This document shows, piece by piece, positions 1-64,000 of a DNA stretch of 64,000 nucleotides. Below the pieces are notes generated by a model, which had not been told where the DNA came from, ran no database searches, and saw only the letters and a program-made list of their open reading frames with translations. Position 1 is the stretch's first letter; the number at the start of each line of letters is the position of its first letter. The translations under genes and the position numbers were made by a program. The DNA is from Sediminispirochaeta smaragdinae DSM 11293 (lineage in GTDB: Bacteria > Spirochaetota > Spirochaetia > DSM-16054 > Sediminispirochaetaceae): the NCBI RefSeq assembly GCF_000143985.1, contig NC_014364.1, forward strand, positions 3,782,001-3,846,000, given 5' to 3'.

Positions 1-169
1 TCCGATGTATCCCTCTTCCCAAAGATAGATCGTTGCAAATCGCCAACATTGACGTTTCCTCTACATGAAGCTTAACGGCATAATACGCCAATCCTAATAT
101 AATTTGTTTAACCTAATTTTAAATCAAATTCAATACCTTGATTCCCCAATTGGTACGAACTTGTTAAAA

Positions 170-236
170 CAATATGTTTTAGTAACTAAAACATATTGAC
201 AGCAACAGTGAAAGTGATAATACTTTAGTTACTAAA
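170..236 (+). promoter_or_regulatory. Twin MarR-type operators and promoter
   Basis: A perfect 29-bp palindrome lies at 170-198, centred on base 184. Its core TTTAGT-A-ACTAAA (178-190) recurs as TTTAGT-T-ACTAAA at 224-236, with centres 46 bp apart. A -35 like TTGACA (196-201) lies between the copies and a -10-like TAATAC at 218-223, so the second palindrome covers the probable transcription start. This is the usual arrangement for MarR autorepression, and the MarR gene starts at 256. Assignment to that protein is inferred from position. Confidence 0.75.
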
Positions 237-255
237 ATAAATATGGGATTATTGT

Positions 256-720
256 ATGGAAGAAAGCTCGAGGATAATGCGGCAAGCGGCAAAGATACAG
301 AGTCGAATCAACTCCAATGATAAAAAGCCTCGTCCTTTCGGAACAAGTCAATTACTGCATCAGTCGGAAATCCACTTTATCGATGCCATAGAACAGGGAG
401 AAGGGATAAACGCATCCCGATTATCACAAAAGCTGGGGATCACAAACGGTGCGGTTACACAAATTGCAGACAAACTCGTAAAGAAGAAGCTCATTCGTAA
501 GTACAAAAAAGAGAGCAACAAAAAAGAAGTATATCTGAAATTAACGGAAGAAGGAGAAATTGCCTTCGACAACCATAGGATATTTCATAAAGAGCTACAT
601 GACAAAATAGTCGAATACCTCGACGGCCTAAACAAAGAACAAACGGAGGCTATACGCGGGCTCATGGACGTCATCGAGCACTATCTACCAGATCTATCAA
701 AGGAGGGACAACAGACATGA
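256..720 (+). CDS. MarR-family transcriptional regulator
   Basis: A 154-residue winged-helix repressor of normal MarR length. The recognition helix region is about residues 55-75 (SRLSQKLGITNGAVTQIADKL), followed by a basic wing with a KKKLIRKYKKE run and the typical LTEEG after it. It probably represses its own operon through the two palindromes at 170-236. The stop overlaps the next start by 4 nt (ATGA), so it is co-transcribed with the flavodoxin/ferredoxin and SDR genes. The ligand cannot be told from sequence; an electrophile, phenolic or redox signal would suit the redox genes it leads. Confidence 0.85.
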   Translation: MEESSRIMRQAAKIQSRINSNDKKPRPFGTSQLLHQSEIHFIDAIEQGEGINASRLSQKLGITNGAVTQIADKLVKKKLIRKYKKESNKKEVYLKLTEEGEIAFDNHRIFHKELHDKIVEYLDGLNKEQTEAIRGLMDVIEHYLPDLSKEGQQT

Positions 721-1595
721 ATGTTTCCATACTGGTATTCAGCCCGTCAGGGCATACCCTAAAGGTCGCCAAAAACATTGAAAAAGCTTTCAAGGAAAAA
801 GACAACACCGTCAGACTCATCAACATAACAGGCAAACCAGAGTTTCTCTATGGGGAGCATATCAAAGAGGCCCTTGAGAAAGCGCTTGGCGAATATGATC
901 TCCTCTGCATAGGAGGTCCGCTGTATGCCGGCCATGTTGAACATACGATTTTGCAGACAATCGGGGCCCTGCCTGTTCCCGACGAGCAGCATTCGAAGCT
1001 TGCGGTACCCTTTGTAAGCTATGGAGGTGTACACAGCAGCGTCGCCCTTGAAGAAATGGGGAAGAAACTAAGAAAGAAAGGGTACAAATCAATACTCGGA
1101 ATCAAGATAGCCGCAAAGCACACCCTTACGTCAACGTATGCCAATGTGATCTATGAGGACAAGCCAGGCCCGGAAGAAGAAAAGCTCATAGCCGAAGCCG
1201 TGGAACACGTTATTTCTATTATTCACACTAAAGGGAAAGATGCTGAAAACCAGTCCAAAGCATTCAAATACGCCCCGCCCAAAGAGCGGTTTTTGTTTAA
1301 AATCTTCAGTCAGGAAAAACTCCATAGAAACTTTAAGCAAGTGCGTATCGATGCTGCGAAATGCATCAAGTGCAAGAAATGTATATCGGCCTGTCCTGTC
1401 GATATGTTCACATATGCAGATGGCGAAATTGTCATGCATCGGGACAACAGTAGCTGCATACTCTGTGCGGAATGCTTTCATACCTGTCCCGCAGGTGCCA
1501 TTGAACATCCCTACATAGAAATGGGAAGGAAACGGCTCAACGATGGATTTGCAAAGCTGGAAGAACCTGCATCCGCCCTGTATGGAGGCAGATGA
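717..1595 (+). CDS. EFR1-type flavodoxin/ferredoxin fusion protein
   Basis: 292 residues. The N-terminal half is a flavodoxin-like fold beginning with a phosphate-binding loop (FSPSGHT) and carrying a GGPLYAGH segment. The C-terminal part, from about residue 215, has two ferredoxin motifs, CIKCKKCISACP and CILCAECFHTCP, predicted to bind two [4Fe-4S] clusters. Such proteins ('EFR1 family ferrodoxin') are putative cytosolic electron carriers in anaerobes; the partner is unknown. It is translationally coupled to the MarR gene upstream and the SDR gene downstream, which suggests an inducible redox or detoxification module. Confidence 0.85.
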   Translation: MNVSILVFSPSGHTLKVAKNIEKAFKEKDNTVRLINITGKPEFLYGEHIKEALEKALGEYDLLCIGGPLYAGHVEHTILQTIGALPVPDEQHSKLAVPFVSYGGVHSSVALEEMGKKLRKKGYKSILGIKIAAKHTLTSTYANVIYEDKPGPEEEKLIAEAVEHVISIIHTKGKDAENQSKAFKYAPPKERFLFKIFSQEKLHRNFKQVRIDAAKCIKCKKCISACPVDMFTYADGEIVMHRDNSSCILCAECFHTCPAGAIEHPYIEMGRKRLNDGFAKLEEPASALYGGR

Positions 1596-2230
1596 TGAAA
1601 CTACTGATATTCGGTGCAACCGGCGGCACGGGCCATGAGATTATGACACAGGCCCTTGAACAGAACCATATTGTAACGGCGTTTGTACGCAATCCCGATA
1701 AAGTAAAACTGGCACACAGCAATCTCAGGATTGTGCAGGGAGACATTCTTGATTACAAGTCGGTCATACCGGCAGTCGAAGGGCAGGAGGTCATCCTTTC
1801 GGCTCTCGGAATAAGAATCCTGAAAAAGAATACCATTATTTCGGACGGAACGAAAAACATTCTCCGTGTTGCAGAAGATACAGGAGTCAAACGGTTCATC
1901 TGCATGTCGGCGATAGGAATAGGGGAAAGCAAGGCCCAGCAAAATAGGCTGGGCCCGCTCTATAACCGGTTTATGATCCCTTTTCTGCTCAGGAATATGT
2001 TCGCTGATAAGGAAATCCAGGAAGGCTATATCATGGACAGCAATACGGATTGGACTCTTGTTCGGGCCGCGATTCTGACAAACGGCCCGAAAAGCGGCAG
2101 ATACCGTACGCTTACCCCTTATGATCAATCTGTTACAGCAAAAATATCCAGATCCGATGTTGCCGATTTCATGCTCAAACAAATTACCGACGACAGCATG
2201 CTGCGCAAGGCGGTAAGCATATCGGATTAG
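1592..2230 (+). CDS. NAD(P)-binding atypical SDR (NmrA/YwnB-like)
   Basis: 212 residues with an N-terminal Rossmann motif (IFGATGGTGHEI) and the short length typical of NAD(P)H-binding SDR-like proteins related to flavin reductase/NmrA. The catalytic Tyr-x3-Lys of classical SDRs is not obvious. Two adjacent ATGs (1592, 1595) are possible starts; the GGAGG at 1584-1588 suits the second slightly better. It overlaps the stop of the flavodoxin/ferredoxin gene. Substrate unknown; the operon suggests a reductase working with the upstream iron-sulfur flavoprotein. Confidence 0.75.
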   Translation: MMKLLIFGATGGTGHEIMTQALEQNHIVTAFVRNPDKVKLAHSNLRIVQGDILDYKSVIPAVEGQEVILSALGIRILKKNTIISDGTKNILRVAEDTGVKRFICMSAIGIGESKAQQNRLGPLYNRFMIPFLLRNMFADKEIQEGYIMDSNTDWTLVRAAILTNGPKSGRYRTLTPYDQSVTAKISRSDVADFMLKQITDDSMLRKAVSISD

Positions 2231-2261
2231 ATAAGCCGTAGTACAAAACATCTTGTGTCTC

Positions 2262-3149
2262 TTACGTTTGATCCCGAAGTAGACTGGCCTGTGCCGCTTC
2301 CTGTATTTTCAGGGTGACATGTTCCAGCAATTCCGAATCGATACCCCATCGGTGCCAGTACTGGGGAATGATAATTGGAGCCAGGGGCGACAGATCGATA
2401 AGTCGGTGATCGGCCTGAACCTGCCGAAAAAGGGGATCAGGCAGAAATCCATAGGCAACTCCACTGCTGATCATATGCAGATATTCACTCTGCGAGGGAA
2501 TAATATGGGAAGGTACATCAAAAGGGGCAATCTTTAACACTTTCTTTTGATACATTCGCATCATCTGGCTTTCAGGATGGAACAGGATCGCCGGCGCAGC
2601 GGTCATGGATTCCGCTGTTATCCCTAGAGGAAAAAAATACTTTTTAAACTCCTTCGTAGCAACACACCGGAGAACGAGATTGCCAAGATAGGTAACGGAA
2701 CAGCCCCTGGAAGGCTGACTTCGAAGCGAGATACAACCTGCCAGATTTCCCAACTGAAGAAGACGATGAACAACCTTTGCTTCGCCGACATGCAGATCGA
2801 CCAGCGTGAATTTCATAATCAGGCGCAGCACAGGAAGAAACCAACTGCCAAGCGTAGAAGCGCCCACTCCCAGGGATAAGGCCGTTCCCGAAAGCCTTGT
2901 TTCCGTGCCCCGCTCCAGGTCCTCTTCCAGCAGCCGTATTTTTTTAAAATGGCTGTATAAAGGGATTCCCGCTTTGGTTGGAACCGGCGGATTCGAACGA
3001 ACCAGTAAAGGCTCTCCCACATAGGACTCCAGATGTTTCACCCGCTGCGTGACCGCCGATTGCGTCAAGCCGAGGGCATCAGCCGCCCTGTCAAAGCCGC
3101 CGTATTCGATAACCGCCCCAAAGGCTTCGATTTGTCGATAATCAAACAT
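2262..3149 (-). CDS. LysR-family regulator, ArgP/LysG-like
   Basis: 295 residues. The N-terminal LysR helix-turn-helix is at about residues 3-60 (FDRAADALGLTQSAVTQRVKHLE), followed by an effector-binding domain that resembles the ArgP/IciA/LysG branch (SQPSRGCSV and YGFLPDPL segments). ArgP-type proteins sense lysine or arginine and often control a LysE exporter, but none is adjacent. It is transcribed divergently from pflB across an AT-rich gap of about 105 bp, so control of pfl is possible but unproven. The start follows no clear Shine-Dalgarno sequence. Confidence 0.8.
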   Translation of the reverse strand: MFDYRQIEAFGAVIEYGGFDRAADALGLTQSAVTQRVKHLESYVGEPLLVRSNPPVPTKAGIPLYSHFKKIRLLEEDLERGTETRLSGTALSLGVGASTLGSWFLPVLRLIMKFTLVDLHVGEAKVVHRLLQLGNLAGCISLRSQPSRGCSVTYLGNLVLRCVATKEFKKYFFPLGITAESMTAAPAILFHPESQMMRMYQKKVLKIAPFDVPSHIIPSQSEYLHMISSGVAYGFLPDPLFRQVQADHRLIDLSPLAPIIIPQYWHRWGIDSELLEHVTLKIQEAAQASLLRDQT

Positions 3150-3254
3150 ATGATATTATTAGCATAATTAATAATATATTAAAATATATAATTTTACTAA
3201 TAATTGCGTGTTCATTATTATGTTAGTGAATCTTCCAACAGAAGGAGCACTGCA

Positions 3255-5480
3255 ATGGAACAATGGAAAGACTTTAATACCGGAAACTGGAATAACAAGG
3301 TCGATATACGGGATTTTATTCAGAGAAATATCGTTCCCTACGAGGGAGATGCATCCTTTTTATCTCCGGCGACTGAAAGAACGAAGAAGCTTTGGGAAAA
3401 GGCTTCAAAACTCATACAGGAAGAATCCCAAAAGGGAATTCTCGATGCAGAAACAAACATCCCCTCTACCGTAATTTCCCACAAACCAGGATATCTCGAC
3501 AAAGAAGATGAGTTGATTGTCGGTTTCCAGACCGATAAGCCGCTTAAACGGGGGATTATGCCGAGAGGCGGATTGCGGGTCGTAAAAAAAGCTCTAACGG
3601 CCCACGGATATGAGCTGGCCCCCGAGGTGGAGAAAATATTCAGTACATACAGAAAAACCCATAACGACGGGGTATTCAGCGCCTATTCAAGTGAAATACG
3701 CAAGGCCCGTCATTCAGGAATCCTCACGGGCCTGCCGGATGCTTACGGTCGGGGACGTATTATCGGTGACTACAGAAGGGTTGCCCTGTATGGAATCGAT
3801 TTTCTTATAAACGAAAAGAAAAAATCCTTCGCGGCGCTCAAGACCCCGATCATCGATGAAGAGGTTATTCGAAAAAGAGAAGAGATCTCGGAGCAAATAC
3901 AAAGCCTCAACGACCTGAAAACAATGGCAAGCATGTACGGATTCGATCTCTCCCTGCCTGCAGGAAACGCCAGAGAGGCTATTCAGTGGACCTATTTCGC
4001 CTATCTCGCTGCAATAAAAGACCAGGACGGGGCAGCCATGTCCCTTGGCCGTGTTTCTTCCTTTTTCGATATCTACATCGAACGCGATTTTACCAGGGGG
4101 ATTTTGACAGAGGCAGAAGCACAAGAGCTGATGGACCAGTTTGTCATGAAGCTGCGAATGGTACGCTTTCTCAGGACCCCGGAGTATGACGAACTGTTTT
4201 CCGGCGATCCAACCTGGGTAACCGAATCGATCGGAGGAATGGGGGTCGACGGCCGAACCTTAGTAAGCAAAAACAGCTTTCGAATGCTTCACACACTGGA
4301 AAACCTGGGACCGGCACCAGAACCAAATATGACGGTGTTATGGACCCCCCGCCTGCCCCTGGGGTTTAGAAACTACTGCACGAAAGTCTCGATAGACACT
4401 TCGGCGATTCAATATGAAAACGACTGCCTGATGCGGACCTATTTCGGAGACGACTATGGAATAGCCTGCTGCGTTTCCGCTATGAAGCTCGGGAAACAGA
4501 TGCAGTTTTTCGGCGCCAGAGCGAATCTTGCAAAGGCCTTGCTGTATGCCATCAACGGCGGAAAGGATGAAAAAACAGGCGATCAGATTGCCCCCAAGTA
4601 CGAAGCCATTGTATCGGAATACCTGGACTACGATGAGGTTATGGAAAAGTACAATGTCATGCTGGAGTGGTTGGCCAATCTCTATATCAAAACACTCAAC
4701 ATTATCCACTTTATGCATGACAAGTATAACTACGAATCCTTACAGATGGCACTTCACGATGATACGGTTGTGAGGACCATGGCCTGCGGTATTGCCGGAT
4801 TATCGGTGGTTGCAGATTCTTTATCGGCAATCAAATATGCAAAGGTAAAGGTTATTCGTAACGAAAGCGGACTTGCCGTCGATTACGAGGTTGAGGGCGA
4901 CTACCCTGCCTTTGGAAATAACGATGACCGGGTTGATCTGATTGCAAACAACCTTGTCGAACAGTTCATGGAAAAGCTGCGTAATCAGAAGACATACAGG
5001 AATGCAGAACCGACACAGTCCATTCTTACCATCACAAGTAATGTTGTGTATGGAAAGAAGACCGGTGCTACCCCCGACGGACGAAAGGCGGGTGCGCCCT
5101 TTGGTCCGGGAGCCAACCCCCTTCACGGAAGAGATACCAACGGTGCCCTTGCCTGTTTTTCCTCAATTGCTAAGCTCCCCTACGAGCACGCTATCGACGG
5201 GATTTCGTATACCTTTTCGATCGTGCCACAGGCCCTGGGAAAAGATGAGCAGAATAGCGTGAACAATCTCACAAGCCTTCTGGATGGCTTCTTTCTTGAT
5301 GGCGGACACCATGTCAATATTAATGTTCTGAACAGAGAAACCCTGCTGGATGCCATGGATCACCCGGAAAAATACCCGCAGCTGACCATTCGCGTTTCCG
5401 GCTACGCGGTTAATTTTGTGAAACTGACACGGGAACAGCAGCTTGATGTTATCAACAGAACCTTTCATGACATTCTATAA
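3255..5480 (+). CDS. pflB: Formate C-acetyltransferase (pyruvate formate-lyase)
   Basis: Glycyl-radical enzyme that cleaves pyruvate with CoA to acetyl-CoA and formate in anaerobic fermentation. With the start at 3255, set by AAGGAG at 3242-3247, it is 741 residues. A longer in-frame ORF begins at 3204 but has no ribosome binding site. The catalytic Cys-Cys pair is at about 405-406 (GIACCVSAM), which distinguishes true PFL from diol dehydratases and other glycyl-radical enzymes. The glycyl-radical motif RVSGYAVNF near the C-terminus places the radical on about Gly716. The activating enzyme follows 15 nt downstream. Confidence 0.96.
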
Positions 5481-5495
5481 GCAAGGAGAACAATC

Positions 5496-6233
5496 ATGAT
5501 GCCGGTAACCGGACGAATCCATTCCCTGGAAACCTGCGGGATGGTCGACGGCCCAGGGATTCGCTTTCTGATATTTACCCAGGGCTGCCCGCTTCGCTGT
5601 CTGTACTGTCACAACCCCGATACCTGGAAACGAACGGGCGGAAAGGAGGTTACGGCACATGAAATCATTGAAACGGCACGCAAGTATAAGAACTATCTGC
5701 TTGCCTCCGGCGGTGGGATAACCATCACCGGGGGTGAGCCCCTTTTCCAAGCCGATTTTGTACAGGCGCTGTTGTTGGAAGCCAAGGCAGCAGGGATTCA
5801 CACGGCAGTTGATACCTCGGGCTTTGCCCCGCCTGCAGCACGGAAAGCGGTCCTTCCTCATGCCGATCTCGTTCTTCTTGATATAAAATCGGCCGTTCCC
5901 GCGCTCTTCAAGAAGATTTCCGGTGTTTCCATTACGTATACCCTGGCTACGCTCAACGAGCTTAAAGAGTGGAATGTACCGGTATGGATCAGGCATGTCG
6001 TTGTCCCCGGATTGACTGATAAGCCGGAAGATGCCGAAAAATTGGCACACATGCTGAAGGGCTACCCCAATATAGAAAAAGTAGAAATTCTCCCTTTCCA
6101 TAAAATGGGAGAATACAAGTGGGAGCAACTGCATGAACCCTATACCTTAAAAGAGACCGAAGCTCCGTCAGACGAGCTGATACACAATATTCGCACAATC
6201 TTTAGCCGGACAATGAATATACCGATCCAATAA
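5496..6233 (+). CDS. pflA: Pyruvate formate-lyase activating enzyme
   Basis: 245-residue radical-SAM enzyme that generates the glycyl radical on PflB using S-adenosylmethionine and a [4Fe-4S] cluster. The cluster motif C31-x3-C35-x2-C38 (CPLRCLYCHNPDTW) and the GGITITGGEPL segment are present, and the length is normal for PflA. It starts after AAGGAG and directly follows pflB, so the pair is an operon. Confidence 0.95.
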   Translation: MMPVTGRIHSLETCGMVDGPGIRFLIFTQGCPLRCLYCHNPDTWKRTGGKEVTAHEIIETARKYKNYLLASGGGITITGGEPLFQADFVQALLLEAKAAGIHTAVDTSGFAPPAARKAVLPHADLVLLDIKSAVPALFKKISGVSITYTLATLNELKEWNVPVWIRHVVVPGLTDKPEDAEKLAHMLKGYPNIEKVEILPFHKMGEYKWEQLHEPYTLKETEAPSDELIHNIRTIFSRTMNIPIQ

Positions 6234-6455
6234 AACGGAATAGCATATAACACGTTGTGTCGTTTCTTGGTAAACACCTGCATTGGTTTCCACCAAAGGT
6301 TCCCGATCCCGCCGCCGAACCTCCTTCGTTTCTGTTCATTCATTCCATTCATCCCACGACAGCTTCTTGATTGATTCCATTCAAGCAAGTATCATAGTGC
6401 GATGGATAGTGGTAATGTTCTAGCTATTTCGTTTTACCAAATTGTATAGGCTATA

Positions 6456-7369
6456 ATGCATTTTCACTTCACCTATTACTTTATTATCTCTCTTATCTCC
6501 ACATTTTCGACTCTACTTCTTGCACTCTACGGAGCGAGACATCTGCAGGTACCGGGAATCAAACCCTTTATCGGCTGCCTGATCATCGGGGCGTTTTGGT
6601 CTCTCATGCAGGGATTCGAGTTCATGGGAACAGAGCTTTCCACGAAAATGTTTTTTGCCAATATGGAATACGTAGTCGCCCCCCTGGCCCCCGTTATGTG
6701 GTTTTTCATGGTCGTTTGTTTTATCGGCCGCAGGGAATGGCTCTCTCCCGGGAGGATAGCCCTCCTGATTTTGCTTCCGGTTCTTACATCACTTCTTGTA
6801 TGGTTCGATCCCTGGTGGGGCCTTGTAAAACGTGATTTTAGCTTGATAGAACAGCGCCCCTTTCACGTGATCGGAAAAGAGTACGGCCCCTGGTTCTGGA
6901 TTATCTACGGCTATGGCTGCCTGATAAACGGGGTTTCCATGCTACTTCTTATCAAAACCATGATCGACAATAAGAAAGCATATAGATTCCAGGCCCTTTT
7001 CCTGCTGGCCGGTTTATCCCTGATTGTCACCTTCAGTACCCTCTATACCCTGCAAATCATTCACTTTTTGATATAACTCCCCTGATTTTTACCGTATCGA
7101 TCATCATAACCACCATCGGTATCAGGAGATTCAACCTCTTTGACCTTGTGCCGGTTACCAGAAATTTCATCTTCGAGAAGATGGACACCGGCGTCATCAT
7201 AGCCGACCCGCAGATGCGGATAATAGATATAAACGAGACAGCATCCATGATGCTCGACCTCAAAAACAAGCGGGTTATCGGGCAGCCTCTTCATGCCTTT
7301 CTGGATACTGTGCCCGACCATTTTCCCGACACGGCAATGCAGACAAACGAAATTCACCAGAAGACCTGA
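6456..7369 (+). pseudogene. Frameshifted, truncated 7TM-PAS sensor protein
   Basis: Residues 1-200 of the first frame (6456-7076) form a membrane domain of about seven helices like the N-terminal 7TM module of sensor kinases and diguanylate cyclases. The frame ends in a TAA just after a run of five T (7065-7069). Adding one T restores a continuous reading (HFFDITPLIFTV...) into a PAS domain (EKMDTGVIIADPQMRIIDINETA) that then stops at 7367-7369. No kinase, GGDEF or other output domain follows, so the gene is both frameshifted and 3'-truncated. A sequencing error could explain the shift but not the missing output domain. Confidence 0.75.
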
Positions 7370-7391
7370 GAGGAGACTATGCTCCTCTCAG
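7366..7391. terminator. Perfect 10-bp hairpin between convergent genes
   Basis: CTGAGAGGAG at 7366-7375 pairs perfectly with CTCCTCTCAG at 7382-7391 around a 6-nt loop. It overlaps the stop of the pseudogene and lies 28 bp past the HAD gene, so it could stop transcription from both sides. Neither side has a strong T-run, so intrinsic termination is uncertain. Confidence 0.5.
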
Positions 7392-7419
7392 CCAACCCCG
7401 TTTAACGGCAATGATTTTG

Positions 7420-8211
7420 TTATAGAACCCCAATGATATCCTTGACGGAACCAAACAAGTATTTCGGGATAAACTCGGTGCTTGCAAGCATGCTTTCATC
7501 GGTTTCACCGCTCATAACGAGAATGGAATCTATCCCGTTATCCAAACCAGTTCGAATATCGGTATAAAGCCGGTCTCCCACTATTGCCATATCCTCTTTT
7601 TTCAAAGAATACTTTTCCAGTATGGCGTCAATAATGAATCTATTCGGTTTTCCTATGACAAGCGGTTCTTTGCCTGTAGTCCCTTTTATCAGGGCAATCA
7701 TCGAACCTGCATCAGGCATGCATCGTCCGCCTTCAAGCGGACATACAAAATCGGGATGAGTCGCAATATACTCAACACCTTCCGCGATATAGTCGCATGC
7801 AATCCAGAGTTTATTGTAGGTAAGAGTAGTATCGAAACCGAGAACAACGAAATCGACATCCTGATTTCTTTCCCGTACCAAGCTGAAACCGGCATCTTCA
7901 AATTCTTCTTCAAGAGCCGGAGTACCAAGAAGAAAGATATGTGCGTTCTTTTTTATTTTGTTTAGATACATAATTGTCGCTTCTCCGGAAGTAAATACTT
8001 CACTGGAATCGGCAGCTATTCCCATCCGTTTCAGTTTCTCTACGTATACACGTTTATTTTTGGATGAGTTGTTTGTTAGAAAAATATACTGCTTACCATT
8101 GGCTTTTATTTTATGTAGAAAATCAGAGGCACCATCAATCAACCGATCACCAAGGTATATGGTACCGTCCATATCCAGTAGAAAACATTTCTTTTCTGAT
8201 AGTTCACTCAA
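7420..8211 (-). CDS. HAD-superfamily IIA hydrolase (NagD/p-nitrophenylphosphatase-like)
   Basis: 263 residues. HAD motif I (LLDMDGTIYLG), motif II (FLTNNSS), the conserved Lys (IGKPNRFI) and motif III (IVGDRLYTDIRTG) are all present, as in class IIA sugar-phosphate or nucleotide phosphatases of the NagD type. The start is a TTG at 8211 preceded by GAGGGGG. It is the last gene of the TRAP transporter operon, 27 bp after dctM, so it may dephosphorylate a metabolite of the imported acid. Substrate cannot be inferred further. Confidence 0.85.
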   Translation of the reverse strand: MSELSEKKCFLLDMDGTIYLGDRLIDGASDFLHKIKANGKQYIFLTNNSSKNKRVYVEKLKRMGIAADSSEVFTSGEATIMYLNKIKKNAHIFLLGTPALEEEFEDAGFSLVRERNQDVDFVVLGFDTTLTYNKLWIACDYIAEGVEYIATHPDFVCPLEGGRCMPDAGSMIALIKGTTGKEPLVIGKPNRFIIDAILEKYSLKKEDMAIVGDRLYTDIRTGLDNGIDSILVMSGETDESMLASTEFIPKYLFGSVKDIIGVL

Positions 8212-8238
8212 AACAGCCCCCTCACATGTGATCTGCAG

Positions 8239-9525
8239 TTAATTGAATAAGTTCGGAATAAACAAAGCCACAGACTCGGAATAGGTGACCAAAAGAAGCA
8301 CTGCCGCAAGCGCTATAATGAACGGCCATACTTCCCTAATAAATTTTTCGAGCTTCACATTGACTATCGAACATACCGTAAACATCATGGAACCGAAGGG
8401 TGGCGTGAGTCCCCCAATCATAATGTTAACGATAAATATGACACCAAAATGAAGCGGATCTACACCAAGAGAAACAACGGCAGGCACCAGAAGAGGAGCC
8501 AGAATGACAAGAGCCGCTCCGCCCTCGATAAACATCCCGACAAACAGCAACAACAGGTTGATGATCATGAGAAGGACAAATTTATTTGCGGTGAGAGTCA
8601 TCAGCAACTCTGTTATCATCTGCGGGATTCTCTCTAGAGTCATGTAATAACCAAAGACTTTTGCACTGGCGATGATGATCATGACGGTACCGGTATTCTT
8701 TACAGTTTCCATGAGGATAAGTGGGATGTGTTTGATTTTGAGCTCTTTATACACAAAGAATCCCACCAGAAAACAAAAAGCTACGGCAATTCCTCCAGCT
8801 TCCGTCGGGGTGAACATGCCCATCCGCATCCCCAAGATAATCCCGAAGGGAATGGCAAGCGCCCAGATGGAGATGAGTGTCTGCTTTCCAATTTCTTTGG
8901 GTGTAGCCCTTTTTTCTCTTGAAGGCTTGTAGCCGCGCTTTGAAGAAATGATATAAACAGTAAACATCATCGCGGCGGTCATCAGGATACCTGGGGTATA
9001 GCCTGCCAAAAACATATCTCCGACCGGAACGTTTGCAATAAGAGCATACAAAATAAGATTTGTTCCAGGTGGGATTACCGGGCTGACCGCAGAGGATGCG
9101 GCCGTAACTGCAGCAGAGAATTCCGTAGAGAAGCCCTTCCTTTTCATCTCCGGTACCAGAATCTTCGACTGCATGGCTGCATCGGCATTGGCAGAACCAG
9201 ATATGCCTCCCATCATTGCACTTAACAGACAATTGACCTGAGCAAGCCCGCCCTTCATATGTCCTGCGAGAACTTCCGCCATATTCATGAGATGAAAACT
9301 TATCCCTGAGTAATTCATGACAGAACCGACCATGACGAAAAAGGGAACAGCAAGATATGGAAAAGATTCGACAGAAGTTGTGAACTGCTGAATTACCATA
9401 TTCATTGCCATCGTGTTGTTTATAAAAATAAAATAGAATAAAGAAGAACCCATCAACGCAAAACCGATGGGGATGTTCAGAAAGAACAGTACAAAAAGAA
9501 CTATAATAGGAGAAAACGCTAGCAT
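8239..9525 (-). CDS. dctM: TRAP transporter large permease (DctM)
   Basis: 428-residue integral membrane protein with about 12 helices, of normal DctM length. The family hallmark is near residues 105-125 (LSAMMGGISGSANADAAM), and GLTPPFGSMMF lies in the C-terminal half. It forms the sodium-driven channel subunit of a TRAP uptake system for a carboxylate-type solute. Its start lies 2 nt from the dctQ stop, consistent with a strict operon with dctP and dctQ. Confidence 0.93.
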   Translation of the reverse strand: MLAFSPIIVLFVLFFLNIPIGFALMGSSLFYFIFINNTMAMNMVIQQFTTSVESFPYLAVPFFVMVGSVMNYSGISFHLMNMAEVLAGHMKGGLAQVNCLLSAMMGGISGSANADAAMQSKILVPEMKRKGFSTEFSAAVTAASSAVSPVIPPGTNLILYALIANVPVGDMFLAGYTPGILMTAAMMFTVYIISSKRGYKPSREKRATPKEIGKQTLISIWALAIPFGIILGMRMGMFTPTEAGGIAVAFCFLVGFFVYKELKIKHIPLILMETVKNTGTVMIIIASAKVFGYYMTLERIPQMITELLMTLTANKFVLLMIINLLLLFVGMFIEGGAALVILAPLLVPAVVSLGVDPLHFGVIFIVNIMIGGLTPPFGSMMFTVCSIVNVKLEKFIREVWPFIIALAAVLLLVTYSESVALFIPNLFN

Positions 9526-9526
9526 A

Positions 9527-10021
9527 TTATACCGGCTCCTTTACTTCCGACTCTTCCTGCGTGGATGAAAATGCCTTTTTAAAGCTTTGTATGACGAAAA
9601 AAACAGAATAGATTGTCATTAAGCCAAAAGATATTACGATGCTAACGTTTATATAGGCATATGAAATTTCCAAAGCAGCAGTAATCTTTGTCGACGTTGA
9701 AACGTAGGTAAAACTAAACCAGAACATGATTGCGCTTAAAATAAGAAGCAATATACTGGTAAACACTTCTACAATATCTCTAACTTTTGAAGGGAGAAGA
9801 GTAACGATAGCTTCTACGCCTATTAACCCTTTTTCCCTGTAGGCGGCAGCCGTACCAAGAAAAATGGTCCAGACAAAACATCCGACAGCTATTTCCTCTG
9901 CCCAGAAAAATGTAAAACTCAAACAGTATCTGGTAAACACATTCATAATTACGATAACTACCGTAACGGCTATACATATGCTTCCAAGATATAACTCGAA
10001 TTTCTTAAGAAAATTCTTCAT
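9527..10021 (-). CDS. dctQ: TRAP transporter small permease (DctQ)
   Basis: 164 residues with four predicted membrane helices and the DctQ-type segment FFWAEEIAVGCFVWTIFLGTAAAYREKG. The ATG at 10021 is preferred over an in-frame TTG 3 nt upstream because AGGG lies about 6 nt before it. It is the small membrane partner of DctM and follows dctP after a hairpin-containing gap. Confidence 0.9.
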   Translation of the reverse strand: MKNFLKKFELYLGSICIAVTVVIVIMNVFTRYCLSFTFFWAEEIAVGCFVWTIFLGTAAAYREKGLIGVEAIVTLLPSKVRDIVEVFTSILLLILSAIMFWFSFTYVSTSTKITAALEISYAYINVSIVISFGLMTIYSVFFVIQSFKKAFSSTQEESEVKEPV

Positions 10022-10061
10022 CAATCTACCCTATGGCATGGATTCTCTGGCCTTGTAATAA

Positions 10062-10087
10062 AATAGGGGATAGCGCTATCCCCTATT
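10062..10087 (-). terminator. Hairpin/attenuator between dctP and dctQ
   Basis: A perfect 26-bp palindrome (arms AATAGGGGATAGC and its complement) ends at 10062 in the direction of transcription and is followed on the minus strand by TTTATTA. It sits about 30 bp after the dctP stop. Such a structure usually stops part of the transcription or protects the upstream message, so the binding protein is made in excess of the permeases. Confidence 0.65.
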
Positions 10088-10119
10088 ATCGTTATGATGA
10101 ATCTCGGCAAATATCGTTT

Positions 10120-11265
10120 TTATATCTTTCCCAAGTCAGCTCGTATCTTATTAAGCTCGGCCATGATATCATCGTAGATCCCGGGAGTCCATTTATCAAA
10201 CATGGAGTAGACAGGAGCAGCCGCCTTGTTAAAAGCAGCAGCATCCACTTCGTGAAACCGAACACCAAGATCCTGAAGCTTTTTCGCGTATTCCGATTCA
10301 AGGTCTATGGTTGCTTGGAGGTTATCCTCTCCTCCAAGGTCAATTTCCTCCTGGATTATTTTTTGCTGCTCAGGGGTGAGGCTATCCCAGCACTTTGTCG
10401 ATATACAAACCGCGGAAACACCGAGAAGGTGTCTTGTCAATGAATATTCTTTAACGTTTTCGTACTGTTTTGTTCCGTAATACGTCATGATCGATCCTTC
10501 GACACCGTCGATTACCCCCTGCTGAATGGCAGCGTAGGTATCGGGATACGGCATGGCAACGGGATTTCCGCCAAGGGCTTCAATCGTAAACGTGTATAAC
10601 TGACTTGTCGGAACTCTGAGTTTTACGCCTTTCATATCCTCCGGAGTTTTGATTACCTTGTTCGTCATCATGCTTCTGAAACCGAAGAGCCAGTCAAGGG
10701 AGAGGACCTTAATCCCCAGTCCTTCAGCCTTCGTATTCAGGTTTTGAACGAGTGGGGTTCTTACCATGGCAAGATATTCATCAAACGACTGGTATAACAT
10801 AGGACCTGTTACTGCATTATAATCGGGAACATAGTCACCGAGAAAATTTACGCCATCAACGAGAATCCAGTCTGATCCATTCACCACCTGTTCCATTCCG
10901 TCTTTGCCAATGGGGAGCGTACCGCCGGTAAACAGCTGGAGCTCCAAAGTACCATTGCTTCTTTCATTAATGGTTTTAATAGCTTTAACCAATGACTTCG
11001 CAGTCTGCTCATTGTCGACAAACTTTGTACTCACTTTGATGACACGGGGCTTTGCCTGTTTCTTAGCAGCACCCGCAGATCCCTTATCCGAATTGCCGCA
11101 GCCGATAAAAAAGATAGAGAGCATAACGACTGCAAGAGTACAAGATAGAGCCTTCATTCCGAATCCCGAAACAGAACGAGTCTTACACTTTTCGGGCCGG
11201 CAAAATTTTCTCTCACATGAGATGTTTCTCATGACTTCACCAGCCGCATTAATAATTTTTTTCAT
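10120..11265 (-). CDS. dctP: TRAP transporter substrate-binding protein (DctP)
   Basis: DctP-type periplasmic receptor for a carboxylate solute, with family landmarks LKLRVPTSQLYTFTIEALGGNPVAMPY-like region and IQQGVIDGVEGS. A hydrophobic signal ends in FFIGC, a relaxed spirochaete-type lipobox, so it is probably a lipoprotein. The start at 11265 has a strong GGAGGGG 5 nt upstream. It adds 36 residues containing four Cys-or-basic-rich stretches before the hydrophobic segment, whereas an ATG at 11157 would give a normal signal peptide but has only a weak ribosome site. First gene of the TRAP operon. Confidence 0.88.
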   Translation of the reverse strand: MKKIINAAGEVMRNISCERKFCRPEKCKTRSVSGFGMKALSCTLAVVMLSIFFIGCGNSDKGSAGAAKKQAKPRVIKVSTKFVDNEQTAKSLVKAIKTINERSNGTLELQLFTGGTLPIGKDGMEQVVNGSDWILVDGVNFLGDYVPDYNAVTGPMLYQSFDEYLAMVRTPLVQNLNTKAEGLGIKVLSLDWLFGFRSMMTNKVIKTPEDMKGVKLRVPTSQLYTFTIEALGGNPVAMPYPDTYAAIQQGVIDGVEGSIMTYYGTKQYENVKEYSLTRHLLGVSAVCISTKCWDSLTPEQQKIIQEEIDLGGEDNLQATIDLESEYAKKLQDLGVRFHEVDAAAFNKAAAPVYSMFDKWTPGIYDDIMAELNKIRADLGKI

Positions 11266-11319
11266 ACTACCCCTCCGAAAGATTTACATCTGCACACCCC
11301 TAACAGGCAGCGATCTCCT

Positions 11320-11347
11320 ATTATAGGGCAGAATGAACATCTGTCAA
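11320..11347 (-). promoter_or_regulatory. Consensus promoter of the TRAP operon
   Basis: On the minus strand TTGACA (11347-11342), a 16-bp spacer and TATAAT (11325-11320) give a full sigma-70 consensus. The transcript would start near 11313, about 48 nt before the dctP start at 11265. Confidence 0.75.
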
Positions 11348-11552
11348 ATTATTATTAACAAAATTCCAACTTAAAACTAACAATATTCTAACATTGTTGT
11401 GATTCTTTGCTTACGGTGGTATTGTACATCTAAGTAAAATAGTTGTAATTAACATAAAAAGTGTGCATTAATACATATAAGGTTCAAACGACTCTTTCGC
11501 TGTCGGCAGACGGCAATTACACCATATCCATTAGAATAGGAGGAGAATTTTC

Positions 11553-11768
11553 ATGGACAATACAATCATCCTGAGAATCGAAGATATGTCGTGCGGGCAC
11601 TGTGCGGTAACGGTACAGGAGGCAATAGTATCGGTGGAAGCGGTAAAAAAGGCCAAGGTCAGCCTACGAAAAAAAGAGGCCAAAGTGATCGCCGATTCGA
11701 CAGTGCGTACCGAAGATCTGATAAAGGCGGTCGCTGCGACAGGATACCGGGCCTTTCCCAAGGCATGA
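11553..11768 (+). CDS. Heavy-metal-associated (CopZ-like) domain protein
   Basis: 71-residue single-domain protein with the metal-binding motif MSCGHC (variant of MxCxxC) at residues 10-15 and the usual beta-alpha-beta-beta-alpha-beta length. It is probably a cytosolic copper or other soft-metal chaperone. A strong AGGAGG precedes the ATG. No P-type ATPase or CsoR gene is adjacent, so its partner is encoded elsewhere. Confidence 0.88.
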   Translation: MDNTIILRIEDMSCGHCAVTVQEAIVSVEAVKKAKVSLRKKEAKVIADSTVRTEDLIKAVAATGYRAFPKA

Positions 11769-11882
11769 GTAAACGGCTTTGATTATGAAAGAATCCCTGA
11801 GAAAGCCCCGGAAGTTCACGTGCTGCACGATAAAATACGCATACATTGGTCGTTCCGGTGGAAGATATAGGGGAGATATATA

Positions 11883-11929
11883 TTGACACCATGATATAGT
11901 TTAAGCTATTAATATTAGACATGGTTAAT
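11883..11929 (+). promoter_or_regulatory. Promoter with inverted repeat over a leaderless start
   Basis: TTGACA (11883-11888), an 18-bp spacer and TATTAA (11907-11912) place transcription start at about 11919-11921, the ATG itself. The motif ATTAGACATGGTTAAT (11914-11929), an imperfect inverted repeat, covers this point. Nearly the same motif lies on the promoter of the other methyltransferase unit at 15249-15264. Confidence 0.6.
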
Positions 11930-12649
11930 AAAACATCGACAGAGATAGTATATCCAAGCTGGGAAAGCTACGAGGCCCTTCTCCGGCATGGTCCTGACGA
12001 CGGGAAAAAGGCCGAAAGCTTCTGGGACTCCAGGGCAAGGCAATTCAACAAGCATCAAATCGAGGGAAAAAGCCGCCTTCACGAACATACGGTCACTTCC
12101 CTGGTTCATCGGGAACTGATCACACCAGGCAGCAGTATCCTCGAGATAGGCGCAGGATCAGGACGTTACACCCTTCCCCTGGCAAAGGTAAGTGGACATG
12201 TTACCGCCACCGATATATCCGCACAGATGCTGGCGCATCTTAAGGAGAATGCAGCCGCTGCAGGTTTGAGCAATATCGATACACGCAAGCTTGACTGGAA
12301 CACCATCGAACTCGGCACACTTGGTTTCGAAAAGCAATTTGATCTTGTTTTTGCGGCCATGTGCCCGGCAGTACGAAGTAAAAACGGCCTTGAGAAAATG
12401 AGCCGTGCCTCATGCCAGAGTTGCGTAGTTGCCCAGTTCATCGAAAGCAGAGCGCCGGCCGGGCAAAAGGGCACGTCCCCCGAAGCAGTATCGGGTCGCC
12501 ACGACCCTCACAACGACCGGGATGCCCTCTACGCCATGTTCAACCTGCTGTGGCTTCAGGGATACACCCCGGAAATTCGCTATAAAAAAGAGACAGAGGC
12601 AAACGGGGCCAGCACTACCCTGGCGCTGATATCTTGGGAAGTGCAATAA
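11921..12649 (+). CDS. Class I SAM-dependent methyltransferase
   Basis: 242 residues. Motif I ILEIGAGSGRYTLPLA and the following acidic strand (VTATDIS) mark a Rossmann-fold methyltransferase of the Methyltransf_11/25 type. The stretch FDLVFAAMCPAV corresponds to motif IV. There is no Shine-Dalgarno sequence before the ATG, and the promoter position suggests a leaderless message. It converges on a methyltransferase operon on the other strand. Substrate unknown. Confidence 0.8.
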   Translation: MVNKTSTEIVYPSWESYEALLRHGPDDGKKAESFWDSRARQFNKHQIEGKSRLHEHTVTSLVHRELITPGSSILEIGAGSGRYTLPLAKVSGHVTATDISAQMLAHLKENAAAAGLSNIDTRKLDWNTIELGTLGFEKQFDLVFAAMCPAVRSKNGLEKMSRASCQSCVVAQFIESRAPAGQKGTSPEAVSGRHDPHNDRDALYAMFNLLWLQGYTPEIRYKKETEANGASTTLALISWEVQ

Positions 12650-12686
12650 CAGCGTATATTCCTCAGAAAAGAATATGCAGAAGCGG

Positions 12687-13703
12687 CTATTTCCTCCCGA
12701 TAGTCAAATCCAATACGCCGCCGAGAGGAAAGGGAAAAGGCTTAGTCCTGACCCTTGTAAAACCGGCTTTGATCATCGCATTGGGAATATCGTCTTGGGA
12801 AAGGGAAAGATCGGTGGAAGCAAGACAGCTTGGCAACCAACTTAGCACCATGCCCGCAGGTTTTGTATCTTCGTCGGTGAGCCCCTCATGAAGCGAAACA
12901 AAGACTCCTCCAGGCGTTAAAGCCGTGTAGATTTTCTCGCACACAGAAACCAGTTGGTCCTTGGCAAAGTTCAGGGTCCCCTTTGTAAAAATAAGGTCAT
13001 AGCCGCCGCCTATGGGATCCGAGATGTAATCGCCGCCGATAGTCGTAATTCTCTCTTCCATATGATATTCACGAATGATGTCCCGGGTGTATTTCACGAT
13101 TGCCGGTTTATCAAAGACAACACCGCTTAATGAGAAATTCCGATTGACAATTGCGATGGCATCCATGCCGTGGGCACCGCCGAGATCAAGCATATTTCTC
13201 ATCTTCGGGAACTCCGGCAGCCGCTCTATCTCCTTGGCAACAAGCTGGGAAACACCGGATCGAGCGAAATTTCTCATCTCCTTGATGTACTGGGAAAACA
13301 TGGCTTCAGGAACATCGCTACTCTCCTGCGCCGGTATTGGCCCATTCTGAATAAGGGTTTTCATCTGCTCTCTGCTCCTGAGGTTCCACTGTTCATTCAG
13401 AAGGAGAAAACCTCCCAGATAGCTCTCTTTGCCCTCAACGAGAAAGGTGTCCGCCAATTCCGTATTTATATATGCGCCGTGATCCTTTCGCAAAAGGCCG
13501 AGAGAGCAAAGGGCATTCAAGAAAAGCTCGGTATTGGGCCCATGGGTCCGGAGGATAGAAGCGATCTCCGCCGCTGTCCTCTTTTCAGCCGTGTGCGTGA
13601 AAAGATTGAACTCCACTGCGGTAATCAGAAGCCATGAGCGTATAGCACCGGATTGAAGCTGAAAAAGCTCCTTCGATTCAACACGAATTTCAGGTAGGTC
13701 CAT
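12687..13703 (-). CDS. O-methyltransferase-like protein with dimerisation domain
   Basis: 338 residues from the ATG at 13703, which has AAGGAG 6 nt upstream. The first ~110 residues resemble the winged-helix dimerisation domain of acetylserotonin/plant-type O-methyltransferases. The SAM site follows (MLDLGGAHGMDAIAIV, near residue 170) with DLIFTKGTLNFAKD further on. It is about as long as, and similar in layout to, the methyltransferase at 14124-15146, so the two are probably paralogues. It is the last gene of a three-gene operon. Small-molecule O- or C-methylation is likely; the substrate is not evident. Confidence 0.82.
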   Translation of the reverse strand: MDLPEIRVESKELFQLQSGAIRSWLLITAVEFNLFTHTAEKRTAAEIASILRTHGPNTELFLNALCSLGLLRKDHGAYINTELADTFLVEGKESYLGGFLLLNEQWNLRSREQMKTLIQNGPIPAQESSDVPEAMFSQYIKEMRNFARSGVSQLVAKEIERLPEFPKMRNMLDLGGAHGMDAIAIVNRNFSLSGVVFDKPAIVKYTRDIIREYHMEERITTIGGDYISDPIGGGYDLIFTKGTLNFAKDQLVSVCEKIYTALTPGGVFVSLHEGLTDEDTKPAGMVLSWLPSCLASTDLSLSQDDIPNAMIKAGFTRVRTKPFPFPLGGVLDLTIGRK

Positions 13704-13717
13704 CCTTTTCTCCTTAT

Positions 13718-14074
13718 TCACTTCCCAGACCCCACAAGAAGGGTTGAAACAAGCGGAGCAATCTTCACCCCGAGAATGACAAATAACGCGATAATAAAGG
13801 TTTCAAGCCCGGCCCGCAGACTTATCTCCTTCATCAGAAAGGCAGCTCCGATATCCGTAAGTACACATACACATAAGGCCCCAAGGACGCCAAATTTAGA
13901 AAAGACAAATACCATGAGCAGCAGAAGGGGGATTGAGAAAGCGGCCCCCAAAAGAACGGTCACAAGCATTGGGGCAGAGGAATAGCTTTTGAGAATATGC
14001 ATCATCCCAGCCATACGAGGACAAACCACAAAAAGGCCAAAGGCAGAAGCAGAAATTATTAATTCTTTTGTCAT
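13718..14074 (-). CDS. Small membrane protein of unknown function
   Basis: 118 residues from the ATG at 14074 (AAGGAG 7 nt upstream). It has about four hydrophobic helices and few charged residues, with a cysteine-containing third helix (GVLGALCVCVLTDIG). It is not recognised as a known family. It lies between two paralogous methyltransferases, 14 nt from the downstream one, so it may be a membrane partner or carrier for their product. Confidence 0.65.
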   Translation of the reverse strand: MTKELIISASAFGLFVVCPRMAGMMHILKSYSSAPMLVTVLLGAAFSIPLLLLMVFVFSKFGVLGALCVCVLTDIGAAFLMKEISLRAGLETFIIALFVILGVKIAPLVSTLLVGSGK

Positions 14075-14123
14075 TACATTCTCCTTAATCGAATGATGAA
14101 AGACTGTCGCATACGCGTACGTT

Positions 14124-15146
14124 TCACGTCTTTCTTCTACATACATCCATTGCTATTGTGATACCGTATTCCAGAGGATCCACAACCTCAAATCCATACA
14201 TAGTCACCTCATTACGAATCTCTCCAGCTTCAGGAAGCACCTCCAAGCCCCGCAGATGGCTGCCAAGCCACCCGAGAATCAGGGGCTGCGGTTGGGTACG
14301 CTCACAGGTCGTGGCTCCACAGATACTGACAAAAAATCCGCCGGGGACAAGGGCATCCCTGATCCGCGGGATTACCACAGGGAACCGTCTCTTGGCAAAC
14401 TGTATCGAGGCAACAGCAATAATAAGGTCGTATTGAGTTCCGATATCGTCACTGAGATAGTCCCCTGCAAGTATCTCGGGACGGTTACCCTGCGGCTCCT
14501 TGGCGTAGGTCTCAATATTTTTGCGGGCAACAACCGCGACATCCGGTGATTCGAAGAGGAAACAGCGGCAGGAAGGATAGTGTCGGGCAAGGGCCAGGGC
14601 AATCATCCCGGAACCGCCCCCAAGATCCAAAATCCGGTCCGGCCCTTTCTCGGGAAAAAGCCGCACGATATTTTCACAAACCGCTTTTGCCCGTCCGGCG
14701 CGCTGTTCAGCGACCGAAAGTTCGGCAAGGCGGGCAAAATCGAAGATATCGGAGCCTCTGTTTTCTCTAACGACTTCAGCATCGGGACCACGGCGGACAT
14801 ACTCCGACAAGCCCTCAAAAGAGGTGAAGCGTTCCCTGAAAAGCAGGTATTCTCCCATGTAAAGCTCTCTCCCCTTCACGAGATAGAGCTCGGATAGCGG
14901 GCTGTTTTTAAAACAGGAGTTCTTCTTCGAAACAAGCCCGAGGGAAACCAAGGCATTGAGCAGATATTCGGTATTCCGCTCATTGTATCCTCGCCTACGG
15001 GCAAATTCGTATGCAGAAATATCCTCACAGAGTCCGGAAAAGATATCCATTTCAATCGCAGTAAAAAGGAGGGAAGCTCTTTTCGCTCCCAGCGCAATAT
15101 TTTGAAGGGGCTCAGGGCTCACATCGGGATACAGGAACAGATCCAC
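14124..15146 (-). CDS. O-methyltransferase-like protein with dimerisation domain
   Basis: About 340 residues from a GTG at 15146, chosen because AGGGGG lies 7 nt upstream and it gives the same length as the paralogue at 12687-13703. A longer ORF reaches 15290, but it would begin inside the -35 box of the promoter. The N-terminal winged-helix dimerisation region ends with YLLNALVSLGLVSKK. The SAM site is ILDLGGGSGMIALALA, near residue 175. First gene of the methyltransferase-membrane protein-methyltransferase operon. Confidence 0.8.
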   Translation of the reverse strand: MDLFLYPDVSPEPLQNIALGAKRASLLFTAIEMDIFSGLCEDISAYEFARRRGYNERNTEYLLNALVSLGLVSKKNSCFKNSPLSELYLVKGRELYMGEYLLFRERFTSFEGLSEYVRRGPDAEVVRENRGSDIFDFARLAELSVAEQRAGRAKAVCENIVRLFPEKGPDRILDLGGGSGMIALALARHYPSCRCFLFESPDVAVVARKNIETYAKEPQGNRPEILAGDYLSDDIGTQYDLIIAVASIQFAKRRFPVVIPRIRDALVPGGFFVSICGATTCERTQPQPLILGWLGSHLRGLEVLPEAGEIRNEVTMYGFEVVDPLEYGITIAMDVCRRKT

Positions 15147-15248
15147 GAGGTCCCCCTGACAGACAAAGCCGCTACCGAGGCAAGTACGATAATGAAAAAA
15201 CGCTTTCTTTGCATATATCTCTACCCTGAATGTATCATAACTAATTAT

Positions 15249-15290
15249 ATTAGCTATGGCTAATAATAACATCGATAGAGGCTTTGTCAA
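15249..15290 (-). promoter_or_regulatory. Promoter and inverted repeat of the methyltransferase operon
   Basis: On the minus strand TTGACA (15290-15285), a 16-bp spacer and TATTAT (15268-15263) form a good promoter. ATTAGC-TATG-GCTAAT (15249-15264), a perfect inverted repeat with 6-bp arms, overlaps the -10 and start region. The same pattern occurs at 11914-11929, so one repressor may control both units. The leader to the GTG start is about 110 nt. Confidence 0.65.
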
Positions 15291-15323
15291 GTAAACACAA
15301 CGCGATTATCTTACGCGGTTATC

Positions 15324-16178
15324 CTAGTTGGCCTTCTCCCACTCTTTCTCTTTTAAGTTGGTGTAGATATAGATGATCGCCGAGACGGATGAGAAGAGAA
15401 ACATGATGACCGAAAGAGCTGCGGCTATTTCATAGTTCGAATATTCGGAAAATTGCTTTCGCAAGTAGACACCGAGCATGATCGGATTATTACCGCCCAT
15501 GACAAACGGGGTGGTAAAGGAGCTGACATTACTCATAAAGATGAAGGTCATCGCAATCATTACATCTTTAAAAGAGAGAGGAAGGATCATGTTAAGGAAA
15601 ACATTGATCTTCCTGGCCCCCACATCACGCGCGCTTTCCACCATAGAATCGGGAATACTTGAGAGTGCAGCCACGATGATCATGGTCGCAAAGGCAATGT
15701 TGAACCAGAGGTTCATCAAGATGATCCCACGGGCATTGTACATGAGGCCGGGCTTAAAATTATATCCGAACAGCCTGGAGACGCGATTGAGAAAACCGGA
15801 ATCCCGTATGATGGTTATCATGGCATAGACGGCAACAAGACTAGGGACAAAACGAGGCAGCAGGTAGATTGTTCCGATAAACTTACTTATTTTTGTGTCG
15901 TAAAAACGGAGATACAGGGCCAATACATATGAGATGAGAATGGATAAGACGACGGTAACAACCACAATCCAGAGTGTGTAGGCAATGTTTTCCATCGAGA
16001 CATCATCGGTGAGTAAGAAAACGTAATTTGCTAAGGTAAAACTGCCGTCCTCCGGGGAACTGAAGCTGCGAATAACCGTATTGATTATAGGATACACAAT
16101 GATACCCATAGTAAGCAGCAACGCAGGTGCCAGCATTAATGCAATATAGAGATTTGTTTTCCATTTCGGTTTTCTCAT
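15324..16178 (-). CDS. ABC transporter permease (binding-protein-dependent, first)
   Basis: 284 residues with six predicted helices and the EAA-loop typical of such permeases (ESARDVGARKINVFLNMILPLS). The ATG at 16178 is preceded by GGGGGAG; a longer reading from 16256 would overlap the binding-protein gene and has no ribosome site. It is the last gene of the GDPD-led ABC operon and resembles PotB/UgpA-type subunits. Confidence 0.9.
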   Translation of the reverse strand: MRKPKWKTNLYIALMLAPALLLTMGIIVYPIINTVIRSFSSPEDGSFTLANYVFLLTDDVSMENIAYTLWIVVVTVVLSILISYVLALYLRFYDTKISKFIGTIYLLPRFVPSLVAVYAMITIIRDSGFLNRVSRLFGYNFKPGLMYNARGIILMNLWFNIAFATMIIVAALSSIPDSMVESARDVGARKINVFLNMILPLSFKDVMIAMTFIFMSNVSSFTTPFVMGGNNPIMLGVYLRKQFSEYSNYEIAAALSVIMFLFSSVSAIIYIYTNLKEKEWEKAN

Positions 16179-16252
16179 ATGTCTCTCCCCCTTCAGATAT
16201 CCGAAATCATCCGGTATCCCGACTAGTTCGGAATACCGGATGGATATGTCGC

Positions 16253-17428
16253 TCACGGCAAGCGAGCTATATTCTTATCCCAATACTGATTTCGCACATC
16301 TCCAAGCTTGCCGTTGGAAATGACGGAAAAACCCGAAATATCGAGATCCTTGACCATTGTCTTATATGTAGAGTCGATAAGCGATGCATCAATGACAGGT
16401 ACGGCAAAGATGGTTTCAAGACAAATCTTCTGAGCCTCGGGAGAAATCATGAAGTTAATGAAGTCGTACGTCTTTTCCGCTCCCCCACCAATATTCGGGA
16501 CAGCAAGAACAACATCCGTACCATTGAGGGCGGGAGTAAGTTGATAAATTTTCGTGCTCTCAGGCAATATGCCTCGTGAGATATTCGTCAGCACCTGGTC
16601 GGCCCATGCAGGAATCAAGTCTACCTCTTTGTTGATCAAAAGATCCAGCGTACCCTGATTTTTGTTCGGATATACGACCTTTCCGCCGGACGTATACAGA
16701 TAGGGATGGATGCTTTTCAGCCAGTCCCAGCCGGGTCCCCATTGCTCCACCCACTTTTCGTCAGTCGAGACCTTTGCTTCGGGAGGAAGATCCTTATAGA
16801 GAGCAAGATTCACAAAGCCGGCTCCGGAACCGCCCGAACCCGGAGGATTATAGGCAAATCTTCCAGGATGAGATGTAATCCATGCACCAAGCTCCGCCCA
16901 TGTCTTCGGAGGATTGGGCAAGCGTACGGAATCGTAGGCCATGACAACGGTGGTTCCCCTGTAGGGTACAACACAGTCGGTAAAAAAGCCTGATTTCATT
17001 TTGACGTTTGCATAATTAGGGATTTTACTGAAATCGAGGGGCACAAAAAGATCGCCGCCTGCCTTGTCCACATAGGAAGCAAGGGCCGAGCCATTTTCTG
17101 CAAGCAGATCAAAATCGGTATCGGTTTTGCCTGCCAGCTTGGCAGCGGCAATGCGGTCGCTTAGGGTCTGCCCTCCCGAACCGGACATGACGAATTGCAA
17201 TTCAACCACACTGGTGGACCCGGGCTTGGCATTGTACTCATCAATGAGCTTTTCAAACAACATCCGTACATTGTCGGAACCTGTGGCCCATAACGTTACC
17301 TTGGGCTTTCCGCCCCCGTTACCGGCTGCGCTGCCTTCTCCCTGTCCGCCTGCAAATAGCGTGAACGGAGAAAGCATCAAGAAACAAAGAACTGCACAAA
17401 CACATAGCTTTTTCATTCTTCTTTTCAT
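16253..17428 (-). CDS. ABC transporter substrate-binding protein
   Basis: 391 residues with an N-terminal signal peptide that ends in LFAGGQGEG, a form common in spirochaete binding proteins. The rest is an extracellular solute-binding protein of the class I type seen in polyamine, iron and glycerol-phosphate systems. The ligand is not clear. The operon contains a glycerophosphodiesterase, so a glycerophosphodiester or another organophosphate is the best guess. Confidence 0.85.
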   Translation of the reverse strand: MKRRMKKLCVCAVLCFLMLSPFTLFAGGQGEGSAAGNGGGKPKVTLWATGSDNVRMLFEKLIDEYNAKPGSTSVVELQFVMSGSGGQTLSDRIAAAKLAGKTDTDFDLLAENGSALASYVDKAGGDLFVPLDFSKIPNYANVKMKSGFFTDCVVPYRGTTVVMAYDSVRLPNPPKTWAELGAWITSHPGRFAYNPPGSGGSGAGFVNLALYKDLPPEAKVSTDEKWVEQWGPGWDWLKSIHPYLYTSGGKVVYPNKNQGTLDLLINKEVDLIPAWADQVLTNISRGILPESTKIYQLTPALNGTDVVLAVPNIGGGAEKTYDFINFMISPEAQKICLETIFAVPVIDASLIDSTYKTMVKDLDISGFSVISNGKLGDVRNQYWDKNIARLP

Positions 17429-17479
17429 TTTTCCCTCCTAAAAAGAAATCAGATGTTTCTGAGATCAGATGGCTCTTTT

Positions 17480-18460
17480 TTAACCTCCTTTTCGTCTTGA
17501 GAACTCTATGCTCTTTGAATAGGAAAGAGAGACCTTCTTACCAGGATGGAATTGCTCGGCACTCTCACCGACGATAAAGGACTTTAGGATGCCATATTCG
17601 GTATCCAGCGTCACTTCACTATAGTGCCCCAGTATCATAACGGCCCTAATGGTACCGGCAATTCCCCCCGCCTCAGAAGAAACGATAGTGACATACTCCG
17701 GGCGCACCGCTATCGTTTTATCTTCCATTTCTATGAAGTTCATATCACCGATAAAATCGGCGACGTAATGATTTATCGGCTTATCGTAAATTTCAGCGGG
17801 GGTACCAACCTGCTCGAAACTTCCTTTATTCATCACCACAATTCTGTCGGATAAGGCCATGGCCTCCTCCTGGTCGTGAGTGACAAAGACCACGGTGATA
17901 TTCAGGTCCAGTTGTATCTTGCGTAATTCCTCCCGCATCTGAGAACGTATCTTGGCGTCAAGCGCGGAAAAGGGTTCATCCAGCAAGAGGACATCGGGCT
18001 TCAACAGGAGTGACCGGGCTATGGCAACCCGCTGCTGCTGACCGCCCGACATTTGGCCCGGATATTTTTTCTCCATGCCGGTAATCTTTACGAGTTCCAT
18101 CATCGCCATAATCTGCCTATGTCTTTCCACCTTGGGAATCTTTCGCAGCTTCAAACCAAATTCCATATTTTCATACACGGTCATATGGGGCCAAAGGTTA
18201 TAGCTTTGAAACACCATGGCGGTAGGGCGCCTTTCCGGCGGCAGATGCTCAATATTTTTATCGTCTATAAGTACATTTCCTTCGGTACACTCAAGGAATC
18301 CTCCGATGGTTCGCAGGATCGTTGTCTTCCCGCAGCCTGAAGGCCCAAGAAGTGTCACCAGTTCCCCCGTTTTTACCTTTAGATTGATGTTTTCGACCCC
18401 GTCGCCGTTTTTGTATTTCTTCGTCATATTGCGAATCTCAAGCTTTACTTCATTGGTCAT
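17480..18460 (-). CDS. ABC transporter ATP-binding protein (PotA/UgpC-like)
   Basis: 326 residues. Walker A GPSGCGKTT, signature MSGGQQQRVAIARSL, Walker B LLLDEPFSALD and the H-loop VTHDQEEAM are intact. A C-terminal TOBE-type domain (from about residue 235) is typical of importers in the MalK/PotA group. GGGAG precedes the ATG. Encoded between the second permease and the binding protein. Confidence 0.94.
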   Translation of the reverse strand: MTNEVKLEIRNMTKKYKNGDGVENINLKVKTGELVTLLGPSGCGKTTILRTIGGFLECTEGNVLIDDKNIEHLPPERRPTAMVFQSYNLWPHMTVYENMEFGLKLRKIPKVERHRQIMAMMELVKITGMEKKYPGQMSGGQQQRVAIARSLLLKPDVLLLDEPFSALDAKIRSQMREELRKIQLDLNITVVFVTHDQEEAMALSDRIVVMNKGSFEQVGTPAEIYDKPINHYVADFIGDMNFIEMEDKTIAVRPEYVTIVSSEAGGIAGTIRAVMILGHYSEVTLDTEYGILKSFIVGESAEQFHPGKKVSLSYSKSIEFSRRKGG

Positions 18461-18494
18461 ACGATTATCTCCCTTCAGAAATTATGAAAAAGTA

Positions 18495-19367
18495 CTATTC
18501 CATCTTGAAGCCTTTTGAAATCGTGTCTGCGCCGACATATTTCCTCAGCAGCAACAGGAGGATAAGGTTCGGAATAATAAGAATAAGCGCGAAAACGGCA
18601 CCTGCCGTTGCCGGATAATCAAGAATCACACCGTACATTTCCACCGGCATTGTTCGATATCTGGGAAGACCGACGAGAAGCGTTCCCTGGTTCTCCCCAA
18701 GCGATGCGATAAAAGTAAACATTGCGGCAACCGCAATACCCGGCCAGGCCATGGGAAGCGTCACATGAAAAAACGTGCGTATGGGACCGGCACCGGCATC
18801 CCTTGCTGCTTCCTCCTGCTGCCGTGGTATGCTGCGAAAGGCCCCCGCAGGCAACCATATCATCAACATCATCGAACCGAGCATATGAATCAGAAGGACC
18901 CCAAGGAAGGTGCCCATTAGATTGATTTTATAAAATATGATTCCCATGGAAATAAAGAGACCAAGATGGGGAAAGGCATTCCCGAGCAGAAACGAAAGCA
19001 TGACGATTTTCCTTCCCGGAAAATCATAACGGGCAAGCACATAGGCGGCGGGGAGACATATTGCAAGAGAAAGGGCTGTTGTAATAAAAGCAATGATAAA
19101 CGACAAAGAGATGGAACTTACAAGGCTTTTCTGACTTAATACATATGCCCACCATTTCAGGCCGAACGTTCTCGGCAGGACCCACGGAACCTCATATGTA
19201 TCCGCAAATGCCAGCATGAACATATGCAACAGCGGACCATAGAAAAAAAGAATAAACACAATAAGAACCATGAATTCGATGAATTTTTTGTATCCCATCA
19301 TGTGAACCCACCGTTTCGGATTTAAGAACTTCATAACCTGAACCACCGCCTTTTCATAAGCTTTCAT
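18495..19367 (-). CDS. ABC transporter permease (second)
   Basis: 290 residues, about six helices, with the EAA-loop EEAARDAGAGPIRTFFHVTLP. It resembles PotC/UgpE-type permeases. It starts 8 nt after the stop of the glycerophosphodiesterase gene and pairs with the permease at the end of the operon. Confidence 0.9.
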   Translation of the reverse strand: MKAYEKAVVQVMKFLNPKRWVHMMGYKKFIEFMVLIVFILFFYGPLLHMFMLAFADTYEVPWVLPRTFGLKWWAYVLSQKSLVSSISLSFIIAFITTALSLAICLPAAYVLARYDFPGRKIVMLSFLLGNAFPHLGLFISMGIIFYKINLMGTFLGVLLIHMLGSMMLMIWLPAGAFRSIPRQQEEAARDAGAGPIRTFFHVTLPMAWPGIAVAAMFTFIASLGENQGTLLVGLPRYRTMPVEMYGVILDYPATAGAVFALILIIPNLILLLLLRKYVGADTISKGFKME

Positions 19368-19375
19368 TCTCCCCT

Positions 19376-20137
19376 CTAAAATCCCAAAAGATGCTTTCTG
19401 ATCGCTTTTGCCATGACGACCTTTCGCGTCGTTACATTTTCCACCCCGCAGGAAAGGAATCGAACAAGCTCGTTTTCATCATTAACCGTCCAAACCGAGA
19501 GGGGAATGCCCTTCTTTTTCAAATCGCCTATGTTTTCATCTTTCAAATACTGGTATGGAACGTTGACTCCCCTGACCTTGTGCCTCAGGCACATCTCCGA
19601 AATAAGACCGATATGAGGAGTGATACCGGGAATACGTTCAAGTAAGTATTTCCATGGCCTGGTATAAAAGCTTTGATGCGATGGCTGTAGCGCTTCACGG
19701 CGAACAAGCTGGAAATAGACAGGTTCAAGAATATTCTCGGCGTTCAGGTAAACGGTAGACATCTTCGTAATTTCCGGGTGCTTTTCAAGATATGGGAGTG
19801 TAATGAGCCCGGTCAGTATCAGACGATCAGAGCCTATGCCAAAACGGGAAGCTAAGGAGATCACTTCAAGGGGAAGGTTATCCTCCTTAAGGTCACAGTT
19901 TATGCGAATTTCGGGATGGTGCCGAAGTAATTCAAATATCTCCGATAAATGGGGATGTGAAACATAACCATTCTGTTCCCATTCATTGTGCGAAAGTATC
20001 AAAACGGAATCCTTATCCCTACGAACATCCACTTCAAAAGCGTCGGCACCCAGTGCAATACTCTTTTGGGCCGCCTCAAGAGAATTATCTTTTGTTCCGT
20101 CGTTTCCCGTATGCCCAGTTATCATCGGACCATCCAT
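19376..20137 (-). CDS. Glycerophosphodiester phosphodiesterase family protein
   Basis: 253 residues. The start ITGHTGNDGTKDNSLEA corresponds to the HRG...ENT motif of the GDPD TIM barrel, with the Arg of HRG replaced by Thr. Further family motifs are EVDVRRDKD (metal-binding E-x-D) and VWTVNDENEL near the C-terminus. No signal peptide is seen, so it acts in the cytosol and would cleave an imported glycerophosphodiester to glycerol-3-phosphate. First gene of the ABC operon. The HRG to HTG change could alter activity or specificity. Confidence 0.82.
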   Translation of the reverse strand: MDGPMITGHTGNDGTKDNSLEAAQKSIALGADAFEVDVRRDKDSVLILSHNEWEQNGYVSHPHLSEIFELLRHHPEIRINCDLKEDNLPLEVISLASRFGIGSDRLILTGLITLPYLEKHPEITKMSTVYLNAENILEPVYFQLVRREALQPSHQSFYTRPWKYLLERIPGITPHIGLISEMCLRHKVRGVNVPYQYLKDENIGDLKKKGIPLSVWTVNDENELVRFLSCGVENVTTRKVVMAKAIRKHLLGF

Positions 20138-20151
20138 GCTGAATTTCCTGT

Positions 20152-20237
20152 ATCATAGGTTTGTACAACCGGTTGTATTTTGGTCTAAAAAAATACAACC
20201 GGTTGTATTGACTCTATGATACCACACATCGTAGAAT
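20152..20237. promoter_or_regulatory. Two identical LacI-type operators in a divergent promoter
   Basis: The perfect 14-bp palindrome TACAACCGGTTGTA occurs at 20164-20177 and again at 20194-20207, centres 30 bp apart (about three helical turns). The central CG and the length fit LacI-family operators. The second copy abuts the -35 TTGACT (20208-20213) of the regulator gene, whose -10 is TAGAAT (20232-20237). The first copy lies upstream of a -10-like TATGAT (20157-20152, minus strand) facing the ABC operon. Confidence 0.85.
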
Positions 20238-20295
20238 GACGAAAGTTTTTTTCATTTGTATGAGCCTTCTAAGAGATTTTCATGAGGAGATGGAA

Positions 20296-21294
20296 ATGCC
20301 TGTTAGATTAATTGATATTGCCCATCTCATGGGGGTTTCGAAGTCGACTGTGTCCCGGGCGCTCCAGGGGTCCCCACGCGTAAAAGAAGAGACCAGACGT
20401 CTGATCATGGAAAAAGCTCGGGAAATGAATTATCGTCCCAACTCGCTGGCAAAGGCAATGGCAACAAAGAAATCCGGCATCATAGGATTTCTTATGTACA
20501 GAAAATCTCCGCCATATGTTGCACACACATTCTTCGGCCCCGTACTTGACGGCGCAATAGCACAAGCGGCGGAACAAGGTTATCACATTATCCTTGCCGC
20601 AGCGGACGATATAGAAAACACCTTTGATGAATACTTCATACAGGACAGCATAGATGGGGCAATGATCGTTTCATTTTATCCCAATGAGGTTATTAAGGAA
20701 TTCGAAAAAAGAAAAATACCGCTGGTTGTCATCAATAACGTAGTGGATTCCAAGAAAAATACATTCATTATCGACGATAATTACCGAGGCGCCTCCAGCA
20801 TCATGGAACATCTTATAAAGGAGAGGGGGCATACCAAGATTGTACATATCAACGAGGACCTGAACCACCCAAGTTTCAGCATCAGGTATCGTGCGTATCT
20901 CGATATGCATAAGCGGTACAATATTCCCGTATTCTCAGAACCCTATCGAGCAAAACACACGACTTTCCAGGAAGGAATCAGCATGATGCAAAGGATTCTT
21001 CATCAAAGGGATCTTCCCACCGCTGTTTTTGCGGCAACAGATACCCTGGCCCTCGGAGCCATGCATGCAATACAACAAGAAGGTCTCAACGTTCCGAAAG
21101 ATATTGCCGTGGCAGGCTATGATGATATTGAAGCCGCCGCAATGAGCAATCCGGCACTAACGACAATAGCCGTCGACAGGGGGGAAATCGGCCGGGCCGC
21201 AGTACAGTCGCTTATACAACAGATCGCCGATTCGGAAAAAACGGGCCGGATCATTACCATAAACAATCAATTAATCATCCGCGAGTCCACATAA
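20296..21294 (+). CDS. LacI-family transcriptional regulator
   Basis: 332 residues from the ATG at 20296, 6 nt after GAGGAG; an in-frame reading from 20236 would start within the -10 box. The LacI helix-turn-helix is at the N-terminus (DIAHLMGVSKSTVSRAL, then the hinge with NYRPNSLAKAM), followed by a periplasmic-binding-protein-like ligand domain. It probably binds the paired palindromes at 20164-20207 and controls itself and the divergent ABC/GDPD operon. Confidence 0.9.
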   Translation: MPVRLIDIAHLMGVSKSTVSRALQGSPRVKEETRRLIMEKAREMNYRPNSLAKAMATKKSGIIGFLMYRKSPPYVAHTFFGPVLDGAIAQAAEQGYHIILAAADDIENTFDEYFIQDSIDGAMIVSFYPNEVIKEFEKRKIPLVVINNVVDSKKNTFIIDDNYRGASSIMEHLIKERGHTKIVHINEDLNHPSFSIRYRAYLDMHKRYNIPVFSEPYRAKHTTFQEGISMMQRILHQRDLPTAVFAATDTLALGAMHAIQQEGLNVPKDIAVAGYDDIEAAAMSNPALTTIAVDRGEIGRAAVQSLIQQIADSEKTGRIITINNQLIIREST

Positions 21295-21303
21295 GAGATA
21301 GGA

Positions 21304-21325
21304 GCTGCCCCGGAGAAGGGGCAGC
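21304..21325. terminator. Hairpin between lacI-type gene and carB
   Basis: GCTGCCCC (21304-21311) pairs perfectly with GGGGCAGC (21318-21325) around GGAGAA. It lies between the convergent regulator and carB genes and may terminate both, though neither side has a long T-run. Confidence 0.6.
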
Positions 21326-21337
21326 AGTCTCATTTGC

Positions 21338-24300
21338 CTATATGCTAAATTCCGGCAGTTTTCGTGGTACCAACGGTTCCCTTCTCAAGCGGGCGATGGC
21401 CTCGGCAGCGGCTTCTGCCGCACTGGTGGTCGTCGTATAGGGAATATGAAGACGCATGGCCTCACTTCTAATCTCATCGTCACCACGCCGGGCATTGCTT
21501 CCCATGGGGGTGTTTATCACCAAGGCTATCGTTCCCCTACGAAGGTGGTCGATGATATTGGGGTGGCCTTCATGGACCTTCAGAATGACCTCGCTCATGA
21601 TGCCGTTGCGAAAAAGGTCCCAGGCGGTCCCACGGGTAGCGGCTATTCGAAAGCCCATATCCGCAAGTCGGCGGACAGTGGGAAGTATGGTTCTCCGGTC
21701 CCGCCTGTTGACGGAAACAAAGACGGTTCCATCGACCGGCAGGATGTTTCCAGCTGCGATTTCCGCCTTTGCAAAGGCCTCGCCGAAATCGGAACCGAAG
21801 CCGGCAACCTCCCCTGTCGAGCGCATCTCAGGCCCGAGCAGGGGATCAAAATCAGGAAATCGTTCACTGGAAAAAACGGCCTCTTTCACCGCCCATCCGA
21901 CAACACAGTGTCCCTCACCGATACCATCTTCTCCGATGACCCCCTGGGAGGTAAGCGTTTTGCCGCTCCAGATTCCCACGGCCAGATCGAGCAGGTCGAC
22001 CCCGGAGGCTTTGGAAAGGAACGGAACGGTACGTGAGGCGCGGGGGTTAACTTCGAGAAGGTAGAGCTCTCCGTCCCGCACGGCGAACTGGATATTGAGG
22101 AAACCGACGATCGGGAGCTCCCTTGCGATTATGAGGGCAGCCTGCCTCATCTGACGGTGCATCTCAGGCAGCTGCTTCCAGGCTGGAAAAACGGCCGCAG
22201 AATCTCCCGAATGAACCCCAGCCGCCTCGATATGCTGCATGATCCCCCCAATATAGATCGACTGGCCGTCGCTGACCGCATCAAGGTCATACTCAAAGGC
22301 ATCCTCGAGAAAACGATCGACAAGAATGGGGCGGGAAGCGCCCATCGGGGGCTTGGTTTCCAGAAAGGCTTCAAGCTCTTCGGGACCGTAGGCGATATAC
22401 ATGCTTCTTCCGCCGAGGACAAAGGAGGGACGCAGCAAAACCGGATAGCCAAGATCGGCCGCAGCATCCCGTATTCCGGCAGCGGTCGAAGCGCTCCGAT
22501 TATCGGGCTGTCGAAGCCCCAGCTTGCGAACCAGGTCGGCAAAGGATCCCCGCCCCTCGGCCCTTGAAATAGAGGATGATGCCGTTCCGATGATGTTTGC
22601 ACCGGCGGCCTCAAGTTCTTCAGCAAGGTTTAGCGGGGTTTGTCCCCCGAGCTGTACCACAACATCGCGAATCTGCTCTTTTTCCATAATGGAGAGCACC
22701 TCTTCCGCAGCAAGGGGCTCAAGGTAAAGCCGATCCGAACTGTTGTAGTCGGTGGAGACGGTTTCGGGATTTGCATTTACCATGATGGTACCGACCCCAC
22801 GTTTCCTCCAGGCAGCCGATGCCATGGTGCAGCAGGTATCGAACTCCAGTCCCTGTCCGATTCTGTTTGGTCCCGATGCAAGGATCAGGACCCGGCGAGA
22901 GCCTTCGAGAAAGCCTCCCTCATCCTTCTCTCCCCAGGTCGAGTAGAAATAGGGGGTCTCGGCAGCAAACTCTCCCGAACAGGTATCGACCAGATGGTAG
23001 GAAGGCCGCATATCGCTGCGCTTTCGTAGGGCAGAAACCGCAGCAGGTTCCAACCCCGCAAGCCTGGCAATCCGGCGATCGCTGAGCCCCATACGCTTTG
23101 CGGAAAGAAGCAGATCGCCTCCCTCCCCGTCCGATGAAAGCCCTCCGTCGGCGATCTGCTGTTCCAAGCCGCTTTGCTCAAGGAGTTGGGAAAGGAACCA
23201 GGGATGGAAGCCGCTGACGGAAGAGACCGCTTCAAGGGATTGGCCCTGTCCCAAAAGCGTCAGGGCGGCGCGAAGTCGCTTTGGATGCGGAGAGGCGAGA
23301 ATTCTACCGGCATCGGCGATCAGCTCAGGAGATTCAAAGGGTTCGAGCCCCTCATGCCCCTCTTCGAGGGAACGGAAGGCCTTATTAAGGGCTTCCAAGA
23401 AAGAGCGACCGAGGGCAAGGGCCTCTCCCACGCTTTTCATTCTGGTACCGAGAAGCTGGTAGCCGGAGGGAAATTTGGCGGTTTCAAACCGGGGGACCTT
23501 GACGGCACAGTAATCGAGTACAGGCTCGAAACAGCTTGCCGTCTTTCCCGTAATCTCATTGAGGACCTCATCAAGGGTGTAACCGACGGCGAGCTTCGCC
23601 GAACAGCGGGCGATAGGAAAGCCGGTGGCCTTGCTGGCAAGGGCCGAAGAACGGGAGACTCGAGGGTTCATCTCGATCACCACCATGCGTTCTCCATCCT
23701 TCGGCATGGCGAATTGTACGTTACTGCCGCCGCAGTCCACACCAACGGCACGAAGGATATCGATGGCAGCGGTCCGCATACGCTGGTACTCTATCTCGGT
23801 AAGGGTCTGGGCCGGGGCAACCGTCACGCTGTCTCCAGTATGAACCCCCATGGGATCGACATTTTCGATGGAGCAGACGACTACCGCGTTGTCGGCCTTA
23901 TCCCGCATCACCTCCAATTCGAACTCCCGCCAGCCGATAAGAGATTCTTCGACAAGGGCGGTACCTACAGGACTCTCCCGCAGGGATTCGGCGAGGAGAC
24001 GCTCCAGCTCCTCCAGGCTATTCGCAACCCCTCCTCCCTTGCCTCCCAGGGTGAAACTGGGACGAACAATCAGAGGAAAGCCCGCCTGTTCGGCAAAGGC
24101 AAGGCCCTCATGCACCTGTCGGCACAGGACGGAAACGGGAGACTCCAGGCCGAGGGAGGTAACGACCTCCTTAAAACGGCCCCGGTCTTCGGCCAAATCG
24201 ATGGACTCCATAGAAGCACCGATAATCTCGACGCCGAAGCGCTCGAGGACCCCGGCACGGGCAAGCTCGCCGGCAAGGTTGAGTGCGGTCTGCCCCCCCA

Positions 24301-24568
24301 TGGTGCTCAGTAAAGCGTCGGGACGCTCCCTCTCAATGATCGCGGTCAGGCTCTCAAGGCTTAGGGGTTCGAGGTAAATGGCATCGGCACTCCCCGGTGT
24401 TGTCATAACCGTGGCGGGATTCGGATTTACCAGAACAACGTGATACCCCTCCTCCTTGAGGGCCCTGACAGCCTGGTTTCCGGAATAGTCGAACTCACAG
24501 GCCTGGCCGATGACGATAGGGCCGCTGCCGATGATCAAAATAGTATGTATATCATCTCTCGCGCTCAT
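21338..24568 (-). CDS. carB: Carbamoyl-phosphate synthase large subunit
   Basis: 1076 residues, the normal length of CarB. The two homologous halves each carry an ATP-grasp domain, the first starting at ILIIGSGPIVIGQACEFDYSG and the second at VLILASGPNRIGQGLEFD. A C-terminal MGS-like allosteric domain begins at about residue 940. It makes carbamoyl phosphate from bicarbonate, ATP and the ammonia supplied by CarA, for arginine and pyrimidines. The start overlaps the carA stop (ATGA). Confidence 0.97.
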   Translation of the reverse strand: MSARDDIHTILIIGSGPIVIGQACEFDYSGNQAVRALKEEGYHVVLVNPNPATVMTTPGSADAIYLEPLSLESLTAIIERERPDALLSTMGGQTALNLAGELARAGVLERFGVEIIGASMESIDLAEDRGRFKEVVTSLGLESPVSVLCRQVHEGLAFAEQAGFPLIVRPSFTLGGKGGGVANSLEELERLLAESLRESPVGTALVEESLIGWREFELEVMRDKADNAVVVCSIENVDPMGVHTGDSVTVAPAQTLTEIEYQRMRTAAIDILRAVGVDCGGSNVQFAMPKDGERMVVIEMNPRVSRSSALASKATGFPIARCSAKLAVGYTLDEVLNEITGKTASCFEPVLDYCAVKVPRFETAKFPSGYQLLGTRMKSVGEALALGRSFLEALNKAFRSLEEGHEGLEPFESPELIADAGRILASPHPKRLRAALTLLGQGQSLEAVSSVSGFHPWFLSQLLEQSGLEQQIADGGLSSDGEGGDLLLSAKRMGLSDRRIARLAGLEPAAVSALRKRSDMRPSYHLVDTCSGEFAAETPYFYSTWGEKDEGGFLEGSRRVLILASGPNRIGQGLEFDTCCTMASAAWRKRGVGTIMVNANPETVSTDYNSSDRLYLEPLAAEEVLSIMEKEQIRDVVVQLGGQTPLNLAEELEAAGANIIGTASSSISRAEGRGSFADLVRKLGLRQPDNRSASTAAGIRDAAADLGYPVLLRPSFVLGGRSMYIAYGPEELEAFLETKPPMGASRPILVDRFLEDAFEYDLDAVSDGQSIYIGGIMQHIEAAGVHSGDSAAVFPAWKQLPEMHRQMRQAALIIARELPIVGFLNIQFAVRDGELYLLEVNPRASRTVPFLSKASGVDLLDLAVGIWSGKTLTSQGVIGEDGIGEGHCVVGWAVKEAVFSSERFPDFDPLLGPEMRSTGEVAGFGSDFGEAFAKAEIAAGNILPVDGTVFVSVNRRDRRTILPTVRRLADMGFRIAATRGTAWDLFRNGIMSEVILKVHEGHPNIIDHLRRGTIALVINTPMGSNARRGDDEIRSEAMRLHIPYTTTTSAAEAAAEAIARLRREPLVPRKLPEFSI

Positions 24569-25761
24569 GGATGCACCTCGTTTTTATTCTGTAAAAGCGT
24601 ATCGATCCAGCGATCGAATAGGATCGTCGCCTCTCTCGGTCCCGGAGAGGCCTCGGGATGGAACTGAACGGATGAGGCTGCCAGATGTTTATGCATGATA
24701 CCTTCAACCGATCCATCGTTGGCATTCACATGGCTCACCACAACATCTTCGGGAAGAGAATCGGGATCGACCTCAAAGCCGTGATTCTGGCTCGTCACAT
24801 AGACACGTCCCGTGGCCATCTCCCGTACGGGATGATTAGCGCCGTGATGGCCAAAGGCCATCTTTCTTGTCTTACCTCCCAGGGCCGTGGCGAGGAGCTG
24901 GTGTCCCAGGCAAATTCCGAAAACGGGAACCTTGCCGACAAGACCGGCCACCGTTGCAATCTCAAGATCGAGAACTGCAGGATCACCAGGACCATTTGAT
25001 AAGAGCACACCATCTGGATGCAGAGAAAGTACTTCTTCCGCAGTTGAAACAGAGGAAAGCACAACAACGTCGGAACCGCAACGCTTCAACTCCCGAATGA
25101 TACCGCCCTTCACCCCGTAATCAATCAAAGCGACCCTAACCTTCGCCTCGTTCGCAGAAAAACTCTTTTCGACGGCCGAAGACCCTTTCTCCGTTCCGCT
25201 TTTGCGCGCGAGGGCCTGCCCCTCCATGGAAGGGATGGCCCTGACGCGCTTCAGGGCCCCATCAAGCCAGCTATCGGAGGGGAACCGGGCATCGTCATTG
25301 AGGCGAAAAAGCATTCCGTTGCGGCTTCCTCCATCCCGCAGGCTGATGGTCAAAGCCCTGGTATCCACGCCGCAGATTCCGCAGATGCCGTAGCTCTCGA
25401 GAAAATGAGAAAAGGAGATTCGCCCGGCCGGGATCGGTCCGCTGTAGAGATTTCTGACGACAACCGCAGCGGCCTTTGGACAAAAACGCTCATTTCGATC
25501 GGCAGAAACACCGGTCTCACTCCAATCTTCATCACAGCCGTAGTTGCCGATATGGGCAGAGGTAAAGACAAGGATCTGCCCCGCATAAGAAGGATCGGTT
25601 ACCATCTCATGATACCCGCTCATGCTGGTATTAAATACAACCTCTCCAGCAGCGTTTTTGCTTGTTTCCTTCGGAACATCATCCAGCAACGGAGCAGGGG
25701 ATCCAAAACCATTACCCGGAAACCAGCTTCCGTCGCTCAGTAAAAGCAGCGTGTTGCTCAC
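24565..25761 (-). CDS. carA: Carbamoyl-phosphate synthase small (glutaminase) subunit
   Basis: 398 residues from a GTG at 25761 preceded by GGGAGG. The N-terminal CPSase small-chain domain is followed by a class I glutamine amidotransferase domain with the nucleophile in VFGICLGHQLLA and a C-terminal VQFHPEASPGP. A longer reading starts at a TTG at 25800 without a ribosome site. Translationally coupled to carB. Confidence 0.95.
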   Translation of the reverse strand: MSNTLLLLSDGSWFPGNGFGSPAPLLDDVPKETSKNAAGEVVFNTSMSGYHEMVTDPSYAGQILVFTSAHIGNYGCDEDWSETGVSADRNERFCPKAAAVVVRNLYSGPIPAGRISFSHFLESYGICGICGVDTRALTISLRDGGSRNGMLFRLNDDARFPSDSWLDGALKRVRAIPSMEGQALARKSGTEKGSSAVEKSFSANEAKVRVALIDYGVKGGIIRELKRCGSDVVVLSSVSTAEEVLSLHPDGVLLSNGPGDPAVLDLEIATVAGLVGKVPVFGICLGHQLLATALGGKTRKMAFGHHGANHPVREMATGRVYVTSQNHGFEVDPDSLPEDVVVSHVNANDGSVEGIMHKHLAASSVQFHPEASPGPREATILFDRWIDTLLQNKNEVHP

Positions 25762-25802
25762 AGTCGCCTCCCGTATAAAAATACAACGATTTTCGTACAA
25801 AA

Positions 25803-25816
25803 TGAATAATTATTCA
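25803..25816. promoter_or_regulatory. ARG-box-like palindrome upstream of carAB
   Basis: TGAATAATTATTCA is a perfect 14-bp palindrome identical to the core ARG box recognised by ArgR in Escherichia coli. It sits 42 bp upstream of the carA start. A second short palindrome TGAATATTCA lies at 25838-25847, with centres 33 bp apart. This suggests arginine repression of carAB. The AT-rich setting and lack of an argR gene in the window keep this tentative. Confidence 0.55.
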
Positions 25817-25820
25817 CTTA

Positions 25821-25898
25821 TTGTTGCAAATACTACCTGAATATTCATTTTACTGCAACAACAAGGAGAAATTTGTTTTTATTTTACTTCTTGTTGCA
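25821..25898. repeat. Three copies of an 8-mer in the carA-kinase gap
   Basis: TTGTTGCA occurs at 25821-25828 and 25891-25898, and inverted as TGCAACAA at 25854-25861. The first two can form a hairpin. The function is unknown; they could be operator half-sites for either divergent gene. Confidence 0.5.
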
Positions 25899-26016
25899 TT
25901 TTTTTCCTGTGCGGTCGTAAACAAGGAAATGTACACTTTTCTTGCTTTTCACTTTGCAAGGTACTATTATAATAGATAGTTTAGATATTTTTTATATCCA
26001 GGAGGAACAGAGGCCA

Positions 26017-28188
26017 GTGGGAAACAAGGAGCCTCGGAACATTCTTCTGGTGGATAGCGATGGAATTATCGCATCGACCGGAAAAGAACTCCTTCAGCGG
26101 CACGGCCATAGGGTTACCACAGCACAAACAGGCCGGCAAGCCGTTACCATAATCAACGCCCATGAAGAAATAGAGATCGTCTTAACGGAGATTGATATCG
26201 ATAGATCGATGAATGGGGCAGAGACAGCCCGTCAGATTCTTGCGCTCAGGGAACTGCCTATCCTTTTTCTAACAGACAGGCGAGACAAAGAAGCCCTTGA
26301 CCTGATACGCGATATACCAAGTTATGGCTATATTCTCAAAGCATCCGGTGAATATGTTCTTATCAAAGTCCTGAACATGGCGTACGACTTCTTCCGAACC
26401 CAAAAAGAGCTCGTAAAAAAAGAACGCCTTTATCGTTGGGTAGCAGACAACAGCAGCGATGGTATTGCCGTTATCGAAAATCATAAAACAAATTTTGTAT
26501 CTCCGGCCTATTTACAGATGCTGGGATGTACATCACTGGGCGATCGCGAGATATCCCTAGACGATCTATTCAAACGCGTTCATCCTGACGATCTGCCGAG
26601 AGTAAAAAACAATATCGCGGCCGCAATCGCAAACGGAAGCAAGCGCCTACGACATCGCTACAGGATCATCAAATCAGATGGTTCATATGCATGGATCGAG
26701 GATAATGTGGCACTATTCTATCATAACGGGCAATATCAATTTTCTATTATCAATGGAAGAGACGTGACCGAGTACCAGCTTGCGCGAGAGCGGCTCTCGG
26801 CAAAAGAGCGAGAGTACCGATCGCTTTTTGAAGGGGCCATTCACCCTATTATTATCTTCGACAGCAACGGGGTTATCGTCGATCTGAACCAGGCGGCGGC
26901 GGAAGATGTGGGAGCAGCGAAAGAACACCTTGCCGGCAAGGCCATTACTTCACTTTTTCCCGGCTTTTCCAGGGTATTGCTTGATCGTATTCGCAACTGC
27001 TTACAAACAAATAAAAAGATGGAATATACCGACACCGTGAAGTGTTCGGAAGGAGATGAACGACATTACACGAATATCTTTCAACCGACCCCGTACGAGG
27101 CGGGAAAACAGCGACTCGTTCAGCTCTTTGCCTACGATATCACCCAACATAAAAACGCAGAAATCGCCCTGCGAAAGAGTGAAGAACGGTTTAGCTATGC
27201 AATGGAAGCATCAAATGATGGCTTATGGGACTGGACCCTTTCTTCCAACGAGGTGTACTTCAGTCCCGCTTGCGAAGCAATAGTAGGCTATAAGCCCGGA
27301 ACCCTGCCGCGAACCATTGCCTCATGGACAAACATGCTCCACCCTGAAGACCGGCCCACAGCAATTCAGGCACACCGCGATTGCATTGATAATAAAAGTG
27401 ATACCTTCCGGCTTGAACAAAGGATAGTAAGTAAGGACGGGACCCTGCGGTGGATACTCTCAAAAGGCAAAGCCGTGGAACGGGATAAGAGCGGCAAAGC
27501 CCTCAGGCTTGTTGCCGTACATACCGATATAACCGAACGAAAACAAGTAGAAGAGAAACTGCGAAAGGCCCTGGATGAGAAAGACGCACTCATGAGGGAG
27601 ATGAACCACCGAATCAAGAACAACCTTGCAATGGTCTCTTCCCTTATCAGCCTTAAAGAGTTCTCCATGGGCCCCAACAGCGATCTTTCGGATATCCGTT
27701 CCCAGCTTGAAGCGATCCGGACCATTCACGATAAATTGAGCCGTTCCAACAGTACGCTCAATATTAAGCTAAAAGAGTATATAACGGACCTCCTCACCCC
27801 GCTCTTTTTGACGGCTGCAAATATGGAGGTGGCATTGCACATCGATGTCCCCGAACTTCTCATTCCGGCAAAGACCGGAGTAGCCATAGGGCTTATCATT
27901 AACGAAGTAGCTACAAATGCCGTCAAACACGGTTTTATCCCTTCAGAAAAAGCTGAGTTCTCCGTCGTGCTGAAAAGGCTTGAAGCCTCGGATGATTTTC
28001 TGCTGATTCTTTCAAACAGCGGACGATCTTTCCCCAAAGAGATCGACTTCGATAACAGTCAAACACTCGGATTACAGTTAATCCGCAGCCTGACCGAACA
28101 ACTGGGCGGAGAGGTAGAATTACGAAGGGAGCCATGGACCAAATTTCTGATAACTATTCCCCGACAGGTACTTGGCAGCAGTCAATAA
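26017..28188 (+). CDS. Sensor histidine kinase with pseudo-receiver and PAS domains
   Basis: About 723 residues from a GTG at 26017, which follows AGGAGG (26000-26005) and the -10-like TATAAT at 25968-25973. An ORF opening at 25942 would begin upstream of that -10. Domains: receiver-like fold (about 1-125), at least three PAS/PAC modules (to about 530), a HisKA_2 box (MNHRIKNNLAMVSSLISLKE) and a HATPase domain. In the receiver the phospho-acceptor Asp is replaced by Glu (IVLTEIDID), and one acidic-pocket residue is Ser (LLVDSD). No membrane segment, so it is a cytosolic sensor. Its response partner is not adjacent. Confidence 0.87.
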   Translation: MGNKEPRNILLVDSDGIIASTGKELLQRHGHRVTTAQTGRQAVTIINAHEEIEIVLTEIDIDRSMNGAETARQILALRELPILFLTDRRDKEALDLIRDIPSYGYILKASGEYVLIKVLNMAYDFFRTQKELVKKERLYRWVADNSSDGIAVIENHKTNFVSPAYLQMLGCTSLGDREISLDDLFKRVHPDDLPRVKNNIAAAIANGSKRLRHRYRIIKSDGSYAWIEDNVALFYHNGQYQFSIINGRDVTEYQLARERLSAKEREYRSLFEGAIHPIIIFDSNGVIVDLNQAAAEDVGAAKEHLAGKAITSLFPGFSRVLLDRIRNCLQTNKKMEYTDTVKCSEGDERHYTNIFQPTPYEAGKQRLVQLFAYDITQHKNAEIALRKSEERFSYAMEASNDGLWDWTLSSNEVYFSPACEAIVGYKPGTLPRTIASWTNMLHPEDRPTAIQAHRDCIDNKSDTFRLEQRIVSKDGTLRWILSKGKAVERDKSGKALRLVAVHTDITERKQVEEKLRKALDEKDALMREMNHRIKNNLAMVSSLISLKEFSMGPNSDLSDIRSQLEAIRTIHDKLSRSNSTLNIKLKEYITDLLTPLFLTAANMEVALHIDVPELLIPAKTGVAIGLIINEVATNAVKHGFIPSEKAEFSVVLKRLEASDDFLLILSNSGRSFPKEIDFDNSQTLGLQLIRSLTEQLGGEVELRREPWTKFLITIPRQVLGSSQ

Positions 28189-28193
28189 ATTGT

Positions 28194-28222
28194 TTGAAAT
28201 GATGATATAAATCGATTACTAT
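28194..28222 (+). promoter_or_regulatory. Promoter giving a leaderless kinase message
   Basis: TTGAAA (28194-28199), a 17-bp spacer and TACTAT (28217-28222) place the transcription start at about 28229, which is the A of the next gene's ATG. No Shine-Dalgarno sequence is present. Confidence 0.55.
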
Positions 28223-28228
28223 TTCGGT

Positions 28229-30127
28229 ATGAATAATAATGATGATATTTTCAATCGTTTTATTCCGAAAGAGATCCAAAATTTTGTTCTTGAGAATTTG
28301 CCTGAGATCTGTTGTTATTTAGATACCGATCAACATATTGTCTGGGCCAATAAGGCAGCACGTAAAAATCTTTCCTTTGAGGCCTTCGAAGGGGAGAAGG
28401 TTTTTTGCGTTAACCTGTGGAGAGGGCAATCGGAAATTTGCCCCACATGCCCCGTGAAAAAGAGCCTGAAAACAGGCGAAATAGAGAAAGCAATCTTAGA
28501 TCATGGAGCCAACGGCATCTGGGAGGTGGTTGCCTTCCCATTAAAAAACCCGGCAGGAAAGATCACCGGGGCAATGGAATTCGCCTATGATCAAACCGAG
28601 ATAAGAAGGAAAGGAGAAGAGCTGGAAGAACAATACCAAAAATATCTGATGCTCTACGACAAATCTCCCAATCCGTATCAGGCCCTTGACCAGGAGGGGA
28701 ATATTATCGATGTAAATCCTGCCTGGGAAAAGACCCTCGGCTATACAAAAGAAGAGGTAATCGGCAGATGGTTCGGAAGCTTTCTAAAGGAAGAGTACAT
28801 CGAACGCTTTCGCAGCCAGTTCATCGCCGCTGATTCAGAATATGACGAACGAACGACCGAATATGAAATAAGAAAAAAAGACAGAACCTTTTTACGTATC
28901 GCAATGGAGGGGTGCATCAGATTTCCGCATGAACAAACCGGCATGACCAGCTATTGCGTCTTCAAGGACATTACCACTCAAAGAGAAATGCAGCAGGCCC
29001 TTGAGGTCGGCATATCGAGAGAAAAAGAGTTAAACAATAAGAAATCGATGCTTATGGCAAATGTTAGCCATGAGCTGAGAACCCCGCTCAACGGTATTCT
29101 TGGTTTTGTCTCGCTGTTGCAAAATAGGGTGAAGGACCCGATTGAGCTGGAATATTTAGAGATGATTCGTCATTCCGGTGAAAAGCTTTTGGACATCATC
29201 GAATCGCTGCTTACCCTCAGCTCGATAGAGCGCCGAAAAAACGACGACACCCAACGTCACTTTAATATAGATCATTTGGTTCGAAGTCTTGTCAGCATGT
29301 ATGAATCGGATGGACGTAATGAAAGACTTCAGTACAAGGTAGTAGTGGATGAACGGCTAAAACGCCTTATGGGTGACGGTGACGCCGTCAGTCATATTCT
29401 CAATCAGCTGCTTTCCAACGCATCGAAGTTCAGCGAAAGCGGAGAAATTTCCTGCAAGGTATCCGCACAAAAAAAACAGATGGTGATAATCCTCAACGAT
29501 CAAGGTATAGGAATTCCCAAAGAGGAGCAGGACAAGGTATTTGATCGTTTCTACCAGTGTGAACAGCCGATAACAAGAACCTACGGAGGCATCGGCATCG
29601 GCCTATCCATCGTAAAAGAAGAAGTCGATAGTCTCGGCGGAACCATCGAGCTGGAATCGGAATACGGGGTGGGGACCAAAGTAACCGTAAAGTTGCCCTG
29701 GAGCGAAGGGCTCCAGATCATCCGTCAGGAAAGCGAAACCGAGGAACCAGAGCATGCCATGGAAGGCCGAAGGATTTTGATTGCGGAAGATGAAATGATC
29801 AACAGGCTTTTCCTCTCCGTTCTATTGAAAAAAGCCGGTCATATCGTGATCGAGGCGAATAATGGAAAGGAAGCCGTCACCCAGGCAATACAGCATAAAC
29901 CTGATCTTATTCTGATGGATCTCAGCATGCCGGTGATGGACGGAATCGAGGCTGCCAAAAATATCGGCATGAATAAGGAAACGGCCGAAATTCCCATCGT
30001 TGCCGTAACAGCATATGACAGTGATGAATATAAAACGAAGTGTAAAAGTGTCGGAATGAAAGGTTTTCTTGCAAAACCGGTGGATACCCACCAATTGTTT
30101 CATGTCATGGAAACAATGCTGAAATAA
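28229..30127 (+). CDS. Hybrid sensor histidine kinase with PAS domains and receiver
   Basis: 632 residues. A first PAS domain contains a CPTCPVKKSLKTGE segment near residue 75, a form seen in some anaerobe PAS sensors. A second PAS is at about 140-260, then HisKA (MANVSHELRTPLNGILGF), a HATPase domain, and a complete C-terminal receiver (ILIAEDEMIN, phospho-acceptor in LILMDLSMP, LAKPVD). There is no membrane helix. It follows the other kinase by 40 nt but has its own promoter. The REC may pass phosphate to an unlinked phosphotransfer protein. Confidence 0.9.
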   Translation: MNNNDDIFNRFIPKEIQNFVLENLPEICCYLDTDQHIVWANKAARKNLSFEAFEGEKVFCVNLWRGQSEICPTCPVKKSLKTGEIEKAILDHGANGIWEVVAFPLKNPAGKITGAMEFAYDQTEIRRKGEELEEQYQKYLMLYDKSPNPYQALDQEGNIIDVNPAWEKTLGYTKEEVIGRWFGSFLKEEYIERFRSQFIAADSEYDERTTEYEIRKKDRTFLRIAMEGCIRFPHEQTGMTSYCVFKDITTQREMQQALEVGISREKELNNKKSMLMANVSHELRTPLNGILGFVSLLQNRVKDPIELEYLEMIRHSGEKLLDIIESLLTLSSIERRKNDDTQRHFNIDHLVRSLVSMYESDGRNERLQYKVVVDERLKRLMGDGDAVSHILNQLLSNASKFSESGEISCKVSAQKKQMVIILNDQGIGIPKEEQDKVFDRFYQCEQPITRTYGGIGIGLSIVKEEVDSLGGTIELESEYGVGTKVTVKLPWSEGLQIIRQESETEEPEHAMEGRRILIAEDEMINRLFLSVLLKKAGHIVIEANNGKEAVTQAIQHKPDLILMDLSMPVMDGIEAAKNIGMNKETAEIPIVAVTAYDSDEYKTKCKSVGMKGFLAKPVDTHQLFHVMETMLK

Positions 30128-30163
30128 AAGGTGCTCTCCGGCAAAGCCGAAGAGACACCTTTT
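30126..30163. terminator. Bidirectional terminator between hybrid kinase and glpK
   Basis: An outer stem AAAAGGTG (30126-30133)/CACCTTTT (30156-30163) encloses a second stem CTCTcCGGC/GCCGaAGAG. The A-run on one side and T-run on the other suit termination from both directions between the convergent genes. Confidence 0.8.
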
Positions 30164-30191
30164 ACACGAAAGCTTCGATACACGAAGTGTT

Positions 30192-31718
<1,527 letters not shown>

Positions 31719-32471
31719 TTAGATTCCTGTTACATTGAGAAAGACTACCCAAAGAAGGCCACCAAGAATACCTCCAATAATCGGACCGATAATAGGAACA
31801 GTCAAACCATAAGACCAGTCACTTGATCCCTTTCCCTTAATAGGAAGTACAGCATGGGCAATACGGGGGCCGAGGTCCCTGGCGGGGTTAATAGCATAAC
31901 CGGTAGGTCCACCCAGAGAAAGACCAATCGAAAAAATCAAGAAACCAGCAACAAAAGAAGACATTCCAGCATTCACTGTCCCGGAGCCACCCATTGTATG
32001 GCTGATCCCGAGGAGTCCTAAAACCAGCATTGCTGTGCCAACAATTTCCGTGACAGTGTTTCTACCAAGATTTCTGACTGCCGGTCCCGTAGCAAAAGTC
32101 CCTAACTTAGCAGCGGCATCATCGGTCGCATCAAAATGGTCCTTGTACGCAATGTAAACAAGAACGGCACCGACGAAGGCTCCCAGCATCTGAGCAATGA
32201 TAAAGCCCGGAACCATTGCCCAAGGGAACATACCGATTGCTGCAAAAGCGATCGTGACTGCGGGGTTGATGTGCGCGCCGGAAACCCACCCAGTAATGTA
32301 TGCAGCAAAGGCCACTGCCAGGCCCCATCCGGTAGCGATAACGATCCACCCACTGGAATTTCCTTTGTTCTTTGCGAGACTTACGTTTGCACAGACGCCA
32401 TCTCCTAAAAGGATCAGCACCATTGTTCCGATAAACTCCGCAAAGTACTGTTGCATCGGGGTAAATGCCAT
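31719..32471 (-). CDS. glpF: Glycerol uptake facilitator (aquaglyceroporin)
   Basis: 250 residues, six membrane helices and the two half-helix motifs of the MIP family, HINPAVTIAF and NPARDLGPR. The Asp after NPAR is the mark of glycerol facilitators as against water-only aquaporins. First gene of the glpFK operon with AGGAGG before the ATG. Confidence 0.96.
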   Translation of the reverse strand: MAFTPMQQYFAEFIGTMVLILLGDGVCANVSLAKNKGNSSGWIVIATGWGLAVAFAAYITGWVSGAHINPAVTIAFAAIGMFPWAMVPGFIIAQMLGAFVGAVLVYIAYKDHFDATDDAAAKLGTFATGPAVRNLGRNTVTEIVGTAMLVLGLLGISHTMGGSGTVNAGMSSFVAGFLIFSIGLSLGGPTGYAINPARDLGPRIAHAVLPIKGKGSSDWSYGLTVPIIGPIIGGILGGLLWVVFLNVTGI

Positions 32472-32941
32472 TACCCACCTCCTAAAAAGTTTTTATCTAT
32501 GCCCGGATAACATCCGGGAAGAGAAACCCGCCTCAGCTGAAAACCCGCTATACCGCACTCGCAATGCAGCCAATATGTAGTTAAGAAAGAAGACTGACAA
32601 AAGAAGTTGAACAAACGTGCCTGAAAAAAGAACATTTGATATGCATCGCTATAAAAGATGCTAAACCCGGCCATTTCATTTGTCAACGAAAATTTTACAG
32701 GGAGTTCCAGAAGGAACTACTGCGTTTCGTAATATAGAAATCAGTGGCAGTACGGGAGATAGCAAGAAAAGCAAGCAAGAGCGTTCTCTGAAAGGATTTC
32801 ATTATTGTTAGCCTGACATTACACGGGCCAAATTGAACTAATGTTATTTTTTAGTTGACATTTGTTCACTAGCGCTCTACCCTAAACAAGGGCCCGAGAA
32901 ATCCCACAACAAACATAAAAACGGGAGGAACGATAAAACTC
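32472..32941. promoter_or_regulatory. Divergent glpFK/glpA control region
   Basis: No gene is seen in this 470-bp gap. On the minus strand TTGACA (32686-32681), a 17-bp spacer and TAGCAT (32663-32658) form a promoter for glpFK. On the plus strand a TTGACA at 32855-32860 could serve glpA, but its -10 is poor. The 8-mer TTTGTTCA occurs at 32861-32868 and, inverted, at 32608-32615, near both promoters. It resembles half-sites of SorC/DeoR-type regulators, one of which is encoded at 36201. A CCCGGAT-AAC-ATCCGGG hairpin (32502-32518) lies in the glpFK leader. Confidence 0.6.
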
Positions 32942-34453
32942 ATGGAGACCAAGAATTTTGACGTGGTTATCATCGGAGCCGGTATTGTCGGTTCAATGGT
33001 GGCCCGACGCTTATCGAAGTTTAAGCTATCGGTTGCGGTATTGGAAAAAGAGGTGGATGTCGGAATGGGACAGAGCACGGCAAACAGTGCAATTCTCCAT
33101 TCCGGCCACGATCCCGAACCAGGAACGATGAAAGCCAAAATGAACAAACGCGGTAACGAATTGTGGAAACAGTATGCTCCCGAACTTGGCGTCGAAATCT
33201 GCGATACCGGCGCGTTGGTCGTGGCCATGAATCCCGAAGAAAAAAAACAGATTAAGGTACTATACGAGCGATCGAACGAAAACGGCATCGAGGGAGTGGA
33301 GATGTGGAGCCGGGCACAGGCCCTTGCCAGGGAACCCCATCTTTCCCCCGAATGCACGGGGGCATTATGGACACCAACAGCAGGCGTCATCGACCCCTTC
33401 GAAGGAGTGGTTGCGGCGGCGGAACACGCAGCGTTGAACGGTGTGCAATTCTTCTTCAACACCGAGGTGGAACATATGGTGGTGGAAGAAGGGAAACTAA
33501 CGACCGTCAAAACGAACAGGGGTGATTTTCATGCCCGCTGGTTCGTCAATGCTGCAGGAATTCACAGCGATGAGATCATGCATATGGTGGGAGATCGTCC
33601 CGACTTTGTCATAACGGCCAGGCGCGGAGAATATATGATCTTCGACAAGGCAAAGGTCAAAGTCTCCAACGTTATTTTTCCCATGCCGACGGAAAACGGA
33701 AAGGGAATTCTGGTTTCGGTGACGGCACACGGAAATACCCTCATAGGCCCCAATGCCCACGCTATTGAGCAAAAAGAGGATACTGCAGTCACAAAATTCG
33801 GATTAAGCGAAATTCTCGAACAATCCAAAAAGGTAGTGCCCACAATCAGTGCGCAGGATGTCATTGCCACCTTCTCAGGCGTACGGGCAACCGGAAACTA
33901 CTGTCCCGATGGCTCACACCGTGACTTTCTGATCGAAATCTCAAAACGGGTCAAAGGACTCATAAATCTTGCAGGAATCGAATCACCGGGTTATGTCTCC
34001 TCACCGGCAATCGCCGAAGAGGTCGAGCGGCTCCTTCGGGAAGAGGCGGGAGAATCCTTCGAGGAGAAAAAAGAGTACCAGCCGACCCGTCAGCCCCGCG
34101 TCAGGTTTGCAAAGCTAAGCCATGACGAACGTGCGGAGCTTATTAGGAAAAATCCGGCATACGGTCGTATCGTCTGTCGTTGCGAAGAGGTGACCGAAGG
34201 AGAAATCGTTGCGGCAATTCATGCGCCGATTCCTGCGGTGACCTACGATGCCATAAAGCGGAGGACCTGGCTCGGAACCGGACGCTGTCAGGGAAGTTTT
34301 GACTACCCGAGAACCATGGAAATTCTTTCCCGGGAGCTCAATATACCGATGACGGAAATTACGAAAAGAGGACCCGGATCGGTTTTTCTTTTCCGCAAAA
34401 CCAAAGAGATAGTGGAAGCCGGAGGTACCGATGGAAACAACAAAGCAGTATGA
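32942..34453 (+). CDS. glpA: Anaerobic glycerol-3-phosphate dehydrogenase, GlpA-like FAD subunit
   Basis: 503 residues. The N-terminal FAD-binding DAO domain begins with VVIIGAGIVGSMVARRL. The C-terminal part, from about residue 405, holds a BFD-like [2Fe-2S] domain (IVCRCEEV ... GTGRCQGSFDYP). This layout matches GlpA and the related bacterial FAD proteins that oxidise glycerol-3-phosphate to dihydroxyacetone phosphate. A GGGAGG lies rather far (13 nt) from the ATG. It overlaps glpB by 23 bp. No membrane-anchoring GlpC is present. Confidence 0.88.
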   Translation: METKNFDVVIIGAGIVGSMVARRLSKFKLSVAVLEKEVDVGMGQSTANSAILHSGHDPEPGTMKAKMNKRGNELWKQYAPELGVEICDTGALVVAMNPEEKKQIKVLYERSNENGIEGVEMWSRAQALAREPHLSPECTGALWTPTAGVIDPFEGVVAAAEHAALNGVQFFFNTEVEHMVVEEGKLTTVKTNRGDFHARWFVNAAGIHSDEIMHMVGDRPDFVITARRGEYMIFDKAKVKVSNVIFPMPTENGKGILVSVTAHGNTLIGPNAHAIEQKEDTAVTKFGLSEILEQSKKVVPTISAQDVIATFSGVRATGNYCPDGSHRDFLIEISKRVKGLINLAGIESPGYVSSPAIAEEVERLLREEAGESFEEKKEYQPTRQPRVRFAKLSHDERAELIRKNPAYGRIVCRCEEVTEGEIVAAIHAPIPAVTYDAIKRRTWLGTGRCQGSFDYPRTMEILSRELNIPMTEITKRGPGSVFLFRKTKEIVEAGGTDGNNKAV

Positions 34454-35708
34454 TGTAATTGTGATAGGCGGGGGGCCGGCGGGAATGGCTGCCGCCATCA
34501 AGGCCTACGAAGAGGGGAAGGGAAAGGTTCTCATCATCGAGCGAAACGACAGCCTCGGAGGGATTCTTCCTCAATGCATCCATAACGGTTTTGGAGCCGT
34601 TAATTTCGACAGGGACTATCCCGGTCCCCAATATGCCTATATGTACGAGAAGAAACTTCGCTCTTACGACATTGAAATCTTGCTCGATACGATGGTTTTG
34701 GAGATCAGTGCCGAAAAAGAGGTCTATGCCATGAACTCGGCGATGGGCTATCTCCATCTACAGTCAAAAGCCATTGTCCTGGCGATGGGATGCCGGGAAC
34801 GAACCAGGTCACAGATACGATTACCGGGGACACGGGCAGCGGGAATCTATACCGCGGGAACAGCCCAAAGGCTGGTCAACATCGAAGGATACATGCCGGG
34901 AAAACGTATCGTCATTCTCGGTTCAGGTGATATCGGAATGATCATGGCCCGCAGATTCACCATCGAAGGAGCAAAGGTTCTCAGCGTGCTGGAACTGCAA
35001 CCTTTTCTTACCGGCCTGCGCAGAAACTATGTACAGTGCCTTCAGGATTATGGCATTCCCCTTCACCTCTCCACCACGGTCAACAAGATCATGGGAGCCG
35101 ACCGTGTAGAGGCAATTGAAACGATTCAAGTAGATGAACAGTACAACCCAATCGAAGGGAGTGAAGAAATCCTAGAATGCGATACCCTTGTACTATCCGT
35201 GGGTTTGATCCCGGAAAACGAGATATCGAGAAAGGCTGGTGTGAAACTTGATCGAAGAACAAACGGTCCGATTGTCGACAGCTATATGATGACCTCTATT
35301 CCCGGCATCTTTGCTGCGGGAAATGTCACCTTCGTCTACGATCTGGTCGATTATGTGAGTCAGGCGGGTGAGTTGGCAGGTCTCAATGCGGCACGTTATG
35401 CACGGAATGAACGTATTGATTCGCAGCTGGGAATCAGGTTGAAGCCGGGACGCAATGTCGGCAGTGTCGTACCGCAAAAAATCATGATCACGAAAAACGA
35501 TGAGACGGGGACATCGATAACCCTACGGCCGAATGCCCTCATAGAACATAGGGTGACGGTCGAACTTAAGTATGGAGATGAAACAGTCGTCTCCTTCAAG
35601 GAGCAATATGCCCGCCCTGCGGAGATGATGTTTCATAAGCTGAAGGAAAAAGAGTTGGCACGTTTGGAAGAGATAAAATCAGGAGAATTAACGGCGGTGA
35701 TATCATGA
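34431..35708 (+). CDS. Pyridine-nucleotide/FAD oxidoreductase, GlpB-like partner
   Basis: 425 residues with two dinucleotide-binding motifs, VIVIGGGPAGMAAA at the N-terminus and IVILGSGDIGMIMARR near residue 160, and the C-terminal GIFAAGNV of the thioredoxin-reductase-like family. GGAGG precedes the ATG. In many anaerobes such a gene lies between a GlpA-like protein and a DUF1667 protein. It probably passes electrons from glycerol-3-phosphate to NAD(P) or another carrier. It is not homologous to E. coli GlpB in detail, so no symbol is given. Confidence 0.85.
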   Translation: METTKQYDVIVIGGGPAGMAAAIKAYEEGKGKVLIIERNDSLGGILPQCIHNGFGAVNFDRDYPGPQYAYMYEKKLRSYDIEILLDTMVLEISAEKEVYAMNSAMGYLHLQSKAIVLAMGCRERTRSQIRLPGTRAAGIYTAGTAQRLVNIEGYMPGKRIVILGSGDIGMIMARRFTIEGAKVLSVLELQPFLTGLRRNYVQCLQDYGIPLHLSTTVNKIMGADRVEAIETIQVDEQYNPIEGSEEILECDTLVLSVGLIPENEISRKAGVKLDRRTNGPIVDSYMMTSIPGIFAAGNVTFVYDLVDYVSQAGELAGLNAARYARNERIDSQLGIRLKPGRNVGSVVPQKIMITKNDETGTSITLRPNALIEHRVTVELKYGDETVVSFKEQYARPAEMMFHKLKEKELARLEEIKSGELTAVIS

Positions 35709-36085
35709 GTAATATTGAACAGAGAACCGATATATGTCTCCGGTGTCCCCGGGGATGTGAGATCCATACAGTTCTAAATGATAAGCACGAAATATTGAAA
35801 ATGGAGGGGAATAATTGTAAACTGGGTCCGGAATATGTCAAACAGGAGATTGAAGACCCTCGGAGGATTCTCCCCACATCGGTCAGGGTTCGTAATGGTG
35901 TAAGGCCCCTTGCACCTGTTTGGACTCCACAGGCAATTCCCAAAGCCATGCTTCTTGAACTTGCAGCGGAGAGCAGGACCATTGAACTTGATGCTCCGGT
36001 GCATGTGGGCGACATTGTGCTGTCGAACTGGAAGGGGCTGGGTATAGATCTTGTCGCCAGCGGGGAGGTAGCGAGTAATACATAG
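35705..36085 (+). CDS. DUF1667 protein, third subunit of the glycerol-3-phosphate oxidoreductase
   Basis: 126 residues with an N-terminal cysteine set (CLRCPRGCEIHT, then NNCKLG) that could bind an iron-sulfur or metal centre, and the DUF1667 signature PTSVRVRNGVRPLAPVWT. It overlaps the preceding gene by 4 nt. It is always found with GlpA-like/FAD oxidoreductase pairs, so it is probably a structural or electron-transfer subunit. Confidence 0.85.
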   Translation: MSNIEQRTDICLRCPRGCEIHTVLNDKHEILKMEGNNCKLGPEYVKQEIEDPRRILPTSVRVRNGVRPLAPVWTPQAIPKAMLLELAAESRTIELDAPVHVGDIVLSNWKGLGIDLVASGEVASNT

Positions 36086-36200
36086 GCGGGGAAGTACGAG
36101 AAACGAAAGCTTGGCCTTTTAAGTCGGGAGTACGGGACCCATCCTCCATTTGTACTTTGCAAAGCTTCGGAATCGGATCCTGTCAAACTGCGGAGATAAT

Positions 36201-37184
36201 ATGAGATCCCAGGAAAGCATTTATCAGGAAGCCTTACAGGTAGCTACATTATACTATTATCACGGCCTGACCACCGAGGCTATTGCCAAGGAAATGAATT
36301 TTTCCCGACCGAAGGTATCGCGGTTGCTCAGCCATGCCCGTCAAAGCGGCATGGTTGAAATTCGCATTGTAAATGTGGAAAACAAGCTGCTTCCTCTCGA
36401 ACAGAGTATTAAAGATCACTTCGGGCTTGAAAATGTCCACATCGTTCCCGTTCCCAAGCTGCTTGGCGAGATGGTCTGGCTTGAGTATGTGGCGCAATAT
36501 GCAGCCAACTATCTGAATGAAATCCTCGAACCGGGCTGTACCCTCGCCGTCGCCTGGGGAACCACCATCAGCGAAATCGCGGTACATCTTATTCCCAAGC
36601 GAATGCCGGGCATTACCATCGTTCAGATGAACGGTTCGGGTAATACCTATACCCCCGACAACCGCTATGCCGCAAACATTCTTCAGAAATTTTCCGAAAA
36701 CTACGAAGCGAGTTATCTTCTTTTTCCCGTTCCCACATTCTTCGACTACAGAGAAACGAAGGAAGCCCTTTTCAGGGAACGAAGTATCAAGAAAATCATT
36801 GAAACACAGAACAATGCCGATATACTCCTCTACAGTGTAGGGGCCGTGGATGCCGGAGTTCCCAGTCACATCTACTCCAGCGGTTATCTCGAACCGGAAG
36901 ACATCCAGTCCCTGGAAGAACAGGGGGTGGTGGGAGACCTTGCAACGGTTTTCTTCCGTGAAAATGGTACCTACAAAGACATCCCCATCAACCAACGGGC
37001 AAGCGGCCCATCCCTTGAACTCTACAAAAAGGCCCCTCGCGCCATTTGCGTGGTGTCAGGACGGGCCAAAATCCATGGTCTGCACGCAGCACTCCGGGCT
37101 GGATATGTGAAAGAGCTTATTGTGGACGAGCCGACCGCTCATCTCTTATGGCAGCGGATGGGTCACAGCCTGGACGATCTATAG
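36201..37184 (+). CDS. SorC/DeoR-family sugar-binding transcriptional regulator
   Basis: 327 residues from the ATG at 36201 (GGAG upstream). The N-terminal helix-turn-helix is at about 20-45 (TTEAIAKEMNFSRPKVSRLLSHA), followed by a sugar-phosphate-binding domain with AVAWGTTISEIA and VGDLATVFF segments. It stands at the end of the glpA gene group and is likely to respond to glycerol-3-phosphate or a related phosphate, acting at the TTTGTTCA sites in the glp control region. Confidence 0.87.
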   Translation: MRSQESIYQEALQVATLYYYHGLTTEAIAKEMNFSRPKVSRLLSHARQSGMVEIRIVNVENKLLPLEQSIKDHFGLENVHIVPVPKLLGEMVWLEYVAQYAANYLNEILEPGCTLAVAWGTTISEIAVHLIPKRMPGITIVQMNGSGNTYTPDNRYAANILQKFSENYEASYLLFPVPTFFDYRETKEALFRERSIKKIIETQNNADILLYSVGAVDAGVPSHIYSSGYLEPEDIQSLEEQGVVGDLATVFFRENGTYKDIPINQRASGPSLELYKKAPRAICVVSGRAKIHGLHAALRAGYVKELIVDEPTAHLLWQRMGHSLDDL

Positions 37185-37255
37185 ATAAACAGAACAGGGC
37201 CTGATATGATGTTCATGGTCATAGACCAAATCAACTTACATCTAAGAGGTGGACC

Positions 37256-37726
37256 ATGGGATATCCGGCGGCTCCGGCCAAAAAACATCCGACCGATCGC
37301 CTTGTTACAAAGACGGCAGATATTTCTGCCCCGATGCTTACGGTTTTCGAAGTCATTGAGGACATCAAACTCTTTGAACAGCTCGAGGAGAATGTTCGCA
37401 AGGTCACCATAACATCGGACATAAAACAGGGTCTCGGTATGAAAAGTCACTGGGATCTTTTCGATCCTTCCACCGGAGAGGCCTGGTATGTGGATGAAGA
37501 GTTCATCTACTACGAAAAGCCGAAACAACTTGCCTATATCGGGATAAATGGAGAGGGGAAGGACTATACCGGCGTGCACAACCTCTCCGAAAATGAAGAC
37601 GGGACAACACATCTGCTCTTTAACGAACTCTTCCATTTCCCCATCGGAGACGAAATTGAAAACGTTGTCGAGGGCATGATGGCGAACGTCAAGCAGGAAG
37701 CAGAGAGACGTTCCGCCGGACAATAA
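37256..37726 (+). CDS. SRPBCC (START-like) family protein
   Basis: 156 residues. The pattern of a leading amphipathic segment, VIEDIKLFEQLEENVRKVTI, beta-strands and a long C-terminal helix (GDEIENVVEGMMANVKQEAERR) fits the polyketide-cyclase/SRPBCC ligand-binding fold. An AGGTGG precedes the ATG. The ligand and partner are unknown. It stands alone between the glycerol regulator and a convergent RibD-like gene. Confidence 0.65.
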   Translation: MGYPAAPAKKHPTDRLVTKTADISAPMLTVFEVIEDIKLFEQLEENVRKVTITSDIKQGLGMKSHWDLFDPSTGEAWYVDEEFIYYEKPKQLAYIGINGEGKDYTGVHNLSENEDGTTHLLFNELFHFPIGDEIENVVEGMMANVKQEAERRSAGQ

Positions 37727-37759
37727 AAGAGCAAGCCTTTAGCCGGGAAGTCACTCAAA

Positions 37760-38695
37760 TCAGTCGGAAAAACGATAGCGCGTATAGAAAAAGGCATCGC
37801 TGTGGGCATGCATGGTCAAGACCCTTGCATGAGGATGGCTTTCCGGTGTAAACGAACCTAGCTGTTCGCCGATGGTTAATGCCTTTCCTCCGACAAAGAT
37901 GCCGGAGGTATTGAGAAAGAGCTCATCAAGATCTCCGGAAGCCAGCAGCGAGGCAAGAAACGTGGGGCTCTCAACAAGGGCCCGCCGGATTCCCGCTCCG
38001 GCAAGGAGGCGTACCACCTCCGAAGAAAGGAGTTGGTCCCCTTCTCCCGCGGGAAGCAGGAGGGAGCGGTGCCAGAGCCCCTCTTTTTCCCCACCAAGAT
38101 AGTGCGAAAGCTCTTCCCGACCACCTGAAAAGGGAATAAATCGATCGGGGTCTCTCTTTTTGAGGGCTGCGGCCCCGGAAGGAGAGAGAACCGTCACAAC
38201 AGGGATAGTGTCATCTGCATAAATTCTATGATCAAGCGGCAGGTTCGCACCGCTGCGTGAAAGTATGACATGAAGAGGAACCGGCATTCTCCCTTCCACA
38301 CAACGTTGCTCAAGCAGGGCGGGATCGAAGATCCTTCCGGTCAAACGCGGTTCCCGCTTGATGGTCAAACTACCCATGATCACCGCATCGCTTGCAGCCC
38401 GCAGGAGGTTGAGAATCCAGTAATCGCAGAGACCGCCGTCGGGGTCGTTTCTATTGCTTTTGGCAATCAAGGTTCCGTCGGGTGAGGCGGGAAATGCAAT
38501 ACGACCGTCGATCGACATGACGAAAGAACCAAAGGTGTAGCAACGGTCGGGGTGAACGGCAGGAAATTTGAGAGGGCCGTAAATTTCTTCCACCTTTGGA
38601 CAGGAAAGAAGCGTTTCGGGAAGGCTTTCCCACTCCCTTCCCGTATAGATTCTCGACAATCGAAGCCGGTCGACTGGAAAGCGCTCTTCTTCCAT
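37760..38695 (-). CDS. RibD C-terminal-type (dihydrofolate-reductase-like) reductase
   Basis: About 312 residues from the ATG at 38695, which has AGGGGGA upstream. The segment YTFGSFVMSIDGRIAF, then VIMGSLTIKREPRLTGR and RRALVESPTFLASLLASGDLDELFL correspond to the RibD reductase/DHFR-like fold. The N-terminal ~60 residues are extra and unassigned, and the deaminase domain of full RibD is absent. It may be a pyrimidine- or pterin-type reductase. It lies 68 bp downstream of the selenium-related genes and could be co-transcribed. Confidence 0.75.
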   Translation of the reverse strand: MEEERFPVDRLRLSRIYTGREWESLPETLLSCPKVEEIYGPLKFPAVHPDRCYTFGSFVMSIDGRIAFPASPDGTLIAKSNRNDPDGGLCDYWILNLLRAASDAVIMGSLTIKREPRLTGRIFDPALLEQRCVEGRMPVPLHVILSRSGANLPLDHRIYADDTIPVVTVLSPSGAAALKKRDPDRFIPFSGGREELSHYLGGEKEGLWHRSLLLPAGEGDQLLSSEVVRLLAGAGIRRALVESPTFLASLLASGDLDELFLNTSGIFVGGKALTIGEQLGSFTPESHPHARVLTMHAHSDAFFYTRYRFSD

Positions 38696-38763
38696 CGGTC
38701 CCCCCTGTTGTACAGATGTATATACCAATTTCATCAAGAGTGTATGCTGCATAGGGGGATCTG

Positions 38764-38997
38764 TCAAAGGGGACCGTAGGGTTTTACCGCCTCAACGCCG
38801 ACGCCGCCATCCCGAAGCAGGCTTTCCGCCCGTTCGCTATCACCGCTCTTGATTCTGATGCAACTGCCACAATCGGAACTGAGGTATCTGGGGACCGGTA
38901 TCAGGCGGCAGGGGACCCCTGCTCCACTAAGCAGTCTCTCTCCACGAATGGCATGGCTGGTTGAGTGGACAAGCACCACTGCGTACTCTTCGTTCAC
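38764..38997 (-). CDS. DUF3343 putative Se/S-carrier protein
   Basis: 77 residues from a GTG whose first bases overlap the upstream stop (GTGA). It has the DUF3343 features: HSTSHAIRGERLL near the N-terminus and a CGSCIRI motif with two cysteines (about 43-46). Members of this family occur with YedF-like and class V aminotransferase genes in selenium-using bacteria and are thought to carry sulfur or selenium. Confidence 0.85.
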   Translation of the reverse strand: MNEEYAVVLVHSTSHAIRGERLLSGAGVPCRLIPVPRYLSSDCGSCIRIKSGDSERAESLLRDGGVGVEAVKPYGPL

Positions 38998-40199
38998 TGA
39001 ACCTCTCCCGAAAGCCGAGAAACGGCATCCACGGCACGATCGATATCTCCATCATTGGTAAAAGGCCCCACACCGAATCGGATGGTCCCTTCAGGAAAGG
39101 TCCCAATGCTTCGATGGGCGCTCGGGGCGCAATGGAGTCCGACCCGACATAGAATTCCGTATTCTTCGTCCAGCCGCATCCCAGCCTCGGAACAGGGCAT
39201 TCCATCGATGTTAAAAGAGAGTATACCGGTACAGCATCCTGCTTCAGGCAAGGGGAAACCGGGCCTTCGATCGGGCCCATACAGCCGAATCCCCTTCATC
39301 TCAGCAAGAGCCTCGTACAAACGCATAGAGAGAGCCGCTTCCCGGCGCTGGAGTTCAACTACCCCCCGACCGCGTATCCATGTAAGGGCTGCAAGCAGCC
39401 CTGCGAGGCCGACGCTGTTCATCGTACCGCTTTCAAAACGATCGGGAAGGAATTCCGGTTGCGTCTCACGCTCGGAACGGCTGCCGGTGCCTCCCCGTAT
39501 CAAAGGCTTGATGGTATCCACCGGTACGTACGGTCCGAACAAGGCCCCGCCGGTGCCGGTAGGGCCAAGGAGCCCTTTATGTCCCGTAAAAACAAGGATA
39601 TCCACCCCATCGTGTTCCATATCGATGGGTATGCTACCGGCACTCTGGGCCGTATCGACAAGAAACAGGGGGTATTGCGTACCAAGAGCCTTTCTTCTCT
39701 GCCGAACGACGGCACCGAAGCGGCCTAGGGGCTGTACCGTGCCGGTGACGTTCGAGGCGTGGTTCACAACAACAAGCTTGGCAGGCTTTTCCAGGGCAAG
39801 CTCCAGCTCCCGAGGATCGGTACGTCCTTCCGCGTCGCAGGGGAGGGTTTCTACGGTAACGCCCTGCTGCTCGAGAAAACGTAAGGGCCGCATCACAGCA
39901 TTGTGTTCCATGGAGCTGACAATCACCCGGTCTCCGGGGATAAGCAATCCCCGGAGTACCAGATTAAGGGCTTCGGTAACATTGGACGTAAAAACCACCC
40001 GCATGGGATCCTTAAGACCAAAGAACTCGGCAAGGGCCTCCCGGGTGTCGTAGACGATTCGCCCCGCCTCCAAGGCAAGACGGTGCCCGGCCCGCCCCGG
40101 GCTGGCACCTACGTCGGAGAGGAAGTCGGCCATGGCTCGGGCGACCTCCGGCGGCTTCGGCCAGCTTGTTGCACCGTTATCAAGATAGAGAGGGTCCAT
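38994..40199 (-). CDS. Class V aminotransferase (cysteine desulfurase / selenocysteine-lyase-like)
   Basis: 401 residues from the ATG at 40199, which overlaps the yedF stop (TGATG). The PLP lysine is in LVFTGHKGLLGPTG and the substrate-attacking Cys in RVGLHCAPSAHRSIG; the latter form is seen in the Se-linked group of NifS/CsdB-like enzymes. It would liberate S or Se from cysteine or selenocysteine. It is encoded in one operon with YedE, YedF and DUF3343 genes. Confidence 0.88.
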   Translation of the reverse strand: MDPLYLDNGATSWPKPPEVARAMADFLSDVGASPGRAGHRLALEAGRIVYDTREALAEFFGLKDPMRVVFTSNVTEALNLVLRGLLIPGDRVIVSSMEHNAVMRPLRFLEQQGVTVETLPCDAEGRTDPRELELALEKPAKLVVVNHASNVTGTVQPLGRFGAVVRQRRKALGTQYPLFLVDTAQSAGSIPIDMEHDGVDILVFTGHKGLLGPTGTGGALFGPYVPVDTIKPLIRGGTGSRSERETQPEFLPDRFESGTMNSVGLAGLLAALTWIRGRGVVELQRREAALSMRLYEALAEMKGIRLYGPDRRPGFPLPEAGCCTGILSFNIDGMPCSEAGMRLDEEYGILCRVGLHCAPSAHRSIGTFPEGTIRFGVGPFTNDGDIDRAVDAVSRLSGEVQ

Positions 40200-40417
40200 C
40201 AAGCTTTTCGAGATATAATCATCCGGAATTCGTCACCTACCGCTTCGACCTCAACCGAGCAACCCATTTTCGTTGCCATACGCTTTACATTCTCCCGGCT
40301 GGTAACCGTCTCGACCATCACCTCAGCCGGAAGACGCCCCGCCTGGATGGCCTTTCGCACCAGGATAACGGGTTGGGGACAGCTTAATCCCCGTGCATCC
40401 AGTTTTTCAAACTCCAT
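40199..40417 (-). CDS. yedF: YedF/TusA-like sulfurtransferase
   Basis: 72-residue TusA/SirA-fold protein with the CPxP motif (LDARGLSCPQPVILVRKAI) at about residues 13-16. It probably accepts persulfide or selenide on its Cys. It is directly after yedE and overlaps the aminotransferase start. It lacks the long C-terminal domain of larger YedF fusions. Confidence 0.9.
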   Translation of the reverse strand: MEFEKLDARGLSCPQPVILVRKAIQAGRLPAEVMVETVTSRENVKRMATKMGCSVEVEAVGDEFRMIISRKA

Positions 40418-40418
40418 A

Positions 40419-41531
40419 CTATTCCTCCCTCATACGAAAACCGACGAACAAACAGAAGATCAATCCGATAAAGACGGCAATCACACCCGCAGGGCCGATT
40501 CCTCCCACCTTCAAGACCCCGTCCGCCATAGAGTCGGGAGATCCCGCCAGAGAGAAATTATGGCTAAAAGCAGCCCCTGTTATCATCCCCAAAACAAAGA
40601 GAGAAGCATCTCCGTCGCCCTCTCCCGAAAGGAAAAGCTGTCGTCCCGGGCAACCACCGGCAAGGGCAAAGGCAAGGCCGGCAAGCACCATGCCCAGGAA
40701 ATTCCAGAGATGACTACTATGGGCAACCGGCATGCCGACAAGCCCCGGATGAAATTGTCCAAGAACGAGATTCATGAGAAAGGCGGCAACAACAAGGGCT
40801 GCAACCCCGCTGATCAGGTGACTGTCCCCCATGATGATAAGATCCCTGATAGACCCCATGGTGCAGAAACGCGTTCGCTGTGCCAGAAAACCAATCAACA
40901 AGCCTGCAGCAAGGCTGATAAACAGGGGAGCAAACATCGATCCAGGCCCCTTCTCACTGAAAAAGACGGCCCCCCCGCCCAATTTCGGCGCAGCAATGCG
41001 CAGAATCAGCAGAAAGACCATAAAGGCGGGAAAGACCCACCCCACCACTGCCCCGCTTTTGTGGGAACGACCAAGACTATAACCCCGCTTCAGGAAAGCC
41101 ACTCCAATGGCAATACCCACGGTAAGTCCGGCAATGCCGGTAACAGCATTCAAATCTCCCGCTGCCAGTCGCAGTAAAGCACGCCAGGGACAGCCAAGGA
41201 AAACAAGGGCGCCAATCATTGCAAAAACACCCAGAAAAAAGCGAACCACCGGTGCCGAACCGCTTCTTGAACGGAATTCTCCAAACAAAAGCGCGGCCAC
41301 CATGGAACCAAGAACAAAGCCCATGATCTCGGGCCGAAGATACTGGACGACGGCTGCACGATGAAGCCCGAGGGCACCGGCGATATCACGCTCAAAACAG
41401 GCGACGCAGATGCCCATATTCGGCGGATTTCCAAGAAACTGAAGCAGAGCCGCAATGATACCGATAAGAGCTCCGGTAACGATAATACCGGTCCGGGATG
41501 CGAAAAAGAGTGTTGTCTTTTCTCCTCTCAT
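40419..41531 (-). CDS. yedE: YedE/YeeE-family selenium (or sulfur) transporter
   Basis: 370 residues with about ten membrane helices and the glycine- and cysteine-containing repeats of the YeeE/YedE family (MGICVACFERDIAGALG, VFLGCPWRALLRL, LAGGCPGRQLFLSGEG). These pore motifs bind thiosulfate-like ions in YeeE. In the YedE branch the likely role is selenium import. First gene of the Se operon; an AGGTAGGA precedes the ATG. Confidence 0.88.
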   Translation of the reverse strand: MRGEKTTLFFASRTGIIVTGALIGIIAALLQFLGNPPNMGICVACFERDIAGALGLHRAAVVQYLRPEIMGFVLGSMVAALLFGEFRSRSGSAPVVRFFLGVFAMIGALVFLGCPWRALLRLAAGDLNAVTGIAGLTVGIAIGVAFLKRGYSLGRSHKSGAVVGWVFPAFMVFLLILRIAAPKLGGGAVFFSEKGPGSMFAPLFISLAAGLLIGFLAQRTRFCTMGSIRDLIIMGDSHLISGVAALVVAAFLMNLVLGQFHPGLVGMPVAHSSHLWNFLGMVLAGLAFALAGGCPGRQLFLSGEGDGDASLFVLGMITGAAFSHNFSLAGSPDSMADGVLKVGGIGPAGVIAVFIGLIFCLFVGFRMREE

Positions 41532-41619
41532 AGATTCCTACCTTATGTGTAATGTTCGGTTTTACCACACCATACCATACAAACAGCCATTGTACAATTA
41601 ATAGCGTAATGGGAGTGTA

Positions 41620-41764
41620 CTGTCCGGAATCCTGGTGGTTGAAAGGACACACTTTCTTTTTCCGCAGGCAATTGAAAGCCAAACTATGAGAAAAACCATG
41701 CACCGACAGAAATGAAAGAAATTTACCGGTAAAGGGAGTCACAAACCACCAGGATTCCAGACAC
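41620..41764. mobile_element. 145-bp MITE-like element
   Basis: Inverted repeats of 20 bp with one mismatch (41621-41640, 41744-41763, inner part GGAATCCTGGTGGTT) bound a 143-145-bp segment with no ORF. The dinucleotide TA flanks both ends (41618-41619 and 41765-41766), as with IS630/Tc1-mariner target duplications. It sits between the divergent yedE and mntP genes. The rest of the 41532-41879 gap shows no gene. Confidence 0.6.
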
Positions 41765-41867
41765 TAAGATATCAACTGAACATCAAGGAATCGTGAAATG
41801 AGCACGATACACACGATGGAATCGATAAAAACCCGTTAAAGACATTTTCTCCAAAGTGATTTTTCGG

Positions 41868-41873
41868 TACAAT
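41868..41873 (+). promoter_or_regulatory. -10 box near mntP start
   Basis: TACAAT at 41868-41873 lies 6 nt before the mntP ATG and would start transcription at about 41880. The -35 region (TTTTCT) is weak, and no Shine-Dalgarno sequence or yybP-ykoY riboswitch is seen. Confidence 0.4.
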
Positions 41874-41879
41874 GGACCA

Positions 41880-42455
41880 ATGTCGTCATTATTGATCATC
41901 GGCATAGCCATAGGCCTTTCTATGGACGCCTTTGCCGTAAGTCTTTCCAGCGGATGCGGAATGCCGGACGCAAAACCACGTCATGTCATTATCGTTGCAG
42001 CATCTTTCGGCCTTTTCCAGGCCGTAATGCCGATAGCGGGATGGTTCGGGGGAGCCATGTTCCGCAAGCAAATAGAAGCATGGGACCACTGGGCCGCCTT
42101 CGGACTGCTAACGATCATTGGGGTCCATATGTTTATTGAAGGGTATAAAAGCACAGCATATTGTGAAGACCCGGAGATACGTCCGGCAAAGGAGATCCTG
42201 CGTCCGACAAGACTTCTCCTTCTTTCTATCGCAACGAGTATCGATGCCCTGGCAGTAGGCCTCTCATTTTCCTTGGCCGGTTACTCCATCTTTCCTGCAG
42301 CAATTGTAATCGGAATCGTCACCTTCCTTCTTTCGGCTCTCGGGGTGAAGGCGGGGGGAAAACTCTATCATCTTCTTGAAGCCAAGGCTGAATACGCCGG
42401 AGGTATCATCCTCATTGCCATCGGCATGGAAATTCTCTACACCCACCTTTCGTGA
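41880..42455 (+). CDS. mntP: Manganese efflux pump MntP
   Basis: 191 residues with six predicted helices. The two conserved acidic helix motifs, IGLSMDAFAVSLSSG and SIATSIDALAVGLSF, are intact, as in MntP exporters. The ATG at 41880 is chosen since the shorter form begins directly with the first helix. It converges on the PRD regulator gene and overlaps its end by 19 bp. Confidence 0.92.
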   Translation: MSSLLIIGIAIGLSMDAFAVSLSSGCGMPDAKPRHVIIVAASFGLFQAVMPIAGWFGGAMFRKQIEAWDHWAAFGLLTIIGVHMFIEGYKSTAYCEDPEIRPAKEILRPTRLLLLSIATSIDALAVGLSFSLAGYSIFPAAIVIGIVTFLLSALGVKAGGKLYHLLEAKAEYAGGIILIAIGMEILYTHLS

Positions 42456-44494
42456 AAATCACTAAAGCGCCGCAGGAGATAGGACTGGATTTCGGATCGT
42501 TCACCGCTTTTGAGCAAGCGGCAAAAATCTTCCGAATCGGCAGTCAGAATAACCAATTCCGATAGGGCTTTCGTCTGCCGCTGCTCGGCATGGGCGGGAG
42601 CAACAAGTACCAGCAACACCTCTCCCCCCCTTGCATCACGAGGCCGTAGAATACCGGCCTTTGCTTCACGGACCCCGGCCGAACGGCAATGGAGGACCCT
42701 GATCCCCTGATCTTCAAATCGCAACGAACCATAGGATTCCCTTCGCAAAAAATCCGTTTCCAGCTGTCGCCTATTCAGACAGACATCGGCTACCGCATCA
42801 ACGGCGGCTTCGACAAGATGCCGATCGTCGTTTTCTTCATATACGGTAAGAAAAAAGCCGTCGAGAATCCGGAGAAGGGATGAAAAGTCGACCGAAGAAT
42901 CCCTGCTGCACTCTTCGGAAAGGTTTGTCGCATGCGTAGAAAGGGGGATTTCCGCAATGGCACGGCGCAGGCGATCGCGGATAATATCAGCGCTTTCATC
43001 CCCGGATATCTGCAACAAGCGACCGGAAAATCCGCGTATGGGATAGGTAGAGATCACCAAATCCCAGGAAGGTTCAGCCTTTCCAAGTCCGGCTGCCTGT
43101 GCGGGATCACACCAGGCTGCATCAACCATCCCCCCGGGAGGCAACAACTCACGTACGAGGCTTTCAATATATCGGGACATACCAATGCCTTCGAAGCAAA
43201 CAACCCTCACACGGATACCACCATAACGGCGGCATATCACCCGTTCGACCCCTGCGGAGAGGGTGACAGCTGCATTCCGAAGCTCGGACAAAAGTCGTGC
43301 AAAATCGGGAATAGAAAGGAAGGTGGAAAGCTCAAGGCCGAACTCCCGTACCAGGGTCAGGGAATAGGGATCTCCGACATCTTCTTTTGCCTGATGGCCC
43401 TCCGGGCGCCAAGAAGGTACGCCAAAAACGATGCGTCTGATTGCAGCGGCAATCATCAACTTAAGATGGGAAAGCAATTCGTTATCCTCGTGAAGCCATA
43501 CCCCCTGCTCCTCTTCAATAGTGGTAAGGGTTCTCTCTACGATACGATCGACAGCATCGAAAAGATCGGTAAGCAACAGTGACGGGGAAGGCGTGGAAAG
43601 CTGAACGATCTCTCCTGAGGCGAGGATACGCGCAAGCTGAACAAGTTCGCCCTGGGGAAGGGTCTCTCCAAATAAACGGTGAAACGCCAAATCACCGCAG
43701 GACCGTGCCGCTTTTATGTAGATACCAGGCAGAGGAGGCATCCGGGACGGAACATCCAGCGGGTCTCGGAGAATACCGCCTTCGGAAATTCGGCGATGCG
43801 AGACAAAAAGATAGCAAAAGAGAATCATTAAACTGGGGGGAGAGAATTTCGCGCCCAATACATCCTCGGCTTTGCCAAGGGCATCCCGCAGGCCCCTGGC
43901 AAGCTGGTCGATGCCGAGGATGCCAAGGAGCTTTCGAGGTGCATGAGATTCCTGTTTGCTAGCTGCGGGATAAAAGAACCCCATGCCTTCCCGAGGCAGC
44001 AAACTGGGAAAAAGACGGGTGAAAAGCTTACGAAGCGCCCATTCATCTCCGCAAAGGCGAACGCCCACCCCTTTCCGGCGCTCAAGGTAGCTTGAACGAG
44101 GCAGAAATAATTCGATCTGATCAAGATCATTTCCCACCGAAGAGTCACTGACGAAAAAGGTATGGGACAGTTCTCCGTATTTGATCCAGCGCCCTCCGGT
44201 AATGAGATAAAGGAGAATCATAATCGGTCGCTTCTCGGATTCGACCTCAAGGCGCAGCCCAGCATAGAGATCATCCGCATCCAGCCGCCCCGACAGCGGA
44301 GATGAAATTCTCACCCCAACCCCTCGTTTCCGTTCCAAGGGAATCCCCCGCAGGGCCAAGAGGTGTTCCAATCGTTGCAGGTCTCGGTGAATCGTCCTGA
44401 CCCCGGCCCCCGACTCCTCTGCAATCTTATCAATCGTCACCCAATCGTGATTGGCAGTGAGGAGCTTTAAAATGGTGCCGACTCGTTGTTTCAC
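42437..44494 (-). CDS. PRD-containing transcriptional regulator (MtlR-type)
   Basis: About 685 residues from a GTG at 44494, overlapping the ptsI stop (GTGA), with GGAGG 7 nt upstream. An N-terminal DeoR-like helix-turn-helix (TIDKIAEESGAGVRTIHRDLQRLE) is followed by a second HTH region, two PRD modules (about 190-420), an EIIB-like domain (VRVVCFEGIGMSRYIE) and a C-terminal EIIA-like domain with HCRSAG. This is the layout of MtlR/LicR activators regulated by PTS phosphorylation. It closes the hexitol PTS operon. Confidence 0.9.
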   Translation of the reverse strand: MKQRVGTILKLLTANHDWVTIDKIAEESGAGVRTIHRDLQRLEHLLALRGIPLERKRGVGVRISSPLSGRLDADDLYAGLRLEVESEKRPIMILLYLITGGRWIKYGELSHTFFVSDSSVGNDLDQIELFLPRSSYLERRKGVGVRLCGDEWALRKLFTRLFPSLLPREGMGFFYPAASKQESHAPRKLLGILGIDQLARGLRDALGKAEDVLGAKFSPPSLMILFCYLFVSHRRISEGGILRDPLDVPSRMPPLPGIYIKAARSCGDLAFHRLFGETLPQGELVQLARILASGEIVQLSTPSPSLLLTDLFDAVDRIVERTLTTIEEEQGVWLHEDNELLSHLKLMIAAAIRRIVFGVPSWRPEGHQAKEDVGDPYSLTLVREFGLELSTFLSIPDFARLLSELRNAAVTLSAGVERVICRRYGGIRVRVVCFEGIGMSRYIESLVRELLPPGGMVDAAWCDPAQAAGLGKAEPSWDLVISTYPIRGFSGRLLQISGDESADIIRDRLRRAIAEIPLSTHATNLSEECSRDSSVDFSSLLRILDGFFLTVYEENDDRHLVEAAVDAVADVCLNRRQLETDFLRRESYGSLRFEDQGIRVLHCRSAGVREAKAGILRPRDARGGEVLLVLVAPAHAEQRQTKALSELVILTADSEDFCRLLKSGERSEIQSYLLRRFSDFHERWV

Positions 44495-46212
44495 CCATAG
44501 ACCTCCAACCACCGTCGATACGAAGAAGCAAGTAAGGGGGTAATAAAAGCCCTCGCCTGATCGGCGGATTCGCAGGATAGGAGCTGCCCGTGTAATTCAT
44601 CAAGCTGTTTCCGCGACACTGCCGCACAAGCCGCTTTTAACTCGGGGATGGCATTGATGCTTGCACTAAGCTCATCAACACCGAGGGCAAGCAGGGCAAT
44701 GGCAGTTTCAGGATGGCTTGCCATATCTCCGCAAACCCCGACGGGAATCGCAAGCTCGTGGCAGAGCTTCACAACCCGATCGATGGCATGAAGGACCGCT
44801 GGATGAAGCTCCTGATACAAATGGGCAACGGCGGGATTGCCGCGATCAACGGCAAGGGTATATTGAACAAGATCGTTCGTACCGATACTGACGAAATCGA
44901 TTTCGGGGGCCAGTCGCTCAATGGTCATGACGGATGCCGGGGTCTCCACCATGATGCCCATCCTCGGCATGGTTTCGTCCTGGGGGGCAAGGTCCTTAAG
45001 CCTCGAGCGGACCATCCTGATCTCTTCGACGGAGATCACCATGGGAATCATTACCTTAATGGGAAACCCTTCTGATGCAACCTTGGCAATAGCGATTAGC
45101 TGATCATCAAGCGAGCCGCTTCTGGCCCTCTGGTACCTGATACCACGCAGTCCTAGAAAGGGGTTGTCTTCCGCAGGAGCGGTTGCATAGGGCAGGGGTT
45201 TATCGGCGCCGCAATCCAAGAGCCTTACAATAACGTGCTCCGGTTCTACGGCAGAACAGACACCTCGGTACTCCTCTACCTGTTGGGAAACAGTGGGAAA
45301 ATCAGAATAACGCATAAAGATAAATTCGCTGCGTAACAGGCCGACCCCTTGGGCCCCATATTGTTTTGCCTGTTCAGCATCCCGCTTTCCCCCGACATTG
45401 GCGGCAATGGTTACGGGAGAGCCGTCGGCTGTCCTTGCTTCCGTGGAGGCCGACCATACCATACGCTCTTGTTCCGTACGCCGTTCACGCGCCTTTCGTA
45501 ACATAGCCTCTTCTATCTTCGCTTCGGTCACCTCGGTATCGACTACACCTCTATCGCCGTCGACGATGACAAGCTGGCCGCTGCGAACCCCTTCCACCAG
45601 TCCGGGAACCCCTGTCACACAGGGAATGCAGAGGGAACGGGCAAGAATGGCGGCATGGCTTGTTCGCCCCCCTTTTTCGGTAGCGATGGCCACAACCTTT
45701 TCGGTATCAAGCCGTGCGGCCCCGGAGGGAGTCAGCTGTTCGGCAATGACAACGCAGGAATCAGGGAGGGCTCCGGGATCGGAGATCGACCCATAATAGA
45801 TGGCCTCGGCAAGACGCCTTCCGATATCCAGGATATCGTCGGCCCGTTGCCTGAAGTAATCGCTTTCAAGCTGGCGAAACTCCTCGGCGGTCTCTTCTGC
45901 AAAGTGCATCACAGCCGTTTCCGCCGCCATCGCTTCGGAAAGGATGATGGTTCGGACGCCTTCTTCCAGATCTTCCCCGGTCAAGAGCTCAAGATGGCCC
46001 TCGAATATCTCCGCATCCTCCTTTCCGACCTTAAATCGGATACGATCGGCAAGTTTTTTGTAATAGGCTGCGGCAATCCCGATTCCCTTTACCAGCCGAT
46101 CCAACTCCGACTCAGGCTCTATGCTCAGGCAACCGGCGATGGGAACCTCACGTTCCCTGAGAATAAACACCGCACCTGCTCCGAGCCCTGGAGAAGCGGG
46201 AACACCCTTCAT
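44491..46212 (-). CDS. ptsI: PTS enzyme I (phosphoenolpyruvate-protein phosphotransferase)
   Basis: 573 residues. The active-site His is in GGRTSHAAILARSLCIPCVTG, and the PEP-binding barrel contains GLLRSEFIFM, NPFLGLRGIR and VGVCGDMASHP. It transfers phosphate from PEP to HPr. The start overlaps the HPr stop (ATGA). It is encoded in the substrate operon rather than in a separate general PTS operon. Confidence 0.96.
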   Translation of the reverse strand: MKGVPASPGLGAGAVFILREREVPIAGCLSIEPESELDRLVKGIGIAAAYYKKLADRIRFKVGKEDAEIFEGHLELLTGEDLEEGVRTIILSEAMAAETAVMHFAEETAEEFRQLESDYFRQRADDILDIGRRLAEAIYYGSISDPGALPDSCVVIAEQLTPSGAARLDTEKVVAIATEKGGRTSHAAILARSLCIPCVTGVPGLVEGVRSGQLVIVDGDRGVVDTEVTEAKIEEAMLRKARERRTEQERMVWSASTEARTADGSPVTIAANVGGKRDAEQAKQYGAQGVGLLRSEFIFMRYSDFPTVSQQVEEYRGVCSAVEPEHVIVRLLDCGADKPLPYATAPAEDNPFLGLRGIRYQRARSGSLDDQLIAIAKVASEGFPIKVMIPMVISVEEIRMVRSRLKDLAPQDETMPRMGIMVETPASVMTIERLAPEIDFVSIGTNDLVQYTLAVDRGNPAVAHLYQELHPAVLHAIDRVVKLCHELAIPVGVCGDMASHPETAIALLALGVDELSASINAIPELKAACAAVSRKQLDELHGQLLSCESADQARAFITPLLASSYRRWLEVYG

Positions 46213-46484
46213 GATTGCCCCTCCCCTGCAGGCCCCTCTATCAGAAAGCGCTTCAGTGTATCCATTGCACCTTCTTCATCCTCACCATCGCAGATCAAAA
46301 GCACCTCATCCCCCCGGACCACTCCCATTTTCATGATCTTCAAAAGGCTGGTACCCGGTGCCTCTTTTTCACCCTTTCTGATAGTAACGTGGCAGCCGAG
46401 CTGCCTCACGAGCTGGACAAATTTGTTGGCGGGTCTTGTGTGTAACCCCTCTTCTGATTTCACGATTATTGTTTCTTCCAACAT
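46209..46484 (-). CDS. ptsH: HPr phosphocarrier protein
   Basis: 91 residues from the ATG at 46484 (AAGGAG 6 nt upstream). The phosphorylated His15 is in SEEGLHTRPANKF. The regulatory-serine region reads GTSLLKIMKMG, so a Ser46 equivalent is present. A longer ORF to 46580 lacks a ribosome site. It is placed between a PfkB kinase and ptsI. Confidence 0.95.
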   Translation of the reverse strand: MLEETIIVKSEEGLHTRPANKFVQLVRQLGCHVTIRKGEKEAPGTSLLKIMKMGVVRGDEVLLICDGEDEEGAMDTLKRFLIEGPAGEGQS

Positions 46485-46509
46485 GATCATCTCCTTGTTC
46501 CGGCCCCTC

Positions 46510-47460
46510 TCATGGAGCAACAATGGTGCCCGGTCTGAGAAACCGGGTATTGAGCGACGCCATTTCCGCCGCATGAGCAACAGCGGAAGGGAAATCGGCT
46601 CCGGTCGTCAGCGAAAGAGCGAGAGCTGCAAGAAAGGTGTCTCCGCTCCCAATAGGATTCATAGGCAGGGTTGTGGCAACAGGGAGCTCTCCGCCCCGCT
46701 CTTTTCTCAGGTCATAGTAGAGGACGGACTTGGCCCCTCTTGTGACGACAAAAGAACAGCCTCGACGCTGTGCCTCAACGGCAAGAGCACCCTTTACATC
46801 GGGCCCGGCGCCGAAGCTTTCTTCAAATTCCTTCCCGTTTACCTTTACGACGACTCGGGAATCTTTTTCCTTGGATCTCTCTTCTGTTGCCTCGGCAACT
46901 GCGCCAAGCACGGCAAGCATATCGCCACCGGTCATATCGAGGAAAAGGGGAAGACCGAGTGTGACGGCCCGACGAGCAATAGACTCCAGAACCTGCCGCC
47001 CAATAGTTCGGGGACGGCTGCCGGCAATCAAACAGAGATCACTTGAGGGAAGGTGGCCGAGCCCGCGCTCCAAAAGTTCTTTGCCTAGCCAAGCGGGTAC
47101 GGGGTTCGCTTCACCAATGATCAGTTCAGTTGCAGCCTCTTGCCCTTTTTCTACCTTTTCCTGATCGATCAGGGTAACGGCCCAACGCGTCCTTCCCGGG
47201 TAGGGCACGGCATCAAGGCGAATTCCATCGGCCTCCGCCATCTGCCTATAGTAATCAAGGCTCTCATCCCCGAGGGGAGAAAGCAATAAGGGAGAGGCCC
47301 CCAATTGAGAGGCGACTCGACAGCTGTTCGCAGCCTTCCCTGCGGCAGCCTCGATATAGTCAATCGCCCTGATTACGCTCTCGGCCCTCAGGGAGGGGAT
47401 TCTCACCACTCTGGAAAGAGCGGGACTCACCCCTACAGCAAAGAATCTCGGTCCGGCCAT
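46510..47460 (-). CDS. PfkB-family hexose-phosphate kinase (FruK/LacC-like)
   Basis: About 316 residues. The C-terminal PfkB signature PIGSGDTFLAALALS and the N-terminal AAAGKAANSCRVASQLGA match 1-phosphofructokinase/tagatose-6-phosphate kinase. The ATG at 47460 overlaps the dehydrogenase stop (TGATG). It would phosphorylate the ketose phosphate produced by the dehydrogenase encoded just upstream. Confidence 0.88.
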   Translation of the reverse strand: MAGPRFFAVGVSPALSRVVRIPSLRAESVIRAIDYIEAAAGKAANSCRVASQLGASPLLLSPLGDESLDYYRQMAEADGIRLDAVPYPGRTRWAVTLIDQEKVEKGQEAATELIIGEANPVPAWLGKELLERGLGHLPSSDLCLIAGSRPRTIGRQVLESIARRAVTLGLPLFLDMTGGDMLAVLGAVAEATEERSKEKDSRVVVKVNGKEFEESFGAGPDVKGALAVEAQRRGCSFVVTRGAKSVLYYDLRKERGGELPVATTLPMNPIGSGDTFLAALALSLTTGADFPSAVAHAAEMASLNTRFLRPGTIVAP

Positions 47461-48734
47461 CACATATCTTCCTTCAAAGCCGGAGCATGTTCAAAAATCC
47501 ACTGCTCCGCTTCCAAAGACCAAAGGCCTCCGTTTTTCCCGACTATCTCACACAGAGGCGCAAGCCACGGCTGTTTTTCCGCCTCCCCGGAAAGCTCGTC
47601 GAGGGCAAAGAGTGGGAAATCATACTCCGTGTAGATCAGTTTCTTTCCGCCGGGTAGCTTATCCAGGGCAAGGGTCGCCTCGGGGACGGCAGGAAGCCCA
47701 CCGACATGGGAGACCAAGGCCTCTGGTCTTATCAAGCCGTCCTCCATCAATTCCAGGGCCTCCCGCTCATCATCCGCGGTTCCACCCGTCGTCCCGATCA
47801 CATGGTGATCAAAATAGTGGACCCCGTAATAATTCAAGGCCGCCGAGAAATTCTGATCTGTCGGACCGGCAAAGAAATTGATACAGCCGTTAAAGGCAAG
47901 CAGTCGATTTGCCTGTTCCAAAAGCGGAGCACTTGCAACCATAACCAGGATATCATCAAAACCGTTTCCCCCGGAAAGATTTTTTAACAGCTCTTCGTTT
48001 TGCTCTTCCTTAAGAGGATTGATAAAGAAAAGCTCAATGCCCCGTTCAATCGCAACGTGTCGAAAAATTTCCTGGGCCCTGGCGATTCGGGCATCATCGG
48101 CATCGGTAACGACAAGGCGCTGAGGACGCTGGGGGCCTGCAAGTGCGTAATCGATAGCAGCCAGCCCCATGGGACCGCAGCCTCCGATGATTGCCATCTT
48201 GCCTCCGTTGCGAATCCCCATAAAATGGCGATGGGACCGCCTGTCGCTGCGAAAAAGGCTGCGGCAGGCACCGATAACGCAGGAGTAGGGCTCGGCAAGA
48301 GCAGCACGAAACTGCTCCTTGACGGAATGGACAAGCAGGCAATCCACCTCCATCAACTCCGGAGGCAAGATCACATAGGTTGCGTCCCCTCCGCAGTAGG
48401 CATAGGAATACCCCGGGGAATCCATGCTTCCCTTGTAGTTGAGGGCCGGCTGGATCGTGAATTGATCCCCTGCCTTGTAGCGATCGGCCCATCGTTTTCC
48501 AACCTGCACCAGCTCTCCCGCACACTCATGTCCCACCAGAACGGGGTGCTTGTCCACATCGGCCGGTACCCGCTTGTGTTCGGGACCGAGCTTGGCCGCT
48601 TTCAGGGTGCTCATGCAAAGGGTATCGGCTCTGACCTTTGCAAGGATTTCATCCTCCCCGATGTCGGGGAGATCAAAAGGCTCTACCCGAATATCCATCT
48701 TTCCATACAAACGCGCTCCCCAACTTTTCATCAT
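47460..48734 (-). CDS. Zinc-type alcohol dehydrogenase, L-sorbose-1-phosphate reductase (SorE)-like
   Basis: 424 residues. An MDR-type dehydrogenase with the catalytic zinc site in VGHECAGELV and a coenzyme site in IIGGCGPMGLAAIDYA. The length and layout resemble SorE, which interconverts L-sorbose-1-phosphate and D-glucitol-6-phosphate. It replaces the expected mannitol-1-phosphate dehydrogenase MtlD in this operon. A hexitol phosphate is the likely substrate; which one is not settled by sequence. It overlaps the EIIA gene stop. Confidence 0.83.
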   Translation of the reverse strand: MMKSWGARLYGKMDIRVEPFDLPDIGEDEILAKVRADTLCMSTLKAAKLGPEHKRVPADVDKHPVLVGHECAGELVQVGKRWADRYKAGDQFTIQPALNYKGSMDSPGYSYAYCGGDATYVILPPELMEVDCLLVHSVKEQFRAALAEPYSCVIGACRSLFRSDRRSHRHFMGIRNGGKMAIIGGCGPMGLAAIDYALAGPQRPQRLVVTDADDARIARAQEIFRHVAIERGIELFFINPLKEEQNEELLKNLSGGNGFDDILVMVASAPLLEQANRLLAFNGCINFFAGPTDQNFSAALNYYGVHYFDHHVIGTTGGTADDEREALELMEDGLIRPEALVSHVGGLPAVPEATLALDKLPGGKKLIYTEYDFPLFALDELSGEAEKQPWLAPLCEIVGKNGGLWSLEAEQWIFEHAPALKEDM

Positions 48735-49216
48735 TCCAACTCCCCGGCCTGAAAAGCCCGATCAAAATCTTTTAAAACGGCAATCACCTCGTCCCGATTG
48801 GAAGAAGCCCGCAGTCGCCCTATGTACTCGTCGCTGTCGCAGAGTTCCGCAACCTGGGCAACCACCTCTTCGTTGTGCTCTTCCCTATTTACCGCCCCGG
48901 CGAAAATCAACATATCGACAGGATCGTTTTCTTCATCCCCGAACGCTACCGGTGTATGGAGCATGACAAAGGCGTAACCTGTTTTCAAAACGCCGTTTTC
49001 CGGCTTTGCATGGGGCATGGCAATTCCTGGTGCCACAATAAAATAGGGGCCAAAGTTTTTATGGTTTTCGATGATGGCGTCGATATAGCGACTCTCGCAA
49101 AGTCCTGCATCGACCATCATCTTCCCTCCCGATCTGATTGCCTCTTCCCAATCTCTTGCAGCAACACCGGTGGCAACGGTTCCGGCATCGACAAGTCTCT
49201 GAACAAATGACGGCAT
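48731..49216 (-). CDS. PTS EIIA component, mannitol/fructose type
   Basis: 161-residue EIIA_2 domain. The phosphorylated His69 is in VAPGIAMPHAKPENGV. It receives phosphate from HPr and passes it to the EIIB domain of the permease. AGGAGG precedes the ATG. It lies 86 bp after the EIICB gene, with a stem-loop in between. Confidence 0.93.
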   Translation of the reverse strand: MPSFVQRLVDAGTVATGVAARDWEEAIRSGGKMMVDAGLCESRYIDAIIENHKNFGPYFIVAPGIAMPHAKPENGVLKTGYAFVMLHTPVAFGDEENDPVDMLIFAGAVNREEHNEEVVAQVAELCDSDEYIGRLRASSNRDEVIAVLKDFDRAFQAGELE

Positions 49217-49255
49217 GATACTATTCCTCCTGTAAGCCCTTCACAACGATGAAAG

Positions 49256-49281
49256 CGGGGGTCGCCGATAAACGCCCCCGA
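49256..49281 (-). terminator. GC-rich stem-loop between EIICB and EIIA genes
   Basis: CGGGGG and CCCCCG arms face each other across about 14 nt in the gap between the permease and EIIA genes, with no T-run after. It may be an RNA-processing or stability element and not a full terminator. Confidence 0.4.
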
Positions 49282-49302
49282 CATATGTGTAAGGAATCTC
49301 TC

Positions 49303-50685
49303 TTACTCTTTTTCCGATTCCGCAAGCTCCTTGACGATATCATCGTATTCGGGAGCATTGACGAAATTGGTGATACTGAAGTGGCGGGCGTTAGGAGCGC
49401 TTTCCTTTGCCCGATCACTTAAATTGACATGGCTGATAACCAGCTGTGCATCCTGGGGAATATCATCAACCGAAGAGTGGAGTACTTCGACCTCTACCCC
49501 TGCAGCCTTCAGCTTCTTTTTGAGACGGTTTGCCCCCATGGCACTTGATCCCATTCCCGCATCGCAGGCAAACACAATCTTGCGGACCTTGCCGAGGTTC
49601 TTGATGTTCTGCACCTGGCTCTTGGCCTGAGCAAGGGAAGCATCTGCATTTTCCTGGCGTAAAGCGAAGCGACGGACAAAGGGCATTGCAACAACGAAAC
49701 TGACAGCCGTAGAGATAATAACTCCTAAGAGGATAGGGAGCTGACCGCCCTTGGGGGATACAGCCATGAGCGCAAAAATGCTGCCGGGAGAGGGGGTGGC
49801 AACTTCTCCGGCCCCGAAAAGGCTGAAAACCGCAACACCGGAGGCTCCGCCGGCGATGACGGCAAGCAGGAGAATGGGGTTCATCAAAACGTAGGGGAAA
49901 TAGATCTCATGGATACCGCCGAAGAAGTGGATGATAATGGCACCTGGGGTAGAGTCTTTGACCGCGCCCTTGGAAAAGAGCAGATAGGCCAAAAGGACAC
50001 CAAGCCCCGGGCCGGGATTGGTCTCAAGCAGGAAGTAGATCGAACGTCCGGTTTCCTGGACCTGGGCTATTCCCAGGGGAGAAAAAATACCGTGATTAAT
50101 GGCGTTGTTGAGAAAAAGGATTTTCGCAGGTTCCACAAAGAGTGAAACCAGGGGCAAAAGTCCCATTTGAATAATCGCCCCGACGCCTGCCTGAAGGGCA
50201 TGGGTTATGCCCAACACAACGGGGTTGATCAGCAGGAACGAAAAGAGCGCCAAAAGCATTCCGATAATTCCGGCGGAAAAGTTATTGATAAGCATCTCAA
50301 ATCCGACCGGAATGTGTGGTTCGACGGCCTGGTCGAACTTCTTGATAATGATACCGCCGACAGGTCCCATGATCATGGCACCAATGAACATCGGTATATC
50401 CGCCCCGACAATAACTCCCATGGTGGCAACAGCTCCGACGACACCTCCCCGGATGTTCCAGATCATACGTCCTCCGGTGAAGCCGATCAGCAGCGGAAGC
50501 ATATAACTGATCATCGGCCCGACCAGAGTTGCCAGCCTCTCGTTGGGGGTCCATCCCGTAGCAATAAAGAAAGCGGTAATCAAACCCCAGGCGATAAACG
50601 CCCCGATATTCGGCATGACCATTCCGCTCAAGAAACGCCCGAATCGTTGTATCCGCGAGCGGGCCCCAATTGCAGCACCTTCCAT
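49303..50685 (-). CDS. PTS EIICB permease, mannitol (MtlA) type
   Basis: 460 residues. The EIIC domain (about 1-345) has membrane helices and the conserved hexitol/hexose loop HFFGGIHEIYFPY, and the EIIB domain has the active-site Cys374 in VFACDAGMGSSAMGANRLKKKL. The EIIA domain found in E. coli MtlA is missing but is encoded by the next gene. It transports and phosphorylates a hexitol. AGGAGG precedes the ATG; first gene of the PTS operon. Confidence 0.92.
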   Translation of the reverse strand: MEGAAIGARSRIQRFGRFLSGMVMPNIGAFIAWGLITAFFIATGWTPNERLATLVGPMISYMLPLLIGFTGGRMIWNIRGGVVGAVATMGVIVGADIPMFIGAMIMGPVGGIIIKKFDQAVEPHIPVGFEMLINNFSAGIIGMLLALFSFLLINPVVLGITHALQAGVGAIIQMGLLPLVSLFVEPAKILFLNNAINHGIFSPLGIAQVQETGRSIYFLLETNPGPGLGVLLAYLLFSKGAVKDSTPGAIIIHFFGGIHEIYFPYVLMNPILLLAVIAGGASGVAVFSLFGAGEVATPSPGSIFALMAVSPKGGQLPILLGVIISTAVSFVVAMPFVRRFALRQENADASLAQAKSQVQNIKNLGKVRKIVFACDAGMGSSAMGANRLKKKLKAAGVEVEVLHSSVDDIPQDAQLVISHVNLSDRAKESAPNARHFSITNFVNAPEYDDIVKELAESEKE

Positions 50686-50760
50686 AACAACCTCCTGTGT
50701 GATTTCCTTTTTATGCTACATGGGGTTTTCGCAATCGGGCAACAATAAGCACCACAAAGA

Positions 50761-50790
50761 TGGCAGTTACTGCCAAAGTCCTATTTGGCA
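50761..50790. promoter_or_regulatory. Overlapping TGGCA inverted repeats upstream of the PTS operon
   Basis: TGGCAG-TTA-CTGCCA (50761-50775) overlaps a second inverted repeat TGCCAAA-N6-TTTGGCA (50771-50790), which gives three alternating half-sites. They lie about 75-105 bp upstream of the EIICB gene. This may be the binding region of the MtlR-type activator. The rest of the 50686-50858 gap shows no gene. Confidence 0.45.
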
Positions 50791-50858
50791 GGAAATATGA
50801 AAGGAACTATCTTTTTACATATAAATGATTTATGGTGATTTCTTTCTCTTCGGAGCCA

Positions 50859-51827
50859 TCAGAGACGCCGAAGAGAAAGAGTGACCGAACCGGAAAAGGA
50901 CTTTCCGGGAAGAAGCGTCAGCGCTCCCATGTCGTCCCGGTTGAAGCCATCGGTAACATTAGAAAGGGGCTCCAGGGCCACGGCAGAACGGTCGGGAGGG
51001 GTGAATAATTGAAAAAAGGAAAAGGCACCTTGCGTGTTCATAGCCAGCGATACGGTATCGGACGACAGTTCTACGGTACGCCCGCTTTCGCCCTTCTCTT
51101 TTTCTATGGGATAGGCGATATCGTATACCCCCTTGCCGAGAGGCCGGCTGCGTCGAAAATCATAGAAGCCGGCAGAGGCTTTCCCCTCCTCCACCGGGAC
51201 GAGGCGGCCGGTCGGCATGAGATCCTCTCTAACCTCCACGTAATGCTCGCAGGGGATGGAGATCTTCATATCATCGGCAGCAAGACCCGGAAGATGGAAA
51301 TAGGGATGCCAGCCGAAACCGACAGGAGCCGGGCCTTCGCCCCGGTTGACGGCACGGAAGGCAATGGAAGCGGCAATCCCGCTTCCTGAACGAAAAAGTC
51401 GATAGCTTACCGAGAGAGCCAGACGGAAGGGATATCCCGCATCCTCACCTAAAAGCCAGCTGAGGTCGACCCGCCTGGCCGACGGACTTGTGCTTTTGGA
51501 GACAAGCCGGCCTGGCATCTTGTAGAGCAGCCCGTGGATGGCGGAGCCATCTTCCTGGTTCGCAGGCAGGCAAAACTCCTTTCCCTCAAAACGATAGCGT
51601 CCTCCAGGGATTCGATCGCAAAAGGGGAAAAGCAGCCGGCCGCGAAACCAGGGGTTCTCTTCGAGCTCATGCTCTTCATCGCCTGCAAGGAGATCGACAG
51701 CATTACCTCCCTGTCCCGGAACAAGAGAAAGCCGCCGAACCATTCCCCCAAGATGAGGGTAGAGCTCCATCTCCGCCCCCCCAAGGCCCAGGATCACGGG
51801 GCGTGCCGCTGAAGCGCAAGAGGTCAT
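50859..51827 (-). CDS. Aldose 1-epimerase family protein
   Basis: 322 residues of galactose-mutarotase-type fold. Catalytic-type segments are AIHGLLYK (about residue 95) and GFGWHPYFHLPG (about residue 175), which supply the conserved His pair. It converts alpha and beta anomers of a sugar or sugar derivative. It overlaps the upstream deacetylase stop (ATGA) and is the last gene of the ROK-led operon. Confidence 0.85.
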   Translation of the reverse strand: MTSCASAARPVILGLGGAEMELYPHLGGMVRRLSLVPGQGGNAVDLLAGDEEHELEENPWFRGRLLFPFCDRIPGGRYRFEGKEFCLPANQEDGSAIHGLLYKMPGRLVSKSTSPSARRVDLSWLLGEDAGYPFRLALSVSYRLFRSGSGIAASIAFRAVNRGEGPAPVGFGWHPYFHLPGLAADDMKISIPCEHYVEVREDLMPTGRLVPVEEGKASAGFYDFRRSRPLGKGVYDIAYPIEKEKGESGRTVELSSDTVSLAMNTQGAFSFFQLFTPPDRSAVALEPLSNVTDGFNRDDMGALTLLPGKSFSGSVTLSLRRL

Positions 51828-52600
51828 CTGGAATCTCCTATCCCCGGGAAAAGGGCCAGATAATCATGAGGATCGTATAGATCGAAACGGATCCTTCGAA
51901 AGAATTCATATCCGCCGCCGCTTCTAACCTTATCGAGCAGGGCAGATATCTGTCGCTGACTCTGGTAAGCGGCAATAGCGGCGAGCTTTGCCCCAAACCC
52001 CTCCTTGTCGGCGGCAAGACAGTAATCGGGCTCGCCGGAAAGGGCACAGTAGATGGGATATTCAAAAATCTGAGGAACCTCGGCAAGGGTTTTGCCGAGC
52101 TCCGGCCAGATATCCCCTGTGGCATGGAAAAGGGAAATAATGAGCTCTTCATAGACAATCTTATGATCGGGATGGAGGTCCGAGTTGCTGCACAGGAAGA
52201 GGCGATCGGGGCGCACCTCCCGAAGCAGAGCCGTATAGGCGCCCTGAAGTCCTCCATTCGGCGCATCTGAGGAGAGGGAGCGGCCCCGCCGGGTAAAAAG
52301 GTCTCCATCGGGAAAGGAGAGAAACCGACAGTCGGGATTGCCGAGGGCGTTAAGGGCCTCTCTGGTCTCTGCCTCACGAATTTCGGCGATGTTCTTCCGC
52401 TCATGATCGTCGCAGTACCCCAAACGACCGTCGGTGGTAATGGCTACCGTCACGTTGCAACGGGCTTGTACACCCGCTGCAACGGCAAGACCTGCACCGA
52501 TGACCGCATCATCATCGTGGGGAACGACGAAAAGCCATGTTTCTCCGGCCTTAGATCCAAACTCCGCCACCCCATGGCGGGCGTGCCAGGAAAAGCTCAT
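51824..52600 (-). CDS. PIG-L (LmbE-like) family deacetylase
   Basis: 258 residues. The metal-binding motif PHDDD near the N-terminus (VVPHDDDAVIGAG) and the later SDLHPDH are those of zinc-dependent N-acetylglucosaminyl deacetylases. No signal peptide is present, so it acts in the cytosol, probably on an N-acetylated sugar or glycoside. It overlaps the SIS-domain gene and the epimerase gene by ATGA junctions. Confidence 0.87.
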   Translation of the reverse strand: MSFSWHARHGVAEFGSKAGETWLFVVPHDDDAVIGAGLAVAAGVQARCNVTVAITTDGRLGYCDDHERKNIAEIREAETREALNALGNPDCRFLSFPDGDLFTRRGRSLSSDAPNGGLQGAYTALLREVRPDRLFLCSNSDLHPDHKIVYEELIISLFHATGDIWPELGKTLAEVPQIFEYPIYCALSGEPDYCLAADKEGFGAKLAAIAAYQSQRQISALLDKVRSGGGYEFFRRIRFDLYDPHDYLALFPGIGDSR

Positions 52601-53616
52601 TTCGATGTCTCCATTTCGTTTCCGACCTTCCGTGCCCGGGTGGTCTGATCAAGCTTAACGCCACAGTTGATACCCACCTCTACAAGGAGGTTCCAGCCGG
52701 CTGCAAGCTGCAGATATTCATCGGCCCCTTCAAGAGCAGGAACAACAAAGGTCGGGAAAGAGGTCTGCCTGGAGGCAATGGCAACTACCGTAAGTCCCAC
52801 CCCATCCGCAAGGGTCTGTTTCAGCTTCGCCTCTTCCTCGGGGAAGGGATTCACAAGGATCACCACATCATCCGGTGTCATCACCTCTTCGATCCCGTGA
52901 ACGGCATAGGTTCCTTCGAGAAAATCCGAACGCTTGCGGGAAATTTCGTTGGTCTTGAGGGTCAATTCTTCGGCAACCCCGTCGTTCCTTCCCGCCCAAA
53001 AGAGGGTCTTGGCCTTGGTCACCGCATCGACGATCTCTTTTGCAGGGGCGGCATGCAAAACCGCATCAAGAGCGGACGCAAGCTTTTCCCTGTCGGGAAC
53101 AGGAAAACCGGCACGTTCGGCAAAGATGGTGTGGTAGACAAGGGCCTGTTCGATAACACTTTTGGTTGCCGCAACAGCCGCTTCAGGACCGCAGGAGAGG
53201 ACGATGGTGTGATCGGCCTCGTCGGCGATGGGGGTTCCGGCGTTGGCAACAATACCGACGCTCTTTATTCCCCGTTTTTTGGCGCTGCGGACCAGGCGAA
53301 GGCCTTCCTTCGTTTTGCCGGAATTACTGGCCACAAAGGCGACGCCGCCGGCCAGGGGATATTCCAGCGCCTGGGTTGCCCCTTCCACCACAGGAAGAAG
53401 GGCAGAACCTCTGCGCAGGGCCTCGATTCTCGCCCGCTTGGCCGGGAAAATCCGGGAAGAACCTTCTCCGGAGAGGAGAAAGGGCCCCTTTATCCCTGTA
53501 AGCTCCCCAGCCAACTTTTTTACCGCCTCAACGTCCATTCGACGAATCACATCGGGGCTCTCCAGCATCTCCTTAACAAGAGAAAAATCGGCATATCGTG
53601 CATCCGTTCCGTTCAT
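52597..53616 (-). CDS. SIS-domain sugar isomerase/deaminase (AgaS/GlmS-like)
   Basis: 339 residues with two SIS modules. The first contains LLSGEGSSRIFPAK and ASNSGKTKEGL (sugar-phosphate site), the second FWAGRNDGVAEELTLKTNEISRK, with FLEGTYAVHGIEE further on. These features match AgaS and the isomerase half of GlmS. It may isomerise or deaminate an amino-sugar phosphate. AAGGAG lies before the ATG. Confidence 0.85.
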   Translation of the reverse strand: MNGTDARYADFSLVKEMLESPDVIRRMDVEAVKKLAGELTGIKGPFLLSGEGSSRIFPAKRARIEALRRGSALLPVVEGATQALEYPLAGGVAFVASNSGKTKEGLRLVRSAKKRGIKSVGIVANAGTPIADEADHTIVLSCGPEAAVAATKSVIEQALVYHTIFAERAGFPVPDREKLASALDAVLHAAPAKEIVDAVTKAKTLFWAGRNDGVAEELTLKTNEISRKRSDFLEGTYAVHGIEEVMTPDDVVILVNPFPEEEAKLKQTLADGVGLTVVAIASRQTSFPTFVVPALEGADEYLQLAAGWNLLVEVGINCGVKLDQTTRARKVGNEMETSK

Positions 53617-53665
53617 ACCATGCTCCTTTTCTATCTGATGATTGTATGTCTATGCTTGTGGCTCA

Positions 53666-54847
53666 CTACCACAATCGCTGATACTTCGGCATATCGCCCA
53701 CAAGGGGGCGAAGGTAGTCGAGAAAGGCATCGGTGACCCCGTTTCCCGACTCATTGATATAGTGATCCGGCATGGGCTTTGCCCGTACAGCGACCTCGGA
53801 TAAGGGGACAGTACCGTATCGGACGGCATAATCCCCGGCAAGGCGCTCCATGCAAATCATGCTTCCGCTTCCGCCGGAGGCCGCAAGCCTTGCAGCCTCA
53901 AGCCCACAGGAAAAGGCCTCGCTTCGATCGGTGGCACTTGCCCGGTCATCGGCACACATGGAAAGGCTTTCGGTGATCTGGAACTCTCCCCGGTAGCCGG
54001 TCTCCTCATGGATCAGCTGATGAAGCGAGATAGCGGCGCTGGTACCGCCCATGGCCCCAAACTCGATATTTGAAAACCCGTCCTTCGCGGCAGAGGCCGA
54101 AACAGGGGTCCCGTCACGCCAGATGATGCCCTCTCCGCAGACGATCGAACAAAATCCGTAGGCCTTGATGCATTCTTGTACATCTTTCAAAACCTGCTCC
54201 CTGGACAAGGGCCGTTCCGGCAGATAGATAAGATGGGGAGCATCTCCCTCACCCTGCTTCGCCATTATCGACGATGCGGCAAGCCATCCCGCTTCCCGTC
54301 CGACGGTCTGGTGGATCACAAAACGATCGACCCGCTGCATGTCCCTGGCAAGCTGCCCCGACTGAAGGAGAGAAAGGGCGGTGTATCTGGCAGCAGAGCC
54401 GTAGCCGGGGGTGTGATCCGTACCAAAAAGATCATTATCCACGGTCTTCGGGATGCCGACTCCGTAGAGTTCATAGCCCTCTTTACGGGCAAAGGCCTCT
54501 ATTCTGTGGATGGTGTCCATGGTGTCGTTCCCACCGGCAAGAAAAAGATAGCGTATATCCTGTTTTTTCAGTCGCTCGAGAATAACCGGCAGGTCATCGT
54601 CTTTTAATTTGTAACGGCACGAGCCGAGGGCGGAAGAGGGGGTGAGCGCCAGCAATTTCCGTTCATCGGAAGACAGAGCCCCAAGGTCGATGAGACGATC
54701 CTCCAGAAAGCCCTCGATACCGAATTGCATGCCGAATATCTTGCCCCTCGCTCCGGCCTCAAGCACTCCCTCCACCGCTCCCGCAAGGGAAGCGTTGATG
54801 ACTGAGGTTGGGCCGCCCGATTGTCCGATAAGAATATTACCCTTCAT
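53666..54847 (-). CDS. 6-phosphofructokinase, PPi-type active site
   Basis: 393 residues, a PfkA-family enzyme. The active-site motifs read GGNDTMDT and PKTVDND. A D in GGND and a K in PKTVDND (in place of G in GGDGS and PGTIDND) are the accepted markers of pyrophosphate-dependent enzymes. It would therefore phosphorylate fructose-6-phosphate with PPi. It overlaps the ROK regulator gene by 11 bp and belongs to the amino-sugar-like operon. Confidence 0.88.
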   Translation of the reverse strand: MKGNILIGQSGGPTSVINASLAGAVEGVLEAGARGKIFGMQFGIEGFLEDRLIDLGALSSDERKLLALTPSSALGSCRYKLKDDDLPVILERLKKQDIRYLFLAGGNDTMDTIHRIEAFARKEGYELYGVGIPKTVDNDLFGTDHTPGYGSAARYTALSLLQSGQLARDMQRVDRFVIHQTVGREAGWLAASSIMAKQGEGDAPHLIYLPERPLSREQVLKDVQECIKAYGFCSIVCGEGIIWRDGTPVSASAAKDGFSNIEFGAMGGTSAAISLHQLIHEETGYRGEFQITESLSMCADDRASATDRSEAFSCGLEAARLAASGGSGSMICMERLAGDYAVRYGTVPLSEVAVRAKPMPDHYINESGNGVTDAFLDYLRPLVGDMPKYQRLW

Positions 54848-55823
54848 GTTTTACTCCCGTAATGATTTCGATATGTTCGTGGAGGGCCATGAGTGCAGCC
54901 CCCTTCTCTACCCAGCAAGGATCGTCGACAAAACGAACCGACCCCTTCGGCGCTTCCGCATCCCCAGAACGCTCCAATCTCCTTTTCGCCTCCTCGTCGA
55001 GAACACCGGAGATGAATATTGCGTCAACATCCAGAAAGCGCCCCAAAAGCCTGCCGAGCCGCAGCACCTGAAGGGCGATATCCCCCTCCAGCGGCCACAG
55101 CCCTTCATCCAGCTCACCGGCCCCGCCCTCCGAACCACGGTACAGCCTTCCGTCGAGAAAGATACCGCTTCCGATGGTGGGGACATTGCCGTAGACCAAA
55201 AGATGAAGCAGGTTCGGACGCTCACTATCGAGCAAAGAGGCATCGGCCAGGGCGGCGGCATTCGCATCATTGTCGGAACAGATAAGCGAACAGTGTGCCT
55301 GATCGGCCAGAAGCCCCGGGACCTCCCCGAGGTTCCAGGGAAAATGGGAGGAGGAACCGACTCGTCCTCCACCGGAGACCACCGAAGAGGCTGCGAAGCC
55401 GATCCCCCGAAGGGGTATGGTGGAAGATGCGGAGCCAAGCCACCGTGCAACTTCCGCCAGCTCGGCCAAAACATCCGCTTCGCCCATTCCCGCCAGGGAG
55501 AGTGTTCGGCGGTCGGATTCCTGCAAGCCCGGAGTAAAAAGCGATGCGGTCACCCGATCATGGGCAAGGTAGATGCCTCCGAAACTCCCGTAGCCGGGAT
55601 CGAGTTCCACAAGGGTTGCCTTCCTTCCCCCGGAACTGCCGCTCTCTCCCCTGCCGACTTCCCGGATAATGCCCCAGTCAAGGAGCTCTTTCATCCTGAT
55701 GCTGACCGTCGAGGTGTAGAGTGAAAGAGCGGTGGCAAGAGCGCTGCGACTGGCAAAGCCACGCTTTTGCAATTCGCCGATAATACGGAGGATTGTCTGT
55801 GCCTTTCGATCTTGCTGGTACAT
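54837..55823 (-). CDS. ROK-family transcriptional regulator
   Basis: 328 residues. The N-terminal winged helix (GFASRSALATALSLYTSTVSIRMKELLDWG) is followed by an ROK sugar-kinase-like domain (CSDNDANAAALADASL, EGGAGELDEG). The zinc-binding motif with its HxxCxCGxxGC cysteines, common in NagC and Mlc, is missing. This suggests a regulator that binds a sugar effector without zinc. First gene of the operon that it probably controls. Confidence 0.85.
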   Translation of the reverse strand: MYQQDRKAQTILRIIGELQKRGFASRSALATALSLYTSTVSIRMKELLDWGIIREVGRGESGSSGGRKATLVELDPGYGSFGGIYLAHDRVTASLFTPGLQESDRRTLSLAGMGEADVLAELAEVARWLGSASSTIPLRGIGFAASSVVSGGGRVGSSSHFPWNLGEVPGLLADQAHCSLICSDNDANAAALADASLLDSERPNLLHLLVYGNVPTIGSGIFLDGRLYRGSEGGAGELDEGLWPLEGDIALQVLRLGRLLGRFLDVDAIFISGVLDEEAKRRLERSGDAEAPKGSVRFVDDPCWVEKGAALMALHEHIEIITGVKHEG

Positions 55824-55943
55824 CCGTTATTGGTTTCCTCAATGAGTGAACTAATAGAAGTATAGGGGCTTTTCTCCTTGCCGTCAAGAAAGATCTCAGG
55901 GATGCGGCTGCAAAAAAGCGGGTAACACTGTACTATAAGCGTT

Positions 55944-57650
55944 ATGAACAGAGGCTCCATACATACCATACGACACATATTTCTTTCCGATCGGCGTTTT
56001 GAAGACGAAGGGCTTCCGGAAGAACTTTTTGAGCATTTCCTTGGAGGAAGCGGCATAGCCGCAGAACTCTTTTCACTATTTCCAAGCGCAAGCCTTTTTA
56101 TCGCTCCGGGATTACTGACGGGTAGCTCTCTCCCCTTTTCCGGCGGATGGAGCGCCGTAATGCTCGCGAAAAAGAATGGCTCCCGGCCCATGCTTCTTGA
56201 AACCTTTGGCCAAGGGAGTTTCGGGAAAAGTATCGCAAGCTGCGGCTTGGACGGTCTTTTATTTCACGGTATCTCCCCGGAAAGCACAATCCTCCACATT
56301 AGCCCGAACAAAGTCCGTTTTTTCTCAACGCCCTTAGCCATCGATTTGAATGATCCCATCGAACTCGAGCAGAGACTCCTCGAAGATATGGCAGGGAAGG
56401 GGAAAGAGGGGGCTGTGCTCTGTATCGGAAAGGCGGCACGGGAAGGCAATCCGTCGGCAGCCCTTGTTCACGAGGGAAGGACACTTCCCGCCGGAGGCGG
56501 AACAGGGCTCTTTTTGGGTTCATTGAAGCTTACGGCCATAACAATCGAAAGGGGAGGACAGCAACGTCTTCCTGTCGAGAAGGAAGCGTTTAAGAATCTT
56601 GCCGAGACAAGTGAAGCGACCATCCGGGACCTCGTGACACGGAAAGGCGTTGCCGCTTTTATGCCCACAGGAGCCAGGGGGCTCCTTCTGGTACGGATGG
56701 CCGGATACCTCCCCATTCGGCCGAGGGTCGACGACCGTATGCTCCTGCCCTTTGTCGAGGGGCTCGGAACCGTGGGGCTGCTTGCCCCTGCCCTTGCGGC
56801 CGGGCTCATCCCCGAAGGGAAAGGGGAAGGGAAAATGCACAGAAAGGAGGCTCTCCTCTTTCGAAAAATGACCACCGGCGGTTGTAAGGGCTGCCCCTTT
56901 CCCTGTACCGGCCAACTACGGATCGAAGGAAGATACGGAGAGATGAGCATGCCAGATTACGTCGACCTGGCCGTTCCGATCTCCCTGCTCGGCATCCGTC
57001 ATACCGCCGACGCCCTCCAGTTCGTCGAACACGCAAGAAGAAGGGGCATGGATCCCGCCTCTGCGGCAAAAGGATTGTTTCGCCTCATAGAAGAAAAAAG
57101 TATCCGCCCTGGTGACATCGATGCCGTTTTGGAATTCCTTGATAAGCCGTCGGAACATCAGGTTCCGGACCATCCTAATCTCTTTCCCTTTTCCTTCGAC
57201 CCTTTGGCCGCATTAACACCCCATATAGACACCATACGGGATCGAAACGTCCCCTTTACCCTCGCCGAATATCAGATCGGTACGTGGTGGAAACAGATCA
57301 AAGGACTTCCAAGACCCGCCATGTTGTATCACAAAAAGGAGGACTTTTGGGTTGAAAGGGAGAAGGCCACTATCGCCATTGCCGTTGCACAGCGGAACCA
57401 TCTGCTTGTCGCTGCGGGAATCTGTCATCAGGCCCGGCTGATAAGCGAAAAACATTTCCCGCTTTTCTCCCTGCTTAATGCATTCACAGGCCTGGAGCGA
57501 ACGCCCAAGGGCTATCTGGAAATGGGAAAACGCATCATGGAAAGGAGAAAAGAACTCTTTCCACTGCCTCCTATCAAGGTCGAAGATGAGCGGATAGCCG
57601 GAATTCTCTCCTTTGTCGACGAACCCGTTGATAAACTTCTCTTGACATAA
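55944..57650 (+). CDS. Divergent aldehyde ferredoxin oxidoreductase family protein
   Basis: 568 residues. The N-terminal AOR domain keeps FLGGSGIAAELF and APGLLTGSSLPFSGG. The [4Fe-4S] cysteines are at about 314, 317, 321 (CKGCPFPC) and 494 (AAGICHQA). In the AOR family two DxxGL(D/C) motifs bind the tungstopterin; here they read SLLGIR (about 347-352) and VAAGIC, so the key aspartates are replaced. It may bind a modified cofactor or have lost redox activity. The ATG has no Shine-Dalgarno sequence, and a TACTAT lies 7 nt upstream. Confidence 0.8.
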   Translation: MNRGSIHTIRHIFLSDRRFEDEGLPEELFEHFLGGSGIAAELFSLFPSASLFIAPGLLTGSSLPFSGGWSAVMLAKKNGSRPMLLETFGQGSFGKSIASCGLDGLLFHGISPESTILHISPNKVRFFSTPLAIDLNDPIELEQRLLEDMAGKGKEGAVLCIGKAAREGNPSAALVHEGRTLPAGGGTGLFLGSLKLTAITIERGGQQRLPVEKEAFKNLAETSEATIRDLVTRKGVAAFMPTGARGLLLVRMAGYLPIRPRVDDRMLLPFVEGLGTVGLLAPALAAGLIPEGKGEGKMHRKEALLFRKMTTGGCKGCPFPCTGQLRIEGRYGEMSMPDYVDLAVPISLLGIRHTADALQFVEHARRRGMDPASAAKGLFRLIEEKSIRPGDIDAVLEFLDKPSEHQVPDHPNLFPFSFDPLAALTPHIDTIRDRNVPFTLAEYQIGTWWKQIKGLPRPAMLYHKKEDFWVEREKATIAIAVAQRNHLLVAAGICHQARLISEKHFPLFSLLNAFTGLERTPKGYLEMGKRIMERRKELFPLPPIKVEDERIAGILSFVDEPVDKLLLT

Positions 57651-57651
57651 G

Positions 57652-57680
57652 CGTGAAAATCATGCATCCTCATTTTCACG
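57652..57680 (+). terminator. Hairpin after AOR-like gene
   Basis: CGTGAAAAT (57652-57660) pairs with ATTTTCACG (57672-57680) around an 11-nt loop, directly after the stop of the AOR-like gene and before the tRNA. No T-run follows, so termination is uncertain. Confidence 0.45.
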
Positions 57681-57690
57681 TTACCGATGT

Positions 57691-57764
57691 GGGGGCGTGG
57701 CGAAGTTGGTTATCGCGCCGGCCTGTCAAGCCGGAGATCGCGGGTTCAAGCCCCGTCGCTCCCG
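57691..57764 (+). tRNA. tRNA-Asp (anticodon GTC)
   Basis: 74 nt fold into a full cloverleaf. The acceptor stem is GGGGGCG/CGCTCCC with one G-T pair, the D stem GCGA/TCGC, the anticodon stem CCGGC/GCCGG around loop CTGTCAA, and the T arm GCGGG-TTCAAGC-CCCGT. The discriminator is G, as expected for Asp. The CCA end is not encoded. Confidence 0.96.
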
Positions 57765-57782
57765 AAAGATTACGATGGATGG

Positions 57783-57807
57783 ACCGCCTGTCAGAGGCGG
57801 TTTTTTT
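57783..57807 (+). terminator. Intrinsic terminator after tRNA-Asp
   Basis: ACCGCCT (57783-57789) and AGGCGGT (57795-57801) form a 7-bp stem with loop GTCAG, followed by a T7 run (57801-57807). It ends the tRNA transcript. Confidence 0.9.
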
Positions 57808-57914
57808 GTCGATATCCATTTCTTCTTCCGGCCGGATATGAGTTTTTTGTTAAAATTCTTCTCATCATCACGCAGAGAATTGACCTTGGGCGGTCTCTTA
57901 TAATAGGAAGTAGT

Positions 57915-58349
57915 ATGGGAAACGGGGAAACGGTACGGGTACTTGTCGTCTGCATCCATAATAGCGCACGCAGCCAAATGGCAGAAACCTATCTAAACGC
58001 CATGGGCCATGGAAAGGTCGAAGCCGAGAGTGCGGGATTGGAGCCGGGGAAGCTTAACCCCATAGTCGTACGGGCCATGAAGGAAGATGGTTACGACATT
58101 TCAGGCAACACCACGAAGAGTGTTTTCGATTTCCGCAAGGAAGGGCGTCGTTACGATTACGTTATAGCGGTCTGCGACAAAGAGGCGGAGGAACGGTGTC
58201 CCATCTTTCCCGGAGCAGGGAAGCGACTTCACTGGCCCTTTGGAGACCCTTCAAGTTTTCAGGGTACTGAAGAGGAAAAGCTGGCCTATACGAGAAAAAT
58301 CAGGGATGAGATAAAAGAAGAAGTTCAGCTTTTCTTATCCCGCTTATGA
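57915..58349 (+). CDS. Arsenate reductase (thioredoxin type) / low-MW phosphatase-like protein
   Basis: 144 residues from the ATG at 57915 (AGGAAG upstream). The phosphatase-type loop CIHNSARSQ at residues 13-21 and two more cysteines at about 87 and 95 (VCDKEAEERCP) match the thioredoxin-coupled ArsC fold. The last two are usually seven residues apart; here eight. It would reduce arsenate via a cysteine relay. No ars genes are adjacent. It converges on, and overlaps by 25 bp, the diguanylate cyclase gene. Confidence 0.85.
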   Translation: MGNGETVRVLVVCIHNSARSQMAETYLNAMGHGKVEAESAGLEPGKLNPIVVRAMKEDGYDISGNTTKSVFDFRKEGRRYDYVIAVCDKEAEERCPIFPGAGKRLHWPFGDPSSFQGTEEEKLAYTRKIRDEIKEEVQLFLSRL

Positions 58350-60169
58350 CGATACATCCGCTGATCGGCACAATTGACCAGCTGATCCACCAAAACCTCT
58401 ATCTCAAGCTCATTTTGTGTGGAGGCGGGTTCAAAGAAACTGTAGCCTATACTGACACTAAGAGGAATCCCTTCCGAGATTACCGCCTCCCGTGCGAGTT
58501 CTTCATCGATTCTTATACGAAGCTGCTTTGCCGCATCCGGTGTACAGTTGGGATGGATGAGTAAAAACTCATCGCCGCCAAGACGACAAATAACATCCCC
58601 GCTTCGAAGAATCCGTTTCATTACTGCGGTAATCCTCGTAATAAGGCGGTCCCCTGCCTCATGGCCAAGGGTATCATTAACCAACTTGAGTCTGTCGATA
58701 TCGGCAAAACCGACCGTAAGAGGAAGCCGCTCCCGTTTAGAACGATGAAGCTCTTTCTCAAGCATTGCCAGACCGACCCGACGGTTGTAGACCCCGGTTA
58801 ATTCATCGTAGGTCGCATACTCGGAGAGCCGCATCTGGGCCTGGTGACGAAGGGTAACATCGACAAGCGAAAAAAGCACCTCCCCCGACTCTTCGACCAT
58901 TGAGGCATAACCTTCCACCCATAACCGCTTGCCAGTTCGGGTAAGCAGCTGAAAGACTATGCGGGGATCATCGACATTAAAGGTACGAAACAGGGCAAGC
59001 CTCGCCTTCAGCCGCACATGCTCGCTTTCGGCAACAAGAATAAAAAAATCGGGAAAAGAGAGAAGCTCTTCCAGTGAATATCCGGTAAGCGAAGAGGCCT
59101 GGGGGTTAGCATAGCTGATGGCCCTGCCATAAAAAACAAAAACCGCCACGGGACTGTGCTCTGCATAGGCTCGGAACCGACTCTCGCTTTGGATGAGTTT
59201 CTGCTGCTGAAGCATTCTTGCATGAACATCCTGATGGATTCCGTGCATCTCCAGGGGAGAGCCGTCACACCCTCTTCTGGTGACCATGCCCTTAGAGCTG
59301 ATCCAGCGATAGCTGCCGTCATCGGTTTCAAGACGAAATATCTGCTCGTAGCTCTCCTTTCCCGGTTGAAGGGCTTCTTTTATCTTTTGGGCTGCAATGT
59401 GACGATCGGCACGGTGCATCATCGCCAAAAGCTCCTCAAAGCGGAGTGTCGATACAGGCTTACGATTGAGCATGGAAAACCAACGATCGTCGGCTTCAAG
59501 ACAATCCGTTCCGATATCCCAGCTCCAGAAACCGAGGCCTGCTCCCTCCATGGCAAGGTTTATTTTTTCCCGCTTCTTCTTGATATCAAGCACATCCCGA
59601 AATCGATGGAAGCTAAGTATCCAACGCATAGCCGAAGCCATGAGTCCCATGAGGCCCAAAGCGACCCAAAGAGCCCGATTCAGGTCGGCAAACTGATCTG
59701 AAGCATGAAAGATAAGAGCACCTGCCAGATACACGGGAATGATAAAAAACGGGTGGAGTAAGAAGATCGAAGAGACCAGCAGATAGCAGCTCATGAACAA
59801 AACCGAAGAAAAGAGAGAAAGCCCTGAGTAGTGGCAAAATAAGACCACCCAGGTAAAAAGAAGCAGAATCGAAACATGGAGGAGCGTATGTCCCCACTTC
59901 GCGGCATGACGGGGAGAGTGAAAAATGATGAAGCAGGAACCTAAGACCATGATGATAGATAGGAAAAGGACCGGAAGATAAAATATCACGGTGCTGCCGT
60001 CGAACAGGCAAAAAACAATCCAGATTAAAACGGAAAGATGTAAAAGGATGGAAAAATGGAAAAGAGAATGTGCATTTGTCTCACGATTGTAGGCAACAAA
60101 CTCCCTCCGGTGTTGAGAATAGGGAGACAACAGTATTCGACATTCGGCAGTCAACCTGCTCAGCATCAT
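58325..60169 (-). CDS. Membrane-anchored PAS-GGDEF diguanylate cyclase
   Basis: About 614 residues from the ATG at 60169 (AGGGA upstream). Five to six membrane helices (about 40-185) are followed by two PAS/PAC domains (to about 450) and a GGDEF domain with an intact active site (CRLGGDEFLLIHP) preceded by YDELTGVYNRR. It would make cyclic di-GMP in response to a signal sensed by the PAS or membrane domain. No EAL domain is present. Confidence 0.92.
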   Translation of the reverse strand: MMLSRLTAECRILLSPYSQHRREFVAYNRETNAHSLFHFSILLHLSVLIWIVFCLFDGSTVIFYLPVLFLSIIMVLGSCFIIFHSPRHAAKWGHTLLHVSILLLFTWVVLFCHYSGLSLFSSVLFMSCYLLVSSIFLLHPFFIIPVYLAGALIFHASDQFADLNRALWVALGLMGLMASAMRWILSFHRFRDVLDIKKKREKINLAMEGAGLGFWSWDIGTDCLEADDRWFSMLNRKPVSTLRFEELLAMMHRADRHIAAQKIKEALQPGKESYEQIFRLETDDGSYRWISSKGMVTRRGCDGSPLEMHGIHQDVHARMLQQQKLIQSESRFRAYAEHSPVAVFVFYGRAISYANPQASSLTGYSLEELLSFPDFFILVAESEHVRLKARLALFRTFNVDDPRIVFQLLTRTGKRLWVEGYASMVEESGEVLFSLVDVTLRHQAQMRLSEYATYDELTGVYNRRVGLAMLEKELHRSKRERLPLTVGFADIDRLKLVNDTLGHEAGDRLITRITAVMKRILRSGDVICRLGGDEFLLIHPNCTPDAAKQLRIRIDEELAREAVISEGIPLSVSIGYSFFEPASTQNELEIEVLVDQLVNCADQRMYRHKRDKKS

Positions 60170-60249
60170 AGAATCCCTGCGATTCTCCCTACATTGCCTA
60201 TTTTTTCCATATGGTAAGATTAATGGATTATAGCGTAGTGTCAAGCACC

Positions 60250-60642
60250 TCACCGGCCGGGGAGAAGCGCTTCTATCCGCTCCCTAGGCTGGGGACCGAC
60301 AAGGAATTCGGCTATCTTGCCATCTCGGACAAGTACGGTCGAGGGGGTTCCCATTACACCGAATTTCCGGGCCGTAGCCATGTCGTTTGAAATATTCACT
60401 TTAAAGACATTCTTTCTTGTAGAAGAAAATTCATCAAATAGGGGGGTCATAGGTTTGCAGGCGCCACATCCGTCGCTATAAAAATAGAAGAGAGCAGCTC
60501 CTCCGTTTTTCAGAGCCCGATCATACTTACCGCTTAACTCCGGAGCCGGTTTTCCCTTTTTCATCCTCATTTTCAATACCATCCCATATTGAAGAACAAA
60601 GAAGAATCCAATCGCAATAAGAACACCGATTAGTAGATTCAT
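60250..60642 (-). CDS. Membrane-anchored thioredoxin-like protein
   Basis: 130 residues. One N-terminal hydrophobic helix (about 3-22) anchors a thioredoxin fold with active site CGAC (SDGCGACKPMTPLFDEF) and the cis-Pro segment VMGTPSTVLV. The CxxC differs from CGPC, so reduction potential may differ. Depending on orientation, it would act on the cell surface or at the cytoplasmic face. GGAGG lies before the ATG. Confidence 0.87.
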   Translation of the reverse strand: MNLLIGVLIAIGFFFVLQYGMVLKMRMKKGKPAPELSGKYDRALKNGGAALFYFYSDGCGACKPMTPLFDEFSSTRKNVFKVNISNDMATARKFGVMGTPSTVLVRDGKIAEFLVGPQPRERIEALLPGR

Positions 60643-60741
60643 AGCGAACCTCCAAAATTAGTTTTACTTAATATATAATTTTATATATATACTTGTCAAT
60701 GCGTCATGGGCAAAGCCACGCCCATGCGTTATACTATACGT

Positions 60742-61749
60742 ATGCTAATATATTATCAGGACATAGCACCGCTTTCGGATTTCGGTATCGGGATCCCTGT
60801 TTCAGACATTCGGGCACCCAAATGCATTGAATATCTTTCCGGTCTGCCGGAAATCCGTCCCCATCTTGAGGCATTAATCTGCAAAGAACACGAGGAAAGC
60901 ATCAGCCGCACGGATGTAGCAAGAGTCCATACACCGAACTACGTGAAGCGGATCTTCGAGGAAGAACGGGAGAGCACTCTTATTGAAGCCTTCGAACTTC
61001 TTGACGAGAAGGGAAACTATAACCGTTACGATCCGTCAAAAGCCAAACGTCCCCTTAAAGAACTCTTCGACACACTCCTTGTGAAAACGGCCGGAACCTA
61101 TCAGTGCGCAAAAAGTGCCCTGGAATCGGGTTTCTGCTTTTACTTCGGCGGAGGATTCCACCACGCTCATCCCGACTTCGGTCACGGATTCTGCCTGATA
61201 AACGACATCATGATTGCCGCAAGACGGCTCATGGCGGAAAGGCGTGTCGAAAGTGTTTGGGTGATCGATGTGGATGCCCACAAAGGTGACGGGAGCGCTG
61301 CAATTGCACATTCCGATCCATCAATCAGGACCCTGAGCATCCATATGGGCGCAGGATGGCCTCTGGACGGACTCGAATTCGGCCCGGACGGCACACAGCA
61401 TCCCTCCTTTATTCCCAGCGATATCGATATCCCTGTCTTCGAGGGGGAGGAGCACCTTTACAACCAAGCCCTTGCCGAGGGGCTGGAAAAACTCGACGCA
61501 TTCATGAAGCCGGATCTTGCCATCGTGGTCTCGGGTTCCGATCCTTACGAAAAGGATACCCTCCCCTCTTCGGCGAAGTTACAGCTGACGCTCGAACAGA
61601 TGGCCGAACGGGACCGCCTTGTCTATGATTTTTTGAAAGAGCGCAGGATTCCCGCCGCCTATCTTATGGCAGGGAGCTATAGCCCTGAATCCTGGCGGGT
61701 CTATGCTGCTTTGCTGGAGTTGGCACTCAAGGACCGCCTCAAAAGCTGA
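60742..61749 (+). CDS. Histone deacetylase-family (class II-like) amidohydrolase
   Basis: About 335 residues from the ATG at 60742. The zinc-site motifs of the arginase/HDAC fold are intact: FYFGGGFHHAHPDFGHGFCLIND, WVIDVDAHKGDGSA and VVSGSDPYEKDTLP. It may hydrolyse an acetylated polyamine or another N-acetyl substrate. A -10 TATACT at 60730-60735 with TGGGCA (60707-60712) would start the message on the ATG. In-frame ATGs at 60706 and 60724 lie within this promoter. Confidence 0.85.
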   Translation: MLIYYQDIAPLSDFGIGIPVSDIRAPKCIEYLSGLPEIRPHLEALICKEHEESISRTDVARVHTPNYVKRIFEEERESTLIEAFELLDEKGNYNRYDPSKAKRPLKELFDTLLVKTAGTYQCAKSALESGFCFYFGGGFHHAHPDFGHGFCLINDIMIAARRLMAERRVESVWVIDVDAHKGDGSAAIAHSDPSIRTLSIHMGAGWPLDGLEFGPDGTQHPSFIPSDIDIPVFEGEEHLYNQALAEGLEKLDAFMKPDLAIVVSGSDPYEKDTLPSSAKLQLTLEQMAERDRLVYDFLKERRIPAAYLMAGSYSPESWRVYAALLELALKDRLKS

Positions 61750-61807
61750 GCATCCCCGAATCTCCAAGTCCGAAGGAAAGAGAGACAAGGGTAATGCCCA
61801 GCAAGCA

Positions 61808-62137
61808 CTATTTCCTTAGGCCGATGGCATCGGCTACCCTGGAAGCAAGAGCACAAAGAATCGTTTCGTCGTCGTCCCCGGCACAGCGATTCGCTTTTAT
61901 GGTCCCGCAGACGCTACAGCGGTGAAGCACCATTATCTCCCCGTCGTTCTTGCTCCAGATTGCAATGGGTTCCATGGCACCGCCGCAGAGGCTTGCCCGG
62001 TCCCCCGGACGAATATCGACATGCCGGCTCCAGAGGCAGAAGGGGCAGTGGTTTCGGTGTCTGGTTCCCCAGGAATAGGCAGGAACGGGCGCTCCGCAGT
62101 GAATGCACCGAAAGCCGGAAGCTGTATCAGCGGCCAT
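61808..62137 (-). CDS. RNHCP domain-containing protein
   Basis: 109 residues from the ATG at 62137, behind GGAGGGGAGG. It contains the signature RNHCPFCLWSRHVD and further CxxC pairs (CIHCG, CSVCGTIKANRCAG), consistent with a zinc-ribbon protein. The function of this family is unknown. It overlaps the end of rsgA by 11 bp, so they are co-transcribed. Confidence 0.85.
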   Translation of the reverse strand: MAADTASGFRCIHCGAPVPAYSWGTRHRNHCPFCLWSRHVDIRPGDRASLCGGAMEPIAIWSKNDGEIMVLHRCSVCGTIKANRCAGDDDETILCALASRVADAIGLRK

Positions 62138-63218
62138 CGAAGCCTCCCCTCCGTCCCTCTTTCCGCATGGTATAGCGAAGCCTGCCGAAGCGCCGGTCCT
62201 TCTCCCGCCGCCTTTCACGCTCATCGACTTCTCCGGCCGAGGCCTCATGCAAAAGCTGCAGATAGTTGAGATAACGATCCTGTTCGATCTCTCCGGCTAA
62301 AAGCGCTTTTCTTACCGCGCAGCCCGGTTCATTGCGATGGGTGCAGTCCGAAAAACGACACGCTTCGGCCAAACGTGCAATATCATCAAAGGAAGCCTCT
62401 GTCGATGCCTCGCTGCCGGTAATACCTACCGATCGGACCCCCGGCGTATCGATGACCAAAGCACCGGAAGGAATGCGGAAGAGTACCCGTTCCGTGGTGG
62501 TGTGCCTTCCCCGTCCGTCACTGTCGCGAACCGCTGAGGTCCTTGCCATCGAGCTTCCGAGAAGGAGATTGATAAGGGTGGATTTTCCCGCTCCGCTGAT
62601 GCCGGTCAGGGCGATAGTTCTTCCAGGAAGAAAAAGATCGCTAAGCTCTCCGGCCCCCGTTCCGGAAATCGAGTCCACAAGGTAGATGGGAAGCTCTCCG
62701 AAACGAGCGGCAGCCCTTCTTTTGTAGGCCTCAGGCTCATCGACAAGATCGATCTTTGTAAGAATCAGGGCGCCCTGTGCCCCCCCGCTTTGAACATTGG
62801 CAAGGAAACGCTCGATCCGACGAAGGTTGAGGCCTTTCGCGATGGAAGAAACGATTCCTATCACATCAACGTTTGCCGCGCTCAGATCCTCGTCGCCGCA
62901 GCTGCGGCGATGCAGAACCGTGGCACGGGGCAGGATTCCCTCAATGCGAAAATGAGCGGGATCGTCGGTGGAAGAGAGGGCACACCAGTCTCCTATCACC
63001 GGCATAGGCTGTACTCCGAGATCAAGGAGGTAGCGGAAGCTCCCGGAAAGGGTCAACGCTGCTTCACCACCGGGATGGATTCCCCGATAGCGCTCTCTGC
63101 CGTCACGGACGACTCTGGCAGGTATCAATCCCTGACATCGATAGGGTTCGAAATTTTCGGCAAAACGGCTATTCCAGCCATATTGCTCGAGAAGATGTAT
63201 ATTGTCGGAATAATGCAA
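62127..63218 (-). CDS. rsgA: Ribosome small-subunit-dependent GTPase A
   Basis: 363 residues from a TTG at 63218; an in-frame TGA just upstream and the conserved start HLLEQYGWN leave little choice. The order is an OB-fold domain, a circularly permuted GTPase (G4 LTKIDLVDE before G1 GISGAGKSTLIN and G3 DTPGVR) and a C-terminal zinc knuckle (CRFSDCTHRNEPGC). It acts in late 30S maturation. Confidence 0.94.
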   Translation of the reverse strand: MHYSDNIHLLEQYGWNSRFAENFEPYRCQGLIPARVVRDGRERYRGIHPGGEAALTLSGSFRYLLDLGVQPMPVIGDWCALSSTDDPAHFRIEGILPRATVLHRRSCGDEDLSAANVDVIGIVSSIAKGLNLRRIERFLANVQSGGAQGALILTKIDLVDEPEAYKRRAAARFGELPIYLVDSISGTGAGELSDLFLPGRTIALTGISGAGKSTLINLLLGSSMARTSAVRDSDGRGRHTTTERVLFRIPSGALVIDTPGVRSVGITGSEASTEASFDDIARLAEACRFSDCTHRNEPGCAVRKALLAGEIEQDRYLNYLQLLHEASAGEVDERERRREKDRRFGRLRYTMRKEGRRGGFDGR

Positions 63219-63241
63219 TGGTTTCCATCCGTAGAAAGAGG

Positions 63242-63376
63242 TTCATATACGAAAGGCATACCGCCTAACGGTCAGAATCTCCCCGGAATGGAATGAGTGT
63301 ATATGAAAAAGTACCTACCTCACTCCCCCATTCCGGGGATACTCACCGAGATAGCGTTCCTGGTTTTCATATACAC
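63242..63376. repeat. Nested inverted repeats between lnt and rsgA
   Basis: CCCCGGAATG (63281-63290) and its complement (63329-63338) form one repeat, extended outward by GAGTG/CACTC to about 19 bp. GTGTATATGAAAA (63297-63309) and its complement (63364-63376) form a second, interleaved with the first. TTCATATAC appears three times (63242, 63299 inverted, 63366). No ORF is present in this 234-bp gap. Confidence 0.6.
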
Positions 63377-63452
63377 TTCCTTTCCGCACCATTGTGCATA
63401 AGATTTATTGCAATAATGATAGCTCGACGGCAGGCGTTGGTCAAGGCCTTTA

Positions 63453-64000
63453 TCAGCGGCAGCGGTATCGGATGAGCCGGTACAACCGCACTATGAGTCC
63501 GGAAACGAGAAACAGAGGTAGGAACAAAAGGATCAGCCGGGGAAGCAGGTCGATGTGCCGCTGATAAAAGGTTTCAGGTCTCCCGTACAGTGGTACATCG
63601 GCAACGATATAACCGGGATGGTAATGAGGCAGTTCCACGCTGATCTTCCCGACAGGCGAGATGATGCAGGTAAGCCCGCTTGCCGTCGAACGAAGCAGGG
63701 GGCGACGGTTTTCAACAGCCCGAAAGAGGGCGTTTGCGGCGTGTTGCTGTCCCTCGGTTTCGGTCCTACTCCAAAAATCATTGGAAATATTGAGGATCAT
63801 ATCGACTCCGGGTAGCACATGTGCCGCCACCTCACCGGGGAAGCTGTCCTCAAAACAGATGGGGGTGATAAAATCGGCCCTGGGGTGGGAAAAGATCACC
63901 GAATTGCTTCCGGCCTCCCACAAGGTGGCGTCGAAGTCGGTCAGAATTTTATAGAAAAGGGGAAATTGCTTTTCATAGGGAAAGTACTCGGAGAAGGGAA
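63453..64000 (-). CDS. lnt: Apolipoprotein N-acyltransferase, C-terminal part
   Basis: Incomplete at the window's right edge: an open frame runs from the stop at 63453 to base 64000 (about 182 residues) with no clear start. The nitrilase-fold catalytic Cys lies in ITPICFEDSF, followed by ILNISNDFWSRTETEGQQHAANALFRAVENRRPLLRS and a C-terminal membrane helix (LILLFLPLFLVSGLIVRL). It adds the third acyl chain to lipoproteins. PFSEYFPYEKQFP is its upstream part in this window. Confidence 0.9.
   Translation of the reverse strand, partial: PFSEYFPYEKQFPLFYKILTDFDATLWEAGSNSVIFSHPRADFITPICFEDSFPGEVAAHVLPGVDMILNISNDFWSRTETEGQQHAANALFRAVENRRPLLRSTASGLTCIISPVGKISVELPHYHPGYIVADVPLYGRPETFYQRHIDLLPRLILLFLPLFLVSGLIVRLYRLIRYRCR

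Follow-up and report, generated by a model that had tools for sequence, protein, structure and literature searches.

An exact copy of the E. coli ArgR operator core in front of the carbamoyl-phosphate synthase genes of Sediminispirochaeta smaragdinae (a spirochaete since renamed from Spirochaeta smaragdinae) raises the question of whether carAB of this organism belongs to an ArgR regulon. We addressed it in the 4,653,970-bp, single-contig genome (G000) and, locally, in a 64-kb stretch that we refer to as the window (G000:C1:3782001-3846000; all short coordinates below are positions within it). Both genes lie on the minus strand and score well above the cut-offs of their families, carA for the small subunit at 24565-25761 (TIGR01368, 380.2 bits versus a cut-off of 307.35) and carB for the large subunit at 21338-24568 (TIGR01369, 1298.3 bits versus 1027). 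The first 4 bases of carB are shared with the end of carA, so the two are probably read from a single carAB transcript. The start codon of carA is a GTG at 25761, preceded by a probable ribosome-binding site, GGGAGG, which we read from the sequence at 25767-25772 (minus strand). A sequence-only reading of this DNA had claimed an exact E. coli operator core 42 bp before carA, and this claim was borne out by TGAATAATTATTCA at 25803-25816.

To score such sites, we used a palindromic 18-bp model obtained by expectation maximisation on the argR upstream regions of 27 relatives of the same class, with the own genus excluded. The motif found de novo, ATTGTATAATTATACAAT, reached a log-likelihood of 186.6 versus 36.2, 32.5, and 37.4 in three Markov resamples and is the ARG box; since the argR promoters were the training set, the evidence there is this comparison with resampled sequences and not the box matches themselves. 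Only two places in the window score at least 12 bits with this model, and both precede carA: a distal box at 25801-25818, which encloses the exact core and is the best site of the window (16.5 bits), and a proximal box at 25770-25787 with the core TGTATTTTTATACG on the minus strand, which is the second best (12.7 bits) and whose outer bases overlap the carA Shine-Dalgarno sequence. The proximal box, to which ArgR is predicted to bind, is the true second box of this operator; it had been overlooked in favor of a second, half-length element, TGAATATTCA at 25838-25847, on the opposite side of the distal box. That element consists of two half-sites without the 4-bp centre and in none of the registers that we scored exceeded 4.7 bits, so that we rejected it as a standard ARG box. 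Overlapping it, a 10-bp arm at 25842-25851 repeats 25799-25808 exactly in inverted orientation. Both carA boxes are unchanged in another genome of the same genus (G001), an identity that adds little because the two genomes are nearly identical across the whole region.

The same reading had named the absence of argR, or of further ARG boxes, as what would speak against it, and had suggested looking for the gene itself and for boxes upstream of argG and argC; we sought all of these and found them. The genome encodes one ArgR of 156 amino acids with both Pfam domains, PF01316 and PF02863, above cut-off (PF02863 at 86.3 bits). Its closest solved structures by sequence are from Bacillus (1f9n at 89.4 bits and 1b4a at 86.8 bits), and it has the segments TQAT.SRD and GDDT in common with the solved Bacillus ArgR/AhrC proteins, the latter segment having a role in arginine binding. 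The next gene downstream of argR is argG, which starts around 120 bp after it, and upstream of argR lie boxes of 18.1 and 6.9 bits at a distance of 21 bp. A separate cluster is formed by argC, argJ, and argB (the latter two identified by eye from their translations), with boxes of 14.8 and 8.3 bits before argC that are likewise 21 bp apart. An 18-bp imperfect palindrome with a TGNAT....ATNCA core is therefore present near the starts of arginine genes at several operons of one genome, namely, carA, argR-argG, and argC.

Our view of the regulon covers the operons that we looked for as well as the genome-wide matches to the patterns TGAATNNNNATTCA and TGNATWWWWATNCA. No ARG box was found in the 200 bp upstream of the arginine deiminase genes arcA-arcB, where nothing scored more than 4 bits. 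The only ornithine carbamoyltransferase gene above cut-off (L013, G000:C1:4290269-4291231) has as its neighbor a gene that we recognized by eye as arginine deiminase, and no additional argF for biosynthesis scored above cut-off in this genome; this one enzyme may serve both directions. Two further palindromes were noted elsewhere in the genome. One is a 19.4-bit ARG box (L170:1499-1516, G000:C1:351406-351423) that starts 103 bp upstream of a gene for a substrate-binding protein of the branched-chain amino-acid type of ABC transporter, a possible further ArgR target, and the other is a 16.2-bit ARG-like site (L172:1499-1516) between a hydroxypyruvate-isomerase-like gene and a gene for a LacI-type regulator, of which it is perhaps the own operator.

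How much weight the core at carA can bear depends on how often such sequences occur. Within the 64 kb of the window, the 14-mer TGAATAATTATTCA is the sole match at up to 2 mismatches, with a chance mean of 0.31 and at least one match in 27 of 100 shuffles. Genome-wide, TGAATNNNNATTCA has 9 matches versus 2 for a reversed-pattern control, and the E. coli core by itself is therefore weak evidence. Six of the 8 places besides carA lie inside open reading frames of at least 260 amino acids, and we accordingly discarded most of these matches as operators; the remaining 2 are found before a DUF1302/Wzi-like gene and before a TetR-like gene. The looser pattern TGNATWWWWATNCA occurs at 7 places versus 3 for its control, and none of those other than carA precedes a gene that we recognized as an arginine gene. 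Since strong matches away from arginine genes exist, the sequence alone is not specific, and the significance of the carA site derives from its position and from a comparative test.

For this test, the carA, argR, and argC loci were extracted from a sample of 41 genomes including the own one. ArgR was detected in 32 of the 41; 30 of these gave loci, of which 29 were used after excluding G031, for which the upstream stretch was too short. For carA, 29 loci were usable. Scored with the model trained without the own genus, a carA box of at least 12 bits is present in 14 of the 24 genomes with ArgR, counting the own genome and its sister, versus none of the 5 ArgR-negative ones, a difference with a one-sided exact probability of around 0.025 (computed by hand, from small numbers). 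A rank test on maximum carA scores, using the model including the own genus, separated the ArgR groups weakly (p = 0.097). As a control, 224 segments of 330 bp were taken from the locus ends; 1 of them reached 12 bits and 3 reached 10 bits. The 10 ArgR-positive genomes without a carA box at 12 bits include 2 with a short available upstream region (65 of 330 bases in G005 and 161 of 330 in G018), and in G005 a sequence resembling a box, TGCATAAATATACC, lies right at the border of this region, too near the end for the 18-bp model. As a positive control, the carA loci of Gallibacterium (L087, L091, L094, and L106) carry cores matching at 10 of 10 positions. No box was found at carA of four named spirochaete loci (L053-L056, best score 4.9 bits), from genomes that may or may not encode ArgR.

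In S. smaragdinae, argR precedes argG, whereas in 15 relatives of the class it precedes argC, with argR immediately upstream in G008, G010, G012, G013, G014, G016, G021, G023, G026, G028, G030, G033, G035, G038, and G039 (judged by eye from gene coordinates). In genomes with another gene order, a site of more than 14 bits is present before argC in 7 of 9 ArgR-positive cases versus 0 of 3 ArgR-negative ones; a 13.5-bit site is seen in G003, where ArgR was not found but the genome is 68% complete. None of the 15 argC genes directly behind argR has a site that reaches 12 bits. These argC counts were obtained with the model trained with the argR of the own genus included and cover 28 of 30 loci, leaving out the partial matches L167 and L169.

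The spacing of boxes was surveyed upstream of carA and argR at a threshold of 7 bits, with the argR regions mostly belonging to the training set. The 36 distances between the centres of neighboring boxes were 10 (4 cases), 20 (2), 21 (15), 22 (9), 31 (3), 42 (2), and 52 bp (1) and thus approximate integral numbers of helical turns, with 20 to 22 bp in 26 of the 36. The two boxes at carA of S. smaragdinae are 31 bp apart from centre to centre, equal to three helical turns and one turn more than at its own argR and argC. From distances of around 10, 21, 31, 42, and 52 bp, it seems that the ArgR operators of this class hold helical phase while their length varies.

If the palindrome were a chance match in AT-rich DNA and carAB lay outside ArgR control, the 8 other places of TGAATNNNNATTCA, 6 of them within open reading frames, and the AT-rich intergenic DNA of this very locus would be what one expects. 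Chance would then also have to place two boxes before one gene as the sole sites of at least 12 bits in 64 kb and to repeat the motif before carA in 12 more ArgR-positive genomes outside the genus while sparing all 5 without ArgR, which makes this explanation very improbable. We consider it very unlikely, too, that the site serves some other regulator whose palindrome is similar, or a protein that controls the divergent PAS/histidine-kinase gene, which is encoded on the plus strand and probably starts with the GTG at 26017. A second control element in this region is suggested by three copies of TGCAACAANAAG at 25817-25898 (two on the minus and one on the plus strand), and one sigma-70-like match at 25946-25973 points towards the kinase gene, with 0.7 such matches expected by chance. 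Against a role of the palindrome in this context, the ARG boxes adjoin carA, with around 200 bp between them and the start of the kinase gene, and their motif occurs at argR and argC as well. Of the 12 exact matches to TGCAACAANAAG in the genome, 3 are those at carA and the other 9 all fall inside open reading frames, so that we rejected a genome-wide regulon based on this sequence. The same intergenic region also contains, within 25854-25920, a plus-strand inverted repeat (25854-25870 and 25882-25898, 82%) followed by seven T. By eye, the first arm of this repeat includes an AAGGAG, behind which a possible open reading frame of 15 codons, rich in Phe and Leu, can be read; these features may form a leader of the kinase gene or may have arisen by chance in AT-rich DNA.

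Two other proposals build on an ArgR operator at carA. carAB also feeds pyrimidine synthesis. We can imagine its control region as a two-input switch in which an ArgR operator of unusual geometry, with boxes three turns apart and one of them over the ribosome-binding site, would read arginine, while a separate factor on the three copies of TGCAACAANAAG just upstream would read another signal such as pyrimidines; this is a speculative scheme to which we give a small chance. Rather doubtful is the idea that ArgR uses three evenly spaced sites, centred at 25778.5, 25809.5, and 25840.5, the last of which would include TGAATATTCA. By simple arithmetic, counting the ATTCA half of 25834-25847 gives a distance of exactly 31 bp from each centre to the next, but the third register (starting at 25832) scores 4.0 bits and matches just 7 of 10 core bases. 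Such an arrangement would extend the explanation that we favor rather than compete with it.

That explanation, to which we assign a probability of roughly 90%, is that the site is an ArgR operator and that arginine-bound ArgR represses carAB, argR-argG, and argCJB via two-box or similar operators. Boxes and argR are present in this genome, and the motif recurs before carA, argR, and argC of relatives and is absent before carA of the five relatives in which no ArgR was detected. When arginine is plentiful, hexameric ArgR together with arginine would grip the boxes at 25801-25818 and 25770-25787, whose centres, at a distance of about three turns, should face the same side of the helix. ArgR bound in this way would block initiation or early elongation at carAB so that carbamoyl phosphate is not overproduced, and it would repress its own gene with argG as well as argCJB via their similar boxes. 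The dependence on arginine, repression rather than activation, and the existence of a promoter at carA are predictions from the DNA sequence, and a consensus search of the minus strand revealed no convincing sigma-70-like promoter for carA. The sequence-only reading had further proposed that ArgR control of carbamoyl-phosphate synthesis would be conserved far from Proteobacteria and Firmicutes; control of carAB is well supported by argR, by the boxes at argR-argG and argC, and by the recurrence at carA, while the breadth of this conservation was already known.

Indeed, the title of Makarova et al. 2001 already claims a site conserved in all bacterial lineages, and the ArgR proteins of Streptomyces and of Thermotoga (the latter of class III), both described in PMC4865122, are likewise from outside Proteobacteria and Firmicutes. 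Among spirochaetes, the Borrelia and Borreliella species examined in PMC8947608 are described there as lacking an ArgR homologue, and the main text of RegPrecise 3.0 (PMC3840689), with its 14 taxonomic collections, does not contain the string "Spirochaet". No published spirochaete ArgR regulon was among the matches listed in our search of open-licence literature, which does not establish its absence from print. Our results extend the classical arginine regulon to a spirochaete class with consistent comparative evidence and supply a usable ARG-box model for this class.

E. coli carAB has a pair of promoters, P1 and P2, and tandem ARG boxes, including at P2; the E. coli box is given as TNTGAATWWWWATTCANW (PMC4865122). 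The likeness of S. smaragdinae to this system lies in the exact match to the core, in a protein of the ArgR family, and in carAB and arg genes as targets. Given E. coli ARG boxes of 18 bp that are 3 bp apart (PMC6640053), the tandem spacing is 21 bp from centre to centre, which is seen at argR and argC of S. smaragdinae but not at carA with its 31 bp. Bacillus, as the source of the closest solved structures, is the nearest reference for the protein, and the ARG box of B. subtilis AhrC is given as CATGAATAAAAATKCAAK (PMC4865122); in contrast to the AhrC system, no box was found in the 200 bp upstream of arcA-arcB in the spirochaete. The Streptomyces box, AWTGCATRWWYATGCAWT in the same source, resembles the motif of the spirochaete class in that the latter likewise accepts either C or T as its third core base (TGCAT or TGTAT), whereas the distal carA box of S. 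smaragdinae has the E. coli form, TGAAT. The carAB operator thus leaves the view of how ArgR works unchanged: With ArgR and ARG boxes already known beyond Proteobacteria and Firmicutes, it is an ordinary and well-supported case with local twists.
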